Source of the DNA: Agrococcus sp. ProA11
GTDB lineage: Bacteria > Actinomycetota > Actinomycetes > Actinomycetales > Microbacteriaceae
Length of the DNA stretch: 64,000 nt
Assembly (NCBI RefSeq): GCF_039880525.1
Contig: NZ_CP156989.1
Span: forward strand, 310,001 to 374,000
Reading direction: 5' to 3'
A program made the translations under genes and the position numbers. Every line of letters begins with the position of its first letter. Positions within the stretch are counted from its first letter, which is position 1. Of the stretch, positions 1 through 64,000 are shown in pieces. The notes below the pieces were generated by a model. It was not told where the DNA came from. It did not search any database and saw only the letters and a list, made by a program, of their open reading frames with translations.

Positions 1-1660
1 ACAGCACGCGCGGGCGCAGCTCGGCGAACTCGTCGCTCGGGTAGACGCCGGAGATCAGGTCGAGCGTGGCGTCGAAGGCGGCCCGCGGCAGCCCGGCGAA
101 TCCCGACGCGCGGCGCACCGTCTGGAACCAGTCGTCGACGCCCAGCTCATCCATCGCCGCCGCTGCGACCGTCTGCTGCGCCAGCACGTCGAGCGGATGC
201 CTCGGCATGCGGATGGGCTCGAGCTCGCCGCGCGCCATCCGGTCGGCGACCACCGTCGCATGCAGCAGGTCGGCACGGTGCTTCGGGATGATGACGCCGC
301 GCGACGCGTCGCCCACGGAGTGGCCGGCGCGCCCCACGCGCTGCAGTCCGCTCGCGGTGCTCGGCGGCGCCTCGACCTGCACGACCAGGTCGACATCGCC
401 CATGTCGATGCCGAGCTCCAGGCTCGAGGTCGCGACGACGCAGCGGAGCCGCCCCGACTTCAGCTGATCCTCGATCTCGGCGCGCTGCTCCTTCGACACC
501 GAGCCGTGGTGGGCGCGCGCGAGCGGCGGCGCATCCGCCTCATCACCGGCGGCCTCGCGGGCGGCGGCACGCTCGGCGAGGCGCAGCCGGATGTGCTCGC
601 TCACGTCGCGCAGCACCACGCCCTTGCCAGCCCCCTCGGTCGCGCCACCCCCGTCGGTCGCGTCACGAGACCCCCGAGCGCTCGCAGCTTCCGCCTCGTC
701 GAGCCGCTGCGCGTCGAGCTCGTTCAGGCTCGCGGTCAGCCGCTCCGCCGCGCGGCGAGCGTTCACGAACACGATGGTGGATCGGTGCCGGTCGACGAGC
801 TCGAGGATCTCGCGTTCGATGTGAGGCCAGATCGACGGCTGCTGCGGCTCGGTGGCGCCGAAGGCGCTGCCGGTCGCGCCCGCATCGGCCTGCTCACGCT
901 GCTGCGGCGCGCGCAGATCGGTCATGTCGTCGACCGGCACCGTGATGGTCAGCTCGATCTTCTTCTCGCTGGGCGGTGCGACGACCGTGACGGGTGCCTG
1001 CCCGCCGAGGAACCCCGCGACCTCGTCGATGGGGCGCACGGTCGCCGACAGGCCGATGCGCTGCGCGGGCTTCGCGAGCTGCGCATCGAGCCGCTCGAGG
1101 CTCAGCGCCAGGTGCGAACCGCGCTTGGTCGGCACGACGGCGTGCACCTCGTCGACGATGATCGTCTCCACCGTGCGCAGGCTCTCGCGCGCCTTGCTCG
1201 TCAGCAGCAGGAACAGCGACTCGGGGGTGGTGATGAGGATGTCGGGCGGATGCTTCGCCTGCGCCCGCCGCTCCTCCTGCGGTGTATCGCCGGTGCGTAG
1301 CCCGATGCGGATGGCAGGCGGCTCCGAGCCGTCGCTGCGACCACGCGCGGCGATGCCCGCGAGCGGTGCGCGCAGGTTGCGGTCGACATCGACGGCGAGC
1401 GCCTTCAGCGGCGAGACGTAGAGCACGCGCACGCCCGGCTCGCGCTCGGCGTGCGGCGCAGCATCCTCGCGCTGCAGCCGGTCGATCGCCCACAGGAACG
1501 CCGCGAGCGTCTTGCCGGAGCCGGTCGGCGCGACCACGAGCGTGTGCTCACGCCGGGCGATCGCGGCCCACGCCTGCGCCTGCGCGGGGGTGGGCGCCGG
1601 GAAGGCACCCGCGAACCACGCGCGGGTGGCGGGGGAGAACTGCTCGAGCGCGTCGCTCAC
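1..1660 (-). CDS. lhr: Lhr-family ATP-dependent helicase, N-terminal part (cut by window edge)
   Basis: The GTG at 1660 opens a frame that runs off the left edge, so about 550 N-terminal residues are present. The translation has a Walker A (APTGSGKT, about residues 44-51), a DEVH box, an SAT motif (GLSATVRP) and, in the second RecA domain, ARAHHGSVSKEQR and ATSSLELGIDMGDVD, which are typical of the large helicase-related (Lhr) family. These are about 1500-residue 3'-5' DNA/RNA helicases linked to DNA repair. The C-terminal winged-helix and Lhr core domains lie outside the window. There is no strong Shine-Dalgarno sequence; the GTG fits because MSDALEQFSP is a usual Lhr opening. The frame carries an Ala/Glu-rich insert between the two RecA lobes. 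Family is sure, exact subgroup less so. Confidence 0.88.
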   Translation of the reverse strand, partial: MSDALEQFSPATRAWFAGAFPAPTPAQAQAWAAIARREHTLVVAPTGSGKTLAAFLWAIDRLQREDAAPHAEREPGVRVLYVSPLKALAVDVDRNLRAPLAGIAARGRSDGSEPPAIRIGLRTGDTPQEERRAQAKHPPDILITTPESLFLLLTSKARESLRTVETIIVDEVHAVVPTKRGSHLALSLERLDAQLAKPAQRIGLSATVRPIDEVAGFLGGQAPVTVVAPPSEKKIELTITVPVDDMTDLRAPQQREQADAGATGSAFGATEPQQPSIWPHIEREILELVDRHRSTIVFVNARRAAERLTASLNELDAQRLDEAEAASARGSRDATDGGGATEGAGKGVVLRDVSEHIRLRLAERAAAREAAGDEADAPPLARAHHGSVSKEQRAEIEDQLKSGRLRCVVATSSLELGIDMGDVDLVVQVEAPPSTASGLQRVGRAGHSVGDASRGVIIPKHRADLLHATVVADRMARGELEPIRMPRHPLDVLAQQTVAAAAMDELGVDDWFQTVRRASGFAGLPRAAFDATLDLISGVYPSDEFAELRPRVL

Positions 1661-1711
1661 CCGCTCAGTACAGCACAGCGAATCCGAGTGTCGGATGCAT
1701 AGCGGCGCCCG

Positions 1712-2896
1712 TCATCGCAGCCGCTCGATGATCTCCATCGCGCTGCCGGTGCCATCCTCTCGCTCCATCGCGGCGGCCGCGCGCCGCACGTGCTCACGGA
1801 GCCCCAGCGCCTCGTCGATCGCCCGCCCGGCGGCGCGCTCGCTGAGACCGCGGCGGCGCAGCGGCGCGGCTGCGAGTCTGCTGCGGTGCAGGATCCGCGC
1901 CCAGAACGGCTGGTCGGCGAGGAACGGCACCACGATGGAGGGCGCGCCGGCGCGCACCGCCGCATGCACGGTGCCGGCGCCCCCGTGGTGCACCGCCACA
2001 GCAGCCCGCGGCAGCACGAGCGCATGCGGCGCCTGATCGACGACCAGCACGTCGTCGCCGAGCGCGTCCGGCGGCACGTCGACGCCGCCCCATCCGCGCA
2101 TCACGAGCGACTGCAGCCCGCGGCTCCTGGCGGCACCCACGAGGGCGCGGCCGCGAGTGAGCGCATCGCCTCCGGCCATCGAGCCGAATCCGATCACCGC
2201 GCTCGCTCCGCGGTTGAGGAAGGCATCGACCGTCGGATCGAGCGGCTTCGGATCCGCCTCGCTCATCCACGCGCCCGTCAGGTGCACGTCGGCTGGCCAG
2301 TCGGCTGGGCGGGCGAGGATGCTCGGGCTCACCGGCACGAGGGTGGCTGCGGTCGGTGCCACCTCGTCGGAGCCCAGCACCGCGGCCGCGGCACGGAGCT
2401 CGCCGCGGAACATGGCGGCGGCGCCGGCAGCGGCCGCATAGGTGAGCCGGTTGAACGGCCCGAGGCTGCCGGGGGCCGTGCCGGCGGCGGGGAACGCTCT
2501 CGTCGGCGTGACGGTGGGCACGAGCTCGGCCAGCACGGAGGCGGCGCCGACGCGGGAGGCGAGCATGGGCGCAGACAGGATCTTGGGGTGATGCACCACC
2601 ACATCGGGTGCGACCTCGAGGCCGATACGAGCGGACTCGACGAGCACCGCGTGCATGAGCGGTCGCACGACGGTGCGGAAGCTCCTGGCCGCAGCGACGA
2701 CCGACGTGCCCTGCTCGGCGATGAGCCTGCTGTAGTCGACGCCGAGGCTGCGCACGTCGATGCCGTCGAGATCGGCGCCGGAGCCGTCGGGGGCGGCGAG
2801 CACCACCTCGTGACCGCGCGCGAGTGCTCGGCGAGCGAGCGCGACGAAGGGTTCGACGTCCCCGCGCGTGCCCGCGGTGACCAGCAGCAGCCTCAT
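1712..2896 (-). CDS. GT1-family (UDP-glycosyltransferase-like) glycosyltransferase
   Basis: 394 residues. The N-terminus MRLLLVTAGTRGDVEPFVAL is the nucleotide-sugar-transferase Rossmann opening of the MGT/UGT group, and the C-terminal half has VHHGGAGTVHAA followed by PFLADQPFWA, the usual sugar-nucleotide-binding signature of GT-B, family 1 enzymes. Such enzymes glycosylate lipids, sterols or natural products. I chose ATG 2896 because the conserved opening starts exactly there; the frame stays open upstream but encodes nothing recognisable. It is divergent from the 3093-6117 operon, which also carries sugar-modifying enzymes, so a shared product is possible but not shown. Substrate unknown. 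Confidence 0.85.
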   Translation of the reverse strand: MRLLLVTAGTRGDVEPFVALARRALARGHEVVLAAPDGSGADLDGIDVRSLGVDYSRLIAEQGTSVVAAARSFRTVVRPLMHAVLVESARIGLEVAPDVVVHHPKILSAPMLASRVGAASVLAELVPTVTPTRAFPAAGTAPGSLGPFNRLTYAAAAGAAAMFRGELRAAAAVLGSDEVAPTAATLVPVSPSILARPADWPADVHLTGAWMSEADPKPLDPTVDAFLNRGASAVIGFGSMAGGDALTRGRALVGAARSRGLQSLVMRGWGGVDVPPDALGDDVLVVDQAPHALVLPRAAVAVHHGGAGTVHAAVRAGAPSIVVPFLADQPFWARILHRSRLAAAPLRRRGLSERAAGRAIDEALGLREHVRRAAAAMEREDGTGSAMEIIERLR

Positions 2897-3092
2897 GCGC
2901 GCATCACACGCCGAGCGTACTGCGGTGCCCGGGTGACGGACAGTGGCAGCGCGGCCCGTGCTCGGGCACCCCGCGCGCGCCGCGTGACCGCCCGCATCAC
3001 AGCGCTCTCGGGGGTGCGTCGCGGGAGAATGGGGGCATGCCCGCGCTGCTGTCACCCCTCGCTCGTCGCCGACCCGTCTTGGTGGATCGCCG

Positions 3093-4103
3093 ATGACCGC
3101 TGCGGTGCAGTCCGCCGTGACGCTGGAGCGCGGCGCCGGCGGCGAGACGCTGCGCTCGGCGCTCGGCGCGCTGCCGACGACCGTTGCCGAGGCGCTCGCC
3201 GCCGCGCCCGCGCTCGCCGCGGCGGTGCCGCTGCCCGGCGCCGGACGCACGGTCGAGCGGCTCGAGGCGCTCGCGACGCTCGGCGCGCACGACCTCGAGG
3301 TCGCGCGGGCGATCGAGCCGCACCTGGACGCGGTCGCGATCCTCGCCGAGGCGGGACTCGAACCCGGCGCCGGCGCCTATGGCGTCTTCGCGGCCGAGGG
3401 CCCGGGCGCGAGGCTCGAGCTGCGCGACGGCAGCCTTGCGGGGGAGAAGCCCTGGTGCTCGCTCGCCGATCGCCTCGATCGGGCGCTCGTCTCCGCCTGG
3501 CAGGGCGAGGAGCGCGTGCTCGTCGATGTCGACCTGCGGCAGCCGGGCGTGCAGGCCGTGCCGGGCGCCTGGCATGCCCGGGGTCTGGCGGGCATCCCTT
3601 CCGGTCCCGTGCGGTTCGATGCCGTGCCGGCAGAGCCGGTGGGGGAGCCGGGCTGGTACCTGCGACGCCCCGGATTCGCGTGGGGCGGCATCGGCGTCGC
3701 CGCCTGCTGGCATGGCGGCGCGGTGGCGGTCGCGCGCAGGCTGCTGGGCGCCGCGGGCGACGCGCCGCTGCGGCTCGCGCACCTGGGCGCCATCGACGAG
3801 GCCCTCAGCGCGTCGCGGCTGGCGCTCGCCGACGCCGGCCGTCGCATCGACGCCGGGGACGACTCCGTCGCGCCCGGCCTGCTCGCGCTGCGCACCCGAG
3901 GGATCGTCGCACGCGCGGTGGAGGAGACCCTCACTCGCGTCGCCCACGCGCTCGGTCCTGCCCCGCTCGCGCTCGAGGCCCAGCATGCCCGCCGGGTCGC
4001 CGACCTGCAGCTCTACGCGCGGCAGCATCACGCCGAGCGCGACCAGGCCTCGCTCGGCACCGAGATCCAGACTCGGGCAGCAGACGGGTCGACGCCATGG
4101 TGA
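3093..4103 (+). CDS. Acyl-CoA-dehydrogenase-like flavoprotein
   Basis: 336 residues, Ala-rich and shorter than a typical 380-residue acyl-CoA dehydrogenase. The pattern DLEVARAIEPHLDAVAIL near the N-terminus and a GGIGVAACWHGGA stretch (about residues 205-217) resemble the divergent acyl-CoA-dehydrogenase-like proteins that sit next to PIG-L/methyltransferase genes in actinobacteria and pseudomonads; I place it by this context and by recollection of that family, not by alignment. A normal catalytic Glu could not be assigned by eye. Its last codons overlap the next start (ATGGTGA at 4097-4103), so it is the first gene of a translationally coupled trio. It may oxidise or desaturate a lipid or amino-sugar intermediate. 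Confidence 0.6.
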   Translation: MTAAVQSAVTLERGAGGETLRSALGALPTTVAEALAAAPALAAAVPLPGAGRTVERLEALATLGAHDLEVARAIEPHLDAVAILAEAGLEPGAGAYGVFAAEGPGARLELRDGSLAGEKPWCSLADRLDRALVSAWQGEERVLVDVDLRQPGVQAVPGAWHARGLAGIPSGPVRFDAVPAEPVGEPGWYLRRPGFAWGGIGVAACWHGGAVAVARRLLGAAGDAPLRLAHLGAIDEALSASRLALADAGRRIDAGDDSVAPGLLALRTRGIVARAVEETLTRVAHALGPAPLALEAQHARRVADLQLYARQHHAERDQASLGTEIQTRAADGSTPW

Positions 4104-5401
4104 TGCCCACCCAGCCGCGCTTCCGGGGCGACGACGCCGGCACGCCGATCGCTGCGTGGCTGCAGAGCGCCGCGCTCCGCGACGCGCCCGTGCTGCGCGC
4201 GGCCCCCGGCGAGCTGCTGGTGGTGGCGGCCCATCCTGATGACGAGGTGCTGGGCGCCTTCGGGTCGATGCTCGACGCTGCACGCCGCGGCATCCCCGTC
4301 ACCGTCGTCGTCGCGACCGACGGCGAAGGCTCGCACCCTGGCTCGCCGACGCTCTCGCCGCAGGCGCTCGCCGCGCAGCGCCGCCGCGAGCAGGAGGCGG
4401 CGCTCGGCGACATCGGCGCGCGCATCGTCCGCCTGGGGCTCCCGGATGGCGCCGTGCGCGCGCATCGCAGCGAGCTGGTGCGCGCCATCGTGCCGCTCAT
4501 CGCCGGCCTGCCCGACGACGCGCTGGTGCTGGCACCGTGGGCGCACGACGGCCATCCGGATCACGAGGCGGTGGGGGATGCCGTGGCCGCCGTCGCGCGC
4601 GAGGCCGGTCGCGACTGCGCGTGGGCTCCGATCTGGGCATGGCTGTGGGGCGAGCCGGGCCTGTTCGATGACGCGGCGCTGCGCCGCGTGCCGCTGGATG
4701 CCGAGGCTCGCGACGCCAAGGCGCGCGCGATAGCGGCCCATCGGTCGCAGGTCGCGCCGCTGTCGCCCCACGACGACGACCGCGTGGTGCTGACGCCCGA
4801 CATGCTCGCGCGGTTCGCGGGCGACGAGTGGCTGCTGCTCGCCCCGCCCGCCGCCCGCACCGCGTTCGACGAGCGCTACGCGCAGGAGTCTGATCCGTGG
4901 GCGACCCGGTCCGCCTGGTACGAGCGTCGCAAGCGTGCGCTCGTGCTCGCATCGCTGCCGCAGGAGCGCTATCGAATGGCAGTCGAGGTGGGCTGCGGCA
5001 CCGCGACGCTCACGGCCGAGCTCGCCGGGCGCTGCGAGTCGGCGCTGGGGCTCGATGCCTCGCTGCCGGCGCTCGTCGAGGCGCGGCGCACGCTCGAAGG
5101 GATCCCCAATGCCTGGGTCGAGCACCGCGCTGCGCGCGACGGCCTCCCGGTAGCCGACGTCGATCTGGTGGTGCTCAGCGAGCTCGGCTCCTACCTCGAC
5201 GCGAATGCTCTGCGCGCGCTGCTGCGCGAGGCTCGGGACGCCGGTGCGCACGTCGTGCTCTGCCACTGGCGAGGCGACAGCGACGACATGCTCGCATCGG
5301 CCGACGAGGTGCACGCGCTCGCGGCCGGCATCGACGGCCTGCGTCGCATCGTCGAGCACCGCGATGAGGCCTTCCTGCTCGATGTGCTGGTGCCCGCATG
5401 A
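4097..5401 (+). CDS. PIG-L deacetylase / NodS-like SAM methyltransferase fusion
   Basis: 434 residues in two domains. Residues about 30-260 are a LmbE/PIG-L zinc deacetylase: AHPDDE at 45-50 and HPDH at 153-156 supply the metal ligands. Residues about 270-434 are a class I methyltransferase with the NodS-type opening (DPWATRSAWYERRK) and a VEVGCGT SAM loop at 296-302. PIG-L enzymes remove N-acetyl groups from GlcNAc conjugates; NodS N-methylates the freed amine of chitin oligomers. A fused deacetylase-methyltransferase therefore suggests stepwise deacetylation and N-methylation of one amino sugar; this is inference. It overlaps the gene before by 7 bp and the gene after by 4 bp (ATGA). A second in-frame ATG at 4103 is an alternative start. 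Confidence 0.88.
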   Translation: MVMPTQPRFRGDDAGTPIAAWLQSAALRDAPVLRAAPGELLVVAAHPDDEVLGAFGSMLDAARRGIPVTVVVATDGEGSHPGSPTLSPQALAAQRRREQEAALGDIGARIVRLGLPDGAVRAHRSELVRAIVPLIAGLPDDALVLAPWAHDGHPDHEAVGDAVAAVAREAGRDCAWAPIWAWLWGEPGLFDDAALRRVPLDAEARDAKARAIAAHRSQVAPLSPHDDDRVVLTPDMLARFAGDEWLLLAPPAARTAFDERYAQESDPWATRSAWYERRKRALVLASLPQERYRMAVEVGCGTATLTAELAGRCESALGLDASLPALVEARRTLEGIPNAWVEHRAARDGLPVADVDLVVLSELGSYLDANALRALLREARDAGAHVVLCHWRGDSDDMLASADEVHALAAGIDGLRRIVEHRDEAFLLDVLVPA

Positions 5402-6117
5402 GCGCGACTGCGATCACGCGTGTGCTGGTCGTCGTGCCGGCGCGCGACGAGGCGGCCACGCTCGGCGCCTGCCTCGAGAGCATCGCCGCCGCGCGAGCAC
5501 TCGCCGAGCGCATGCCAGACGTGGAGACCAGGCTCGTGGTGGTCGCCGACGCGTGCGTGGACGACTCCGCGGCGATCGCGCGAGCGGCGGGCGCCGCGGT
5601 GGTCGAGATCGACGCCGCCTCGGTCGGCGCCGCGCGGCGGGCGGGGATCGAGCACGGCCTCGCCGAGTGGAAAGAGGCGGGCGAGCTCGATCGCGCCTGG
5701 GTGGCGATGACGGATGCCGACAGCACCGTGCCGCGCTCGTGGCTGCTCGATCAGCTGCAGGCCGCCTACCGCGGCGCCGATCTGCACGTCGGGCGCGTGG
5801 AGCCCGATGCCGCCGTGCTGCCGCCGGCCGCGCTCGCCGCCTGGCACGCCGCGCACGACCCGCTGCCGGCGGGGGCCGCCGTGCATGGCGCCAATCTCGG
5901 GGTCCGGGCGACCGTGCTCGAGCGCATCGGCGGCGTCGCGCCGATGCGGCTGCACGAGGATGTCGACCTGGTGGCGCGGCTGCACGCGGCGGGCGCCGTC
6001 GTCGACGACCGGCGCCGCCCGCCGGTGCGCACGTCCGGCCGCACGCGCAGCCGCGTCGAGGGCGGCTTCGCGAGCTACCTCTCGGCGCTGCAAGAGCACT
6101 CGCCGCAGCTCGAGTAG
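5398..6117 (+). CDS. Family 2 glycosyltransferase
   Basis: 239 residues, GT-A fold. VLVVVPARDEAATLGACL at the N-terminus binds the nucleotide sugar, TDADSTVPRSWL holds the DxD-like metal motif, and HGANLGVRATVLERIGGV plus LHEDVDLVARL form the acceptor-side ED motif. No membrane segment is visible, so it is probably cytosolic. The ATG overlaps the stop of the deacetylase-methyltransferase (ATGA), and a strong bidirectional hairpin follows, so the operon ends here. With the two upstream genes it likely builds one modified sugar or glycolipid; the donor and acceptor are unknown. Confidence 0.87.
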   Translation: MSATAITRVLVVVPARDEAATLGACLESIAAARALAERMPDVETRLVVVADACVDDSAAIARAAGAAVVEIDAASVGAARRAGIEHGLAEWKEAGELDRAWVAMTDADSTVPRSWLLDQLQAAYRGADLHVGRVEPDAAVLPPAALAAWHAAHDPLPAGAAVHGANLGVRATVLERIGGVAPMRLHEDVDLVARLHAAGAVVDDRRRPPVRTSGRTRSRVEGGFASYLSALQEHSPQLE

Positions 6118-6136
6118 CGCCTGACGCTGCAACGAC

Positions 6137-6172
6137 GAAGGGCGGGCGCAGCTCTCGCAGCGCCCGCCCTTC
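6137..6172. terminator. Bidirectional hairpin terminator between the GT2 gene and argG
   Basis: A perfect 12-bp stem (GAAGGGCGGGCG / CGCCCGCCCTTC) with a 12-base loop lies between two convergent genes. The A/T-containing ends read as a weak U-tract on either strand. Confidence 0.85.
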
Positions 6173-6185
6173 GGATGCGGGTGTG

Positions 6186-7619
<1,434 letters not shown>

Positions 7620-7760
7620 CGTTCCGCGCGCCGCACCCCGCGCCGCGCCCGTGTGAGGGAACTCTCAGACCCGTCCCTTGTCGCGTTCAGGTTCGGATGT
7701 CACGATCCCGTAACGGGGTACACGACGGCGAAGTCGGTACCGCGGTCACGGTTTTAGGGG

Positions 7761-8195
7761 ATGAGCATGCTGCAGGTCGATGATCAATTCGAAGTCGCGG
7801 CGCCTCGCAGCGAGGTGTTCCGCGCATGGACGGAGTTCGAGCGGTTTCCGGAGTTCATGACGGGCGTCGACTCGGTGTACGCCGAGACGAAGGAGCGGAT
7901 GCGCTGGCGCGTGTCGATCGCGGGCGTGGAGCGCACCTTCTACGCCGTCGTCACGGAGTGCCGGCCCGACGAGCGCATCGCGTGGATGAGCGTCGATCAG
8001 ACCACCATGGGGTGGTGGATCGATCTGGACGCCGTCGATGACGACCGCACCCGCGTGACGCTGCGCGTCACCTGGTCGCCCAGGGGCGACGGGCCGAGCG
8101 GCCCCGACCTGCACGACCTCGACGAGCGCACCATCCGTTGCGATCTGCAGCGATTCAGGGCGTGCGCGGAGCAACCGCTCAGCCGCGCGGCGTAG
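7761..8195 (+). CDS. SRPBCC-family protein (START-like), first of three
   Basis: 144 residues of one SRPBCC/polyketide-cyclase-like helix-grip domain: VDDQFEVAAPRSEVFRAWTEFERFPEFM is the family opening, and WRVSIAGVERTFYAVV and RIAWMSV mark the following strands. These domains bind hydrophobic ligands; the ligand is unknown. AGGGG at 7756-7760 fits initiation at the second ATG (7767, MLQVDD) better than at 7761, so two residues at the N-terminus are uncertain. It is related to its neighbour at 8260 and to the N-terminal domain at 8853. It is divergent from argG. Confidence 0.85.
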   Translation: MSMLQVDDQFEVAAPRSEVFRAWTEFERFPEFMTGVDSVYAETKERMRWRVSIAGVERTFYAVVTECRPDERIAWMSVDQTTMGWWIDLDAVDDDRTRVTLRVTWSPRGDGPSGPDLHDLDERTIRCDLQRFRACAEQPLSRAA

Positions 8196-8259
8196 CGTCT
8201 CGCAGACCCAGCGCCGTCTGGCGCAACACGATCCGAGTACGACGACAACGAGGAGCATC

Positions 8260-8742
8260 ATGCCCCAGATGACCGACAGCATCGACGTCAAGGCACCGAT
8301 CAGCGCCGTGTACGCGCTCTGGACCCAGTTCGAGGACTTCCCGAAGTTCATGGGCGGCGTCGAATCCATCACGCAGCAGTCCGACGACCGCCTCCACTGG
8401 GAGGTCTCGATCGCGGGCGTCGACCGCGAGTTCGACGCAGAGATCACCGAGCAGCACCAGGACGAGCGCGTCGCATGGCGCAGCATCGACGGTGAGACGC
8501 ATGCCGGTGTCGTGACCTTCCACCGCATCGACGACGCGACCACGCGCGTCAACGTGCAGATCGACTGGAAGCCGCAGGGCGTCGTCGAGGCGGTCGGCGC
8601 GCTGCTGCAGGTCGACGACCTGCAGATCGGCAAGGACCTCAAGCGCTTCAAGGAGCTCGCCGAGGCAGAGCCGTCGACGAGCGCGGCCGAGTCGGGCTGG
8701 GATGGCGACATCGAGCGTTCCACCGACAGCACCGGGAACTGA
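8260..8742 (+). CDS. SRPBCC-family protein, second of three
   Basis: 160 residues with the same helix-grip domain as the gene at 7761 (IDVKAPISAVYALWTQFEDFPKFMGGVESI; LHWEVSIAGVDREFDAEIT; ERVAWRSIDGE), ending in an Asp/Glu/Ser-rich tail. A clear Shine-Dalgarno GAGGAG sits eight bases before the ATG. The two proteins look like paralogues from a tandem duplication. In other actinobacteria such proteins appear with envelope or stress genes, but nothing here fixes the role. A very large hairpin (8789-8849) follows. Confidence 0.85.
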   Translation: MPQMTDSIDVKAPISAVYALWTQFEDFPKFMGGVESITQQSDDRLHWEVSIAGVDREFDAEITEQHQDERVAWRSIDGETHAGVVTFHRIDDATTRVNVQIDWKPQGVVEAVGALLQVDDLQIGKDLKRFKELAEAEPSTSAAESGWDGDIERSTDSTGN

Positions 8743-8788
8743 CGCGATCCGTCGCTGACCTCAGCGAATCCCGCTGAGCAGAGCCACC

Positions 8789-8849
8789 ACGACGCTGCGC
8801 CCCGACCCTGCCCTCATCGAGGGCGCCCAGGGTCGGGGCGTAGCGTCGT
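8789..8849. terminator. Giant hairpin ending three bases before the next start codon
   Basis: The arms 8789-8810 and 8828-8849 pair over 22 bp with only one non-Watson-Crick pair (G8797 with T8841, a G-U wobble in RNA). The loop contains a second 5-bp stem (CCCTC 8811-8815 / GAGGG 8819-8823). There is no U-tract. The right arm contains TAGCGT (8841-8846), the likely -10 box of the following gene. Confidence 0.75.
8841..8846 (+). promoter_or_regulatory. -10 box of the TIGR01777-family gene (leaderless type)
   Basis: TAGCGT followed by six bases and ATG 8853. It lies inside the right arm of the 8789-8849 hairpin. Confidence 0.55.
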
Positions 8850-8852
8850 TCC

Positions 8853-10211
8853 ATGGGTATCCAGCACTGGAGCACGATCGCGGCCGGCATCGACGAGGTC
8901 TGGGCCTGGCACACGAGGCCCGGAGCGTTCCAGCGGATGCTGCCCCCCTGGATGCCGGGACGCGTGCGGCGGGAGGCCGGATCGCTCGCGGACGGTCGAG
9001 CCGAGCTCGCGCTGCCGGGAGGCCTGATCTGGGTCAGCCAGCACGACCCCGACGGCTACGTCGAAGGGCGCTCGTTCGTCGACGATCGCGTCGATGACGG
9101 GGTGCGATCGGCCGCGCTCACGGCCGTGCGCTGGCATCACGAGCATCGCTTCGAGCCGGTCGAGTCCACGTCGGGCGATGCCGCCACGCGGCTGCACGAC
9201 AGCGTCGAGACGCTCGTCGGCTCCCACCTGCTGCGCCCGATGTTCGTCTATCGCCACCGACAGCTCGCCGACGACATCCAGCGCCACAGGGAGCTTGCAG
9301 CGGCTCCCATGACCGTCGCCATCACGGGCGGCAGCGGTCTCGTGGGCACCGCGCTGACCGCGTTCCTCACCACCGGCGGCCACCGCGTCATCCGCCTCGT
9401 GCGCCGCGACGCGGCCGGGGGCGAGCGCCGGTGGGATCCCGCGGCGCCCGCCGCGGATCTGCTCGAGGGCGTCGATGCCGTGGTGCACCTCGCTGGCGCC
9501 TCGATCTTCGGACGCTTCGACGACGAGCACCGCCACCGCGTCCGCAGCAGCCGCATCGGGCCGACCAGGCTGCTCGCCGAGCGCGCGGCCGAGAGCGGCG
9601 TGCGCGCGTTCGTGAGCGCATCCGCCATCGGCTGGTACGGCAACGATCGTGGCGAGAGCTCGCTCGCCGAGACGAGCGGCGCGGGCGGCGGCTTCCTCGC
9701 CGACGTGGTCGCCGACTGGGAGGCCGAGGCGAGGGCGGGCGTCGAGCGCGGCGTGCGCAGCGTGCAGGTGCGCACCGGCCTCGTGCTCAGCGGCCGGGGA
9801 GGGATGCTGCAGGTGCTGCGCCCGATCTACCAGGCGGGCCTCGGCGGCCCGCTCGCGGGCGGTCGGCACTGGCAATCCTGGATCGACCTCGATGATCTGG
9901 TCGACATCTACGCCCGCGCGCTCGTCGACGAGCGGGTCACCGGGCCGGTGAACGCGGTCAGCCCCGAGGCGGTGCGGCAGGAGGAGTTCGCGGCCGAGCT
10001 CGCGGGCGTGCTGCATCGCCCTGCCGTGATGCCCACGCCGTCGATCGGGCCGCGCATGCTGCTCGGTCAGCAGGGCATGCAGGAGCTGGCGCTCGCGAAC
10101 CAGCATGTCGTGCCCGAGGCGCTCAGCGCGCTCGGTCACCGGTTCCGCAGGCCGCGGCTCGAGGATGCGCTGCGGCACCAGCTCGGCCGACAGCGCGAGG
10201 CCGGTCGCTAG
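8853..10211 (+). CDS. TIGR01777-family epimerase with N-terminal SRPBCC domain
   Basis: 452 residues. Residues 1 to about 150 are an SRPBCC domain; residues 153 onward are a short-chain-dehydrogenase-like NAD(P)-dependent sugar epimerase of the YfcH/TIGR01777 type: MTVAITGGSGLVGTAL (153-168) is the Rossmann GxxGxxG loop and VSASAIGWYGND carries the catalytic Tyr region. The C-terminal LGHRFRRPRLEDALRHQLG is the DUF1731 tail of the family. This two-domain form is common in actinobacteria; plant and E. coli relatives lack the SRPBCC part. The reaction is unknown. It is the third SRPBCC gene in a row, so a common ligand is plausible. Confidence 0.9.
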   Translation: MGIQHWSTIAAGIDEVWAWHTRPGAFQRMLPPWMPGRVRREAGSLADGRAELALPGGLIWVSQHDPDGYVEGRSFVDDRVDDGVRSAALTAVRWHHEHRFEPVESTSGDAATRLHDSVETLVGSHLLRPMFVYRHRQLADDIQRHRELAAAPMTVAITGGSGLVGTALTAFLTTGGHRVIRLVRRDAAGGERRWDPAAPAADLLEGVDAVVHLAGASIFGRFDDEHRHRVRSSRIGPTRLLAERAAESGVRAFVSASAIGWYGNDRGESSLAETSGAGGGFLADVVADWEAEARAGVERGVRSVQVRTGLVLSGRGGMLQVLRPIYQAGLGGPLAGGRHWQSWIDLDDLVDIYARALVDERVTGPVNAVSPEAVRQEEFAAELAGVLHRPAVMPTPSIGPRMLLGQQGMQELALANQHVVPEALSALGHRFRRPRLEDALRHQLGRQREAGR

Positions 10212-10268
10212 CGAGCGAGGGCCCGCACCGCGCCCGGTGCCGTGCCTCGTCGGGGTGGGCCGCGGAGG

Positions 10269-11513
10269 CTATGCGCCGGTCAGCACCAGCCACAGCAGCA
10301 CGGCGTTGAGCGCGCTGAGCGCGATGGCGGCTGCAGCGCCGGCGATCGTCGTCCACCGGCCGTTGACGTGGTCGCCCATGACGGCGCGGTCGGCCGTCAG
10401 GCGCACGAGCGGGATGAGCGCGAACGGGATGCCGAACGACAGCACCACCTGACTGAGCACGAGCGCGAGGGTCGGGTCGACGCCGAAGCCGAGGATGATC
10501 AGCGCCGGCACGAGCGTCACGAGCCGGCGGATGAGGAGCGGGATGCGCGTGTGCAGCAGCCCGTGCATGATCTCGGCGCCAGCGTAGGCGCCCACCGACG
10601 TGGAGGCGAGGCCGGAGGCGAGCAGGCCGATCGCGAACATCGTGGCGACCACCGGTCCGAGAGCCGCACCGAGCGCGGCGTGCGCACCCTCGAGCGTGTC
10701 CGTGCCCTCGACGCCCGCGAGGTTCGCCGCCGCCAGCAGCATCATCGCGAGGTTGACGCCGCCGGCGATCACCATCGCGACCGTCACATCGACGCGGGTG
10801 GCGCGGAGCAGTCGCGGGGTCGTCAGGCCCGCACGGTCGCGGAAGCGGTCGCGCGCCAGGCTCGAGTGGGCGTAGATGGCGTGCGGCATGATCGTCGCGC
10901 CGAGCACGCTGACGGCCAGGAGCACCGAGTCGGTGCCCTCGAAGCGGGGCACGAGGCCGCCGATCACGCCGGCCGGCTCCGGCGGCGCGACGACGACGCC
11001 CCAGGTGAACCCGAGCACGATGATCGCGAGCAGGCCGACGATGACGAACTCGAAGGCGCGCGGGCCGCGGCGCGACTGCACCGCGAGCAGCACCATCGAG
11101 ACGGCGCCGGTGATGAGGCCGCCGGCCAGCAGCGGCACGTCGAACAGCAGCCAGAGCGCGACCGCGCCGCCGATCACCTCGGCGAGATCGGTCGCCATCG
11201 CGACGCCCTCCGCCTGCAGCCAGTAGGCGATGCGGCCGGCGCGCGAGCCGAAGCGCTCGCCCAGCAGCTCCGGCAGGCTCTTGCCCGTCACGATGCCGAG
11301 CTTCGCCGAGAGGTACTGGATCAGCCAGGCGACGAGGTTCGCGCACACGACGACCCAGATGAGCAGGTAGCCGTAGCGCGCGCCAGAGGTGACGTTGGCG
11401 GCGACGTTGCCAGGGTCGAGATAGGCGACGCCCGCCACGAGCGCGGGGCCGAGCAGCAGCAGGCCGGTGCGGGAGCGCGGGCGGGTTCGCGACGGCAGGG
11501 AAGTGGCGGGCAT
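10269..11513 (-). CDS. mntH: Nramp-family Mn2+/divalent metal transporter
   Basis: 414 residues with about eleven membrane segments. YLDPGNVAAN (residues 31-40) holds the TM1 metal ligands Asp and Asn, and ATIMPHAIYAHS holds the TM6 MPH motif that selects transition metals. It imports Mn2+ (and Fe2+) with protons. The ATG at 11513 is six bases after TAGCAT on the minus strand, so the message is likely leaderless, and a 7-4-7 inverted repeat (11533-11550) overlies its -35 region, suggesting metal-dependent repression by a DtxR/MntR-type protein. It is divergent from purA. Confidence 0.95.
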   Translation of the reverse strand: MPATSLPSRTRPRSRTGLLLLGPALVAGVAYLDPGNVAANVTSGARYGYLLIWVVVCANLVAWLIQYLSAKLGIVTGKSLPELLGERFGSRAGRIAYWLQAEGVAMATDLAEVIGGAVALWLLFDVPLLAGGLITGAVSMVLLAVQSRRGPRAFEFVIVGLLAIIVLGFTWGVVVAPPEPAGVIGGLVPRFEGTDSVLLAVSVLGATIMPHAIYAHSSLARDRFRDRAGLTTPRLLRATRVDVTVAMVIAGGVNLAMMLLAAANLAGVEGTDTLEGAHAALGAALGPVVATMFAIGLLASGLASTSVGAYAGAEIMHGLLHTRIPLLIRRLVTLVPALIILGFGVDPTLALVLSQVVLSFGIPFALIPLVRLTADRAVMGDHVNGRWTTIAGAAAAIALSALNAVLLWLVLTGA

Positions 11514-11519
11514 GCGACG

Positions 11520-11525
11520 ATGCTA
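11520..11525 (-). promoter_or_regulatory. -10 box of mntH (leaderless type)
   Basis: TAGCAT on the minus strand, six bases (CGTCGC) before the ATG of mntH. Confidence 0.6.
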
Positions 11526-11532
11526 GCCCCAT

Positions 11533-11550
11533 ATTTCGGTAGGCCGAAAT
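11533..11550. promoter_or_regulatory. Probable metalloregulator operator upstream of mntH
   Basis: ATTTCGG-TAGG-CCGAAAT is a perfect 7-bp inverted repeat with a 4-bp centre, just upstream of the mntH -10 box where it would block RNA polymerase. A third half-site CCGAAAT lies at 11567-11573. The A/T-rich ends stand out in this GC-rich DNA. DtxR/MntR-family repressors bind sites of this size and shape; the regulator gene is not in the window. Confidence 0.65.
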
Positions 11551-11613
11551 CATAGTGATGGGGCATCCGAAATACGCGCTGGCGGCCCGTGCGGGCGCGG
11601 GCGCTCGGCTCGA

Positions 11614-11619
11614 TAGGCT
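11614..11619 (+). promoter_or_regulatory. -10 box of purA
   Basis: TAGGCT about 35 bases before ATG 11654. With transcription starting near 11626 the leader would be about 28 bases and contain the Shine-Dalgarno GAAGGGAAG. Confidence 0.5.
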
Positions 11620-11653
11620 TGGGTGTACGCGAACCCGTCGAAGGGAAGCTCCC

Positions 11654-12940
11654 ATGCCAGGAATCGTCATCGTCGGCGCCCAGTGGGGCGATGAGGGCAA
11701 GGGCAAGGCCACCGACCTGCTCGGCAGCCGCACCGACTACGTCGTCAAGTTCAACGGCGGCAACAACGCCGGTCACACGGTTGTGGTCGGCGACGAGAAG
11801 TACGCGCTGCACCTGCTGCCGTCCGGCATCCTCACCGAGGGTGTGACCCCGGTGATCGGCAACGGCGTGGTCATCGACCTCGAGGTGCTCTTCGATGAGC
11901 TCGAGGCGCTGTCGGCGCGCGGGGTCGACGTCTCGAAGCTGCGCGTGTCGGCGAACGCCCACATCATCACCGACTACCACCGCACGCTCGACAAGGTCAC
12001 GGAGCGCTTCCTCGGCAAGCGCTCGATCGGCACCACCGGGCGCGGCATCGGCCCCGCCTATGCCGACAAGATCAACCGCGTCGGCATCCGCGTGCAGGAC
12101 CTGTTCGACGAGTCGATCCTGCGGCAGAAGATCGAGGGCGCGCTCGACGCCAAGAACCACATGCTCTCCAAGGTCTACAACCGCCGCTCGGTGACCTGCG
12201 ACGAGATCTTCGACGACCTGACGTCCTACGTGGAGCGGCTCCGCCCGATGGTCGCCGACACGGGCCTCGAGCTGTCGCGCGCGCTCGACGCCGGCCAGAC
12301 GGTCGTGTTCGAGGCCGGCCAGGCGACGATGCTCGACATCGACCACGGCACCTACCCGTTCGTCACCTCGTCGACTGCCACCACCGCCGGCGCCGCATCG
12401 GGCTCGGGTGTCGCCCCGAATCGCCTCGATCGCTCGATCGGCATCGTCAAGGCCTACACGACCCGCGTCGGCGCCGGCCCGTTCCCCACCGAGCTGTTCG
12501 ACGAGTGGGGCGAGCTGCTGCGCAAGAACGGCTTCGAGTTCGGCACCACCACCGGGCGCCCGCGCCGCTGCGGCTGGAACGACACCGTCATCACGCGCTA
12601 CGCCTCGCGCATCAACGGCCTCACCGACATCGTGCTGACCAAGCTCGACGTGCTCACCGGCATCGAGCAGATCCCGGTCTGCGTCGCGTACGACGTGGAC
12701 GGGGAGCGCTTCGACGAGATGCCCATCTCGCAGTCCGACTTCCACCACGCGAAGCCCATCTACGAGTCGCTGCCGGGCTGGACCGAGGACATCACGGGCG
12801 CCCGCGCCTTCTCCGACCTGCCGGCGAACGCGCAGGCCTACGTGCGCTTCCTGGAGGAGCGCTCCGGGTCGCGCATCTCGGCGATCGGCGTCGGCGCCGA
12901 CCGCGAGGCCATCATCCAGGTGCACGACCTCATCGACTAG
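11654..12940 (+). CDS. purA: Adenylosuccinate synthetase
   Basis: 428 residues. It makes adenylosuccinate from IMP and aspartate with GTP, the first step from IMP to [20 protein letters not shown] (P-loop and catalytic Asp) is at residues 7-23, [12 protein letters not shown] carries the catalytic His, and [13 protein letters not shown] and [11 protein letters not shown] are IMP/aspartate-binding blocks. ATG 11654 is chosen because GAAGGGAAG lies five bases upstream and the protein begins with the usual MPGIVIVG; the frame is open further upstream without homology. It is divergent from mntH and followed by repeat copy 12968-13030. Confidence 0.97.
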
Positions 12941-12967
12941 CCAGCCCGGGCCCGCCGCCCCTCGTCC

Positions 12968-13030
12968 GTCAACCGGTCACCTGGTCTGGCGCGCCGATAT
13001 TCGGCCCGCCGGACCACAGGCTCGGTTGAC
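12968..13030. repeat. Dispersed palindromic repeat family 1, copy A
   Basis: 63 bp bounded by GTCAACCG and CGGTTGAC, with a second palindromic core CCGATATTCGG in the middle. A second copy in the same orientation is at 17902-17962, sharing both ends and the stretch ACCACAGG. Both copies lie just after the 3' end or 5' side of small genes, not inside genes. Confidence 0.8.
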
Positions 13031-13100
13031 GAACGGGCGTGAGTCAGCGAAACGGTGCCGGGCGAGCGCCGGGCGAGCGCCGCGCGGGTTCCGGGCGGGC

Positions 13101-13505
13101 TCAGGCTGCGGCGTGCTCGAAGCCGATCAGCCAGCGCACGCCGAAGCGGTCGCGCACCTGCCCATCGGTGGCATCCCACGGTCGCTCCTGCAGCGCGTCG
13201 AGCACGGTGCCGCCCTGAGCGAGCGCCTCGTACCAGCGCGTCAGCGTCGGTCCATCGGCGGTGCCCAGCAGCGCCACGGCGGCGCCATGCATCGCGAGCG
13301 GCTCCTCGTCGCCCACCGCGTCCGTCGCGAACAGGCTCACGGGGCCCGAGAGCGCGCCGTGGCCGATCGCATCCGCCGGGCCGTCCGAGCGGCCCATCTC
13401 GGCCAGGGTGTGCATCTCGAGGTCGCCGCCGAAGACGTCTCGATAGAAGGTGAGCGCCTCGCGCGCGGTGCCGGGCATCCAGAGGTAGATCGACATCGCT
13501 GTCAT
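13101..13505 (-). CDS. VOC-family protein (PhnB-like)
   Basis: 134 residues. SIYLWMPGTAREALTFYRDVFGGDL is the opening of the PhnB/3-demethylubiquinone-methyltransferase-like branch of the glyoxalase/bleomycin-resistance (VOC) fold; HGALSGPVSLFATDA, TRWYEALAQGGTV and DRFGVRWLIGFE are the further signatures. The function of these small VOC proteins is usually unknown. ATG 13505 has GAAAGG seven bases upstream. A longer frame exists upstream (to 13658) but it reads through obvious intergenic sequence. It stands alone between purA and gdhA. Confidence 0.88.
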   Translation of the reverse strand: MTAMSIYLWMPGTAREALTFYRDVFGGDLEMHTLAEMGRSDGPADAIGHGALSGPVSLFATDAVGDEEPLAMHGAAVALLGTADGPTLTRWYEALAQGGTVLDALQERPWDATDGQVRDRFGVRWLIGFEHAAA

Positions 13506-13650
13506 GGTCGAGCCTTTCGTCCGACGGGTGCGCTGCGGCGGCTGCGGCCGCATCGATGCGCAGCATCCGGCGATGTTAACGCCGTCCACATAGATGCGCA
13601 AGGGTCGGCGACGTGAGCCGCCAATCGTGCCGCGCGATGCTGCCGACGGC

Positions 13651-15766
<2,116 letters not shown>

Positions 15767-15816
15767 GCATGCATCGTCGCACCGGGCCGCCCGCCCCACC
15801 AGGTCCACGTCTCGCG

Positions 15817-15872
15817 GACCCCTTCCGCCGCAGCGGACCCCGTGCAGCGGGTCCGTTGCGGCAGGCGGGGTC
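15817..15872. repeat. Dispersed palindromic repeat family 2, copy C
   Basis: 56 bp beginning GACCCCTTCCGC and ending GCGGGGTC, with an inner hairpin (GGACCC/GGGTCC around TGCA). A copy of exactly the same length is at 38793-38848. Both lie between genes. Confidence 0.75.
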
Positions 15873-15928
15873 GGCGGGCGGGACGCCGAGTTTCGGGACG
15901 CGGGACGAGGCCGGGCGCGTGCGCTCAA

Positions 15929-15934
15929 TAGAGT
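15929..15934 (+). promoter_or_regulatory. -10 box of the chorismate mutase gene (leaderless type)
   Basis: TAGAGT, six bases, then ATG 15941. The GGAGG within the six bases is too close to the start to work as a Shine-Dalgarno. Confidence 0.55.
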
Positions 15935-15940
15935 GGAGGC

Positions 15941-16231
15941 ATGACTACGCCCGAGGAGCAGCTGCAGCGTTGCCGACGCTCGATCGACAACGTCGACGCC
16001 ATCCTCATCCACACGCTCGCTGAGCGATTCAAGCTGACGCAGGCAGTCGGCGTGCTCAAGGCGGACCATGGGATGCCGCCGAGCGACCCGAGCCGGGAGC
16101 GCGAGCAGATCGCGCGCCTTCGGCAGCTCGCGGAGGACGCGGAGCTCGACCCGGAGTTCGCCGAGAAGTTCATCACGTTCGTGATCGCGGAGGTCATCCA
16201 CCACCACGAGCGGATCGCCGGCACCGAGTAG
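15941..16231 (+). CDS. Chorismate mutase, AroQ type
   Basis: 96 residues, a stand-alone AroQ-fold mutase. CRRSIDNVDAILIHTLAERFKLTQAVGVLK has the conserved Arg, Asp, Leu and Lys positions of helix 1 (R..ID..D..L...L..R......V...K) and REREQIARLRQLAED continues the fold. It converts chorismate to prephenate for phenylalanine and tyrosine. In actinobacteria the small enzyme often works bound to DAHP synthase, which is not in this window. No signal peptide, so cytosolic. No operon partner. Confidence 0.88.
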   Translation: MTTPEEQLQRCRRSIDNVDAILIHTLAERFKLTQAVGVLKADHGMPPSDPSREREQIARLRQLAEDAELDPEFAEKFITFVIAEVIHHHERIAGTE

Positions 16232-16243
16232 CGGCCCGCGAGG

Positions 16244-16834
16244 TCAGGGCCGCGGCCAGCCTCGCTCGTAGCCCGGCGCATCCGAGTGCTCGGGCTCTCG
16301 GCGGTTGCGCTCGCGCACCATCCCGGCGGTCCGGAACAGGTCGATGAGCCACCAGCCCACGGCCGCGATCGGCACCGCGGCGAGCGCCAGTGCGGATGGG
16401 TCGCCGACCAGCACCACAGCAGCTGCGGCCGCCGCGAACGACAGCAGCATCTGCGCCGTGCCCGAGCGGACTCGGTCGAGGTAGAAGCGGTGCGCGCCGA
16501 GCAGGCCGAGCACCAGGACCAGCGCGTACGCGATCCTCATCCGCCTGTCTCCCCTGGGGGCCCGTGGATGCGGCGGTCGCGCGGGCAGGGAACGCCGCTC
16601 GGGCGGACGCGGGCTCGGCGTGCGTCCGTTGGATCGCTGCGCGCGCTCAGCGCGTCCGGCGGCCGTGGGGTCGAAGGTCAGCGACGGGTCGAGGCGTGGT
16701 CGTTGCGATGCGGTCGGGCGCTCGGGACTGCCGTGGTCGTCCCACGGGGCATAGGCGCCCCACCGCTGCCCGTCCCACCAGCGCCGGCGACCGTCGGGAT
16801 CGTCGTGCCAGCCGGGAGTCGACGGAGCAGACAT
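16244..16834 (-). CDS. DUF2510 and TM2 domain membrane protein
   Basis: 196 residues. The N-terminus PGWHDDPDGRRRWWDGQRW (residues 7-25) is a DUF2510 motif; a basic Pro/Arg-rich linker follows to about residue 98; then RIAYALVLVLGLLGAHRFYLDRVRSG and a second hydrophobic segment ending WWLIDLF form the TM2 domain with its GAHRFY signature. The role is unknown. It has a leaderless-type promoter (16841-16846). It ends 13 bases from the chorismate mutase stop, converging with it. Confidence 0.88.
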   Translation of the reverse strand: MSAPSTPGWHDDPDGRRRWWDGQRWGAYAPWDDHGSPERPTASQRPRLDPSLTFDPTAAGRAERAQRSNGRTPSPRPPERRSLPARPPHPRAPRGDRRMRIAYALVLVLGLLGAHRFYLDRVRSGTAQMLLSFAAAAAAVVLVGDPSALALAAVPIAAVGWWLIDLFRTAGMVRERNRREPEHSDAPGYERGWPRP

Positions 16835-16840
16835 GCGATC

Positions 16841-16846
16841 AGCCTA
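16841..16846 (-). promoter_or_regulatory. -10 box of the TM2 protein gene (leaderless type)
   Basis: TAGGCT on the minus strand, six bases (GATCGC) before ATG 16834. Confidence 0.6.
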
Positions 16847-16949
16847 CGAGACGGCGGGCAGTGACTGCTCGGCCTCTCGGTACGTGGCCGCATCAGGCGG
16901 GGCACAGCGGGAGGGCAGCGCTGGTGCCCGCTGCGCGAGACCGCGGCGG

Positions 16950-17426
16950 TCAGGCGCGCTCGGCGGCCGCGGCGATGTCGTCGAGGTCCTGCTGCATGAC
17001 CTTGCGCATCGTCGCCATCCCGAGCTTGGCGGTCAGCGTCGCCATCACCCGCTGCAGCCAGGACGGGCTCAGGTACGAGCCGCTGAAGCGCATCCGCAGC
17101 AGCGTCTGCGGTCCACCGTCGGACTGCTCGACAGGTTCCAGCGTGAACTCGGTGCGATAGGCCATGCCGCTCGCCTCTGCGGCGATCATCGTGGAGCGGC
17201 CCTCATCGATGCCGACGACCTCCATCTCCTCGGTCGCCGCGCGCCCGAACATCGTGCGGGTCTCGCGCCAGCGCGTGCCGATGGAGTAGCCGACGCCCGC
17301 CAGCCGCTCGATGCGCGTGACGCCCGACAGCACCGCCTCCGAGCCCTCCAGATCGGTGAGCACGCGCCAGACGGCATCCGTGGGGGCGTCGATCGAGCGC
17401 TCCAGCGTCAGCGCCATGTCGCTCAT
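16950..17426 (-). CDS. SRPBCC-family protein
   Basis: 158 residues of one SRPBCC domain: MALTLERSIDAPTDAVWRVL opening, then GVTRIERLAGVGYSIGTRWRETR and a Met-rich C-terminal helix (LTAKLGMATMRKVMQQDLDDI). Such proteins (polyketide-cyclase or AHSA1-like) bind small hydrophobic molecules. The ATG overlaps the stop of the DUF1761 gene by 4 bp (ATGA), so the two are co-translated. It is not closely like the SRPBCC trio at 7761-9300. Ligand unknown. Confidence 0.85.
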   Translation of the reverse strand: MSDMALTLERSIDAPTDAVWRVLTDLEGSEAVLSGVTRIERLAGVGYSIGTRWRETRTMFGRAATEEMEVVGIDEGRSTMIAAEASGMAYRTEFTLEPVEQSDGGPQTLLRMRFSGSYLSPSWLQRVMATLTAKLGMATMRKVMQQDLDDIAAAAERA

Positions 17427-17857
17427 GCGGGCGGCCAAACGCCGATGATGAGGGCCATCGCCGTGATCGTGAGCAGCTCGTTGAAACCGGTGTGCGGGGT
17501 CACGCGGAAGCCGCGCGGATCGAACGCGTCGTGCACGATTACGCGCGAGAGCGTGAAGCCGATGAAGAGGATCCAGCCGGTGACGAGCGCGTTCACCAGG
17601 AAGCTGCCGCCGTAGAAGTCGAACGAGATCCAGGTCGCGCCTGCGAGCACCCAGGCAGTGACGAATGCGCACACGATCAGCAGCGGGTACACCCAGGGCT
17701 TCGGCCCCTTCGCCATCGACTCGCTGGTGTGGCCGATGGCCTTCATCCACGCGGTGCCGAGCACCTTCGGGTGGTAGTAGATGAAGCCGACGACCATGGC
17801 AGCGACTGTCGCGAGCAGCACAGCCCAGATGTTGATGGCGGGCACGGTGAGTTCCAT
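17423..17857 (-). CDS. DUF1761 membrane protein
   Basis: 144 residues with four predicted membrane segments. FIYYHPKVLGTAWMKAIGHT after the first segment is the DUF1761 signature, followed by a Pro-Tyr-rich turn and three more hydrophobic stretches. Function unknown. It is the first gene of a two-gene operon with the SRPBCC gene; a DUF1761-SRPBCC pair suggests a membrane-linked lipid-handling role, which is inference. The promoter is of the leaderless type. Confidence 0.88.
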   Translation of the reverse strand: MELTVPAINIWAVLLATVAAMVVGFIYYHPKVLGTAWMKAIGHTSESMAKGPKPWVYPLLIVCAFVTAWVLAGATWISFDFYGGSFLVNALVTGWILFIGFTLSRVIVHDAFDPRGFRVTPHTGFNELLTITAMALIIGVWPPA

Positions 17858-17863
17858 AGCTGA

Positions 17864-17869
17864 AGCCTA
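17864..17869 (-). promoter_or_regulatory. -10 box of the DUF1761 gene (leaderless type)
   Basis: TAGGCT on the minus strand, six bases (TCAGCT) before ATG 17857. Confidence 0.6.
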
Positions 17870-17901
17870 GGCGGCGCAGGCCCCACCGTCGACGCCGCTC
17901 C

Positions 17902-17962
17902 TCAACCGGTTCAGTGGCGCGACGGGCCGGAAATCGGCTCGCCAGACCACAGGCCCGGTTGA
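17902..17962. repeat. Dispersed palindromic repeat family 1, copy B
   Basis: 61 bp bounded by TCAACCGG and CCGGTTGA with an inner near-palindrome (GGCCGGAAATCGGC). It matches copy A (12968-13030) in the same orientation, with differences mostly in the middle. It lies between the DUF1761 promoter and the 3' end of purL. Confidence 0.8.
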
Positions 17963-17996
17963 ACGACGGGCGGCGGCGCAGCGCCGGCGGTCCCGG

Positions 17997-20288
17997 TCAG
18001 GCGAAGCGGCGCAGCGGTGCCTCGTTGGCGGCGCGCAGCTCGTCGAGCGAGAGCGTCGCGACATCCTGGATCTCGATCGTGCCGCTCGTGGCGTCGGTGA
18101 CGCCGATGCGGAGCACGGGCACGCCGCGCGCCTCGCACATGCCGGTGAACTTCACCTCGTCCTCGCGGGCGACGGCGACGAGCGCGCGGGCGCCCGACTC
18201 CGAGAACAGCGCAGCCGTGTCGTCGAGGCCGTCGCGCTCGGTGAGGCCCGAGAGCCAGATGCGCGCGCCGATGCCGAAGCGCAGCGAGCCCTCGACGACG
18301 GCCATCGCGAGCCCGCCCTCGGAGAGGTCATGGGCGGCGGTCGCGAGGCCCTCGAAGGCGATGCCCTGCATCAGGCCACCGAGCTGCTTCTCGGCAGCCA
18401 GGTCGACCTTCGGGGGCAGGCCGCCGAGGTGATCGTGGACGACGCCGGCCCAGGCGGAGCCGTCGAGCTCATCGCGCGTGGTGCCGAGCAGGAACAGCGC
18501 CTGGCCGTCGTCCTGCCAGCCCGAGGGCAGGCGGCGGTCGACGTCATCGATGATGCCGAGCACGCCGACGACCGGCGTCGGGTGGATCTGCGTCTCGCCG
18601 GTCTGGTTGTAGAACGAGACGTTGCCGCCCGTGACCGGGATGCCGAGCTCGGCGCAGCCGTCGGCGATGCCGTCAACGGCCTCGGAGAACTGCCACATGA
18701 CGGCGGGGATCTCGGGGTTGCCGAAGTTCAGGCAGTCGCTCACGCCCACCGGCGTCGCACCGGAGACGGCCACGTTGCGGTACGACTCGGCGAGCGCGGC
18801 CTTGGCGCCCTCGCGCGGGTCGAGCTGGCAGTAGCGGCCATTGGCGTCGACCGAGACGGCGAAGCCGAGCCCGGACTCCTCGTCGATGCGCACCATGCCG
18901 GCGTCGTCGGGGGTGGAGAGCGCCGTGTTGCCCAGCACGTAGTCGTCGTACTGGTCGGTGATCCAGGATGCGTCGGCCAGGTTGGGGCTGCCGGTGAGCG
19001 CTCGCAGCTGGTCGCCGAGCGCGGCGCCCGTGACGCGTGGCAGCGCCGACGCGGAGTCGGCCTGCAGGGCGTCCTGCCAGATCGGGCGCTCCATCGGGCG
19101 CTCGTAGACGGGGGAGTCGATCGCGACCGTCTTCGGGTCGACGTCGACGATCGTCTCGCCCGTGTGGGTGATGACCAGACGGCCGTCGCCGGTGACCTCG
19201 CCCAGCACGCTCGTCTCGACATCCCACTTGCCGGTGATGGCAAGGAACTCGTCGAGCTTTGCCGGGTCGACGACCGCCATCATGCGCTCCTGCGACTCCG
19301 ACATGAGGATCTCCTCCGCCGTGAGCGTGGGATCGCGCAGCAGCACGTGGTCGAGCTCGACCCGCATGCCCGACTCGCCGTTGGCGGCCAGCTCGCTTGT
19401 GGCGCAGGAGATGCCTGCGGCGCCGAGATCCTGGATGCCCTCGACCACGCCCGCGGCGTAGAGCTCGAGGCAGCACTCGATGAGCACCTTCTCGGCGAAC
19501 GGGTCGCCGACCTGCACGGCCGGGCGCTTCGCGGGGCCCTCGTCGTCGAAGGACTCGGAGGCAAGGATCGACGCGCCGCCGATGCCGTCACCGCCGGTGC
19601 GGGCGCCGAACAGCACGACCTTGTTGCCGACGCCGGTGGCGTTCGCGAGGTGCAGATCCTCGTGGCGCAGCACGCCCACGGCGAGCGCGTTCACGAGCGG
19701 GTTGCCCTGGTAGACGGCGTCGAAGACGGTCTCGCCGCCGATGTTCGGCAGGCCGAGGCAGTTGCCGTAGAAGGAGATGCCGCCGACGACGCCGTGCACG
19801 ACGCGCGCCGTGTCGGGGTGGTCGATGCGCCCGAAGCGCAGCGCATCCATGACGGCGACGGGGCGCGCGCCCATCGAGATGATGTCGCGCACGATGCCGC
19901 CGACGCCGGTGGCTGCGCCCTGGAACGGCTCGACGAACGACGGATGGTTGTGCGACTCGATCTTGAAGGTGACGGCCCAGCCCTCGCCGACGTCGAGGAC
20001 GCCCGCGTTCTGACCCATGCCCACCATGAGGCGCTCACGCATCTCGGGCGTGACCTTCTCGCCGAAGCGGCGCAGGTGCGTCTTCGACGACTTGTAGGAG
20101 CAGTGCTCGCTCCACATCACCGAGTACATCGCCAGCTCGGCGCTCGTGGGTCGCCGACCGAGGATCGAGCGGATCTGCTCGTACTCGTCGGACTTCAGCC
20201 CCAGTGCGGCGAACGGCTGCTCGCGCTCCGGGGTCGATGCGGCCACCTCGACGGTGTCACGGGGGGTGGTGCGGGATGCTGCGGTCAC
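17997..20288 (-). CDS. purL: Phosphoribosylformylglycinamidine synthase subunit PurL
   Basis: 763 residues, the small-type PurL that works with PurQ and PurS to convert FGAR to FGAM using glutamine and ATP (fourth step of purine synthesis). [16 protein letters not shown], the ATP/AIR-synthase-like blocks [24 protein letters not shown] and [10 protein letters not shown], and a second half with [15 protein letters not shown] confirm it. I chose GTG 20288 because GAGGAG lies five bases upstream; the open frame continues to 20399 without homology. A TAGGAT box at 20339-20344 could drive it separately from purSQ. Confidence 0.96.
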
Positions 20289-20338
20289 GGCTCTCCTCGG
20301 CGTAGATCCCTCGAAGGGCTCTGCTCGGCGGTGCATCA

Positions 20339-20344
20339 ATCCTA
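20339..20344 (-). promoter_or_regulatory. -10 box of purL
   Basis: TAGGAT on the minus strand, giving a leader of about 45 bases with the GAGGAG ribosome-binding site. Confidence 0.45.
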
Positions 20345-20386
20345 TCGAGGTGACGGATGCGTCGGCGGCGCGGCCAGGGCGACCGC

Positions 20387-20881
20387 TCAGTCGATCCACT
20401 CGGTGGGCGGGCCGAGCTGCAGCAGCACCGCCACGACGGCGCCGACAGCGACGATGACGATGACGCCGAGCAGGACCGGGTGGCCGATCGCCCAGCGGAA
20501 GAGGCGGTCGAGCGGCCGCGCATCGCGCGGGTCGTCGCTCGCCTCAGTGCGCCAGCGGCCGTCGAGTGCCTGCTTGCGCTCGAGCGAGCGCTCCCACGGG
20601 ATGGTCGCGTAGGGCACGATCGCGGTGACGATGCCGAGCAGGATGCGCCCCGCCGACCAGCGCTGGTTGAGCCCGACCAGGATCTGGGTGGCGCCGTAGG
20701 CGACGAACACCGTGCCGTGCGTGAGGCCGAACGGGAAGAGCAGGCCGTCGAAGTCGAAGCCGTACTTGCCGATCATGCCGATGATCAGCAGCGTCCAGGT
20801 GATCGTCTCGGCGACGGCGAGGAAGCGGTAGAGGCGCTTGGGCGTGAACCCGGTGGAGGTCGTGCGTTTCGCGTCCGTCAT
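20387..20881 (-). CDS. DUF3817 integral membrane protein
   Basis: 164 residues. [29 protein letters not shown] and [14 protein letters not shown] are the DUF3817 signatures, with three membrane segments in the domain and a fourth near the C-terminus ([19 protein letters not shown]). Function unknown; this family is often found within or next to pur genes in actinobacteria, as here between purQ and purL. It has its own leaderless-type promoter. Confidence 0.88.
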
Positions 20882-20887
20882 GTAGAC

Positions 20888-20893
20888 AGCCTA
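20888..20893 (-). promoter_or_regulatory. -10 box of the DUF3817 gene (leaderless type)
   Basis: TAGGCT on the minus strand, six bases (GTCTAC) before ATG 20881. Confidence 0.6.
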
Positions 20894-20921
20894 CAGCAAC
20901 GGACCCCCTGCGTTCGGTTGC

Positions 20922-21611
20922 CTACGCGGCGACCGCCTCGAGCGCCGACTTGAAGATCTCCAGCCCGTCGAGGCCCGCCTTCATGCGCGTTGTGGTCGGG
21001 CCGAAGCCCAGCTCGACCGCGTGCTCGGGATGCGGCATGAGGCCGACCACGTTGCCCGCGGCGTTCGTCAGGCCCGCGATCTCGTCGATCGAGCCGTTGG
21101 GATTCTCGCCCAGGTAGCGGAAGGCCACGAGGCCTTCGCCCTCGATGCGCGCGACCTCCTCGGGCGTCGCGACGAAGCGACCCTCGCCGTTCTTCAGCGG
21201 GATGACGATCTCCTGCCCCTCGTCGAAGCGGTTCGTCCAAGCCGTGGAGGTGCGCTCGACGCGCAGCCGCTGGTCGCGGCGCACGAACAGGCCGGTCTCG
21301 TTGCGCGCCAGGCCACCGGGCAGCAGGCGCGCCTCCGCGAGCATCTGGAAGCCGTTGCAGATGCCGAGCACCGGCATCCCCTTGTTCGCTGCCTCGACGA
21401 CCTCGGTCATGATCGGCGACAGCGCCGCGATCGCGCCGCAGCGCAGGTAGTCGCCGTAGGAGAACCCGCCGGGCAGCACCAGGGCGTCTACGCCATGCAG
21501 GTCGTGCTCGCCGTGCCAGAGGGCGACGGGCTCGTGGCCGGCGAGCCGCACGGCACGCTGCGCATCCCGGTCATCGAGCGTGCCGGGGAAGGTGATGACG
21601 CCGACCCTCAC
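20922..21611 (-). CDS. purQ: Phosphoribosylformylglycinamidine synthase subunit PurQ (glutaminase)
   Basis: 229 residues. It hydrolyses glutamine and hands ammonia to Pur[20 protein letters not shown] at the start, [25 protein letters not shown] (Cys nucleophile of the triad) and [11 protein letters not shown] (His-Glu of the triad) are class I glutamine amidotransferase motifs. The GTG at 21611 overlaps the purS stop by 4 bp (GTGA), so they are coupled. A much longer frame upstream on this strand is an artefact antisense to the metallopeptidase gene. Confidence 0.96.
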
Positions 21612-21868
21612 TTGGCCGCGTCCTCGACGACGCTGACGCCCACGACATCCTCGATCACCGTGTTCGCGAGCACCTGGCCGGCGACGTCGCGCACCTGCTC
21701 GAGCAGGGCATCCGTCGCCTCGCCGTCCACGCGCAGTTCGAAGCGCTTGCCGACGCGCACATCGCCGACAGCCTCGTGGCCGAGGCGGGCGAGGGCACGC
21801 GTGACGGCCTTGCCCTGCGGGTCGAGGATCTCTGCCTTCGGCATGACGTCGACGACGATGAGGGCCAT
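21608..21868 (-). CDS. purS: Phosphoribosylformylglycinamidine synthase subunit PurS
   Basis: 86 residues. PurS links PurL and PurQ and channels ammonia. [22 protein letters not shown] and [16 protein letters not shown] are the PurS signature blocks. GGGAG lies six bases before the ATG. It is the first gene of the purS-purQ pair. A TAGACT box (21908-21913) gives a leader of about 35 bases. Confidence 0.95.
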
Positions 21869-21907
21869 GGGCTGCTCCCTGCGGTAGTGGAAAGGGGGTG
21901 TGCTCCC

Positions 21908-21913
21908 AGTCTA
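21908..21913 (-). promoter_or_regulatory. -10 box of purSQ
   Basis: TAGACT on the minus strand about 40 bases upstream of the purS ATG. Confidence 0.45.
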
Positions 21914-22007
21914 CGGAAGAGCGCGAACCATGGCGGCGTGCGGGCGCGACGCGCGCAGCCCGCGGGGGCGCTCCCGGTCTCGCCAGGGGATCTGCGGCGG
22001 GTCGGGC

Positions 22008-22013
22008 TAGGGT
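22008..22013 (+). promoter_or_regulatory. -10 box of the metallopeptidase gene (leaderless type)
   Basis: TAGGGT, six bases (GCACGC), then ATG 22020. Confidence 0.6.
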
Positions 22014-22019
22014 GCACGC

Positions 22020-22922
22020 ATGACCTTCAGGGGCAACGCGAACTTCGACACCACGACCGTGAGCCGGGGCGGCGGCGGCGGTGGTCCGAGCGGCGGCGCG
22101 ATCGCCGTCGGCGGCGGTGGCATCGTCACCGTGATCCTGGTGGTGCTGTCGATGATCTTCGGCGTCGACCTCACGGGCCTCGCGCCGAGCGACCCGATCA
22201 GCCCGCAGTCGCAGTCGCAGGGCAGCGAAGAGGTCACCGGCTGCACGGGCGAGGATGCCAACGATCCCGCGAACGTCACCTGCCGAATGGAGGGCGGTGC
22301 CGACTCGATGTCGCAGTTCTGGACCACGACCATGGCCGCCAACAACATCGACTACGCCGACCCGTCGGTGCAGCTCTTCGACCGCCAGGTGTCGACCGGA
22401 TGCGGTGCCGCGTCGAGCGCGGTGGGCCCGTTCTACTGCCCGCCGGATCAGCGCATCTACATCGACACCACGTTCTTCCAGCAGATGCAGCAGCAGTTCG
22501 GGGCGTCGGGCGGCAGCCTTGCGCAGCTCTACGTGCTGGCGCACGAGTGGGGCCACCACATCCAGCACCTCACGGGCCAGCTCGGACGCGTGCAGCAGGG
22601 CGACAGCGGTCCGCAGTCCACCGCGGTGCGCAGCGAGCTGCAGGCCGACTGCTACGCGGGGGCCTGGATCGCGGGGGCTTCGCAGACGAACGACAACGAC
22701 GGCAGTGCACCGGTGCTGGAGCAGCCGACCGAGCAGGAGATGACGGATGCGCTGAACGCGGCGCAGGTCATCGGCGACGACAGCCTGCAGGAGATGAGCG
22801 GTGGCGGCGTCAACCCCGAGGGGTGGACGCACGGCTCGAGCGAGCAGCGCCAGGCGTGGCTGATGAACGGCTACAACGGCGGCGTCGGCGCCTGCGACAC
22901 CTGGAACGCCCCCGAGGTCTAG
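22020..22922 (+). CDS. YpfJ-family neutral zinc metallopeptidase
   Basis: 300 residues. [20 protein letters not shown] is the family's N-terminal signature, then one membrane segment (about 27-48) anchors it with the catalytic part outside. HEWGHH (175-180) is the HExxH zinc site; [11 protein letters not shown] supplies the third ligand; four Cys (GCGA, FYC, ADCY, GACD) may form disulfides outside the membrane. Proteases of this DUF/YpfJ group are uncharacterised. The 110-bp hairpin downstream (22938-23047) probably ends both this gene and purC. Confidence 0.92.
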
Positions 22923-22937
22923 CCCGCCCCGCCCGTC

Positions 22938-23047
22938 GGTCGAGGAGCGTGCCGGCGCAGCCGGCGCGCGTCACGAGACCAGAGGGTCGCGAGCTTGGCT
23001 ACCGGTCTCGTGACGCGAGCGATCTGTCGATCGCACGCTCCTCGACC
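22938..23047. terminator. Long compound inverted repeat between metallopeptidase and purC genes
   Basis: The outer arms GGTCGAGGAGCGTGC (22938-22952) and its exact complement (23033-23047) enclose an inner pair GCGTCACGAGACC (22968-22980) / GGTCTCGTGACGC (23004-23016). It sits between convergent genes. Similar GGTCGAGGAGC / GGTCTCGTGACGC repeats are, from memory, widespread between genes in Microbacteriaceae. Confidence 0.8.
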
Positions 23048-23055
23048 TACGTGGG

Positions 23056-23937
23056 CTACGCGCTGCGCGCTGTCAGCCGCTCGATGAGCTCGCGATACCG
23101 CGCCGCGGTGCGCTCGACGATCTCGGCCGGCAGCCCGGGAGCCGCTCCCGCGCCGTCCCAGTTGGCGGCGAGCCAGTCGCGCACGATCTGCTTGTCGAAC
23201 GACTCGACGCGGCCGGCCTCGAGCGCGGCCGCGTCCCAGTAGCGCGACGAGTCCGAGGTGAGCACCTCATCCGCGAGCAGCAGCGCGCCCGTGACGCGAT
23301 CGCGCCCGAACTCGAACTTCGTGTCAGCCAGCACGAGCCCGGCCTCGTCGGCTACCGCCGCGGCTCGCGCGAAGACCGACAGGCTCAGCTCCCGGATCGC
23401 CTCCGCTTCGTCTCGGCCGACGAGCTCGACCGTGCGCTCGAAGGAGACGTTCTCGTCGTGCTCGCCCTGCGGAGCCTTCCACGCAGGCGTGTAGATCGGC
23501 TCTGGCAGCGCGTCGCCGTCCGCCAGGCCAGCGGGCAGCTCGACCCCGGAGATCGACCCGCTCTGCTGATACTCCTTCAGGCCGGAGCCCGTGACACGTC
23601 CTCGCACCACGCACTCGACCGGCAGCATGTCGAGCGTGCGCACCAGCATCGCGCGACCGCGCACCGCCGCTGGCGTGCGAGCCTCCGCGTCGGTCGCGAG
23701 CTGCGTCGGCAGACCCAGCCGCTCCGTCCACCACAGGGTGAGCGACGTGAGCAGCTCGCCCTTGCCGGGGATCGCCGGCTCCAGCACCTGATCGAACGCC
23801 GACACCCGGTCGGTGGCGACCATGAGCATCTCAGCGGCCGTCTCGAGCGTCTCGCCCTCGGCGACGTAGAGGTCGCGCACCTTGCCGCTGTAGGCGAGGC
23901 TCCAGCCGCGCAACTGCTCGCCCGCGACCTCGGTCAT
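23056..23937 (-). CDS. purC: SAICAR synthase
   Basis: 293 residues. It joins aspartate to CAIR with ATP. YSGKVRDLYVAE (residues 16-27) is the nucleotide loop, then ATDRVSAFDQVLEPAIPGKG, PVECVVRGRVTGSGLKEYQ and LADTKFEFG are conserved catalytic blocks. The ATG overlaps the purD stop by 4 bp, so purD-purC form one operon. The length fits the actinobacterial form. Confidence 0.96.
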   Translation of the reverse strand: MTEVAGEQLRGWSLAYSGKVRDLYVAEGETLETAAEMLMVATDRVSAFDQVLEPAIPGKGELLTSLTLWWTERLGLPTQLATDAEARTPAAVRGRAMLVRTLDMLPVECVVRGRVTGSGLKEYQQSGSISGVELPAGLADGDALPEPIYTPAWKAPQGEHDENVSFERTVELVGRDEAEAIRELSLSVFARAAAVADEAGLVLADTKFEFGRDRVTGALLLADEVLTSDSSRYWDAAALEAGRVESFDKQIVRDWLAANWDGAGAAPGLPAEIVERTAARYRELIERLTARSA

Positions 23938-25193
23938 GCGTCAGCGGCGATGTCGCCGCGCGACTGCCCGCCCTGCAGCTCGATCCGCGAGAGCGCGTCG
24001 TACGCGCGGTCGCGCGCCTCGGCGAGCGTCGCGCCGGTGCCGACCACGTTGAGCACCCGGCCGCCCGTCGCCGTCAGGCCGTGCTCGCCCTCGCCGGTCG
24101 CGGCGTGCAGCACGTGCACGCCCTCGATCGCCGCCGCCTCATCGACGCCGGTGATCACCCGACCCGTCGTCGGGTCGCCCGGGTAGCCCTCGCTCGCGAG
24201 CACGACGGTCACCGCGGCCGAGTCGCGCCAGACGAGCGGTGCGGAGGAGCCGAGGGTGCCGTTCGCGGCCGCGAGCAGCGCATCCGCGAGCCCCGACTCG
24301 ATGCGGGGCAGCACGACCTGGGTCTCGGGGTCGCCGAAGCGCGCGTTGAACTCGATCACCTTCACGCCCGACTGCGTCACGATGAGGCCGCAGTAGAGCA
24401 GGCCGGAGAAGGGCGTGCCGGCGTCGGCCATGGCGCGGATGGTGGGCAGTGCAACGCGCTCGACGACCTCATCGACGAACGCCTGCTCGCTGCCGAAGCG
24501 CTCGGCGAGCCAGGCCAGCGGCGAGTAGGCGCCCATGCCACCCGTGTTCGGTCCCTGGTCACCCTCGCCGAGACGCTTGTAATCCTGCGCGGGAGCCAGC
24601 GGCACGACCGAGACGCCATCCGTGAGCACGAACAAGCTCACCTCGGGGCCAGCGAGGAACTCCTCGATCAGGACTGGGCCATCGGGGAGGAACTGCTCGG
24701 CGTGGGCTTCCGCGGCTGCACGATCCTCGGTGACGATGACGCCCTTGCCGGCGGCGAGCCCGTCGGCCTTCAGCACGTACGGGGGGCGGGATGCGTCGAG
24801 CGCCGCTCGCACCTCGTCCATGGTCGTCGCGGTGGTGTCGACCCCGGTGGGGACGCCGGCCCGCGCCATGACGTCCTTCGCGAACGACTTCGAGCCCTCG
24901 ATGCGCGCGGCCGCCTTGGTCGGGCCGAAGACCGGCACGCCTGCCCGCTGCAGGGCATCCGCCACGCCCGCGACGAGCGGCGCCTCCGGACCGATCACGA
25001 CTAGGTCGAAGCCGCCGTCGCTCGCGAACTCGGTGACGAGCTCTGGCGACTTGATGTCGATGCGCACGGTCTCCACATCGCGCTTGATGCCGGCGTTGCC
25101 GGGGGCCGCGGTGATCTCGTGACCACCCTCCGCCAGGAGCGCCGAGATGATGGCGTGCTCGCGCGCGCCGCTGCCGAGAACCAGGATCCGCAC
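23934..25193 (-). CDS. purD: Phosphoribosylamine-glycine ligase
   Basis: 419 residues, ATP-grasp enzyme making GAR from phosphoribosylamine, glycine and ATP (second step). ILVLGSGAREHAI is the N-terminal phosphate loop; ADGLAAGKGVIV, PNTGGMGAYSP and IEFNARFGDPE are the ATP-grasp signatures. The start is GTG at 25193, six bases after TAGAAT, so the operon mRNA is probably leaderless. It precedes purC with a 4-bp overlap and is divergent from the sterol-carrier gene. Confidence 0.97.
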   Translation of the reverse strand: MRILVLGSGAREHAIISALLAEGGHEITAAPGNAGIKRDVETVRIDIKSPELVTEFASDGGFDLVVIGPEAPLVAGVADALQRAGVPVFGPTKAAARIEGSKSFAKDVMARAGVPTGVDTTATTMDEVRAALDASRPPYVLKADGLAAGKGVIVTEDRAAAEAHAEQFLPDGPVLIEEFLAGPEVSLFVLTDGVSVVPLAPAQDYKRLGEGDQGPNTGGMGAYSPLAWLAERFGSEQAFVDEVVERVALPTIRAMADAGTPFSGLLYCGLIVTQSGVKVIEFNARFGDPETQVVLPRIESGLADALLAAANGTLGSSAPLVWRDSAAVTVVLASEGYPGDPTTGRVITGVDEAAAIEGVHVLHAATGEGEHGLTATGGRVLNVVGTGATLAEARDRAYDALSRIELQGGQSRGDIAADA

Positions 25194-25199
25194 CTGGCC

Positions 25200-25205
25200 A
25201 TTCTA
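25200..25205 (-). promoter_or_regulatory. -10 box of purDC (leaderless type)
   Basis: TAGAAT on the minus strand, six bases (GGCCAG) before GTG 25193. Confidence 0.6.
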
Positions 25206-25298
25206 CGAAGTTTGGGCGCACCGCGCGTCGATCGGTGGATGGATCGTCGCTGCGTCCGGCCTGCGTTGGCCATGAATTCGCATGACAGCGCCCCCGAC

Positions 25299-25304
25299 TA
25301 GCCT
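25299..25304 (+). promoter_or_regulatory. -10 box of the sterol-carrier-like gene (leaderless type)
   Basis: TAGCCT, six bases (CGGATC), then GTG 25311. Confidence 0.6.
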
Positions 25305-25310
25305 CGGATC

Positions 25311-25673
25311 GTGGCGAAGCGCATCCCCGATCCCGCTGGCATGGACGCGGTGCACGCGGCCCTCGCGCCCGACGCCGAGCGGGCCGAGCGTGCCCTCGCG
25401 GTGCGCTACACGCTGCAGTGCCTGGCCGAGCGAGCGCCCGGCAAGAGCGTCGAAGTGCGCGTGCCGCCGTTCGGCGCGGTGCAGGCGGTCGCGGGCCCTG
25501 GCCACACTCGCGGCACCCCGCCGAACGTGATCGAGCTCGACGTCGCGACGTGGTTGGCGCTCGCGACCGGCACCGAGACGTGGGCAGCGGCGCTCGAGCG
25601 CGGTGCGGTCCACGCCTCGGGCGTGCGCGCCGACGTGTCTGCCTGGCTGCCGCTCGTCCGCCTGTCGGCCTAG
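25311..25673 (+). CDS. Sterol-carrier-family (SCP2-like) protein
   Basis: 120 residues. SVEVRVPPFGAVQAVAGPGHTRGTPPNVIELDVATWLALATG is the pattern of the small actinobacterial sterol-carrier-family proteins, related to the C-terminal domain of mycothiol-dependent enzymes (MDMPI_C). It likely binds a hydrophobic ligand; no enzymatic residues are evident. GTG 25311 is supported by the leaderless promoter. It faces purD, a common pairing in this family. Confidence 0.75.
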   Translation: MAKRIPDPAGMDAVHAALAPDAERAERALAVRYTLQCLAERAPGKSVEVRVPPFGAVQAVAGPGHTRGTPPNVIELDVATWLALATGTETWAAALERGAVHASGVRADVSAWLPLVRLSA

Positions 25674-25693
25674 GCGAGCCCAGCGCGGCGGGC

Positions 25694-25699
25694 CATACT
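25694..25699 (+). promoter_or_regulatory. -10 box of the Gln-rich membrane protein gene (leaderless type)
   Basis: CATACT, six bases (GAGCAC), then ATG 25706. Confidence 0.5.
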
Positions 25700-25705
25700 G
25701 AGCAC

Positions 25706-26659
25706 ATGGCGCAGGTGGTGAGTCCCAAGGGCTGGATCGGCCCGCTGGTCACGATGGTGGTCGGCATCATCCTGCTGCTCAACGGCGTGCCGGCGCTCAT
25801 CCAGTGGTTGCCGTGGATCGTGCAGTCCTCCCTGATCGTCGGCGTCGACAGCGCGCTCGAGACCGCGCTGGTGCCGCTGATGCTCGCGGGCGCGGCAACG
25901 TTCATCGGCTTCCTGATGATGCGTGGCGGATTCGGTGCGCTGCGCCAGGTGGCGCGCGGCGCTTCCGCGCGAGCGACCGAGCAGGCCCGCACGGGCGTGC
26001 AGCAGGTGCGTCGCGAGGTGTCGCAGCGCTCGGGCGAGCTCTCCTCGCAGGCAGAGCACTTGGTCAATCGGGTGCCGCAGTCGTGGCGCGAGCGCATTGC
26101 CGCGGCGGCATCGGCGGTCGAGCAGGAGCGCGCGGCGCGCGCCGGTAGCGCTCCGCAGCAGCAGCGGCAGAGCGTCGCGCACGGGCAGGCGCAGCAGCAC
26201 GGGCAGGACCACCGGCAGGGGCAGGCGCAGCAAGCGGGCGAGCCCTACCTCGGCCAGGGGCGGCAGCAGGGCCAGGGCCAGCAGCAGGGCCAGGGCCAGT
26301 GGATGCAGCAGCCGAGCCCACAGCGGCAGCAGCAGCCTGGCGGGGAACGGCTTCGGCGCATCGACGAGCTGCGTCAGCGCGTCGACGCGCGGGAGCAGGA
26401 GGCGCTCCGAGCGCCGCAGCAGGCCGCTCGGCAGGCCGCGGAGCAGGCTCGCCGGGCGGCGGCCATGGCAGCCGAGCGCGCGCAGCAGGGCCTGCCGCAG
26501 CAGCTCGACCAGGCCACCGCAGCGCTCGTCGGTCAGCTGGATCTCGTCGACGCCGAGCGCATCCGCCGCCAGGGCTCGACGCTCGTGCGCTCCTCGCTGA
26601 CGACCGGCGCGCTCTCGAAGACGTCGCTGCGCACGAATTCGCTGTTCCGCCACCGCTGA
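25706..26659 (+). CDS. Membrane protein with long Gln/Gly-rich and coiled-coil tail
   Basis: 317 residues, function not recognised. Two membrane segments (about 10-30 and 45-70: LVTMVVGIILLLNGVPALI and ALVPLMLAGAATFIGFLMM) are followed by a soluble tail: an Ala/Arg/Gln region, a Gln/Gly/His low-complexity stretch (about 150-210, coded by CAGGGCCAG-type DNA repeats), a probable coiled coil (LRRIDELRQRVDAREQEALRAPQQAARQ) and a Ser/Thr-rich end. The tail faces the cytosol if the hairpin topology holds. Perhaps an envelope or division scaffold; that is a guess. The frame is open upstream, but ATG 25706 fits the promoter and starts the hydrophobic part. Confidence 0.75.
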   Translation: MAQVVSPKGWIGPLVTMVVGIILLLNGVPALIQWLPWIVQSSLIVGVDSALETALVPLMLAGAATFIGFLMMRGGFGALRQVARGASARATEQARTGVQQVRREVSQRSGELSSQAEHLVNRVPQSWRERIAAAASAVEQERAARAGSAPQQQRQSVAHGQAQQHGQDHRQGQAQQAGEPYLGQGRQQGQGQQQGQGQWMQQPSPQRQQQPGGERLRRIDELRQRVDAREQEALRAPQQAARQAAEQARRAAAMAAERAQQGLPQQLDQATAALVGQLDLVDAERIRRQGSTLVRSSLTTGALSKTSLRTNSLFRHR

Positions 26660-26731
26660 CACCGTCGCACCGCCGGCCCGCGCTGCCCCCGCACGCCCGC
26701 CCGCGATGCCCCGCGCGCCCGCACGCCCGCG

Positions 26732-26818
26732 CGCCGTGGCCCGCACGCCCGCACCCCGCCCGCCGTGGCCCTCACGCCCGCACCCCGCCCGCCGTGGCCC
26801 TCACGCCCGCACCCGCAT
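26732..26818. repeat. 29-bp tandem repeat, three copies
   Basis: CGCCGTGGCCC-[T/G]CACGCCCGCACCCCGC units start at 26732, 26761 and 26790, an exact 29-bp period, all purine-poor on the plus strand. Confidence 0.8.
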
Positions 26819-26843
26819 CCGCGTGGCCTCGGCCGCCCGCGAT

Positions 26844-27106
26844 CCGGTACCGAATCGTCGCCCCGGCGCCCGCGAGGCGACCAATCGGTACCGGTGCGAC
26901 GCGACGCTCGACGCAGGCGCGCGCGAGCGCCAGGGGACCGGTACCGAGTCGTCGCCCCGGCGCCCGCGAGGCGGCCAATCGGTACGGGTGCGACGCGACG
27001 CTCGACGCAGGCGCGCGCGACCGGCCGCGGACCGGTACGAGATTGTCGGCCCGGGGGACGCGGGGCGACCATTCGGTACCGGTGGGAGCCGAGGGGTGGG
27101 GCAGCG
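26844..27106. repeat. 94-bp tandem repeat with GGTACC palindromes
   Basis: Units start at 26844, 26938 and 27032 (exact 94-bp period). Each opens with CCGGTAC and has, 41 bases later, the inverse TCGGTAC-SGG, so each unit can form a hairpin with 10-bp arms (perfect in unit 1). Units 1 and 2 are nearly identical; unit 3 is diverged and truncated. Confidence 0.85.
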
Positions 27107-27161
27107 TGCGCGGTGCGCGCGACGCGAGGCCGCGTGCGCGTCGTCTCGGATGCGCGCGTGG

Positions 27162-27167
27162 GATCAT
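27162..27167 (+). promoter_or_regulatory. -10 box of the 27174 gene (leaderless type)
   Basis: GATCAT, six bases (GGAGGC), then ATG 27174. The GGAGG is only one base from the ATG, too close to serve as a normal ribosome-binding site. Confidence 0.4.
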
Positions 27168-27173
27168 GGAGGC

Positions 27174-27569
27174 ATGGAGCCGACCCCAGGATCGCAGCCC
27201 GACGACGCGAGCTCGACCCCGCCCGCCGCGCCAGCGGCGGATGCGCAGCGCCGCGAGGTGGAGGTGCGCGTGCGTCGCTCCCCGAGGTACGGCGCCTTCA
27301 TGGCGGTCGGCGCGCTGCTCGGAGCGCTCGCGATGTGGATCATCGGGCTGCTCATGCCGCGCGCCGTCGACGAGGCGGGTCAGCAGGTCGACACGCTCCC
27401 GGTGGTCGGCCTGGCGGTCGTGCTCGGCTTCGCGATCGGCGCCGGGCTCGGCGGCCTCGTGGCCGTGATCATCGACCGCAGACTGTCGAAGCGCGCATCC
27501 ACGCTCGTCGCCGAGCAGACCGACATCGAGGCGCGCGGCGAGCACGACGCGCCGGGCAGCGCGGCCTGA
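27174..27569 (+). CDS. Small two-segment membrane protein, unknown
   Basis: 131 residues, not recognised. An acidic Pro/Ala N-terminus (about 1-40) leads to two membrane segments (YGAFMAVGALLGALAMWIIGLLM and VVGLAVVLGFAIGAGLGGLVAVIID) and a charged C-terminus. The pattern RRSPRYGAFM with G-rich second helix resembles hypothetical proteins encoded next to purF in Microbacteriaceae. The next gene starts two bases after its stop, so they form an operon. Confidence 0.75.
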   Translation: MEPTPGSQPDDASSTPPAAPAADAQRREVEVRVRRSPRYGAFMAVGALLGALAMWIIGLLMPRAVDEAGQQVDTLPVVGLAVVLGFAIGAGLGGLVAVIIDRRLSKRASTLVAEQTDIEARGEHDAPGSAA

Positions 27570-27571
27570 GG

Positions 27572-28714
27572 GTGGCGACTCGGCGCGCGCGGCTCGGCCT
27601 CACGAACGCGCTCGCCTGGGTCGGCTTCTCCCTGGCGGCGACGACGCTGACGGCGGATGCGCTCGGCCGCGACGGCGGGTCGCTGGCAGTCGCGCTCGGC
27701 GCGACGGGCGCGGCCGCCGGTGCCGCGCTCGGCCTGCTGGTGCCAGCCGCCGTCGCGCCGCGGGCACGGCTGCTCGCGGCCAGCTCGCTAGCGCTGCTCG
27801 CGAGCGCCGCGGCCGGTTCGCTGGCGCTGCTGCAGCTGCCCGCGCAGCTCGCCGTCGCCGTGGCGCTCGGGCTCGCCGCTGGCGTGCACGTCTCGGCGAT
27901 GAGGATCGCTGCCGCTGCCGACGCATCGCTCGCGCCCCGCGTGCGCCTCGCCCCCACGCTGCTGGCCGCGGCGCTCGGCGCAGCCTTGGCGGCGCTGGCC
28001 GCCGTGCTGCCCGCGCACGGCTCGGCGAGCGCGCTCATCGGCGCCGCCGGCCTGCAGCTGCTCGTGGTCGTGCTCGCCGCCGCTCGCGAATCCGCTCCCG
28101 TCGCGGCGGAGGCGTCCAGCAGCGCAGTCGCCCCTGGCGGTCGTGCCGCCGCTCCAGGCCGGGCACCGATTGCACCGCCGCTCCTGGCGCTGCTGGCGAT
28201 CGCCGCGGCCGGCGTCGGCGCGCTCGCGGCGCTGCGCCCCGGGCTCTCGGCGGTCGGCGTCGACGATCCGGCGCCGGCCGGCGCCATCGCGATCACGCTC
28301 GCGATCGGCGCGTTGCTCGGGCCGCCGCTCGCCATGCTGGCCGATCGCCCCGAGGCCGGGGCCGGGGCCAGCGCCGCGGGCGCCGCAACGCTCGCCGTGA
28401 TCGGCGGGGGCGCTGCGCTCATCGCTCCGATCGCTCGACCCGGCGTGCTCGACCTGGTGGTCGCGGTCGTCCTCGGCGTCGCGCTCGCGGCCGCGGTCGC
28501 ACTGGCCGAGCTTGCGCGCCGCGCCGAGCGGCGTCTCGCCACCGGCGCAACCGCCCTCCTGGTGCTGGCCGCAGCCGCGGGCGCAGGGATCGGCGGCCTG
28601 CTGCTCAGCGCCGTGCCGCTCCCCGATGTCGTGCTGGGCGCTGCCTTGACCTGCCTCGTGGCGGGCGTCGGCATGTGGGCGCCGGGCGTCGGCGCCCGCG
28701 AGCGCGTCAGCTGA
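27572..28714 (+). CDS. Ala-rich multi-pass membrane protein (MFS-like)
   Basis: 380 residues, over a third alanine, with about ten to twelve hydrophobic segments and a short polar loop (ARESAPVAAEASSSAVAPGG) in the middle, like two six-helix halves of a major-facilitator transporter. No MFS signature is clear, so substrate and family are unsure. The GTG at 27572 begins two bases after the previous stop, and translational coupling replaces a ribosome-binding site. It converges on purF. Confidence 0.7.
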   Translation: MATRRARLGLTNALAWVGFSLAATTLTADALGRDGGSLAVALGATGAAAGAALGLLVPAAVAPRARLLAASSLALLASAAAGSLALLQLPAQLAVAVALGLAAGVHVSAMRIAAAADASLAPRVRLAPTLLAAALGAALAALAAVLPAHGSASALIGAAGLQLLVVVLAAARESAPVAAEASSSAVAPGGRAAAPGRAPIAPPLLALLAIAAAGVGALAALRPGLSAVGVDDPAPAGAIAITLAIGALLGPPLAMLADRPEAGAGASAAGAATLAVIGGGAALIAPIARPGVLDLVVAVVLGVALAAAVALAELARRAERRLATGATALLVLAAAAGAGIGGLLLSAVPLPDVVLGAALTCLVAGVGMWAPGVGARERVS

Positions 28715-28744
28715 CGGGGCTTCGCGCGCCCAGCGGCCGAGTGG

Positions 28745-30202
28745 TCAGCTCAGCTGCGTTTGCTCGACCCACTCGAGATACTCGGGTGTGACGTCGCCGG
28801 TGACGTACTCGCCGGTGAAGCACGACATGTCGAGGCCCGAGATGTCGGCGTCGCCGATGATCGCCCGCTGCAGGTCGTCGACCTCCTGGTAGACGAGGAA
28901 GTCGCTGCGCAGCTGCTCGTTGATCTCGGGGATGCTCCGACCGGAGGCGATCAGCTCGTCGCGGGAGGGCATGTTGATGCCATACACGTGCGGGTAGCGC
29001 ACGGGCGGCGCGGCCGACGTGAACGTCACGGTCTTGGTGCCGACCGAGTGCATCATCTCGACGATCTCGCGACTGGTCGTGCCGCGCACGATCGAGTCGT
29101 CGACCACGAGCACGTTCTTGCCGCGGAACTCGCTCTCGAGCGCGTTGAGCTTCTGCCGCACCGACTTCTTGCGGGTGGCCTGACCGGGCATGATGAAGGT
29201 GCGACCGACGTAGCGGTTCTTGTAGAACCCCTCGCGGTACTCGATGCCCAATCGGCGCGCCACCTCCATCGCGGCGGGGCGCGACGAGTCGGGAATCGGC
29301 ATCACCACGTCGATCGCACCGGACGGCGTGTACTTCTCGATGGTGTCGGCAAGCCGTTCACCCATCCGCAGCCGCGACTCGTAGACGTTGATGCCGTTCA
29401 TCACCGAGTCGGGCCGGGCGAGGTAGACGTACTCGAACGAGCACGGCACCAGCACCGGGCTGTCGTGCGTCATCTCGCTCATGAGCTCGCCGTCGGGCGT
29501 GATGAAGATCGCCTCGCCCGGTCGCACATCGCGCTCGAGCTGGAAGCCGGAGCCGGTGAGCGCCACCGATTCGCTCGCGACCATCCACTCCGTGCGCCCG
29601 GCGGGGCTCGTGCGCGATCCCAGCACCAGCGGGCGGATGCCGAAGGGGTCGCGGAACGCGAGCATGCCGTGCCCCGCGATGAGGGCGATCACGCCGTACG
29701 AGCCGCGGATGCGCTCGTGCACGCGGCGCACGGCGGTGAAGACCCGGTCGGCGTCGAGCGCCCCGCTCGCGACGAGCGTCTGCAGCTCGGAACCGAGCAC
29801 GTTCACGAGCATCTCGGTGTCGCTGCCGGTGTTGACGTGGCGGTAGTCGACGGTCGCGAGCTCACGCTCGAGCTCCCGCGAGTTCGTCAGGTTGCCGTTG
29901 TGCACGAGCACGATGCCGTAGGGCGCGTTGACGTAGAAGGGCTGCGCCTCGAGCTCGTTCTCGGCCTCGCCGCGGGTCGCGTAGCGCACGTGCCCGAGCC
30001 CGAGCTCGCCCAGCAGCGCGCGCATGTCGCGCGTGCGGAACGCCTCGCGCACCTGCCCCTTGGCCTTCTTGACGTGGATCGAGCGACCCTCGGCGGTCGC
30101 GATACCGGTGGAGTCCTGGCCTCGGTGCTGCAGGAGCGCCAAGGCGTCGTAGACCTGCTGGTTCACGCTCGAGTCGGAGACGATGCCGACGATGCCGCAC
30201 AC
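28745..30202 (-). CDS. purF: Amidophosphoribosyltransferase
   Basis: 485 residues; the committing step of purine synthesis (PRPP plus glutamine to phosphoribosylamine). The GTG at 30202 is followed directly by TGC, so the processed protein starts with the nucleophilic Cys of CGIVGIV. LQHRGQDSTGIA is the glutaminase block, and VLVVDDSIVRGTTS is the PRPP-binding loop. AAGGAG lies seven bases before the GTG. The frame is open upstream to 30403, but only this start gives the required N-terminal Cys. The promoter box TAGGCT is at 30237-30242. Confidence 0.97.
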   Translation of the reverse strand: MCGIVGIVSDSSVNQQVYDALALLQHRGQDSTGIATAEGRSIHVKKAKGQVREAFRTRDMRALLGELGLGHVRYATRGEAENELEAQPFYVNAPYGIVLVHNGNLTNSRELERELATVDYRHVNTGSDTEMLVNVLGSELQTLVASGALDADRVFTAVRRVHERIRGSYGVIALIAGHGMLAFRDPFGIRPLVLGSRTSPAGRTEWMVASESVALTGSGFQLERDVRPGEAIFITPDGELMSEMTHDSPVLVPCSFEYVYLARPDSVMNGINVYESRLRMGERLADTIEKYTPSGAIDVVMPIPDSSRPAAMEVARRLGIEYREGFYKNRYVGRTFIMPGQATRKKSVRQKLNALESEFRGKNVLVVDDSIVRGTTSREIVEMMHSVGTKTVTFTSAAPPVRYPHVYGINMPSRDELIASGRSIPEINEQLRSDFLVYQEVDDLQRAIIGDADISGLDMSCFTGEYVTGDVTPEYLEWVEQTQLS

Positions 30203-30236
30203 AGGCGAGCTCCTTCTGTCGCGGGGATGACGATCA

Positions 30237-30242
30237 AGCCTA
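30237..30242 (-). promoter_or_regulatory. -10 box of purF
   Basis: TAGGCT on the minus strand, giving a leader of about 28 bases that contains AAGGAG. Confidence 0.5.
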
Positions 30243-30338
30243 TCGAGCGACCCGTGCTCACCGACGCGATGGTTGCGCAGATCTGACGCTCGGCGGGCAT
30301 CCACCGCACGTCCAGGCGGCCTCGGCACAGTGGGCGTC

Positions 30339-31198
30339 ATGCAACCCGACACCGAATCCATCAAGCACCTCCCGCAGCAGACGCAGGAGTGGCCAGGGCG
30401 CACCGACGAGCTGCAGCCCGTGCCCGATCACGGCGAGACGAGCTACACCGGGCGCGGCCGCCTCGAGGGCAAGCGCGCGCTCATCACCGGCGGCGACTCC
30501 GGCATCGGCCGCGCCACCGCGATCGCCTTCGCCAAGGAGGGCGCGGATGTCGCCATCGCCTACTTGCCGCAGGAGCAGGCCGACGCCGAGGAGACCGGTC
30601 GCCAGGTCGAGGCCGCCGGCCGCCGCTGCGTGCTGGTGCCCTGCGACCAGCGCACCGAGCAGGCCAACCGCGACCTGGCCGATACGGTCATCCGCGAGCT
30701 CGGCGGGCTCGAGGTGCTCGTCAACAACGCGGCTACCAGATGGCGCAGGAGTCGCTCGATGACATCTCCGACGAGCAGCTGCGGCAGACGTACGAGACGA
30801 ACATCTTCGCGATGTTCAACCTGACGCGCGCGCTGCTGCCGCACTTGCGCGACGGCGGGAGCATCATCAACTGCTCCTCGATCCAGGCGTTCGAGCCGTC
30901 GGAGACGCTGCTCGACTACGCGTCGACCAAGGCAGCGATCAACAACTTCACGGTCAACCTCGCGGCGCAGGTGGGCGAGCGCGGCATCCGCGTGAACGCC
31001 GTCGCGCCCGGCCCGATCTGGACCCCGCTGCAGCCGGCCACCAAGCCGTCCGTCGAGGACTTCGGCATGGATGCGCCGCTCGGCCGACCCGGGCAGCCGA
31101 TCGAGGTGGCCACCGCCTTCGTCTACCTGGCGAGCGACGAGGCCAGCTACGTCTCGGGCACGGTGCTCGGCGTGACCGGAGGCAAGCCCGTCTTCTAG
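30339..31198 (+). pseudogene. Short-chain dehydrogenase/reductase, broken by a one-base deletion
   Basis: Codons from ATG 30339 encode MQPDTESIKHLPQQTQEWPG, a TGGDSGIGRATA NAD(P) loop and up to LEVLVNNA; the rest (GYQMAQESLDDIS to VSGTVLGVTGGKPVF, with the YASTK catalytic motif) is in the next frame. At about 30731-30733 the DNA reads GCGGCTACCAG where GCGGGCTACCAG would keep the frame (NNAGYQ). With that base restored the protein is 286 residues, the normal length of this YhdF/YghA-like SDR group. Either a real pseudogene or a sequencing error in a G run; the rest of the gene shows no decay, which favours a recent change or an error. Confidence 0.85.
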
Positions 31199-31202
31199 CA
31201 GG

Positions 31203-32102
31203 TCAGGGGGCGGGCGGCTGCGCCGCCTGCGGGTAGAGCCGCGCGACGAAGTCGCCCACCCCCGAGACCACCTCCCGGATCTCGTCGGCAGCGAAGTGCC
31301 CGTGCTGCCAGACGCCGTAGAGGGTGATCGTCATGGTGCGGCGGTGATCGAGGATCGGCACCGCGGCGAGCTCGAAGCGCGGGTCGTCGGAGAGGATGCA
31401 GACACCGCGGCCGGATGCGGCGAGAGCCTGGGCGGTCGCGGGAGAGCCGGTCTCGAAGGCGGGGGAGTATGTCAGTCCCGCGCGGGTGAGCGCCGCCTCG
31501 AACATGCGGCGCACGGCGTGCCCCTCCGCCATCACGATGAGCGGCTCCTGCAGCAGCCGCGGCAGCGGCACGCCCTGCGAGCCGCTCAACTCGTGCTCGA
31601 TCGGCACCTGTGCCCAGAGGAACGCAGACCCGATCACGACCGACTCCATCGTGCTCGGCGGCACGCGAGTGCCGATCGCGACGTCCGCCTCGCCGCGCTC
31701 GACGAGCGCGTAGAGGCCCTCGGTCGCCGACTCGACCACGTCGATCACGGCGGCCCCGCCGGGCTCGGTCGCGACGAACGGCGCCACGATGTCGGTCACC
31801 GTGGTCGGTGCCGCGGCGAGCGTGAGGCCGCCGGAGGAGCCGCGGGCGATGGCGCGCGCAGTGGTGGCGGCGTGGTCGGCGCGCTGCACCAGCTCCGCCG
31901 CGACGGGTCGGAACGTGTGCCCCGCGGGCGTGAGGGTGAGCCCCCTCGCGGCTCGTTCGAACAGCGTGAATCCGAGCTCGGCCTCGAGCCTGCGGATCTG
32001 CCGGCTGAGCGATGGCTGCGCGACGTGGAGCTCGTCGGCGGCGGCGTGCATCGTGCCCAACTCGCAGATGGTCAAGAAATATCTGACGACGCGGATCTCC
32101 AT
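31203..32102 (-). CDS. LysR-family transcriptional regulator
   Basis: 299 residues. The N-terminal winged helix-turn-helix is clear (FLTICELGTMHAAADELHVAQPSLSRQIRRLEAELGFTLFER, about 9-50), followed by the periplasmic-binding-like effector domain (GLTLAAAPTTVTDIV...). It diverges from the ABC-importer/NylB operon, with a T-N11-A palindrome (32104-32120) immediately upstream of its own start, the standard LysR layout. It probably senses the imported compound or its product and controls both itself and the operon. It converges on the broken SDR gene with only four bases between the stops. Confidence 0.92.
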   Translation of the reverse strand: MEIRVVRYFLTICELGTMHAAADELHVAQPSLSRQIRRLEAELGFTLFERAARGLTLTPAGHTFRPVAAELVQRADHAATTARAIARGSSGGLTLAAAPTTVTDIVAPFVATEPGGAAVIDVVESATEGLYALVERGEADVAIGTRVPPSTMESVVIGSAFLWAQVPIEHELSGSQGVPLPRLLQEPLIVMAEGHAVRRMFEAALTRAGLTYSPAFETGSPATAQALAASGRGVCILSDDPRFELAAVPILDHRRTMTITLYGVWQHGHFAADEIREVVSGVGDFVARLYPQAAQPPAP

Positions 32103-32103
32103 T

Positions 32104-32120
32104 GATACCTCCGAGGCATC
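32104..32120. promoter_or_regulatory. LysR-type operator (T-N11-A palindrome)
   Basis: GATACCTC-C-GAGGCATC: 8-bp arms with one mismatch around one base, containing a T-N11-A core. It is one base from the LysR start codon and about 45 bases upstream of the -10 box of the importer operon. Confidence 0.65.
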
Positions 32121-32164
32121 ACCTTAGGGCAATGCAAGTATTGGCGCGTTATGGCTCCGCCGCC

Positions 32165-32170
32165 TAGCCT
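32165..32170 (+). promoter_or_regulatory. -10 box of the importer/NylB operon
   Basis: TAGCCT, followed by a leader of about 38 bases with GGAGG (32203-32207) seven bases before ATG 32215. Confidence 0.5.
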
Positions 32171-32214
32171 GGCAGGGATCCGTCCGATGGAGGACGGCCG
32201 ATGGAGGTCCTCCC

Positions 32215-33810
32215 ATGGCACGAAGCCCGATCCGCACCACCGCGGTCCTCGCCGCCGTCGCGCTCGCCCTCACGGGCTGCGCCGCCGGCAGCACGCCCAG
32301 CGGCAGCGAGGCGCCCTCTGACGGGGGCACCGACGTGCTGGCCGTCGCCGCCTCCGCGGCCGTCACCACCTGGGATCCGATCGCATCGTTCTCGACCGAG
32401 GCCCTCTACATGGGCAACCTCTACGAGACCCTGCTGCAGCGCAACCCGGTCGGCTCCGACGACGACTACACCAACCTGCTCGCCGAGTCCTACGAGACCA
32501 GCGACGACGGCCTCAGCTGGACGTTCACGCTGCGCGAGGGCGTCAGCTTCCACGACGGCGAGCCGCTGAACGCAGACGCGGTCGTGCAGAGCGTCGAGGC
32601 TGCCAAGGAGCGCGGCGGCGCATCGTTCATCTGGGCGCCGGTCGAGAGCGTCGAGGCGACGGATGAGCGCACGGTGGTCTTCACGCTCGCCTACGCGGCG
32701 CCGCTCGATCTCATCGTCGCGTCGACCTACGGTGCCTGGATCGTCTCGCCCGCGGCACTCGACGCCGTGAGCGCCGACGAGACCTACTTCGAAGCGGGCA
32801 TCGAGGCGGGCACCGGCCCCTACACGCTCCGCGACTACGCTCCCGGCGAGCGCGTCGTGCTGGAGGCCTTCGACGGCTACTGGAACGCCGATGCAGCGTC
32901 GCACTACGAGATCGTGGACGTCTCGATCACGCCCGACGCCGTCACCGCGCAGCAGATGCTCACGAGCGGTGAGGTGCAGTTCGCCACCACGCTGCCGCTC
33001 GAGAACGTCGACCAGGTCGCCGAGCAGATCGACGCGGAGGTGCGGGCCACGCCGTCGCCGTTCAGCTTCCTCGCCTACTTCAACACCACGCGCGAACCGC
33101 TGAACGACCCGCTCGTGCGCCAGGCGCTGAGCTACGCCATCCCCTACCAGGACCTCATCGACGTCGGCGCGCACGGCTACGGCACGCAGTCGTTCGGTCC
33201 GGTGCCGCAGGGCATCTTCCCCTTCTCCGAGGACGTCGACCAGTACACCTACGACCTCGACCGGGCCCGCGAGCTGCTGGCCGAGGCCGGGAACGCCGAT
33301 GGTTTCAGCCTGTCGCTGACCTACGCATCCGAGAACGCGGCGGAGGCACGCTTCGTGCCGCTCATCGCCGACTCCTTCGCGCAGATCGGCGTCGAGCTGG
33401 AGGTGCGCGGCGAGCTGTTCACCCAGCAGTGGGAGGCCGCCAAGGCTGACCCCGCCAGCGCGCAGGACATCTTCGTCGTCTACTACTGGCCCACCTACTC
33501 GGATGCCGGCTCCGACAACCTCTACTCGCTGTTCCACTCGAGCGACGAGCCGTTCTTCAACCTCTCCTACTGGAGCAACGCCGAGTACGACGCGCTCGTC
33601 GACGAGGCTGGCACGCTGACCGGCACCGACCGGGATGCGGCGCAGGCGATGTACGTCGACGCGATGCAGCTGCTGGTCGACCAGGCTCCTGGCGCCTTCC
33701 TCTACGACGCCCAGGTGGTGACCGTGGTGCCGGCCGACCTGCAGGTGGCGCCGTTCAACGAGAACTACCCGTTCACGACGTTCTTCGCGAACATCCGCCC
33801 CACCGAGTGA
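32215..33810 (+). CDS. Peptide-type ABC importer, substrate-binding lipoprotein
   Basis: 531 residues, solute-binding protein family 5 (DppA/OppA/NikA type). The signal peptide ends in the lipobox LALTGC (Cys22 lipidated), so it sits on the outer face of the membrane. Later blocks EGVSFHDGEPLNADAVVQSVEAAK and GTGPYTLRDYAPGERVVLEAFDGYW are typical of the family. It captures a short peptide-like ligand for the permeases at 33863-35772. The last gene of the operon is a NylB-type amide hydrolase, which suggests that the ligand is a linear amide. A hairpin follows (33817-33840). Confidence 0.93.
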   Translation: MARSPIRTTAVLAAVALALTGCAAGSTPSGSEAPSDGGTDVLAVAASAAVTTWDPIASFSTEALYMGNLYETLLQRNPVGSDDDYTNLLAESYETSDDGLSWTFTLREGVSFHDGEPLNADAVVQSVEAAKERGGASFIWAPVESVEATDERTVVFTLAYAAPLDLIVASTYGAWIVSPAALDAVSADETYFEAGIEAGTGPYTLRDYAPGERVVLEAFDGYWNADAASHYEIVDVSITPDAVTAQQMLTSGEVQFATTLPLENVDQVAEQIDAEVRATPSPFSFLAYFNTTREPLNDPLVRQALSYAIPYQDLIDVGAHGYGTQSFGPVPQGIFPFSEDVDQYTYDLDRARELLAEAGNADGFSLSLTYASENAAEARFVPLIADSFAQIGVELEVRGELFTQQWEAAKADPASAQDIFVVYYWPTYSDAGSDNLYSLFHSSDEPFFNLSYWSNAEYDALVDEAGTLTGTDRDAAQAMYVDAMQLLVDQAPGAFLYDAQVVTVVPADLQVAPFNENYPFTTFFANIRPTE

Positions 33811-33816
33811 GCCATC

Positions 33817-33840
33817 GGCGGGGGCCGTCCGGCCCCCGCC
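33817..33840 (+). terminator. Hairpin between binding-protein and permease genes
   Basis: GGCGGGGGCC-GTCC-GGCCCCCGCC, a perfect 10-bp GC stem, without a U-tract. In ABC operons such hairpins usually stabilise the binding-protein mRNA or partly terminate transcription. Confidence 0.75.
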
Positions 33841-33862
33841 GCGACCCGCCGGGAGGCGATCC

Positions 33863-34879
33863 ATGTTCCGCTTCGCAGCTGTCAGGCTCGGCAGCGCCGT
33901 CGGCGTGCTGCTCGTGCTCAGCCTGGTGGTCTTCGTGCTCGCTCGCGTGATCCCCTCGAATCCCGCCGCCGTGTACGCGGGCATCAGGGCCAGGCCCGAG
34001 GAGCTCGCTCGCGTGCGCGAGCAGCTCGGCCTGGACGACCCCTTGCCGCTGCAGTACCTCAACTACCTGCTCGGACTCGTCACCGGCCAGTGGGGCGACT
34101 CGCTGACGACCAAGCGACCCGTGCTCGATGAGCTCGCGTCGCGGCTGCCCGCGACGCTCGAGCTGCTCGGCACCGCGATGCTGCTCGCGCTCGTCGTGGG
34201 GGTCGTGCTGGGCGTCGTCGCGGCTCGCAAGCCCGGTGGCGTGCTCGACGGCACGGTGCGCTTCCTGTCCATCGGCGGCGTCTCGATGCCGCACTTCTGG
34301 CTCGGACTGCTGCTGCAGGTGCTGGTCGTCGGCGGCCTCGGCCTGCTGCCGGCCACCGGGCAGTTCTCGCGGGAGATCGACTACATCAGCCCGATCACGC
34401 CGGTGACCGGCTTCGCGCTCTTCGACGCGCTCATCACCGGCAACATGACGGCCTGGCTCGACGGGCTCCAGCACCTCGTGCTGCCCGCCATCACCCTCGC
34501 CGCCTACCCGACGGGACTGATCGCTCGCATGACCCGCGCATCCATGCTCGAAGTCCTCAGCCAGGACTACATCTTCACGGCCAACGCCTACGGCCTGCGC
34601 GACGGCCTGATCCGGTGGCGGCTCGCGCTGAAGAACGCGCTGCCGCCCACGATGACCATCGTCGGCCTCGCCGCCGCCTACGGCCTCACCAGCACCTTCT
34701 TCGTCGAGGTCGTCTTCAACTGGCCGGGCATCGGCCAGTTCGCGACCAACGCGATGCTCGCGGTCGACTACCCGTCGATCATGGCGATCACCATGCTGGG
34801 CGCCGGCGCCTACCTGCTGGCGAACTTCCTCGTCGACGTGGTGCAGGCCAAGCTCGATCCGAGGGTGGCCATCGCATGA
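33863..34879 (+). CDS. Peptide-type ABC importer, permease (DppB-like)
   Basis: 338 residues with six membrane segments. VFVLARVIPSNPAAVYAG and REQLGLDDPLPLQYLNYLLGLVTGQWGDSL are the DppB/OppB N-terminal blocks; ANAYGLRDGLIRWRLALKNALPP is the EAA loop that contacts the ATPase. It overlaps the next permease by 4 bp (ATGA). GGAGG is seven bases before the ATG. Confidence 0.93.
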   Translation: MFRFAAVRLGSAVGVLLVLSLVVFVLARVIPSNPAAVYAGIRARPEELARVREQLGLDDPLPLQYLNYLLGLVTGQWGDSLTTKRPVLDELASRLPATLELLGTAMLLALVVGVVLGVVAARKPGGVLDGTVRFLSIGGVSMPHFWLGLLLQVLVVGGLGLLPATGQFSREIDYISPITPVTGFALFDALITGNMTAWLDGLQHLVLPAITLAAYPTGLIARMTRASMLEVLSQDYIFTANAYGLRDGLIRWRLALKNALPPTMTIVGLAAAYGLTSTFFVEVVFNWPGIGQFATNAMLAVDYPSIMAITMLGAGAYLLANFLVDVVQAKLDPRVAIA

Positions 34880-35772
34880 CCTCGACCGCCGTGCCCATGC
34901 CGACCCTCATCCCCGTCGGTGACCCGCCGCTGCGCAAGCTCGCGCGCGTGCTGCGCACCGACCCGCTCGCGGCGCTCGGCCTTGCGATCGTGCTGCTGAT
35001 GCTCGTGCTCGCGGTCGCCGGCCCGCTGCTCGCCCCCTACCCGGAGCAGGGCGCCGGTGTCACGAACGCGTCGGACCGCCTGCTCGCGCCCAGCGCCGCG
35101 CACTGGCTCGGCACCGACCAGCTGGGCCGCGACGTGCTCAGCCGCATCATCATGGGCGCGAGCCCCGCGCTGTCCATCTCGCTCGCGGTCGTGGCGGCCG
35201 CAGCCCTCATCGGGATCCCGATCGGCGCGATCGCCGGCTACCGCGGAGGCTGGCTCGACGGCCTGCTGATGCGCGTCACCGAGATCTTCCAGGCGTTCCC
35301 GCCGCTGCTGCTGGCGATGATCACGGTCGCGCTGCTCGGACCGAGCCTGCTCAACGCAGGCATCGCGCTCGCGATCTCCTGGTGGCCCTGGTACGCGCGG
35401 CTCGTGCGCGCCGAGGCTCGCTCCCTGCGCGACCGGCCGTTCGTCGAGGCGGCCCGGGCGATCGGCGTGCCGGCCTGGCAGATCGTGCCCCGGCACATCC
35501 TGCGCAACTCCCTCACGCCCGTGCTCGTGCAGGCGACGGTCGACATCGGTGCTGTCGTCCTCGCCGCCGGGTCGCTCGCCTTCATCGGTCTCGGCGCGCA
35601 GGCGCCATCGCCCGACTGGGGACTGATGGTCTCCGAGGGCCGCGGCCAGATCTTCACCTCCTGGTGGGTCTCGACCTTCCCCGGCCTGGCGATCTTCGTC
35701 ACGGTGCTCGGCTTCAACCTGCTCGGCGACGCGTTCCGCGATCTCCTCGACCCGAGGCGGGTGCAGCGATGA
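34876..35772 (+). CDS. Peptide-type ABC importer, permease (DppC-like)
   Basis: 298 residues. The cytosolic N-terminus leads to a first membrane segment, then HWLGTDQLGRDVLSRIIMGA (the DppC signature), and EAARAIGVPAWQIVPRHILRNSLTPVLVQ is the EAA loop. C-terminal QAPSPDWGLMVSEGRGQIFTSWW is conserved. The start is the ATG inside the preceding ATGA overlap. It pairs with the DppB-like subunit to form the channel. Confidence 0.93.
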   Translation: MTSTAVPMPTLIPVGDPPLRKLARVLRTDPLAALGLAIVLLMLVLAVAGPLLAPYPEQGAGVTNASDRLLAPSAAHWLGTDQLGRDVLSRIIMGASPALSISLAVVAAAALIGIPIGAIAGYRGGWLDGLLMRVTEIFQAFPPLLLAMITVALLGPSLLNAGIALAISWWPWYARLVRAEARSLRDRPFVEAARAIGVPAWQIVPRHILRNSLTPVLVQATVDIGAVVLAAGSLAFIGLGAQAPSPDWGLMVSEGRGQIFTSWWVSTFPGLAIFVTVLGFNLLGDAFRDLLDPRRVQR

Positions 35773-36728
35773 GCGCGCTGCTGCAGGTCGAAGCGCTCCA
35801 GATCGAGTTCGTCGACAGGGGCACCGCCACGAACCGCCCGCTGCGGGGCATCTCGCTGTCGGTCGCGCCCGGAGAGATCCTCGGCCTGGTCGGGGAGACC
35901 GGCAGCGGCAAGACCCTCACCGGGCTCGCGGTGCTCGGTCGGCTGCCGCGCGGAGCCAGAGCCAGCGGCCGGATCGTCGTCGATGGCGTCGAGCAGGATC
36001 TCTCCCGACCCGGCACGCTCGGCGGCGACGTCATCTCGATCGTCTTCCAGAACCCCGGCACCGCGTTCAACCCGGTCTTCACGCTCGGCCGCCAGATGCG
36101 GGATGTGCTCAGGCGCCGACGCGTGCCTCGCGAGAGCGAGCGATCGCGCATCCTCGAGATGCTGGGCGAGGTCGGGCTCCCCGACCCCGAGCGCGTCATG
36201 GCGGCCTACCCGCACGAGCTCTCCGGCGGCATGCTGCAGCGCGCGATGATCGCGATGGCGCTCCTGTGCGAGCCGAAGCTGCTCATCCTCGACGAGCCGA
36301 CCACGGCGCTCGACGTCACCGTCGCCAAGCAGATCCTCGACCTGGTGCGCAGGCTGCGCGACCGCTTCGGCTTCGGCGCGCTGCTCATCACGCACAACCT
36401 CGCCGTGGTGCACGAGGCGTGCGACTCGGTCGCAGTGCTGTACGCCGGGCGGGTCGTGGAGCACGGGCAGGCGGATGCGGTGCTCACCGAGCCCGCGCAT
36501 CCCTACTCCCGCGGGCTGCTGGCCGCGCTGCCGGCCGGGCGCGAGCCTGGTGAGCTGCTCGTCGCGATCCCCGGCTCGGTTCCGGGCAACCTGCTGGCCA
36601 TCTCGGGCTGCGCGTTCGCCGCGCGATGCCCGATCGCGATCGACGCGTGCACCGCCACCGACCCGCCGCTGATGCCCGCGGGCGAACAGCACACGGCCGC
36701 CTGCATCCGGATCGGGGTGCACGCATGA
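35769..36728 (+). CDS. Peptide-type ABC importer, ATPase (DppD-like)
   Basis: 319 residues. Walker A GETGSGKT (about 42-49), signature HELSGGMLQRAMIAMAL, Walker B LLILDEPTTALDVT, H-loop LLITHNLAVVHE. The C-terminal CAFAARCPIAIDAC is the Cys-rich oligopeptide-transporter tail that in DppD/OppD can bind a [4Fe-4S] cluster. It overlaps both neighbours by 4 bp. With the next gene it forms the ATPase pair of the importer. Confidence 0.93.
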   Translation: MSALLQVEALQIEFVDRGTATNRPLRGISLSVAPGEILGLVGETGSGKTLTGLAVLGRLPRGARASGRIVVDGVEQDLSRPGTLGGDVISIVFQNPGTAFNPVFTLGRQMRDVLRRRRVPRESERSRILEMLGEVGLPDPERVMAAYPHELSGGMLQRAMIAMALLCEPKLLILDEPTTALDVTVAKQILDLVRRLRDRFGFGALLITHNLAVVHEACDSVAVLYAGRVVEHGQADAVLTEPAHPYSRGLLAALPAGREPGELLVAIPGSVPGNLLAISGCAFAARCPIAIDACTATDPPLMPAGEQHTAACIRIGVHA

Positions 36729-37585
36729 GCGCCGCGCCCGAGACCGCGACCTCCGTCGGCGTCGCGACGCCCGTGCTCTCCGTCGACCACATCACCAAGG
36801 TGTTCCGCGTGCGCCGCCGGGAGGTGCGCGCCGTCGACGATGTCTCGTTCTCGATTGCGCCCGGCGAGACGCTGGGACTCGTGGGGGAGTCGGGCTCCGG
36901 CAAGAGCACCGTCGCGCGCTGCGCGCTGCGCCTGATCGAGCCCAGCAGCGGCAGCAGCGCCGTCGACGGCGTCCGGCTCGACGGGCTCGGCGCTCGCGAG
37001 CTGCGCCGGCTCCGCGCCCGCACGGGCGTGGTGTTCCAGAACCCCATCGCCGCGCTCGACCCGCGCTCGAGCGTCGAGGCGTCGATCGCCGAGCCGCTGC
37101 GCACGCATACGCGACTGCGCGGCACCGCGCTGCGCCGCCGCGTGCACGAGCTGCTCGACGAGGTGGGCCTGGCGAGCGCGCAGGCCGGCAGGCTGCCGCA
37201 CCAGCTCTCCGGCGGTCAGGCGCAGCGCGTCGGCATCGCCCGCGCGCTCGCGACCACGCCCCAGCTGCTCGTGCTCGACGAACCCACCAGCGCGCTCGAC
37301 GTCTCCGTGCAGGCGCAGGTGCTGAACCTGCTGCACCGGCTTCGCGCCGAGCACGCGCTGGCGTACCTGCTCATCTCCCACGACCTCGACGTCGTGCGCC
37401 ACATGAGCGACGAGGCCGCGGTGATGCGCCACGGGCGGATCGTCGAGCACGGGCCCGCCTCCACCGTGCTCGTGCACCCGCAGCACGAGTACACCCAGCA
37501 GTTGCTGGCGTCGATGCCCGCAGCGCCCGCAGCCGCGCGGCGCGCGGCAGCGCATCCCGCGGCAGACAGGAGCACCGTCACATGA
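36725..37585 (+). CDS. Peptide-type ABC importer, ATPase (DppF-like)
   Basis: 286 residues. Walker A GESGSGKS, signature HQLSGGQAQRVGIARAL, Walker B LLVLDEPTSALDVS, H-loop LLISHDLDVV. It lacks the Cys-rich tail of its partner, as usual for DppF, and ends in an Ala-rich stretch. The next gene (nylB homologue) overlaps it by 4 bp, so hydrolase and importer are made together. Confidence 0.93.
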   Translation: MSAAPETATSVGVATPVLSVDHITKVFRVRRREVRAVDDVSFSIAPGETLGLVGESGSGKSTVARCALRLIEPSSGSSAVDGVRLDGLGARELRRLRARTGVVFQNPIAALDPRSSVEASIAEPLRTHTRLRGTALRRRVHELLDEVGLASAQAGRLPHQLSGGQAQRVGIARALATTPQLLVLDEPTSALDVSVQAQVLNLLHRLRAEHALAYLLISHDLDVVRHMSDEAAVMRHGRIVEHGPASTVLVHPQHEYTQQLLASMPAAPAAARRAAAHPAADRSTVT

Positions 37586-38772
37586 CCGAGACGATCCCGG
37601 GTGCCGCAGCCCATCTCGCTCGTCCGCCGCGCTATCCCGGCGAGCAGCCGGGGGCGCTGACGCTCGACAGCTGGCAGGAGGCTCCGCACAACCGCTGGGC
37701 CTTCTCCCACGTCGAGCAGCTCGTCCCGACGATGCCGATCAGCCGGCAGCGGCCGGAGGAGGAGGCGCCGTCGATGGGCCTCGACCACCTGTCCGGGGTG
37801 CCGGCCGTCCTCGAGCGCCTCACCGACTCGTGCACGGATGCGCTCGTCGTGGTGCACAGGGGTCGGGTCGTCGCAGAGCACTTCGCGCCCGGCCGTCGCC
37901 GCTCCGACCGGCATCTGCTGATGAGCGTCTCGAAGTCGCTCTGCGGCCTGGTGGTCGGCACCCTCGTCGACGACGGCCTGCTGCGCACCGACCAGCGGGT
38001 CGACAGCATCGTGCCCGATCTCGTGGGCTCCGCGTACGGCTCGGCGACAGTGCAGCAGGTGCTCGACATGACCGCCGACGTCGACTACGCCGAGGACTAC
38101 GACGACCAGGACTCCGAGGTGCGCGTGCAGGATCGCGTCGCCGGCTGGCTCTCCGCGCGGCCCGGCGACCCGCTCGACACCTACGCGTTCCTGAGCGGCC
38201 TCGCGGGCACGCAGGAGCACGGCTCGCGCTGGCGCTACCTCTCCGCCGGCACCGACGTGCTCGCGTGGATCGTCGAGACGGTCACGGGGCAGCGCTACGC
38301 GGACGCCGTCGCGGACCGCCTCTGGTCAGGGCTCGGCGCCGACCGCGACGCGCTCGTCACGGTCGACCGGGGCGGCTTCGCCTTCGCGAACGGCGGCATC
38401 TCGTGCACGGTCCGCGATCTCGCCCGCGTCGGCGAGCTCGTGCTCGGCGGTGGCGTCATCCACGGCGAGCGGATCGTCTCGGCGGCGTGGATCGACCGGA
38501 CGGTCACCGGCGGCGACGCCGACGCCGCCGCGGGCAGCGCCTACCAGCAGGTGCACCCTGCCGGCCGCTACTCGCAGCAGTGGTGGGTCACCGGCAACGA
38601 GCGCGGCAACGTCTACGCCTCCGGCATCCACGGCCAGTACGTCTGGATCGACCCGCCGACCGAGACCGTGATCGCGAAGGTGTCGTCGCTGCCCGTGCCG
38701 ATCACCATCGCCTGGAACCGCGCGCACGCCGAGCTGTTCACCGACATCTGCGCGGCGCTCGAGCGGCGCTGA
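37582..38772 (+). CDS. nylB: NylB-like serine hydrolase (6-aminohexanoate-dimer hydrolase homologue)
   Basis: 396 residues, beta-lactamase/DD-peptidase fold (family VIII esterase). Compared from memory with NylB of the nylon-degrading Arthrobacter strain KI72 (392 residues), it is similar throughout: RYPGEQPGALTLDSWQEAPHNRWAF at the start, MSVSKSLCG (Ser115-Lys118 for Ser112-Lys115), VDYAEDY (Tyr173 for Tyr170), WRYLSAGTD (Tyr219 for Tyr215), QDRVAGW (Asp184 for Asp181) and FANGG (Asn270 for Asn266). Asp181 and Asn266 are the residues that separate the active enzyme NylB from its weak paralogue NylB', and both are in the active state here. No signal peptide, so it acts in the cytosol on an imported amide, oligomer or ester. 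Its natural substrate is unknown. Confidence 0.85.
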   Translation: MTETIPGAAAHLARPPRYPGEQPGALTLDSWQEAPHNRWAFSHVEQLVPTMPISRQRPEEEAPSMGLDHLSGVPAVLERLTDSCTDALVVVHRGRVVAEHFAPGRRRSDRHLLMSVSKSLCGLVVGTLVDDGLLRTDQRVDSIVPDLVGSAYGSATVQQVLDMTADVDYAEDYDDQDSEVRVQDRVAGWLSARPGDPLDTYAFLSGLAGTQEHGSRWRYLSAGTDVLAWIVETVTGQRYADAVADRLWSGLGADRDALVTVDRGGFAFANGGISCTVRDLARVGELVLGGGVIHGERIVSAAWIDRTVTGGDADAAAGSAYQQVHPAGRYSQQWWVTGNERGNVYASGIHGQYVWIDPPTETVIAKVSSLPVPITIAWNRAHAELFTDICAALERR

Positions 38773-38792
38773 GCGGCGACCTGTCGCCCGCC

Positions 38793-38848
38793 GACCCCTT
38801 CCGCACGACTCGACCCGGTGCACCGGGTCCGGTTGGGCGGCAGGGGTC
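38793..38848. repeat. Dispersed palindromic repeat family 2, copy D
   Basis: 56 bp: the outer arms GACCCCTTCCGC / GCGGCAGGGGTC pair with one mismatch, and the centre GACCCGGTGCACCGGGTC is a perfect 18-bp palindrome. It has the same length and ends as copy C (15817-15872). It lies between the nylB homologue and kbl and could act as a terminator for both. Confidence 0.8.
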
Positions 38849-38850
38849 GC

Positions 38851-38913
38851 GTGCTCGCGCGCGTCAGGCGGCGACGTGCTCGCGCGCGTCAGGCGGCGAC
38901 GCGCTCGCGCGCG
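38851..38913. repeat. 25-bp tandem duplication across the stop of kbl
   Basis: A 25-bp unit is repeated perfectly at 38851-38875 and 38876-38900, with a third partial copy entering the kbl coding end (38901-38913). The second unit contains the kbl stop (38889-38891), the first a copy of it. Confidence 0.85.
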
Positions 38914-40067
38914 GCGCTGAACGCCGCGATCGCGCGGTCGACCTCCGCGTCGGTGTGCGCGGCCGACAGCTGCACGCGGATGCGTGCCTCGCCGCGCGGC
39001 ACCACCGGGAACGAGAAGGCGGTCACGTAGACGCCCTCGGTCAGCATCGCATCCGCGACGTCGGCCGCCAGGCGCGCATCGTGGAACATCACGGCGGTGA
39101 TCGGATGCTCGCCGGGCAGCAGCTCGAAGCCCGCCGCCTCCATGCCCTCGCGGAACCGCACCGTGTTGCGCTGCAGCTGCTCGCGCAGCTCACCCGCGCT
39201 CTCGACCAGGTCGAGCGCCGCGATCGAGCCTGCCACCACCGACGGGGCGAGCGCGTTCGAGAAGAGGTAGGGCCGCGAGCGCTGCCGCAGCAGGTCGACG
39301 ATCTCCGCGCGCGCAGCGATGTAGCCGCCGGAGGCGCCGCCGAGCGCCTTGCCGAGCGTGCCGGAAATGATGTCGACGCGATCCTGCACGCCCGCATGCT
39401 CCGGTGTGCCGGCGCCCGTGGGGCCGGTGAAGCCGACCGCATGCGAGTCGTCGACCATCACCATGGCGTCGTAGCGCTCCGCCAGGTTGCAGATCGCCTC
39501 CAGCGGCGCCAGGTAGCCGTCCATCGAGAACACGCCGTCGGTGACGATGAGTCGGCGGCGGGCGCCGGCGGCCTCCTGCAGGCGCGACTCGAGCTCCGCC
39601 ATGTCGCGGTTCGCGTAGCGGTAGCGGGCGGCTTTCGACAGGCGGATGCCGTCGATGATCGACGCGTGGTTGAGCGCATCCGAGATCACCGCGTCGTCGG
39701 CGCCCAGCAGCGTCTCGAACAGCCCGCCGTTGGCGTCGTAGCAGGAGGAGTAGAGGATGCACGCCTCCTGGCCGAGGAACGACGACAGTCGCTGCTCGAG
39801 CTCCAGGTGCTGCGTCTGGGTGCCGCAGATGAAGCGCACCGACGCCATGCCGAAGCCCCAGTCGTCGAGCGCGGTCTTCGCCGCCTGGACGATCGCCGGG
39901 TGGTCGGCGAGGCCGAGGTAGTTGTTGGCGCAGAAGTTCAGCACCTCCCGCCCGTTCGCGGTCACGGTGGCGGCCTGCGGTGAGTCGATGGCGCGCTCGC
40001 GCTTGGTGAGGCCGGCGGCCTCGATCTCGGCGAGCTCGTCGGCGATGGATGCGCGGATGGAGAACAC
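38889..40067 (-). CDS. kbl: Glycine C-acetyltransferase (2-amino-3-ketobutyrate CoA ligase)
   Basis: 392 residues, PLP enzyme. It cleaves 2-amino-3-ketobutyrate with CoA to glycine and acetyl-CoA. [36 protein letters not shown] and [15 protein letters not shown] (Schiff-base lysine at 240) are the oxoamine-synthase motifs. The GTG at 40067 has AAGGAG seven bases upstream; the longer frame upstream runs through tdh in the wrong phase. It follows tdh directly, the Shine-Dalgarno lying within the end of tdh. The 3' end is tandemly duplicated. Confidence 0.95.
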
Positions 40068-40069
40068 GA

Positions 40070-41119
40070 TCAGGCTCCTTGGGTGAAGTCGAGGATGACC
40101 TTGCCGGCGGCACCGGATCGGGCGCGCTCGAACGCGCCCTCCCAGTCGGCGAAGGCGAAGCGGTCGGTGATGACGGGGGAGACGTCGAGGCCGGTCTGCG
40201 CCATGGCGCTCATGGCGTACCAGGTCTCGTACATCTCGCGGCCGTAGATGCCCTGGATGGTCAGCATGTGCGAGACGACCTTGCCGAAGTCGAGCTCGAT
40301 CGGGGCCGATGGGAGCCCCAGCATCGCCATGCGGCCGCCGAAGTTCAGGTTCTCGATGATGCCGACGAGTGCCGCGGGAGCGCCCGACATCTCGAGCGCC
40401 ACATCGAAGCCCTCGGTCATGCCGAGCTCGCGCTGCATGTCCTTGATCTCCCGCTCGCGCGGATCGAGCGCCAGAAAGCCGAGCGAGGCTGCCAGCTGCA
40501 GTCGCGCCTCGGACAGATCCGTGACCACGATGTGGCGCGCGCCAGCGTGCCGGGCGACCATCGCCGCCATCAGCCCGATGGGGCCCGCTCCGGTGACCAG
40601 CACGTCCTCGCCGACGACGGGGAACTTCAGCGCCGTGTGCACGGCGTTGCCGAAGGGGTCGTAGATGCCGAACACATCGAGCTGCAGCTCGGTGGCGCTG
40701 TCGGCGGTGACGCCGGGGTGCACCCACACGTTCGATGACGGGATCACCACGTACTCGGCGAAGCAGCCGTCGCGCTGCACACCCAGGTTCGAGGTGCGGA
40801 TGCAGAGGTGGCGACGGCCGGCCCGGCAGTTGCGGCAATGACCGCACACGACGTGGCCCTCGCCGCTCATCAGCTGCCCGACCGCATAGTCGGTGACGGC
40901 GTCGCCGACCTCCACGATCTCGCCGCAGAACTCGTGCCCGACCGTGAGCCCGGGGCGCACGGCCGACTGCGCCCACGCATCCCACGCGTCGATGTGCAGG
41001 TCGGTGCCGCAGATGCCGGCGCGCAGCACCCGCACCTTCACATGGCCGGGCGGCGTCTCGGGCTCAGGGATCTCAACCAGCTCGAGTCCTGGCGTGCCTC
41101 GGGTCACGAGTGCATGCAT
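40070..41119 (-). CDS. tdh: L-threonine 3-dehydrogenase
   Basis: 349 residues, zinc-dependent medium-chain dehydrogenase. It oxidises threonine to 2-amino-3-ketobutyrate, the substrate of Kbl. GICGTDLHI and [12 protein letters not shown] hold catalytic zinc ligands, [15 protein letters not shown] the structural zinc site, [12 protein letters not shown] the NAD loop. ATG 41119 (MHALVTRG) is preferred because GGAG lies six bases upstream; an earlier in-frame ATG at 41131 would add four residues. It is the first gene of tdh-kbl and divergent from purM. Confidence 0.94.
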
Positions 41120-41185
41120 GAAGGTCTCCATCGACGGGGCGGGTGTGCCGAGGCCCATCCTGCCATCTGCGCTCGTGGCGCTCGG

Positions 41186-41191
41186 TACCCT
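41186..41191 (+). promoter_or_regulatory. -10 box of purM (leaderless type)
   Basis: TACCCT, six bases (GGGAGC), then ATG 41198. Confidence 0.55.
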
Positions 41192-41197
41192 GGGAGC

Positions 41198-42286
41198 ATG
41201 ACCGATCCGTATGCCTCCGCCGGCGTCGACACCGAAGCGGGCGACCGCGCGGTGGAGCTCATGAAGGCCGCGGTCGCGCGCACCCACGGCCCCGGCGTGC
41301 TGGGCGGCGTCGGCGGCTTCGCCGGCCTGTTCGACCTCTCCGCGGTCGGCGCCTACGCGCATCCGCTGCTCGCGACCTCGACCGACGGCGTCGGCACGAA
41401 GATCGCGCTCGCGCAGGCGATCGACAAGCACGACACGATCGGGCAGGACCTGGTCGGCATGGTGGTGGACGACATCGTCGTGGTGGGCGCGAAGCCCCTG
41501 TTCATGACCGACTACATCGCCACCGGCAGGCTCGTGCCCGAACGCATCGCCGACATCGTGCGCGGCATCGCCGAGGCCTGCGAGGCCACCGGCACCGCAC
41601 TGGTCGGCGGCGAGACGGCAGAGCACCCCGGCGTGATGGATCCTGACGACTACGACGTGGCGGGCGCCGCCGTCGGCGTCGTGGAGGCGGATGCGGTGCT
41701 GGGCGCCGACCGCGTGCAGACCGGCGACGTCGTGGTCGCCATGGCCTCCTCCGGCCTCCACTCCAACGGCTTCTCGCTCGTGCGGCACATCCTCGCGAAG
41801 CGCCAGATCGCGCTCACCGACCGCGTCGACGAGCTGGGCGGCGTCGCCGCCGAGCAGCTGCTCGAGCCCACCCGGCTCTACACGCTGCCGCTGCTCGGCA
41901 TGCTGGAGGCCGGCCTCGGCATCCGGTCCATCTCCCACGTCACCGGCGGCGGCATCGCCGCGAACCTTGCGCGCGTGCTGCCGCAGCAGGCTGCGGTCGA
42001 GATCGACCGCAGCGGATGGCAGGTGCCGCAGGTCTTCGGCGCGCTCGCGCAGCTGGGCGGCTTCCCGCTCACCGAGGCGGAGGGCACCTGGAACCTGGGC
42101 CTCGGCATGCTCGTCGTCACCGACGCCGCCGATGCCGCGAGCGTCATCGCCCAGAGCGAGCGCGCCGGCATCCCCGCATGGACCGTCGGTGATGTGCAGG
42201 CGCTGCCCGCCGACGTCTCCGGCTGGGTGCAGGGCGCGAAGGGCGTGGACGGTGGCGCGGTGCGCCTGGCCGGCAGCTACCGCTGA
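41198..42286 (+). CDS. purM: Phosphoribosylformylglycinamidine cyclo-ligase (AIR synthetase)
   Basis: 362 residues. It closes the imidazole ring (FGAM to AIR, with ATP). [49 protein letters not shown] and [12 protein letters not shown] are the PurM signatures. In many actinobacteria purM follows purF, but here it is 11 kb from purF, beyond the importer/nylB locus. It has its own leaderless-type promoter. The frame is open upstream (to 40808) but [11 protein letters not shown] is the conserved start. Confidence 0.96.
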
Positions 42287-42358
42287 CCCGGTCGGCCCGT
42301 CGTGAATCGAGTTCGTCAATGTGGGGCAAGCGTCCAGGTTCCTCGCATGCGGGCGGCG

Positions 42359-42364
42359 TAGGGT
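42359..42364 (+). promoter_or_regulatory. -10 box of the first DUF4190 gene
   Basis: TAGGGT about 58 bases before ATG 42422, giving a leader of about 50 bases that ends in GGGAGG. Confidence 0.45.
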
Positions 42365-42421
42365 CGCACTCGCTCGGCCGTACCGCGCATGCCGAGCATG
42401 CAGGGCCTGGGGAGGTGCCGG

Positions 42422-42970
42422 ATGACGCAGGATGCTGATCGATTCCGGCCGCGCGAGCAGCGCACCGTATCGGAGCAGTCGCCGCCCACGCCACCGGCGT
42501 CCGCGTCGCACGGCTCTGCGCCCCACAGGTCTGCGCCCTACGGCTCTGCGCCCCACGCCTCCGCCCCGTTCGCGCCGCGACCGGGCTTCCAGGGTGAGCG
42601 GCACGCCTTCGACGGGCGAGATGCACCGCTGATCCACCCGGCGGCGGCCCAAGCGTCGAGTGCCGTGGCCTACGGAGTGCCCGTGTATCGTGCGCCTACC
42701 TACGGTCCGCCGCCGCAGCCGGCGCGGGCACTCTCCATCACCGCGCTCGTGCTCGGCCTCTGCTCCTTCGTCTTCGCCTGGACGCTCATCGTCGTGCCGA
42801 TCATCGGGATCGTCTTCGGCCTGATCGCGCTCAGCCGCGAGCCCGCCGGCCGGTCCATTGCGGCGGCGGGCCTCATCACCTCGGCGCTCGGCCTGGTGTG
42901 GGTGCTGGTGTTCTACGTGCTGCCCTTCGGGGCGTTCTTCTCCGCGCTGCTGCTGGGTCGTCTGTACTGA
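42422..42970 (+). CDS. DUF4190 membrane protein with disordered N-terminus
   Basis: 182 residues. A Ser/Pro/Ala-rich soluble N-terminus with near-repeats ([18 protein letters not shown]) precedes a DUF4190 domain: [18 protein letters not shown], then [33 protein letters not shown]. Two to three membrane segments. Function unknown. I chose ATG 42422 because GGGAGG lies six bases upstream, rather than the upstream ATG at 42389. It is followed by a second DUF4190 gene. Confidence 0.8.
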
Positions 42971-43030
42971 CTGCGCGCCCGTCCTGACGCGCGCGGGTCG
43001 CGGCGGCGCGCGTTCGTGCGCTGCGGCGCG

Positions 43031-43036
43031 TAGGCT
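43031..43036 (+). promoter_or_regulatory. -10 box of the second DUF4190 gene
   Basis: TAGGCT about 55 bases before ATG 43091. The leader has a GCACGCACGC-type simple repeat and GAGGAAA seven bases before the ATG. Confidence 0.45.
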
Positions 43037-43090
43037 CGGGAGCAACGGCACGCGCACGCACGCGCACGCACCGATGACCCGAGGAAACCC

Positions 43091-43462
43091 ATGACCTACA
43101 CGCCTCCCGAGCAGCCCGCTCAGCAGCCCGGCCAGTCCGGCTACCAGCCCGCCGGCTACCAGCCGTACCAGGGCGCCGACCAGACCTACGGCAACTACGC
43201 CGCGAACACCTCCACGTCGAAGAAGCTCTCGATGTGGGGCCTCATCCTCGGCATCTCCAGCATCATCATCCCGATCTGGATCAACGCCATCGCCGGCGCC
43301 GTGCTCTCGGGCATCGGCCTCGCCAAGGAGCCGCAGGGCAAGACGATGGCCATCTGGGGCCTCGTCACGTCGGTGCTGGGCTTCATCTGGGCCTTCATCT
43401 TCTGGCCGCTGGTGATCACCCTGATCTTCGCCGCCGCGTTCTCGGCGGAGTACGGCTACTGA
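43091..43462 (+). CDS. DUF4190 membrane protein
   Basis: 123 residues: a Tyr/Gln/Pro-rich N-terminus (about 1-45, [20 protein letters not shown]) and a DUF4190 domain with two hydrophobic segments around [22 protein letters not shown]. The two adjacent DUF4190 genes are probably paralogues with different disordered heads. Tyr-rich heads like this can promote protein clustering, which is inference. A strong terminator follows. Confidence 0.82.
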
Positions 43463-43479
43463 GCCAGGTCATCATGCGA

Positions 43480-43507
43480 GAAGGGCCCGCCGAACGGCGG
43501 GCCCTTC
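43480..43507. terminator. Terminator between the DUF4190 gene and sdaA
   Basis: A perfect 12-bp stem GAAGGGCCCGCC / GGCGGGCCCTTC with a GAAC tetraloop, between convergent genes. Confidence 0.9.
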
Positions 43508-43538
43508 GTCGTCTGCCGCGCGGCCGAGCGCGCCGCCG

Positions 43539-45029
<1,491 letters not shown>

Positions 45030-45074
45030 GATCAGCTCCTTCGCTGGTGGGCGCCTGGAGCCGATTGTGTCAGC

Positions 45075-45281
45075 TCAGGCGCTGCGGCCCGTCTGGTACT
45101 CGTCAGCGTAGTCGTCGGCCGCGCGGTCATAGTCCGCGTAGTCGGCCCACCTGTCGATCTCGCCCTCACCTGCCGAGCCAGCCAGCTCTGCCTGCAGAGC
45201 GTTGTAGTTGATGTCCGGGCTGAACGACTTCAGCTCACGTGCGATCTTCGTGTGCTTTGCCTTCTGGCGACCACGACCCAT
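45075..45281 (-). CDS. DUF3073 protein
   Basis: 68 residues. MGRGRQKAKHTKIARELKSFSP is the DUF3073 signature: a basic head, then DINYNALQAEL and an acidic Asp/Tyr-rich tail (WADYADYDRAADDYADEY). It is a small, highly conserved actinobacterial protein of unknown function; the basic-acidic layout hints at RNA or ribosome contact. ATG 45281 has AAGGGGG six bases upstream, so the longer open frame starting at 45662 is not real. Confidence 0.92.
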   Translation of the reverse strand: MGRGRQKAKHTKIARELKSFSPDINYNALQAELAGSAGEGEIDRWADYADYDRAADDYADEYQTGRSA

Positions 45282-45427
45282 GCTGGACCCCCTTGCTACT
45301 GGCGACGGCTCACTGTGACCGTCGAACGGTGGGAGAACTTCCGATTTCAAGTCCAACCTCCATCGTATCACCGAGACTGTCGATCGGCTGTGCCTCAGCC
45401 CGGGATGGGGACAGCGTTCGGATTCCG

Positions 45428-45802
45428 TCAGCCGGCCTGCACCGCGGTGAGCATGCCGCCGAGCATGATGCCGGCGGATGCGGCGAGCGCGCCGCCGAGC
45501 AGCGTCAGCGACACGGTGGCGAGCGCGTGGCCCCGGCGGCGTCGCTCCAGCTGCTCCACCGCCTGCGTCGCGAACGCGGAATACGTGGAGAGTCCGCCGC
45601 AGAAGCCGGTCACCAGGATCGCTCGCCAGGCGGGATCGATCGAGACCAGGCTCAGCACGCACCCCGCGACGAAGCTGGCGATCAGGTTGACCGCGATGGT
45701 CGCGCGCACGGGACGGTCACGGGCGACGGCGCCGGCCAGGAAGCGCAGCACGGCACCGAGGCCACCGGCGATGGCGACGGCCACCACCTCGAGCGCGGTC
45801 AC
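45428..45802 (-). CDS. crcB: Fluoride exporter CrcB/Fluc, subunit 2
   Basis: 124 residues with four membrane segments. GGLGAVLRFLAG, TIAVNLIASFVAG and TGFCGGLSTYSAFATQAVE are the CrcB signatures. Fluc channels are antiparallel dimers and many actinobacteria encode two different subunits in tandem, as here. The GTG overlaps the stop of the upstream crcB by 4 bp (GTGA). It keeps fluoride out of the cytosol. Confidence 0.93.
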   Translation of the reverse strand: MTALEVVAVAIAGGLGAVLRFLAGAVARDRPVRATIAVNLIASFVAGCVLSLVSIDPAWRAILVTGFCGGLSTYSAFATQAVEQLERRRRGHALATVSLTLLGGALAASAGIMLGGMLTAVQAG

Positions 45803-46191
45803 GCGGCGTCTCCCATCACCAGCCGGCGCCCGAGCACGAGGCCGCCCCACGCGCCCAGCAGCGAGGCTGCCAGCATGGCGAGCGCCTCGAGGATGCCGGG
45901 CAGCGCCAGCCCGACGGCCGTGATGCCCCCGGTGCTCGCATCCGCTGCGACGCTCGCGACCGCGACGGCGCTGAAGGTCGTGAAGCCGCCGAGCACGCCC
46001 GCTCCCAGCCCGTGCCGCAGCCAGGCCGGCGCGTCGGCGAGCGCCGCGACCGAGACGCCCAGCAGCAGCGAGCCCACCGCGTTGATGGCGAGCAGCAGCC
46101 ACCAGTCGGGGATCGACGCCTGCAGCAGCGCGCGTGCCGCGGTGCCGAGCGTGCCGCCCGCGAGCACGGCGAGCACGGAGCGGAGCAGCAT
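45799..46191 (-). CDS. crcB: Fluoride exporter CrcB/Fluc, subunit 1
   Basis: 130 residues with four membrane segments: VLAVLAGGTLGTAARALL, LLAINAVGSLLLGV (Asn in segment 2) and GVLGGFTTFSAVAVA (the TTFS motif of the pore). ATG 46191 is chosen because it lies six bases after a TACGCT -10 box; the frame is open to 46248 without homology. It is the first of two subunits. Because the message is apparently leaderless, there is no room for a fluoride riboswitch. Confidence 0.93.
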   Translation of the reverse strand: MLLRSVLAVLAGGTLGTAARALLQASIPDWWLLLAINAVGSLLLGVSVAALADAPAWLRHGLGAGVLGGFTTFSAVAVASVAADASTGGITAVGLALPGILEALAMLAASLLGAWGGLVLGRRLVMGDAA

Positions 46192-46197
46192 GCGATC

Positions 46198-46203
46198 AGC
46201 GTA
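46198..46203 (-). promoter_or_regulatory. -10 box of the crcB pair (leaderless type)
   Basis: TACGCT on the minus strand, six bases (GATCGC) before ATG 46191. Confidence 0.55.
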
Positions 46204-46227
46204 GGGGCGGTGTCGCGCGCATCCGGC

Positions 46228-46258
46228 TTGACATTGACGCAACGTCAACCTCTAGCGT
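46228..46258 (+). promoter_or_regulatory. MerR-type promoter with 19-bp spacer and internal operator
   Basis: TTGACA (46228-46233) and TAGCGT (46253-46258) are 19 bp apart, two more than optimal, as in MerR-activated promoters. The spacer holds the palindrome TTGACG-CAA-CGTCAA (46234-46248), where a MerR dimer would bind and twist the DNA. The promoter drives the TipAS-type regulator itself. Confidence 0.8.
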
Positions 46259-46266
46259 CGTGTGAC

Positions 46267-47007
46267 ATGGAGTGGTCCATCCAGCGCATCGCGAAGCTGG
46301 CGGGAGTCTCGAGCCGCACGCTGCGGCACTACGGCGCCGTCGGCATCCTGCCTCCCGCGCGCACCGACGCGAGCGGCATGCGCTGGTACGACGGGGCATC
46401 CCTCGCCCGCCTGCAGCGCATCCTGCTGCTGCGCGGTCTGGGCGTGGGGATCCCGGCGATCGCCGACAGCCTCGCGCGCGCATCCGACGAAGAGGCGCTC
46501 GCGGCCCACCTCGTCGACCTCGAGCGGGAGGCGAGGCGCATCCAGCGACAGATCCGCGCCGTCCAGCAGACGCTGCGGGCACGAGAGAGAGGAGCTGCCA
46601 TGACGGCAGAGGAAGCGCTCGACGGATTCGACCAGGGTCGGTTCGAGCAGGAAGTAACAGAGCGATGGGGCGCGGAGGCGTGGCAGCGCGGCCAGGGATG
46701 GTGGCAGCGGATGTCGGAGGACGACCGCCGCGGCTTCCAGCAGGAGCACCTCGACATCGCCGCCGGATACGCGACGGCGCGGGCTGCCGGCGAGCCCGTC
46801 GACGGGGCAGCCGTGCAGGCGCTCGTCGAGCGCCACTACCGCTGGGTGGGGGCGAGCTGGCAGAGCGAGCCGGAGCTCGACATGTTCGCCGGGCTCGGCG
46901 ACATGTACGTGGCCGATGAGCGCTTCGCCGCCAACTACGGCGGCAGCGAAGGTGCGGCATTCGTTCGCGACGCCATGCGGGCGTACGTCGCGAGGCGGCG
47001 CCGGTAG
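46267..47007 (+). CDS. MerR regulator with TipAS drug-binding domain
   Basis: 246 residues, close to the 253 of Streptomyces TipAL. Residues 1-70 are a MerR helix-turn-helix (SIQRIAKLAGVSSRTLRHYGAVGILPPARTDASGMRWYD), 75-108 a coiled-coil dimer helix, and about 112-246 a TipAS globin-like domain (FEQEVTERWG, RHYRWVGASWQ, MYVADERFAANYGG) that in TipA binds thiopeptide antibiotics. An internal in-frame ATG at 46600 (Met112) is preceded by GAGAGGAG five bases upstream, so the TipAS domain may also be made alone. The promoter at 46228-46258 suggests self-activation. Confidence 0.93.
   Translation: MEWSIQRIAKLAGVSSRTLRHYGAVGILPPARTDASGMRWYDGASLARLQRILLLRGLGVGIPAIADSLARASDEEALAAHLVDLEREARRIQRQIRAVQQTLRARERGAAMTAEEALDGFDQGRFEQEVTERWGAEAWQRGQGWWQRMSEDDRRGFQQEHLDIAAGYATARAAGEPVDGAAVQALVERHYRWVGASWQSEPELDMFAGLGDMYVADERFAANYGGSEGAAFVRDAMRAYVARRRR
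46587..46602 (+). promoter_or_regulatory. Internal ribosome-binding site and start inside the TipAS gene
   Basis: GAGAGGAG (46587-46594), five bases, ATG 46600, in frame with the long protein. Streptomyces tipA makes its short form TipAS from an internal start at the same domain boundary. Confidence 0.65.
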
Positions 47008-47017
47008 CCGACGCGAC

Positions 47018-47053
47018 CGGGGCGGATGCGGGGGATTGCCCCCATCCGCCCCG
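47018..47053. terminator. Terminator between the TipAS regulator and the RND exporter
   Basis: CGGGGCGGATG (47018-47028) pairs with CATCCGCCCCG (47043-47053); the loop holds a further GGGG/CCCC stem. No long U-tract. Confidence 0.85.
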
Positions 47054-47079
47054 CGCTTCGGGGGTGCTTGGATGGTCGG

Positions 47080-50000
47080 GTGCATCTGCTCTCGCTCGCC
47101 AGCATGAAGAACAAGGCGCTCGTCGCGCTCGTCACCGTCTGCATCGCGATCTTCGGCGGCGTCGCGCTCGCGAGCCTGAAGACCGAGCTCACGCCCGAGC
47201 TCGAGCTGCCCGCGGTGGTCGTCACGACCACGATGCCCGGTGCCAGCCCCGAGATCGTGAGCGACGACATCACAGGGCCGATCGAGGCGGCCGTGCAGTC
47301 GGTGCCGGCGCTCGAGGGCACCACGGGCACGTCGTCGACCGGCGTGAGCCTCGTGGTCGCCGAGTTCGAGTACGGCGCGAACATGGCGACCACCGAGCAG
47401 CGGGTGCAGCAGGCCGTCAACCGCATCAGCAGCCAGCTGCCGGAGGGCGCGGAGCCCACCGTGCTCACCGGCTCGATCGCCGACTTCCCGGTGCTGCAGA
47501 TCGCCATCACGGGCGGCGGTGACGCCGCAGCGCTCGTCGACCGCATCGAGACGGTCGCGGTGCCGCAGCTCGAGCGCACCGACGGCGTGCGCGCGGTGCA
47601 GCTGCAGGGCGCGCCCGGACAGCGCATCACCATCAGCCCGGATGACGCAGCGCTCACGGCGCTGGGCCTGTCTCGCGCGAGCATCTCGGATGCGATCGAC
47701 CAGCATGGCCAGCTGCTGCCCGGCGGCACCGTCGACGATGACGGCCAGACGCTCAGCGTGCAGATCGGCGCGCGCCTCGCCTCGGTCGAGGATGTCGCCT
47801 CGCTGCCGCTCACCGGCGGCAGCACGGACGTCACCACCACGATCGCCGACGTGGCCGACGTGGCGCTGGCCGAGGACCCGGTGTCGTCGATCGCGCTCGT
47901 CGACGGCGAGCCGGCGATCATCCTCTCGATCACGAAGACGCAGGCCGCGAACACGGTCGACGTCTCCCACGCGGTGCAGGAGTTGCTGCCCGCGCTCCAG
48001 GCAGAGCTGGGCGACGACGTGACGATCACGACGATCCTCGATCAGGCGCCCTACATCGAGCGGTCGATCGAGGCGCTCGCGGTCGAGGGCGCGCTCGGTC
48101 TCGCGTTCGCCGTGCTCGTCATCCTCGTCTTCCTCTGGGCGCTCCGGCCGACGATCGTCACGGCCATCTCCATTCCCTTGTCGGTGCTCATGACCTTCAT
48201 CGGCATGTGGGGCTCCGGCTTCTCGCTCAACGTGCTCACGCTCGGTGCGCTCACGATCTCGATCGGGCGCGTCGTCGACGACTCCATCGTGGTGATCGAG
48301 AACATCAAGCGGCACCTGTCCTTCGAGCCCTCGAAGGCGAAGGCGATCGTGGACGGCGTGCGCGAGGTCGCCGGTGCCATCACGGCATCGACCATCTCCA
48401 CCGTCATCGTCTTCCTGCCGCTGGCCTTCGTGAGCGACATCACGGGCGAGCTGTTCCGACCCTTCGCGCTCACGGTGACGATCGCGCTGCTCTCCTCGCT
48501 CGTGATCGCGCTCACCATCGTGCCGGTGCTGGCCTCCTGGCTGCTCAAGCAGCCGAAGGAGCTGGCAGAGGCGGAAGCGGATGCGGCAGCACGCCTCGAG
48601 ACCGAGCAGCAGGTCGTGGCGAGCGCGCGACCGCGCCGCGGTCTCCTCCGCCGCCGTCAGGCACGTCCCGCGGCGCGGCCCGGCGACGCTGCGCCGGCTG
48701 GCGGACCCGTGCCGCAGGAGGAGCGGACGGATCGGCTGCGCCGCGCCTACCGGCCGGTGCTGCTGGCGACGCTGCGCAAGCCGTGGCTTGTGCTGGCAGG
48801 CGCCGCCGTGGTGCTCGGAGCGAGCGCGGCAGCCGTGCCGCTCATGGCCATCAACTTCCTGGGCGATGACGGGCAGACGACCGTGCAGCTCTCGCAGGAG
48901 CTGGAGCCCGGCGCCTCGCTCGAGACCCAGCTCGAGGCCGCGGAGGAGCTCTCTGCCGAGCTGCAGCAGCTCGACGGCATCGACACCGTCTCGGCGACCG
49001 TCTCCGGCAGCAGCCCGTTCGCGGCCTTCACCGGTGGTGGTGGCGGCGGCAGCTCGGTGCGCTACGGCGTCATCGCCGCCGACGGCACCGACATGGAGTC
49101 GCTGCGCGCGCGCATCCTCGAGCTCGCCGATGCCGCGCCCGGCGAGGTCACGATCGGCGGCTCCGGTGGCTTCGGGGGCAGCGACATCACCGTCGAGGTG
49201 CAGGGGCCGACGCCCGACGCCGTCGAGGCAGCCACCGCATCCGTCTCCGACGCCATGCAGGGCATCGACGGCGTCGCGCAGGTGACGGACTCGCTCGCCG
49301 GCGCCCAGCCGCTCATCCAGGTCGCCGTCGACCGCGAGCTCACCGCCAGCCTCGGCCTGAGCGAGGCGGCGGTCTCGGGGCTCGTGGCCCAGGCGATGCA
49401 GCCGACGCCCATCGGCGACATCCAGCTCGACGGCTCGCTCGTGCGCATCTACCTCGACGCCATTGCCCCGGCGGCGACGCTGGACGAGCTGCGTGAGCTC
49501 GAGCTGCCGACGCCGACCGGGCCGCTGCCGCTCTCGGATGTCGCGGAGGTGACCGAGATCAACGGCCCCGTCGCGATCTCGACCAGCGACGGCAGCCGCA
49601 CCGCGACCGTCACCGTCACGCCCGACGCCGCCGATGTCGGCGGCCTCTCCGCCCGCGTGCAGGCACAGCTCGACGCGCTCGCGCTCGACGAGGGCGCGAC
49701 CGCTGAGATCGGCGGTGCCGCCACCCAGATCACGGAGGCGTTCACGCAGCTCGGCATCGCGGCGCTCGTCGCGATCCTGCTCGTCTACGTCGTCATGGTC
49801 GCCACGTTCAAGAGCCTGCTGCAGCCCTTCCTGCTGCTTGTCTCGGTCCCGCTGGCCGCGACCGGCGCGATCGCGATGCAGATCATCACCGGCGTGCCGC
49901 TCGGCGTTGCATCAATGGTCGGCGTGCTGATGCTGATCGGCATCGTGGTGACCAATGCCATCGTGCTCATCGATCTGGTGAACCAGTATCGCGACCGGGG

Positions 50001-50310
50001 TCGCTCGGTGCGCGATGCGCTGCTCGAGGGTGCCGAACGGCGCCTGCGGCCCATCCTCATGACGGCGGCAGCGACGATCTTCGCGCTCATCCCGCTGGCT
50101 GCTGGCGTCACCGGCCAGGGGGGCTTCATCTCGCAGCCGCTCGCGATCGTGGTGATCGGCGGACTCATCTCGTCGACGCTGCTGACGCTCATCGTGCTGC
50201 CCGTGCTCTACCTGCTCGTCGAGGGCGGCATCGAGCGCCGACGAGTGCGCCGCGGCACCGGGACCCGCGCCGAGCGGCGCAGCGAGCTCGCCGCGGCAGG
50301 CGGACGCTGA
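47080..50310 (+). CDS. RND-family efflux permease (AcrB/HAE1-like)
   Basis: 1076 residues, two repeats of one membrane segment, a large outer loop and five more segments. LASLKTELTPELELPAVVVTTTMPGASPEIV is the RND opening; NVLTLGALTISIGRVVDDSIVVIENIKRHL (TM4, Asp-Asp proton relay) and GVASMVGVLMLIGIVVTNAIVLIDLV (TM10) are clear. An Ala/Arg-rich loop (about 500-560) separates the halves and the second outer loop has Gly-rich stretches. Actinobacterial members act without TolC, exporting drugs or lipids. GTG 47080 is chosen because it gives the usual short N-terminus; a TTGGAT box lies six bases upstream. It follows the TipAS regulator, a possible control link. Confidence 0.9.
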   Translation: MHLLSLASMKNKALVALVTVCIAIFGGVALASLKTELTPELELPAVVVTTTMPGASPEIVSDDITGPIEAAVQSVPALEGTTGTSSTGVSLVVAEFEYGANMATTEQRVQQAVNRISSQLPEGAEPTVLTGSIADFPVLQIAITGGGDAAALVDRIETVAVPQLERTDGVRAVQLQGAPGQRITISPDDAALTALGLSRASISDAIDQHGQLLPGGTVDDDGQTLSVQIGARLASVEDVASLPLTGGSTDVTTTIADVADVALAEDPVSSIALVDGEPAIILSITKTQAANTVDVSHAVQELLPALQAELGDDVTITTILDQAPYIERSIEALAVEGALGLAFAVLVILVFLWALRPTIVTAISIPLSVLMTFIGMWGSGFSLNVLTLGALTISIGRVVDDSIVVIENIKRHLSFEPSKAKAIVDGVREVAGAITASTISTVIVFLPLAFVSDITGELFRPFALTVTIALLSSLVIALTIVPVLASWLLKQPKELAEAEADAAARLETEQQVVASARPRRGLLRRRQARPAARPGDAAPAGGPVPQEERTDRLRRAYRPVLLATLRKPWLVLAGAAVVLGASAAAVPLMAINFLGDDGQTTVQLSQELEPGASLETQLEAAEELSAELQQLDGIDTVSATVSGSSPFAAFTGGGGGGSSVRYGVIAADGTDMESLRARILELADAAPGEVTIGGSGGFGGSDITVEVQGPTPDAVEAATASVSDAMQGIDGVAQVTDSLAGAQPLIQVAVDRELTASLGLSEAAVSGLVAQAMQPTPIGDIQLDGSLVRIYLDAIAPAATLDELRELELPTPTGPLPLSDVAEVTEINGPVAISTSDGSRTATVTVTPDAADVGGLSARVQAQLDALALDEGATAEIGGAATQITEAFTQLGIAALVAILLVYVVMVATFKSLLQPFLLLVSVPLAATGAIAMQIITGVPLGVASMVGVLMLIGIVVTNAIVLIDLVNQYRDRGRSVRDALLEGAERRLRPILMTAAATIFALIPLAAGVTGQGGFISQPLAIVVIGGLISSTLLTLIVLPVLYLLVEGGIERRRVRRGTGTRAERRSELAAAGGR

Positions 50311-50387
50311 CCGCGTTCCCAGCCGATCCCCTGGCTGGCATTGGTTGAATGACCTAGATTCGGGGCTGCTCGCAGATCGGGCACCTC

Positions 50388-51599
50388 ATGGCAGGGTTCG
50401 CGGATGATGGAGAGGGGCTGCCGTTGCCGAGCTTCTTGATCATCCACTCCGGTCTGCACGACGGCGAGCTGAGCGCGTATCGACAGCCGCCGACCCTGGA
50501 CATCGCCGGCTTGCGTGCGCCACTCGACTGGGGAGACATCACCCTGCACGTGCCGGCGGGCGACCTTCCCGTGACCGTCTACGTGACGCGCACGAACGGT
50601 CAGGTGGAGGGCGCCACGATCACGGTGCGCGCTCCCGCGGGGACGGGCACGCGGCTGACCTTCGTGCCGCCGCTGCAGCCGGGTGGTCGCTCGCTGCTGC
50701 GGATCGACGGGCAGTGGTCGGCCGACGCGACCATGCACTACTACGCGGCTCGTGACGCTCGTGCGCTGCAGCAGCCGACGCAGCCGATGCCGTGGGCGGG
50801 TCGAGAGCAGTCACCGCCATCGCTGCACCCGCAGCCGCCGCAGCAGGCGCAGGCGCACGTGCAGGCGCCGCACCTGGACGAAGTGCAGCCGGAGCAGGTG
50901 GATGAGGTGCCGCCGCAGCACGGCGACGACGCGCAGCCGCAGCACGATCCGCACACCGGCGGCGTCCGCGTCATCAGTCCTTCGCTGGGGCACGTCGAGT
51001 CGCCCTCGCCGCCCATCGGTCCGACGCCGGGGTCGACCGGGGCGGTGCCGCTGCATACATCGTCGTCGTTCGGCCACGAGCAGGGCTCGCGCGTCGACCC
51101 GGTGCAGTCGTCGTCGTCGGCGCCGTCGTCGCGACAGGCAGCGCAGCCCTCCCGAGCTCCCTCATTCGGTCAGCGCGCGGATCGCGCTGAGCGCCCTGCG
51201 CCCTCTGATGGCCCTGCGCCCGCTGATGGCGCTGCGCGCTCCGAGCACTCTGGGCGCTCCGAGCGAGACATCTACGGCCGGGAGCACACGCTCGACGACC
51301 ACCTGCCCGCCTCGATCCCGACGCCGGCTGCGTTCCACCAGCTGGAGCAGGAGGCGGCCGAGTCGCAGCGCCGCGTCCACGACGCCTGGCAGGCGCAGCA
51401 GTCGCAGCACGCACGGCAGGCTCCGCCGCTCGGCGACGGCGCGCCGCGCCCGATCGGGCTGGCCGCCAACGCGTCGCAGCCGCAGCCGAACTGGTACCCG
51501 GATCCGTTCCGACGGGCCGACGCCCGCTGGTTCGACGGGCGGCAGTGGACCGCGTCGGTCATGCGCGGCGGCGTCCGCGGCACCGACCAGCCGGGCTGA
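50388..51599 (+). CDS. Unknown protein with C-terminal DUF2510 motif
   Basis: 403 residues, not recognised as a whole. Residues 1 to about 120 look like a compact beta-rich domain (FLIIHSGLHDGELSAYRQPP, TVYVTRTNGQVEGATITV, LLRIDGQWSADATMHYYAA). Residues 120-360 are low-complexity Gln/Pro/Ser/His sequence with several 'PAPSDG/PADGAA' near-repeats. The last 35 residues carry a DUF2510 motif (PNWYPDPFRRADARWFDGRQWTASV), normally found at the ends of membrane proteins, yet no membrane segment is present here. It lies between the RND exporter and the RNA helicase. The start at ATG 50388 lacks a good ribosome-binding site and is uncertain. Confidence 0.72.
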   Translation: MAGFADDGEGLPLPSFLIIHSGLHDGELSAYRQPPTLDIAGLRAPLDWGDITLHVPAGDLPVTVYVTRTNGQVEGATITVRAPAGTGTRLTFVPPLQPGGRSLLRIDGQWSADATMHYYAARDARALQQPTQPMPWAGREQSPPSLHPQPPQQAQAHVQAPHLDEVQPEQVDEVPPQHGDDAQPQHDPHTGGVRVISPSLGHVESPSPPIGPTPGSTGAVPLHTSSSFGHEQGSRVDPVQSSSSAPSSRQAAQPSRAPSFGQRADRAERPAPSDGPAPADGAARSEHSGRSERDIYGREHTLDDHLPASIPTPAAFHQLEQEAAESQRRVHDAWQAQQSQHARQAPPLGDGAPRPIGLAANASQPQPNWYPDPFRRADARWFDGRQWTASVMRGGVRGTDQPG

Positions 51600-51637
51600 T
51601 CGCCGAATTGCCCCTGTCGGCCACGACGCGCGTGCCG

Positions 51638-51643
51638 TACAGT
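51638..51643 (+). promoter_or_regulatory. -10 box of the DEAD-box helicase gene
   Basis: TACAGT, giving a leader of roughly 150 bases to ATG 51799. No convincing -35 box. Confidence 0.4.
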
Positions 51644-51798
51644 AGGCAGGTCGGCTCGGGACGAACGCATGTGCGTTGCAATGGAGTGTCACCGCGGCCG
51701 GATTCCCGCGGGCACTCTCGCGGTTGACCACGATCACCGCGATGACTGCGGCACTACCTGCGCGATGTTCACTCCCGCGCGCACAGAGAAGACAAGCA
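51644..51798 (+). promoter_or_regulatory. Structured 5' leader of the DEAD-box helicase gene
   Basis: Three successive hairpins can form: AACGCA/TGCGTT (51664-51677), a compound stem GAGTG..CCGCGG / CCGCGG..CACTC (51684-51717) and TCGCGGT/ACCGCGA (51718-51742). About 55 unstructured bases follow before the weak ribosome-binding site. Confidence 0.6.
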
Positions 51799-54054
51799 AT
51801 GGCACGGAACGACTCACGCCCCACGGGCGCACGCCGACCGAACGACCGAGACGACAACCGACCCGGCTCTCGCAGCAAGGGCCACCGCGGATTCCGCGAG
51901 CAGCAGCCTTCGAAGGGCCGCTGGAACCGCGACGACCGCGACCGCCGCGACGGCGCCTCGCAGCGCTCAGGCGGACGACCCGGCACGGGGCGACCCAACT
52001 GGACGCCGCCGGAGGAGCGCAACCGCGACACCAACCGTGGCGGTCCGTCGTTCCGCACCCGCGGAGGCGCCCAGGGCGGCCGCGACCACCAGGGCGACGA
52101 CCGCCTGCACCGCGGCGAGCGTCCCCGCGGCTTCGATCGCGCTCGCGATGAGCATGGCGGACGCGGCGCTGGTGCCTCGGATCGCGGCGCCCGCCGCTTC
52201 GATGACCGTGCCCCGCGTCGCGACGACCGTGCCCCGAGCCGCGATGACCGCGCGCCCCGCCGCGATGACCGCGGCTTCGGCGACCGCCGTGAGCAGGGGC
52301 AGCGTCGCTTCGACGACCGCGCACCGCGCCGCGACGACCGCGCGCCCCGCCGCGACGACCGCGGTTTCGGCGACCGCCGTGAGCAGGGGGAGCGTCGCTT
52401 CGACGACCGCGCTCCCCGTCGCGATGACCGTGCGCCCCGCCGCGATGACCGTGCGCCCCGCCGCGATGACCGCGGCGAGCGCCGCTTCGACGAGCGCCCG
52501 CGCCGCGACGACCGCGACCGCAGCTTCGGCGACCGTCGCGAGCAGGGTCAGCGTCGCTCCGACGACCGCGCTCCGCGTCGCGATGACCGCCGCGACGACC
52601 GCGCGCCCCGCCGTGACGACCGCAGTTTCGGCGACCGCCGTGAGCAGGGCGAGCGTCGCTTCGACGACCGCGCTCCGCGTCGCGACGACCGCCGCGACGA
52701 CCGCGCCCCCCGCCGGGACCGCTTCGACGAGCAGCCGCGCCGCGACGGCACCTACTACCCGTCGAAGGAGTCGAACCCCTTCCAGCCGAAGGACGACGTC
52801 GTGCTCGACCGCCTCGAGGCGACCTCGATCCGCGCCGAGGACGTCGAGGGGGTCTCGTTCGCAGATCTCGGCATCGGCGACAGCATCTCCCGCGCGCTGA
52901 CCGGGATGGGCGCGATCTCCCCGTTCCCGATCCAGGCCGCCACGATCCCCGATGTCATGGCAGGCCGCGACGTGCTCGGCCGCGGCCGCACCGGCTCCGG
53001 CAAGAGCATCGCGTTCGGCGCTCCGATCGTCGAGATGCTGCTGCGCGGCCGCTCCGAGCGTCGCGAGCTCGGCCGTGCACCGCGCGCCCTGGTGCTGGCT
53101 CCCACGAGGGAGCTCGCCCAGCAGCTCAACCACACGATCATGACGCTCGGCCGCGAGGTGGGCGTGTTCACGACCGTCATCGTCGGCGGCGTGAAGCAGG
53201 ACCGCCAGGTCGAGGCGCTGCGGCGCGGCGTCGACATCGTGATCGGCACGCCCGGTCGCATCGAGGATCTCGTCGAGCAGCGCAGGCTCAACCTGGGCGC
53301 GGTCGAGATCGCGGTCGTGGATGAGGCCGACCACATGTGCGAGCTCGGGTTCCTCGAGCCCGTGCAGCGCATCCTCCGTCGCACCAAGCCGGGCAGCCAG
53401 AAGCTGCTCTTCTCGGCGACGCTGGATGCGGAGGTGCAGACCATCGTCAACGAGTTCCTGCCGAAGCCGGCCGTGCACGAGGTGGCGGGCGAGGAGCAGT
53501 CGACCTCGACGATCGACCACCAGGTGCTCGTCACCGACCGCTACGACAAGGATGCGGTGCTGGAGCAGATCGTGCGCAACCCCGGTCGCATCATCGTCTT
53601 CACCCGGACCCGCGCCTATGCCGAGCGGCTCGCCGAGCAGTTCGGCGACACCGGCATCGCATCGGTCAGCCTGCACGGTGACCTCACCCAGGCCAAGCGC
53701 ACCCGCTCGCTCGAGAAGTTCAAGCGCGGCAAGGTCGACGTGCTGGTCGCGACGGATGTCGCCGCGCGCGGCATCCACATCGACGACATCGCGCTCGTCG
53801 TGCAGGCCGACCCGCCGGACGAGTACAAGACCTACATGCACCGCGCCGGCCGCACCGGCCGCGCGGGCAACGACGGTCGCGTCGTCACCGTGATCGCCCC
53901 GGCCCGTCGCAAGCGCACCCAGCAGCTGCTGGACCGTGCCGAGATCGAGGCGCCGATGATTCCGGTGCGCCCGGGCGACGACCTGCTCGACACGCTCACG
54001 GCGCCGCCAGCGGCGAGCTCCGAGCCGGCCCTGGCCGGCACCGGCGCGCACTAG
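51799..54054 (+). CDS. DEAD-box RNA helicase with long Arg/Asp-repeat N-terminus
   Basis: 751 residues. Residues 1 to about 320 are a charged, disordered head, of which about 130-315 consist of repeats of the type RRDDRAPRRDD and GFGDRREQGERRFDD. The helicase core starts near 352: SFADLGIGDSISRALTGMG (Q motif region), GRGRTGSGKS (Walker A near 397), DEAD at 508-511, SAT at 539-541, and HRAGRTGRAG as motif VI. It unwinds RNA duplexes, probably in ribosome assembly or mRNA decay; the repeat head may drive RNA binding and condensates. ATG 51799 (MARNDSRPTG) is chosen over an upstream ATG at 51676 that would read through the leader. Confidence 0.92.
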   Translation: MARNDSRPTGARRPNDRDDNRPGSRSKGHRGFREQQPSKGRWNRDDRDRRDGASQRSGGRPGTGRPNWTPPEERNRDTNRGGPSFRTRGGAQGGRDHQGDDRLHRGERPRGFDRARDEHGGRGAGASDRGARRFDDRAPRRDDRAPSRDDRAPRRDDRGFGDRREQGQRRFDDRAPRRDDRAPRRDDRGFGDRREQGERRFDDRAPRRDDRAPRRDDRAPRRDDRGERRFDERPRRDDRDRSFGDRREQGQRRSDDRAPRRDDRRDDRAPRRDDRSFGDRREQGERRFDDRAPRRDDRRDDRAPRRDRFDEQPRRDGTYYPSKESNPFQPKDDVVLDRLEATSIRAEDVEGVSFADLGIGDSISRALTGMGAISPFPIQAATIPDVMAGRDVLGRGRTGSGKSIAFGAPIVEMLLRGRSERRELGRAPRALVLAPTRELAQQLNHTIMTLGREVGVFTTVIVGGVKQDRQVEALRRGVDIVIGTPGRIEDLVEQRRLNLGAVEIAVVDEADHMCELGFLEPVQRILRRTKPGSQKLLFSATLDAEVQTIVNEFLPKPAVHEVAGEEQSTSTIDHQVLVTDRYDKDAVLEQIVRNPGRIIVFTRTRAYAERLAEQFGDTGIASVSLHGDLTQAKRTRSLEKFKRGKVDVLVATDVAARGIHIDDIALVVQADPPDEYKTYMHRAGRTGRAGNDGRVVTVIAPARRKRTQQLLDRAEIEAPMIPVRPGDDLLDTLTAPPAASSEPALAGTGAH
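52195..52745. repeat. In-frame DNA repeats coding the Arg/Asp head of the helicase
   Basis: CGCGACGACCGCGCGCCCCGC-like units of about 21 bp and longer units with GGCTTCGGCGACCGCCGTGAGCAG recur many times. The repeats are imperfect but keep the reading frame throughout. Confidence 0.85.
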
Positions 54055-54081
54055 CAGCGCGGCCGCCAGCCGCCAGCCCGA

Positions 54082-54112
54082 GACGGCCCGAATCCCAGCG
54101 ATCCGGGCCGTC
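54082..54112. terminator. Terminator of the DEAD-box helicase gene
   Basis: GACGGCCCG (54082-54090) pairs with CGGGCCGTC (54104-54112) over 9 bp. A short repeat AGGCTTGCGTTG (54133-54144 and 54167-54178) follows, before the next promoter. Confidence 0.75.
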
Positions 54113-54192
54113 GCTGGCGCCGCGGCTTCGGCAGGCTTGCGTTGCGGCCGGGCTTGCTTCGTGCTTAGGCTTGCGTTGTGCCGAGGCTGGCG

Positions 54193-54198
54193 TAGCGT
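54193..54198 (+). promoter_or_regulatory. -10 box of the NmrA-like gene (leaderless type)
   Basis: TAGCGT, six bases (TGGAGC), then ATG 54205. Confidence 0.6.
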
Positions 54199-54204
54199 TG
54201 GAGC

Positions 54205-54963
54205 ATGCGCATCGTCGTGATCGGCGGAACAGGGAACTCGGGCTCGGCCATCGTGCGAGCGCTCGCGAGAAGGGGCGCGGACGTGCATCCGCTGTCGCGC
54301 TCCGGCAAGGCCATCGCCGGTGCGCCCGGCGTGAAGGCCGACATCGTCTCCGGCGAGGGGCTCGATGCGGCGCTCGAGGGTGCCGAAGTGATCGTCGACG
54401 CGTGCAACTCGCGCAACCCGATCGATCCGAAGCCCTTCACCATCGGGGCGCGCAACATCGTGCGCGCCGCCGAAGCGGCCGGCGTGCAGCGCGCAGTGGT
54501 GCTCTCGATCCTGGGCGTCGACCGCTCCAAGCTCTCGTACCACCGCCGCAAGCACGAGCAGGAGCTCACCTACCTGAACTCGGCACTCGAGACATCGGTC
54601 GTGCGCGCCGCGCAGTTCCACGAGTGGTCGGTCGACCAGTTCGAGGCGGGGTCCGCCCTCGGCGCGATCCCGGTCGTGCTGGGCGGGCGGATGCAGCCGG
54701 TGGCGGTCAGCGAGGTGGCTGAGCTGTGCGCTGACGAGGCGCTCGAGCCGAGCGGGAAGCGCTTCGTCGAGATCGCCGGCCCGCAGGTGCGGCTCTCCCG
54801 CGACCTGGCGAAGGCGTGGCAGGCGGCGACGGGCGCCAGGGGCGTGATCGTCAACGGACCGTTCCCGCCGTCGATGCTCGACTACCTGCGCTCCGGCTCC
54901 AACTTCACCGAGCAGCACAAGGGCTCGATCACGTTCGAGGAGTGGCTCTCGCGCCGACGCTGA
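54205..54963 (+). CDS. NAD(P)-binding atypical SDR (NmrA-like)
   Basis: 252 residues. MRIVVIGGTGNSGSAIVRAL is the Rossmann loop; SILGVDRSKLSYHRRKHEQELTYLNSALETSVVRAAQFHEW follows the pattern of atypical SDRs of the NmrA/ycf39 group, where Tyr and Lys are displaced. It may be an NAD(P)H sensor or reductase. The C-terminal third (AGPQVRLSRDLAKAWQAATG) resembles epimerase-like relatives annotated as SDR family oxidoreductases. It stands alone. Confidence 0.85.
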   Translation: MRIVVIGGTGNSGSAIVRALARRGADVHPLSRSGKAIAGAPGVKADIVSGEGLDAALEGAEVIVDACNSRNPIDPKPFTIGARNIVRAAEAAGVQRAVVLSILGVDRSKLSYHRRKHEQELTYLNSALETSVVRAAQFHEWSVDQFEAGSALGAIPVVLGGRMQPVAVSEVAELCADEALEPSGKRFVEIAGPQVRLSRDLAKAWQAATGARGVIVNGPFPPSMLDYLRSGSNFTEQHKGSITFEEWLSRRR

Positions 54964-54995
54964 TCCATGCCGTGCTCCGGCCTTTCTCGCGATGT

Positions 54996-55001
54996 TAGAC
55001 T
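54996..55001 (+). promoter_or_regulatory. -10 box of the second ABC importer operon
   Basis: TAGACT, giving a leader of about 78 bases to ATG 55087. A weak inverted repeat (GTT..A / T..AAC) spans the box. Confidence 0.4.
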
Positions 55002-55086
55002 CGATACAACAACTCGCCGGACGGCGGCGGCACGCGCCGCGGACGCCCGATTCCGGCGCGGCATCGCCCGACAGCAGAGGTCCTCC

Positions 55087-56727
55087 ATGCGCATGCGCCC
55101 CGCCCACAGCATCCCCCTGCTCGCGACCGTCGCGGCGACAGCGCTCGTGCTCGCTGCCTGCACCGCCGCCCCGGGTGAGACGGAGGCCCCTCCGGCCGTC
55201 GAGGGTGGCACGCTCGTCTACGCGACCGGCGACGCGGAGCCGACCTGCCTCGATCCGCACGTGGGCGGCAACTACCCGCAGGCGCTGCTCAGCACGCAGT
55301 ACCTGGAGCCGCTCGTCGGCCGGGACGCCGAGGGCGTGATCCAGCCGTGGCTCGCCACCGAGTGGGAGGTGAGCGACGACGGGCTCACGTGGGACTTCAC
55401 GCTGCGCGACGACGTCACCTTCACCGATGGCACCCCCTTCGACGCGGAGGCCGTGCGGGCCAACGTGGAGCACGTGCAGGACCCGGAGACGCAGTCCTCG
55501 ACCGGCTACCTCGCGATGGCCAAGGTCGCCGAGGTCGAGGCGGTCGAGCCCACGCACGCGCGCTTCCACCTGAGCGCGCCCGATTCGGCGCTGCTCGAGT
55601 CGCTGAGCCAGCAGTGGACCGCGATCCAGTCGCCGGCGGGCATCGCACGGGGGATGGATGCGAACTGCGCCGCGCCCATCGGCACCGGGCCGTTCATCGT
55701 CGACGAGTGGACGCCGCAGCAGCAGGTCACGCTCGTGCGCAACGACGACTACAGCACGCCCGGCCCCGAGGCCGAGAACACGGCAGTCGCGCACCTGGAC
55801 GAGCTCATCTGGCGCTTCATCCCCGATGCCGCCACGCGCTACGCAGCCCTGCAGTCGGGTGAGGTGCACGTGATCGACAACCCGCAGCCGGATGCGATCG
55901 CGGCCGCCGATGGCACGACGATCGAGCACATCGACGCCCCGCGTCCCGGTTCCGTGAACCGCATCGAGCTCAACAGCGGGCAGGCGCCGTTCGACGACGT
56001 GCGCGTGCGCGAGGCGTTCATCCGCGCGGCCGACCCGAATCCCGGCATCGAGAACCTCTACCGCGGCACCGCGACCCGGTCGTACTCGCCGCTGGCGAGC
56101 ACGGAGCCGCTCGCGCACGAGGACCCGACGCTGTTCACGACGGATGTCGATGCGGCGAACGATCTGCTCGATGACGCAGGCTGGACGGAGCGCGACACCG
56201 ACGGCGTCCGCATGCGAGACGGCGAGCGGCTGACGGTGCGATTCCCCGTCAGCACGAACCAGTCCGTCGCGGCGGAGCAGTCGCTGTTCGAGCAGATCCA
56301 GGCCAATGCCGCCGGGGTCGGCTTCGACGTGCAGCTGGCGCCGCTCGATCTCAGCGCCTGGTACGGCGCGCTCGGCGAGAACGCCTACGAAGCCGTCAGC
56401 GCGCCCTACACGAAGGTCGGACCCGACGTGCTGCGGATTCTCTACCACTCGAGCGGCATCGTCCCGGCACCCAGCGGCTACTTCGCCAATCACGCGCAGC
56501 TGAGCGACCCGGCGCTGGATGCGCTGCTCGACGAGGCCGCGGCCACCGTCGACGAGGCCGACCGGGCCGACCTCTACACCCAGGCGCAGCAGATGATCCT
56601 CGAGAGCTTCACGGTGCTGCCGCTCTACGACCAGCAGAACCACTTCCTGGTGAGCGGCGCCGAGGGCGTGCGCGTGCTCGGCACGGTCGCGACGCCGACC
56701 TTCATCGACGCGCGCCTCACGGACTGA
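55087..56727 (+). CDS. Second peptide/nickel-type ABC importer, binding lipoprotein
   Basis: 546 residues, solute-binding family 5. The signal peptide ends in VLAAC (Cys25 lipidated). YATGDAEPTCLDPHVGGNYP, WEVSDDGLTWDFTLRDDVTFTDGTPF and GTGPFIVDEWTPQQQVTLVRND are family blocks. It is distinct from the binding protein at 32215. AGAGG is six bases before the ATG. It heads an operon with two permeases and a double ATPase; the ligand is unknown. Confidence 0.92.
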   Translation: MRMRPAHSIPLLATVAATALVLAACTAAPGETEAPPAVEGGTLVYATGDAEPTCLDPHVGGNYPQALLSTQYLEPLVGRDAEGVIQPWLATEWEVSDDGLTWDFTLRDDVTFTDGTPFDAEAVRANVEHVQDPETQSSTGYLAMAKVAEVEAVEPTHARFHLSAPDSALLESLSQQWTAIQSPAGIARGMDANCAAPIGTGPFIVDEWTPQQQVTLVRNDDYSTPGPEAENTAVAHLDELIWRFIPDAATRYAALQSGEVHVIDNPQPDAIAAADGTTIEHIDAPRPGSVNRIELNSGQAPFDDVRVREAFIRAADPNPGIENLYRGTATRSYSPLASTEPLAHEDPTLFTTDVDAANDLLDDAGWTERDTDGVRMRDGERLTVRFPVSTNQSVAAEQSLFEQIQANAAGVGFDVQLAPLDLSAWYGALGENAYEAVSAPYTKVGPDVLRILYHSSGIVPAPSGYFANHAQLSDPALDALLDEAAATVDEADRADLYTQAQQMILESFTVLPLYDQQNHFLVSGAEGVRVLGTVATPTFIDARLTD

Positions 56728-56734
56728 GCGGCAC

Positions 56735-57718
56735 GTGCGGGGGCTGCGCTGGGCGCTCGGCAAGCTCGGCGCGGCACTGCTCGTCGTCTGGGTCGTGGCG
56801 ACGCTCGTCTTCTTCGCGCTGCGGGTCTCCGGCGATCCGCTCGAGGCCATCCTGGGCGGGCCCGGCTCGCAGGCGAGTCCCGAGGCGGTCGCGGCGGCGC
56901 GCGCCGAGTACGGGCTCGATCAGCCCCTGCTCGTGCAGTACCTCGTGCAGCTCGCGCGCATCGGGACGCTGCAGCTGGGCGACTCGTTCGCCCGCAAGCA
57001 GCCGGTGGCCGAGCTCATCGGCGAGCAGCTCGCCCCGACGCTGCTGCTGGCGACGCTCGCGCTGATCCTCGCCTGGCTGCTCGCGATCACGGGCGCGACC
57101 ATCGCCGTGCACGGGCGCGGCCGGTTCGGGCGCGCGGTCTCGCGCGTGCTGCGCGGCATCGAGGTGGTCGCCACCGTCACCCCGCAGTTCTGGCTCGGCG
57201 CCGTGCTCATCCTGGTCTTCGTCGTGGGACTCGGGCTGCTGCCGGCCACGAGCGCAGGCACGGACCCGGCCGGGCTCGTGCTGCCGGTGGTCACGCTCGC
57301 GGTCCCGATCGCGGGCTTCCTCGGCCAGGTCATGCAGGCACAGCTCGACGATGCCGACCGTGCGCCGTTCGCGACGAGCGCCCGCGCGCGCGGTGCCTCG
57401 GAGGCATGGGTGCTGTGGCGGCACACGCTGCGGCACGCGAGCATCCCCGCCGTCGCGCTGTCGGGATGGGCGTACGGCAGCCTCCTCAGCGGCGCCGTCG
57501 TGGTGGAATCGCTCTTCGCCCGGCCCGGCCTCGGCCGCCTGCTGCTCGATGCCGCCAACGCTCGGGACGTGCCGCTCGTGATCGGTGCCGTCGTCGCCGT
57601 CGCCGTCATCTACGTCGCGATCGTGATCCTGAGCGACGTGGTCGAGCTGCTCCTCGACCCGCGGCTGGTCGAGCCGCGCACGTCCGCGACCGCGGCCGAT
57701 CTGACGGTGGGCGGATGA
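56735..57718 (+). CDS. Second ABC importer, permease (DppB-like)
   Basis: 327 residues with six membrane segments. FALRVSGDPLEAILGG and YGLDQPLLVQYLVQLARIGTLQLGDSF are DppB N-terminal blocks; TSARARGASEAWVLWRHTLRHASIP is the EAA loop. The start is GTG 56735, seven bases after the stop of the binding-protein gene. It overlaps the next gene by 4 bp. Confidence 0.92.
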   Translation: MRGLRWALGKLGAALLVVWVVATLVFFALRVSGDPLEAILGGPGSQASPEAVAAARAEYGLDQPLLVQYLVQLARIGTLQLGDSFARKQPVAELIGEQLAPTLLLATLALILAWLLAITGATIAVHGRGRFGRAVSRVLRGIEVVATVTPQFWLGAVLILVFVVGLGLLPATSAGTDPAGLVLPVVTLAVPIAGFLGQVMQAQLDDADRAPFATSARARGASEAWVLWRHTLRHASIPAVALSGWAYGSLLSGAVVVESLFARPGLGRLLLDAANARDVPLVIGAVVAVAVIYVAIVILSDVVELLLDPRLVEPRTSATAADLTVGG

Positions 57719-58560
57719 GCGTCGCGACCGAGCACCGCTCCACGCGGCTCGCGCTGCTCGCGCGCACCTGGGGCGTGTCCGGCATCGCCGCGCTCGTCGC
57801 GCTCGTCCTGCTCGTCGTCGCGGTCGTCGCGCCGTGGCTCATCGCCCCGGGGGATCCGCTCGCCGTGGCACCGGCCGATGGATTCCAGCCGCCCTCACTC
57901 TCGCACCCGTTCGGCACCGACGAATCGGGCCGAGACCTCTTCACTCGCGTCGTCCACGGTGCCGCGCCGTCGGCCGGCATCGGGATGGCCGCCACGGCGA
58001 TCGGCATCGGCATCGGCCTCGTGCTCGGCTTCGCGTCGGGGCTCGGCCCGCGCTGGCTCGATGCGGCGCTCGGCCGCGTCATCGAGGTGCTCTTCGCCCT
58101 GCCGACGCTCGTCCTCGCACTGCTGCTGGTCGCGGTGATCGGACCGGGCTCCACCGCATCGATCATCGCGATCGGTGCTGCCACCGCCCCCGGCTACGCC
58201 CGCATCCTGCGCGCCCGCGTGCGCGGCGTCGCGCGCAGCGGCTATGTCGAGTACGCGCGCCTCGAGGGCACCGGTCGCGTGCGCACGTTCCTGCGTCACA
58301 CCGCGCCGAACTCGCTGTGGCCGCTGGCCGCGGTCGCCACGCTCGGCATCGGCCAGGCGATCGTCTGGGTCTCGTCGCTGAGCTTCCTCGGGCTCGGGGC
58401 GGTGCCGCCGTCGCCCGAGTGGGGGGCGATGCTCAACGCGGGTCGCGTTTACATCGCCACCGCATGGTGGATGACGGTCTTCCCCGGGCTCGCGATCGTC
58501 GCGACGGCCACCGCGCTGACGCTCGTCGGACGGCGCCTCGCCGCCTCGGAGGAACGATGA
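57715..58560 (+). CDS. Second ABC importer, permease (DppC-like)
   Basis: 281 residues. LSHPFGTDESGRDLFTRVVHGA is the DppC signature; EYARLEGTGRVRTFLRHTAPNSLWPL is the EAA loop; GAVPPSPEWGAMLNAGRVYIATAWW is the conserved C-terminal block. ATG 57715 lies in the ATGA overlap with the gene before; its stop overlaps the ATPase start in the same way. Confidence 0.92.
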   Translation: MSVATEHRSTRLALLARTWGVSGIAALVALVLLVVAVVAPWLIAPGDPLAVAPADGFQPPSLSHPFGTDESGRDLFTRVVHGAAPSAGIGMAATAIGIGIGLVLGFASGLGPRWLDAALGRVIEVLFALPTLVLALLLVAVIGPGSTASIIAIGAATAPGYARILRARVRGVARSGYVEYARLEGTGRVRTFLRHTAPNSLWPLAAVATLGIGQAIVWVSSLSFLGLGAVPPSPEWGAMLNAGRVYIATAWWMTVFPGLAIVATATALTLVGRRLAASEER

Positions 58561-60068
58561 GCGGGGGCGAGCAGCGCGCCGAGGACCAGCGCGCCGAGGC
58601 GCTCGACGTCGAAGCGCTGCACGTGCGGTTCCCGCGGGTCGGCGAGGTGCTGCACGATGTCGATCTGCGGGTCTCGTTCGGCGAGTGCGTCGCCGTCGTG
58701 GGCGGATCCGGCGCCGGCAAGTCGGTGCTCGCCCGCACCATCCTGGCGCTCGCGGGTCCGACCGCGCACGTCGAGGCGGCCCGCTTCACGTTCGCCGGTC
58801 GGGATGTGCGGCACGCGAGCGCACGCACCTGGCGCGCGATCCGCGGGCGCGAGGTCTCGCTGGTGCTGCAGGACGCGATGCAGTCGCTCGACCCGCTGCG
58901 CACCATCGAGGCCGAGGTGGGCGAGGCCCTCGCCGTGCGCCGGACTCCCCGTCGCGAGCGGCGCCAGCGCATCGTGGCCGCGCTGGAGCATGCCGGGCTG
59001 CCGCGGGCTGCCGAGCGACTCCGACAGCGTTCCGGCCAGCTCTCCGGCGGCATGCGCCAGCGTGCGCTCATCGCCTCCGCGCTCGTCGGCGGGGCCCGCC
59101 TGGTCGTCGCCGACGAGCCCACGACCGCGCTCGACGCCACGGTCGGGCTCCGCGTGCTCGAGCTGCTGGGTCGCACGCGCGATGCGGGGGCAGCGCTCGT
59201 GCTCGTCACGCACGATCTCGACGCCGTCGCGCGCCTCGCCGATCGCGTCGTCGTCCTCGACCGCGGGCGCGTCATCGAGCAGGGATCGACGGCGCGCGTC
59301 CTGCAGCATCCGCAGCATCCGGTGACGCGCGCGCTGATCGCGGCTGTGCCGCGCGGGGCGAAGGCACGCTCGGATGCGACGCCCGGCGAGGTGCTCATCA
59401 GCGCGTCCGGGCTGCGCAAGCGCTACGCCGGCCGCGGCGCGCCCACGGTGACGGCACTCGACGACGTCGACGTGGCCGTGCGGGCGGGCGAGGTGCTCGG
59501 GGTCGTCGGCGCATCGGGCTCGGGCAAGACGACGCTGGCGCGGATGCTCGTGGGCGCCGAGCGTCCAGACGGGGGACGGGTGCATCGCGAGCACGGCGCT
59601 CGAGTGCGGTTCGTGCCGCAGGATCCGCTCGGCTCGTTCGATCCGCGCCTGACGGTGGAGAAGATTCTCCGCCATTCGGGGGCACGATCGCCCGCCGAGC
59701 TGCTCGAGCAGGTGCACCTGGCGCCGTCGGTGCTCGACCGGCGACCCGCGCAGCTGTCCGGCGGTCAGCGCCAGCGCGTGTCGATCGCGCGGGCGCTCGC
59801 TGCCCGGCCGCACGTGCTGGTGTGCGACGAGCCGGTGTCGGCGCTCGACGTGACGACGCAGGCGGGCATCCTCGAGCTGCTGCTCGAGCTGCAGTCCCGA
59901 GGGGTCGCGATCGTGTTCATCTCGCATGATCTCGCCGTCATCCGACAGGTCAGCGACCGCATCGCCGTGATGCGCGATGGCGCCGTGGTCGAAGAGGGCG
60001 CGACCGAGCAGCTGCTCGCTGCGCCGCAGCATCCGTTCACGCGGGAGCTCGTGCTGGCCCGCGCCTGA
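58557..60068 (+). CDS. Second ABC importer, fused double ATPase
   Basis: 503 residues carrying two complete ATPase halves. First: Walker A GGSGAGKS, signature GQLSGGMRQRALIASAL, Walker B VVADEPTTALDAT. Second (from about 277): Walker A GASGSGKT, signature AQLSGGQRQRVSIARAL, Walker B VLVCDEPVSALDVT. It replaces the separate DppD and DppF of the first importer. The second half lacks the Cys-rich C-terminal tail. It ends the operon. Confidence 0.92.
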   Translation: MSGGEQRAEDQRAEALDVEALHVRFPRVGEVLHDVDLRVSFGECVAVVGGSGAGKSVLARTILALAGPTAHVEAARFTFAGRDVRHASARTWRAIRGREVSLVLQDAMQSLDPLRTIEAEVGEALAVRRTPRRERRQRIVAALEHAGLPRAAERLRQRSGQLSGGMRQRALIASALVGGARLVVADEPTTALDATVGLRVLELLGRTRDAGAALVLVTHDLDAVARLADRVVVLDRGRVIEQGSTARVLQHPQHPVTRALIAAVPRGAKARSDATPGEVLISASGLRKRYAGRGAPTVTALDDVDVAVRAGEVLGVVGASGSGKTTLARMLVGAERPDGGRVHREHGARVRFVPQDPLGSFDPRLTVEKILRHSGARSPAELLEQVHLAPSVLDRRPAQLSGGQRQRVSIARALAARPHVLVCDEPVSALDVTTQAGILELLLELQSRGVAIVFISHDLAVIRQVSDRIAVMRDGAVVEEGATEQLLAAPQHPFTRELVLARA

Positions 60069-60122
60069 CGGATCGCACCCACAGCGCCGCCGCCCGCGGC
60101 TCGGCGCGTCACCGGTGCCGCC

Positions 60123-60128
60123 TAGGCT
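60123..60128 (+). promoter_or_regulatory. -10 box of recQ
   Basis: TAGGCT; transcription from about 60135 would place the ATG at 60131 before the RNA start, which supports initiation at GTG 60158 (GAAGGGGG just upstream). Confidence 0.5.
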
Positions 60129-60157
60129 GGATGGTTGACGGCCGCGAAGGGGGATTC

Positions 60158-62161
60158 GTGACGGACGCGAAGCACGACGAGTGGGCGCCGCCCAGCGACG
60201 CCGACGCACCCGAGCCCTGGGACTCCTGGGATGCGCCGGACGACGGATGGCTGCCGCCGACCGACCTTGACGCGCCGCACGCTGCTTCCGCGAGCACGAC
60301 AGGAGCGGCCCGATCGGGCCCGCGCTCGGCGCCCGTGCGAGCACCCGGAGTGGCCGCATCCGCGAAGGCGGCGACCCCGCTCGAGGCACTGACCCGCGTG
60401 TGGGGCTATGACGCGTTCCGCGACCAGCAGGCGGCGATCATCGACGACGTGGTCGCCGGCCGCGATGCCGTCGTGCTCATGCCCACCGGCGGCGGCAAGA
60501 GCCTCTGCTACCAGATCCCGTCGCTCGTGCGCGAGGGCACCGGCGTCGTCATCAGCCCGCTCATCGCCCTCATGCACGACCAGGTCGATGCGCTCGAGCA
60601 GCTCGGCGTGCGTGCGGCCTACCTGAACTCGACCCAGTCGATCGACGAGCGCCGCGACGTCGAGCGGCGCCTGCTCGCGGGCGAGCTCGACATGCTCTAC
60701 CTCGCGCCCGAGCGGCTGCCGGTCGCGCAGAGCCTGCTCGACGCCGCACCGATCGCGCTGTTCGCGATCGATGAGGCGCACTGCGTCAGCCAGTGGGGCC
60801 ACGACTTCCGCCCCGACTACCTGCAGCTGTCGGTGCTCGGCGAGCGCTGGCCGGAGGTGCCACGCGTCGCGCTCACCGCGACCGCCACCGTCGAGACGCG
60901 AGCCGAGATCGTCGAGCGCCTCGGTCTGCGCGACGCACAGGTGTATGTGTCGAGCTTCGACCGGCCCAACATCCAGTACCGCATCGCACCCAAGCAGGAC
61001 GCGAAGGCGCAGCTGCAGCGCATCATCCGCGACGAGCACCCGGGCGCCACCGGCATCGTCTACTGCCTCTCGCGCAAGTCGGTCGAGTCGACCGCCGAGT
61101 GGCTGCGCGCCCAGGGCATCGACGCGCTGCCGTACCACGCGGGTCTCGACGCCGCGGTGCGCGGCGCGAACCAGCAGCGCTTCCTGCGCGAGGACGGCGT
61201 CGTCATGGTCGCGACGATCGCCTTCGGCATGGGCATCGACAAGCCGGACGTGCGTTTCGTGGCGCACCTCGACCTGCCGAAGTCGATCGAGGGCTACTAC
61301 CAGGAGACCGGTCGCGCCGGCCGCGACGGTGAGCCATCCACAGCCTGGCTCGCGTACGGCCTGCAGGATGTGGTGCAGCAGCGCCGCATGATCTCCGAGG
61401 GCGTCGGTGATGCGCAGCGCAAGCGCAACCAGACGATGCACCTCGACGCGATGCTTGCGCTGTGCGAGACGGTCGAGTGCCGGCGCGTGCAGCTGCTCGC
61501 CTACTTCGGCGAGCCGAGCTCGCCGTGCGGCAACTGCGACACGTGCCTCACGCCGCCCGACTCGTACGACGGCACGGTGCCGGCGCAGAAGCTGCTCTCC
61601 ACGATCGTGCGGCTGCAGCGCGAGCGGCGGCAGGCGTACGGCGCCGGGCACCTGGTCGACATCCTCACGGGCGCCGACACCGAGCGCAGCCGCCGCTTCG
61701 GCCATGATCAGCTCGCCACCTACGGCATCGGCGCCGACCTGCCGGCCACGCAGTGGCGGGGGATCGTGCGGCAGCTGCTCGCGCAGGGCCTCGTGCAGGT
61801 GCAGGGCGAGTACGGCGTGCTGGCGATGACGGAGGCGTCGACGACGGTGCTCGCCGGTCAGCGCGAGGTGCGGCTGCGGCATGAGACGAAGGCACCCGCG
61901 AAGGCCACGAGGCGCTCCGCCTCGACGCTGCAGCTCGACGACGCGCAGCAGGGCATCTTCCAGGCGCTCCGCTCGTGGCGAGCGAGCACCGCGAAGGAGC
62001 AGTCGGTGCCCGCGTACGTCGTGTTCAACGACAAGACGCTCGCGGCGATCGCCGAGCGCAAGCCCGCGACGATGGTCGAGCTCTCGACCATCTCCGGCGT
62101 CGGCGAGTCGAAGCTCGAGCGCTACGGCGAGTCGGTGCTGGAGGTGCTGGCGAGCACATGA
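60158..62161 (+). CDS. recQ: ATP-dependent DNA helicase RecQ
   Basis: 667 residues. An acidic Trp/Pro/Asp-rich head of about 70 residues precedes the core: LTRVWGYDAFRDQQAAIIDDVV, MPTGGGKSLCYQIP (Walker A), DEAHCVSQWGHDFRPDY, and GFGMGIDKPDVRFVAHLD. The zinc-binding RQC part is visible (FGEPSSPCGNCDTC) and an HRDC domain ends the protein (SVPAYVVFNDKTLAAIAERKP). It is a 3'-5' repair helicase. I choose GTG 60158 (VTDAKHDEWAPP) over the ATG at 60131, because of the promoter position and the GAAGGGGG Shine-Dalgarno. The stop overlaps the next start. Confidence 0.93.
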   Translation: MTDAKHDEWAPPSDADAPEPWDSWDAPDDGWLPPTDLDAPHAASASTTGAARSGPRSAPVRAPGVAASAKAATPLEALTRVWGYDAFRDQQAAIIDDVVAGRDAVVLMPTGGGKSLCYQIPSLVREGTGVVISPLIALMHDQVDALEQLGVRAAYLNSTQSIDERRDVERRLLAGELDMLYLAPERLPVAQSLLDAAPIALFAIDEAHCVSQWGHDFRPDYLQLSVLGERWPEVPRVALTATATVETRAEIVERLGLRDAQVYVSSFDRPNIQYRIAPKQDAKAQLQRIIRDEHPGATGIVYCLSRKSVESTAEWLRAQGIDALPYHAGLDAAVRGANQQRFLREDGVVMVATIAFGMGIDKPDVRFVAHLDLPKSIEGYYQETGRAGRDGEPSTAWLAYGLQDVVQQRRMISEGVGDAQRKRNQTMHLDAMLALCETVECRRVQLLAYFGEPSSPCGNCDTCLTPPDSYDGTVPAQKLLSTIVRLQRERRQAYGAGHLVDILTGADTERSRRFGHDQLATYGIGADLPATQWRGIVRQLLAQGLVQVQGEYGVLAMTEASTTVLAGQREVRLRHETKAPAKATRRSASTLQLDDAQQGIFQALRSWRASTAKEQSVPAYVVFNDKTLAAIAERKPATMVELSTISGVGESKLERYGESVLEVLAST

Positions 62162-62532
62162 GCGATCGCGTGCGGCTCGACGTCTGGATCTGGGCGGTGC
62201 GGCTCGTGAAGACGCGCGCCGGCGCGACCGAGGCATGCCGCGGCGGGCACGTGAAGGTCGGCGGTCAGCCCGCGAAGGCCTCGCAGCAGGTGCGCATCGG
62301 CGACGAGGTGCGCGTGCGCATCCACGGCTTCGACCGCGTCGTGATCGTCAAGCAGCTGCTGAAGAAGCGAGTGGGAGCGCCGGCGGCCGCGGAGGCGATC
62401 GAGGACCGCTCGCCGCCACGGCCCACGGCGGTCGAAGCGGCGCAGATCCCGTTCCGGCCCAAGGGTGCCGGTCGCCCGACGAGCCGCGAGCGGCGAGAGA
62501 TCGATCGACTGCGCGGGCGCGAGGCGGAGTGA
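62158..62532 (+). CDS. S4-domain RNA-binding protein (Hsp15-like)
   Basis: 124 residues. MSDRVRLDVWIWAVRLVKTRAGATEACRGGHVKVGGQPAKASQQVRIGDEVRV is an S4 domain of the HslR/Hsp15 kind; Hsp15 binds stalled 50S subunits carrying nascent chains. The C-terminal GRPTSRERREIDRLRG is the basic tail common to actinobacterial members. It overlaps recQ by 4 bp (ATGA) and so is co-translated with it. Confidence 0.88.
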   Translation: MSDRVRLDVWIWAVRLVKTRAGATEACRGGHVKVGGQPAKASQQVRIGDEVRVRIHGFDRVVIVKQLLKKRVGAPAAAEAIEDRSPPRPTAVEAAQIPFRPKGAGRPTSRERREIDRLRGREAE

Positions 62533-62538
62533 TGGTCC

Positions 62539-62766
62539 TCAGCCGTCGCTGAGGGCCATGACGAACCAGATGATGCCCGGCACGAAGAGCACCGTGCCGA
62601 GCACGAGCGCGCCCATGCCGAGCATGAGCTGCGGCTGGCCCGACTCCGTGCTGCGTCGCCGCTTCGCGCCGAGGCGCAGCAGCATGATGGCCGCAGCGAT
62701 CACGCCAAGGCCCAGTGCCGCGAGCCAGATGCTCGCTCCCTGTCCGTACCCCTCGATGAAGTCCAT
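62539..62766 (-). CDS. Small two-segment membrane protein, unknown
   Basis: 75 residues: GASIWLAALGLGVIAAAIMLLRLG, a basic loop (AKRRRSTESGQP) and LMLGMGALVLGTVLFVPGIIWFVMAL. Function unknown. It converges on the S4-domain gene with a six-base gap. It has a leaderless-type promoter and is divergent from the CitE-like gene. Confidence 0.8.
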   Translation of the reverse strand: MDFIEGYGQGASIWLAALGLGVIAAAIMLLRLGAKRRRSTESGQPQLMLGMGALVLGTVLFVPGIIWFVMALSDG

Positions 62767-62772
62767 GCCGGG

Positions 62773-62778
62773 AGACTA
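62773..62778 (-). promoter_or_regulatory. -10 box of the small membrane protein gene (leaderless type)
   Basis: TAGTCT on the minus strand, six bases (CCCGGC) before ATG 62766. Confidence 0.55.
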
Positions 62779-62822
62779 GCCATCGTTGCCGAGCGCACGG
62801 TGGGAGCATCCGGCAGCGCCGG

Positions 62823-62828
62823 TAGGCT
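62823..62828 (+). promoter_or_regulatory. -10 box of the CitE-like gene (leaderless type)
   Basis: TAGGCT, seven bases (GGCAGGC), then GTG 62836. Confidence 0.55.
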
Positions 62829-62835
62829 GGCAGGC

Positions 62836-63687
62836 GTGCCTCGTACCGCTGTCTCCCCGCTGATCGCCCGCTCCTGGCTGCTCGTGCCCGCCTCCAAGCC
62901 GGAGTTGTTCGAGATCGCGCAGGAGAGCGACGCCGACGCGATCATCATCGACATCGAGGACGCGGTCGCGGCCAAGGACAAGGTGCAGGCGCGGGCGGAC
63001 ACCGTCGCGTGGCTCTCCAGCGGGCATCGGGCCTGGGTGCGCATCAACGACGCCGCGAGCGAGTTCTGGAGCACCGACCTGGCCGACCTGAAGGATGCGC
63101 CCGGCCTCGAGGGCGTGATGCTCGCGAAGACCGAGTCGGCCAGCCACGTGGACGACACCGCCGACCGGCTCCCTGAGGGCATGCCGATCCTGGCGCTGGT
63201 GGAGACCGCTCGCGGCGTGTTGCACGTCGAGCGGATCGCATCCGCGCCCGCCACCTTCCGGCTCGCGTTCGGCACCGGCGACTTCAAGCGCGACACCGCG
63301 ACCGGCGACGACCCGATCGCGCTGGCCTATGCACGCTCGCAGCTCGTGATCGCGTCGCGGGCAGCACGGCTGCCGGCGCCGATCGATGGCCCCACCCTGT
63401 CGGCGGAGGCGCTGGTCGAGGGCACGCGCCTGTCGAAGGAGATGGGCATGTCGGGCAAGCTGTGCCTCACGCACACGCAGGCGGCGACCATCAACGCCGG
63501 GCTGGCGCCGAGTGAGGAAGAGGTCGCGTGGGCACACGCCTTCGTGCGCGCGTTCGAGGAGTCGGGCGGCAAGATCACCGACGGCAGCGACCTCCCGCGC
63601 CTGGCGCGCGCCCAGAAGATCCAGACCCAGGCCCGCGACTTCGGCATCGAGGCCGATGAGGCCACGCTGGAGAGCCTGAACTACTGA
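62836..63687 (+). CDS. CitE-like CoA-ester lyase (HpcH/HpaI family)
   Basis: 283 residues, TIM-barrel C-C lyase related to the citrate lyase beta subunit. ARSWLLVPASKPELFEIAQESDADAIIIDIEDAV holds the N-terminal barrel strand and metal-binding Asp/Glu, WVRIND the CoA-binding Arg, and FGTGDFKRDTAT a second metal site. Family members act on malyl-, citramalyl- or beta-methylmalyl-CoA; without CitD and CitF nearby it is not a citrate lyase complex. GTG 62836 fits the leaderless promoter; the frame is open to 62800 without homology. Confidence 0.88.
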   Translation: MPRTAVSPLIARSWLLVPASKPELFEIAQESDADAIIIDIEDAVAAKDKVQARADTVAWLSSGHRAWVRINDAASEFWSTDLADLKDAPGLEGVMLAKTESASHVDDTADRLPEGMPILALVETARGVLHVERIASAPATFRLAFGTGDFKRDTATGDDPIALAYARSQLVIASRAARLPAPIDGPTLSAEALVEGTRLSKEMGMSGKLCLTHTQAATINAGLAPSEEEVAWAHAFVRAFEESGGKITDGSDLPRLARAQKIQTQARDFGIEADEATLESLNY

Positions 63688-63695
63688 CGGACGCG

Positions 63696-63729
63696 ATGAT
63701 GGCGGGGCGCCGGAGCGCCCCGCCATCAT
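63696..63729. terminator. Terminator between the CitE-like and csbD-like genes
   Basis: A perfect 15-bp stem ATGATGGCGGGGCGC / GCGCCCCGCCATCAT with a CGGA loop, followed by TTGTG; it serves both convergent genes. Confidence 0.92.
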
Positions 63730-63738
63730 TGTGAAGGA

Positions 63739-63933
63739 TCAGTGGTTGAACGTGTCCTTGACGTCGTTGCCGGCGTCCTTGACGTGCTCGCCCGCCTGAT
63801 TCGCATTGGCGACGGCCTGGTCCGTGTGGCCCTGCGCCTCCATGCTCTCGTTGTCGGTCGCGTCGCCGAGGCCTTCCTTGGCCTTGCCGACGCCTTCCTT
63901 GGCTGCGTTCGAGATCTTGTCATCGAGACCCAT
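63739..63933 (-). CDS. CsbD-family stress protein
   Basis: 64 residues. MGLDDKISNAAKEGVGKAKEGLGDATDNESMEAQGHTDQA matches CsbD, small acidic proteins made in general stress in many bacteria (sigma-B dependent in Bacillus). The function is unknown. AAGGAGG lies six bases before the ATG. A short hairpin (GGAGC/GCTCC) and a TAGGTT box lie in the leader on the minus strand, near 63947-63981. Confidence 0.9.
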   Translation of the reverse strand: MGLDDKISNAAKEGVGKAKEGLGDATDNESMEAQGHTDQAVANANQAGEHVKDAGNDVKDTFNH

Positions 63934-64000
63934 ACGAACCTCCTTGATCGTTGGGAGCGATTGCTCCGCGATCCAACCTAGGAGGGCAGCCTGGGAACCG

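Follow-up and report, generated by a model that had tools for sequence, protein, structure and literature searches.

Three overlapping genes on the (+) strand occupy positions 3093-6117 of the 64-kb stretch of Agrococcus DNA analysed here (the window), just as they had been read in the initial annotation. The first gene (3093..4103, 336 aa) encodes a flavoprotein of the acyl-CoA dehydrogenase fold, the second (4097..5401, 434 aa) a fusion of a PIG-L deacetylase with a NodS-like methyltransferase, recognised by Pfam, profile and Foldseek searches, and the third (5398..6117, 239 aa) a soluble GT2 glycosyltransferase matching Pfam Glycos_transf_2. The first gene matches only Acyl-CoA_dh_M in Pfam, below the cut-off (E 8e-4). 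The genes for flavoprotein and fusion share 7 bp (4097..4103), including the ATG start of the latter at 4097-4099 and the TGA stop of the former at 4101-4103, and the stop of the fusion gene lies on the start of the GT2 gene in a 4-bp ATGA (5398..5401); our ORF calls thus agree with the overlaps of 4-7 bp noted before. Translation of the flavoprotein may begin at GTG 3117 instead of ATG 3093, because homology to the nearest relatives begins at residues 7-9. A short upstream block common to the window and five relatives may be a promoter; no known sigma factor could be assigned to it.

Conservation and distribution of the cassette

The neighbourhood search that had been proposed for the trio recovered all four domains, in the order found in Agrococcus, at 74 of 80 loci from other genomes. 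At these 74 loci, a 4-bp overlap joins the first gene to the second in 64 cases and the methyltransferase to GT2 in 67, counted with the in-frame start closest to the overlap, a choice that is biased towards overlaps; hence, the coupling is conserved and not a product of chance. Versions of the cassette occur in Pseudomonas, Xanthomonas, Comamonas, Acinetobacter, Bradyrhizobium, Deinococcus and Nostoc. The distribution covers at least four phyla and is patchy, includes plasmids, and extends over plant-associated, soil, clinical and radiation-resistant genera. Partial sets are found as well: in Cupriavidus the PIG-L gene is separate, on the opposite strand and adjoining a catalase gene, a Comamonadaceae plasmid carries only the GT2, Paraburkholderia has the methyltransferase and the glycosyltransferase with the other two not nearby, Roseomonas lacks the glycosyltransferase, and a Methylobacterium plasmid harbours the flavoprotein alone.

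In the annotated records examined, the genes are named singly, as acyl-CoA dehydrogenase, PIG-L deacetylase, nodulation S family protein and glycosyltransferase, and no pathway product is given. No description of the cassette was recognised in the literature searched, which lay mostly outside subscription journals, and the pathway is apparently undescribed so far. Among 36 pattern matches in viral contigs no cassette copy was confirmed. A role in anti-phage defence was considered and rejected; PADLOC gave a single weak match, to the methyltransferase domain only. The divergent GT1-type glycosyltransferase gene next door (1712..2896, - strand), to which the initial annotation had drawn attention, is real. 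It does not belong to the unit, since a homologue was found at 0 of the 80 cassette loci, and GT1 and trio occur together in only one of 24 genomes of the genus, that of the window, GT1 itself being present in five.

The fusion protein and the glycosyltransferase

The deacetylase part of the fusion (residues 41-166; 4217..4594) scores 92.7 bits in Pfam against a cut-off of 28.2 (E 3e-26). It contains the zinc-site motifs HPDDE (4232-4246) and DGHPDH (4547-4564), and the zinc residues H46, D48, D49, D151, H153, D155 and H156 are the same in all 53 members compared. On motifs and fold, this part is classified as a PIG-L/LmbE-type domain. The PIG-L fold also carries out other reactions, and the profile list includes 4-oxalmesaconate hydratase (5cgz). 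Another PIG-L protein, DnpA, belongs to an LPS cluster (PMC6048251).

The SAM-dependent methyltransferase part (residues 262-381; 4880..5239) matches Pfam over residues 296-381 (E 4e-9), and its residues W268, E276, R278 and E362 are invariant, again in 53 of 53. The Pfam NodS score is 24.6 bits at a cut-off of 24, and the NCBIfam NodS equivalog cut-off is missed by far (32 versus 300 bits). In the PDB profile search NodS 3ofj is matched with E 1.2e-27 over NodS residues 22-214, with the DDPW and E..R motifs aligned. The structural comparison of the fusion that had been suggested places NodS 3ofk at rank 4 in Foldseek and has chitobiose deacetylases among its matches. Judged by these alignments the domain is a distant NodS homologue, and the earlier designation "NodS-like" holds. 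An even closer profile match is 4isc (E 1.5e-64), a "putative methyltransferase" of Pseudomonas syringae that shares 66-68% identity with the corresponding enzymes of three Pseudomonas cassettes. Hence, 4isc is very likely the solved structure of one cassette member, differing from the fusion in that its 164-residue chain has no deacetylase domain. The initial annotation had pointed to deacetylase and methyltransferase in one chain; the two are joined in this way at 66 of 77 loci, so that the fusion is the normal arrangement in the closest relatives and not special to this genome. Deacetylation of an amino sugar followed by its N-methylation would be the natural reading of such a chain.

The GT2 protein matches Pfam Glycos_transf_2 with 39.3 bits against a cut-off of 23.3 (E 8e-10). 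Its DxD motif (5713-5721; D106 and D108) and the ED pair at residues 187-188 (E187, D188) are invariant in 40 of 40 members, and by family, DxD motif and acidic residue it is assigned to the inverting glycosyltransferases. No clear membrane segment was detected in the flavoprotein, fusion or GT2 of the window, and GT2 is free of any.

Two known systems invite comparison. The logic of Nod-factor synthesis, which the initial annotation had seen in the trio, stands with regard to GT2 transfer, deacetylation and NodS-family N-methylation, and with the NodS homology in particular. It does not extend to the other components: NodB belongs to the polysaccharide deacetylases, whose fold is not that of PIG-L, and NodC is a long membrane GT2, whereas the cassette combines a PIG-L/LmbE-type deacetylase with a short, soluble GT2 of 239 aa and adds a flavoprotein. 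In mycothiol and bacillithiol synthesis a PIG-L enzyme deacetylates a previously assembled GlcNAc glycoside, and MshB and BshB are among the PDB profile matches of the fusion, which stays far below the cut-off of the NCBIfam BshB and MshB models. MshA and BshA are GT4-type enzymes; the cassette, in contrast, has a GT2 in place of the GT4 and N-methylation in place of cysteine ligation.

The flavoprotein

The description of the first gene product as acyl-CoA-dehydrogenase-like holds for the fold but not for the catalytic residue. The AlphaFold model is confident (pLDDT 93.9) and shows the full three-domain acyl-CoA dehydrogenase fold, with Z about 28-30 over more than 300 residues, and a KPWCS motif is kept where the dehydrogenases have a stretch that contacts the flavin. 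At the place of the catalytic Glu, or one residue before it, the flavoprotein has Gln-311 (codon 4023..4025), placed by sequence alignment with a register uncertain by one residue. Gln-311 is invariant in 65 of 65 members, and position 312 is His in 47 (the window protein included), Asp in four and Glu in only two; hence, neither register has a conserved Glu. A catalytic Glu was found neither at the YEGT-type place nor at that of isovaleryl-CoA dehydrogenase-type enzymes. Four of the five dehydrogenases encoded in the same genome do have Glu at the YEGT place, and one (L116) lacks it too; an out-of-frame Deinococcus row was left out of this alignment. The protein is therefore probably not an acyl-CoA dehydrogenase, and that label is doubtful.

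Profile and fold matches of the flavoprotein mix dehydrogenases and monooxygenases and do not decide between them; in the structure searches the two score about equally. In the PDB profile search TdsC (4.9e-10), DszC (1e-8) and methanesulfinate monooxygenase (5e-7) are among the best matches, and DnmZ (1.3e-4) and the nitrososynthase 3mxl (3.1e-3) among the weak ones. The nearest NCBIfam models of the family are SfnB, which is matched by 23 of 65 members (best E 1.1e-11), and DszC, matched by six of them (best E 5.4e-5); the cut-offs of 430.9 and 850 bits, respectively, are not reached, and the window protein itself matches neither. The flavoproteins form a clade of their own (100/98) inside neither dehydrogenases nor monooxygenases, in an unrooted tree with two misframed SfnB rows (L124, L129) that were left out of the later alignment. 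With SfnB, DszC and MsuC the family shares Trp-160, His-77 and mostly Ser-170; Trp-160 is invariant in 65 of 65 members, present in the aligned SfnB and DszC-like proteins and absent from the five dehydrogenases of the genome. It differs from these monooxygenases in being shorter and in Gln-311, which in the ungapped register occupies the position of their LHDP His. The catalytic DszC residues His-92 and Tyr-96 are matched here by Arg-72 and Pro-76, hence DszC chemistry is not simply transferable. The amino-sugar nitrososynthases DnmZ, ORF36 and KijD3 are flavoproteins of the same fold that act on amino sugars, namely dTDP sugars in antibiotic pathways; they are Foldseek neighbours and weak profile matches, at about 20% identity.

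Genomic setting and proposed pathway

The scan of cassette neighbours took in 244 of 292 called proteins from 40 of the 80 loci, with each genus or group represented once. In a comparison with controls, 12 of 40 fresh loci have a Dps-like gene near the cassette as against none of 60 control stretches, and catalase or Dps is near at 13 of 40 versus 1 of 60 (Fisher p 1.7e-5, uncorrected for phylogeny). No enrichment was seen for SDR (8/40 versus 8/60) or Hsp20 (1/40 versus 2/60), and that of trehalose/glycogen genes (4/40 versus 1/60, p 0.08) is not significant. Further neighbours are seen case by case: the cassette lies between otsA and otsB in two Comamonas, trehalose/glycogen-type genes surround it in Pseudomonas, and a catalase gene is near in Xanthomonas, Sphingobium, Sulfitobacter, Cupriavidus and Acinetobacter. 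The Agrococcus window contains no Dps-like gene; the one context gene found across its 64 kb encodes an SDR (about 30.4-31.2 kb), and for the eight relatives from the genus, too, nothing but an SDR was found, in three of them. Among the 25 commonest neighbour families per scan, MFS_1 leads with 10 of 244 proteins (5 + 5), ferritin-like proteins account for four and polysaccharide-export-type proteins for two, and there is no fixed accessory gene such as a transporter, reductase or exporter.

The three genes probably encode four enzymes that build and N-methylate an amino-sugar compound. We infer product, donor, acceptor, step order, oxidation chemistry and role as follows. GT2 would attach an N-acetylamino sugar, with GlcNAc the likeliest, to a small acceptor, for which trehalose or its phosphate is a candidate. 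The PIG-L domain would then take off the acetyl group and the NodS-like domain, in the same polypeptide, would methylate the freed amine, before the flavoprotein oxidises the product by flavin chemistry other than the usual acyl-CoA alpha,beta-dehydrogenation, perhaps an oxygenation of the N-methylamine. The resulting soluble N-methylated amino-sugar glycoside would accumulate and protect the cell in stationary phase, during drying or under oxidative stress. We regard it as evenly poised whether the cassette is such a self-contained set of four enzymes, forming a cytosolic pathway for a soluble, N-methylated and perhaps N-oxygenated glucosaminide with protective function. Its most specific form is a good deal less probable, namely a horizontally spread pathway in which N-oxygenation by the flavoprotein yields an intracellular N-methyl-N-hydroxy (hydroxylamine or nitrone) derivative of glucosamine, perhaps of trehalose, acting as a radical-trapping protectant beside Dps, catalase and trehalose.

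The initial annotation had guessed at an N-methylated amino-sugar glycolipid. Nod factors and polysaccharides receive their decorations from sets of glycosyltransferase, deacetylase and methyltransferase, undecaprenyl-phosphate sugar transferases make up three of the five PDB profile matches of GT2, and extra glycosyltransferases flank the Sphingobium cassette, all of which would suit a glycolipid or a surface polysaccharide decoration. Such a product nevertheless appears unlikely given a GT2 without membrane segment and the lack of any prominent lipid, flippase or export family among the 244 neighbours of the 40 loci (25 commonest families per scan). Because no membrane or lipid gene is conserved in the set, and a Dps-like gene is the sole neighbour shown to be enriched, catalase and trehalose genes being present in individual cases, nothing in the conserved context points to a glycolipid.

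A small secondary-metabolite cassette for an aminoglycoside-like antibiotic or signal would fit the patchy, partly plasmid-borne distribution and the PIG-L enzymes, amino-sugar N-methyltransferases and same-fold amino-sugar enzymes (DnmZ, KijD3) of antibiotic pathways among the structural or profile neighbours; it is quite improbable, however, as no resistance or scaffold gene is prominent among the neighbour families listed and the enriched gene is Dps-like. Least probable is a true dehydrogenase desaturating a sugar-attached acyl chain to give an N-acyl amino-sugar lipid, for which the complete fold, the retained KPWCS, the Glu-312 of two members and ColB1 (which dehydrogenates carrier-bound cysteine) among the profile and structural neighbours speak, and against which stand the lack of a conserved Glu at either place and an AMP-binding (acyl-CoA ligase-type) domain in just one protein among the neighbour families listed.

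Collectively, the same small biosynthetic unit is present in at least four phyla, with its genes annotated one by one. Since 4isc very likely represents a solved cassette member, the pathway question is directly testable, and the flavoprotein provides a test case for an enzyme of the acyl-CoA dehydrogenase fold without the usual base. If the protectant is made, trehalose and the low-molecular-weight thiols would be joined by a further class of stress metabolites.

Conserved cassette

The three open reading frames on the plus strand of the window, encoding a flavoprotein (3093-4103), a PIG-L/methyltransferase fusion (4097-5401) and a GT2 (5398-6117), their overlaps of 7 bp and 4 bp, and the divergent glycosyltransferase gene GT1 (1712-2896, minus strand) all lie as placed in the initial annotation, within a single-contig genome of 2.67 Mb. 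In Pfam searches, the fusion matched PIG-L (92.7 bits), a SAM methyltransferase domain and, marginally, NodS, the third protein matched GT2, and the first protein matched nothing but the acyl-CoA dehydrogenase middle domain, and that below the cut-off.

A profile from ten flavoprotein homologues identified at least 417 relatives in the genome collection, the best 80 of which were taken as cassette loci. Flavoprotein, PIG-L, methyltransferase and GT2 domains occurred in this order and on the same strand at 74 of the 80 loci. The observation of a coupled trio was right and even understated. Among the six incomplete loci, L042, L047 and L084 are cut off by contig ends, L043 is without PIG-L and GT2, L087 without GT2, and L082 consists of the flavoprotein alone. 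The L043 cassette belongs to Nocardioides, and its methyltransferase frame is still open (8900-9496). Of the 74 complete loci, 64 have a 4-bp overlap at the first junction and 67 have one between methyltransferase and GT2. A single reading frame encodes both PIG-L and methyltransferase at 66 of the 77 loci having the two domains; they are separate at 11, eight of them proteobacterial. The fused form appeared under proteobacterial labels at two loci, L086 (Nitrococcus MAG) and L090 (Stenotrophomonas), which may be mis-assigned contigs. None of the papers found in literature searches was recognised as a description of the cassette.

Throughout the aligned sets, PIG-L and GT2 retain their motif residues without exception. 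The best structural matches of the fusion model (pLDDT 92.4, pTM 0.74) include the structure 4isc, chitobiose deacetylases and NodS. The 66-68% sequence identity of 4isc to the methyltransferases of three Pseudomonas cassettes makes it very likely that 4isc is the cassette enzyme of Pseudomonas syringae. The proposed analogy to Nod-factor synthesis extends no further than the methyltransferase, and the N-methylated amino-sugar glycolipid suggested as product is unsupported.

In Pseudomonas cassettes, the GT2 gene is followed by a further PIG-L gene (L103:11046-11735, L107:11047-11736, L109:11045-11737). In L103, the one of the three whose motif was read, HPGDE replaces HPDDE, which is why this protein may be a pseudo-enzyme; it is followed by a gene of the endonuclease/phosphatase family.

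Distribution and the argG site

The fusion was detected at E < 1e-70 in 9 of 24 genomes of the genus, the window's own included, and the flavoprotein in 69 of 199 genomes of the family and 48 of 396 of the phylum, 25 of the latter matches being strong (E < 1e-50) and 23 weaker and counted on the flavoprotein match alone. Plasmid records include 77 with a match to the fusion and 30 with one to the flavoprotein. Complete or near-complete sets occur in Kitasatospora, Pandoraea, Acinetobacter, Bradyrhizobium, Deinococcus, Komagataeibacter, Legionella, Sphingobium, Sulfitobacter, Comamonas and Nostoc, partial ones in Cupriavidus, Paraburkholderia, Roseomonas and Methylobacterium. The flavoprotein is more distant in a second branch, comprising alpha-proteobacteria and Deinococcus, where the glycosyltransferase gene of several members faces the other cassette genes; in an unrooted tree, the sampled flavoproteins from the two branches group as a single clade (support 100/98). 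On a Methylobacterium plasmid, a second-branch flavoprotein gene (L144:5899-7065) has no PIG-L or methyltransferase gene nearby and adjoins signalling genes of the cyclic-di-GMP type.

In the window, GT1 and the trio both lie between the gene left of GT1 and argG. This region was compared in nine genomes of the genus that lack the trio (L254-L262). The left gene is situated about 75 bp from argG in L258; in L254, the two are separated by GT1 alone, which is about 30 bp away from argG. The distance from left gene to argG is 0.55 to 2.6 kb in five genomes (L255, L259-L262), and the stretch examined in L256 and L257 showed no left gene. The five close relatives with the trio all lack GT1 (0/5), and the trio is directly beside argG in four of them and 2.7 kb off in the fifth (L032). 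The trio and GT1 therefore appear to be carried independently of each other at a single variable site.

GT1, which 5 of the 24 genomes in the genus possess, resembles a rifamycin-inactivating glycosyltransferase, scoring 82.6 bits versus a cut-off of 800. Beyond argG, two genes at 7761-8742 encode proteins that we take to be SRPBCC-like; a similar gene was found at 3 of the 80 cassette loci, in one of which (L112) it adjoins the Dps-like gene.

Stress genes near the cassette

A gene presumed to be Dps-like is found at 13 of the 80 loci of the first set, and the ferritin family PF00210 occurs in all ten cassette genomes searched, with one to three copies each. Catalase genes are located near the cassette in Xanthomonas, Sphingobium, Sulfitobacter, Cupriavidus and Acinetobacter. 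In two Comamonas genomes, otsA and otsB flank the cassette; 7 of 10 junctions overlap by 4-17 bp, the remaining ones have gaps of a few bases, and a ferritin-like gene comes next. The Pseudomonas cassette L103 is placed amid glycoside-hydrolase genes interpreted as malQ-, treY- and glgX-like; farther out is a glgB-type gene. The window has none of these neighbours, and the sole context match in its 64 kb was an SDR 24 kb away; among eight relatives of the genus it was likewise an SDR, in three.

Enrichment was tested at 40 further cassette loci against 60 control stretches (three fixed positions in each of 20 genomes), 15 of these loci coming from the control genomes. The context queries were set beforehand from the earlier loci, while their grouping was written together with the test; species overlap with the first set is possible. 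The fusion was detected at 39 and GT2 at 37 of the 40 loci with the low-complexity filter on, and both at 39 with it off, L218 missing both. In counts uncorrected for phylogeny, Dps was found at 12/40 loci versus 0/60 controls, catalase or Dps at 13/40 versus 1/60 (Fisher p 1.7e-5), and any gene of the context set at 17/40 versus 11/60 (p 0.008). Trehalose/glycogen genes reached 4/40 versus 1/60 (p 0.08); SDR (8/40 versus 8/60) and Hsp20 (1/40 versus 2/60) were not enriched.

The flavoprotein and the absence of a conserved Glu

The AlphaFold model of the flavoprotein (mean pLDDT 93.9) contains the entire acyl-CoA dehydrogenase fold, with Z of 28-30 to many structures. The label acyl-CoA-dehydrogenase-like is nevertheless doubtful. 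Of five dehydrogenases encoded in this genome, four carry the catalytic Glu at the YEGT place and one (L116) does not. In one register of the alignment with these proteins, Gln-311 of the flavoprotein occupies this place; in the ungapped register the place corresponds to position 312, and Gln-311 falls one before, at the His of LHDP in SfnB and DszC-like proteins. Residues counted at position 312 among the 65 aligned members include His (47), Ser (6), Asp (4) and Glu (2). With Gln-311 in 65/65 and Glu-312 in only these two, which carry it in the ungapped register, no Glu is conserved at the place of the dehydrogenase base; whichever register is used, it is missing from the window protein and almost every relative.

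Profile matches in the PDB comprise the monooxygenases TdsC (4.9e-10), DszC (1e-8) and methanesulfinate monooxygenase (5e-7), the nitrososynthases DnmZ (1.3e-4) and 3mxl (3.1e-3), and also dehydrogenases, e.g. 2dvl (3.5e-8). The top match, 5gj7, is labelled acyl-CoA dehydrogenase; 5z8t, which shares its score and name in the profile list, appears in the fold list under the title of a flavin-containing monooxygenase. Among NCBIfam models, SfnB (23/65 members) and DszC (6/65) come closest. Trp-160 is present in all 65 members and in the aligned SfnB and DszC-like rows, and is absent from the five dehydrogenases of the genome and one second-branch row. Position 170 holds Ser in 59 members and Thr in the other 6; His-77 is also found in two of the five dehydrogenases. 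The flavoprotein of Deinococcus radiophilus (L024:5746-7995) has about 370 extra N-terminal residues, whose sole match is a sub-threshold Glyco_hydro_53. Collectively, we conclude that the cassette flavoprotein is a flavoenzyme in which the usual base is not conserved, and tentatively infer that it might catalyze a monooxygenase-like reaction.
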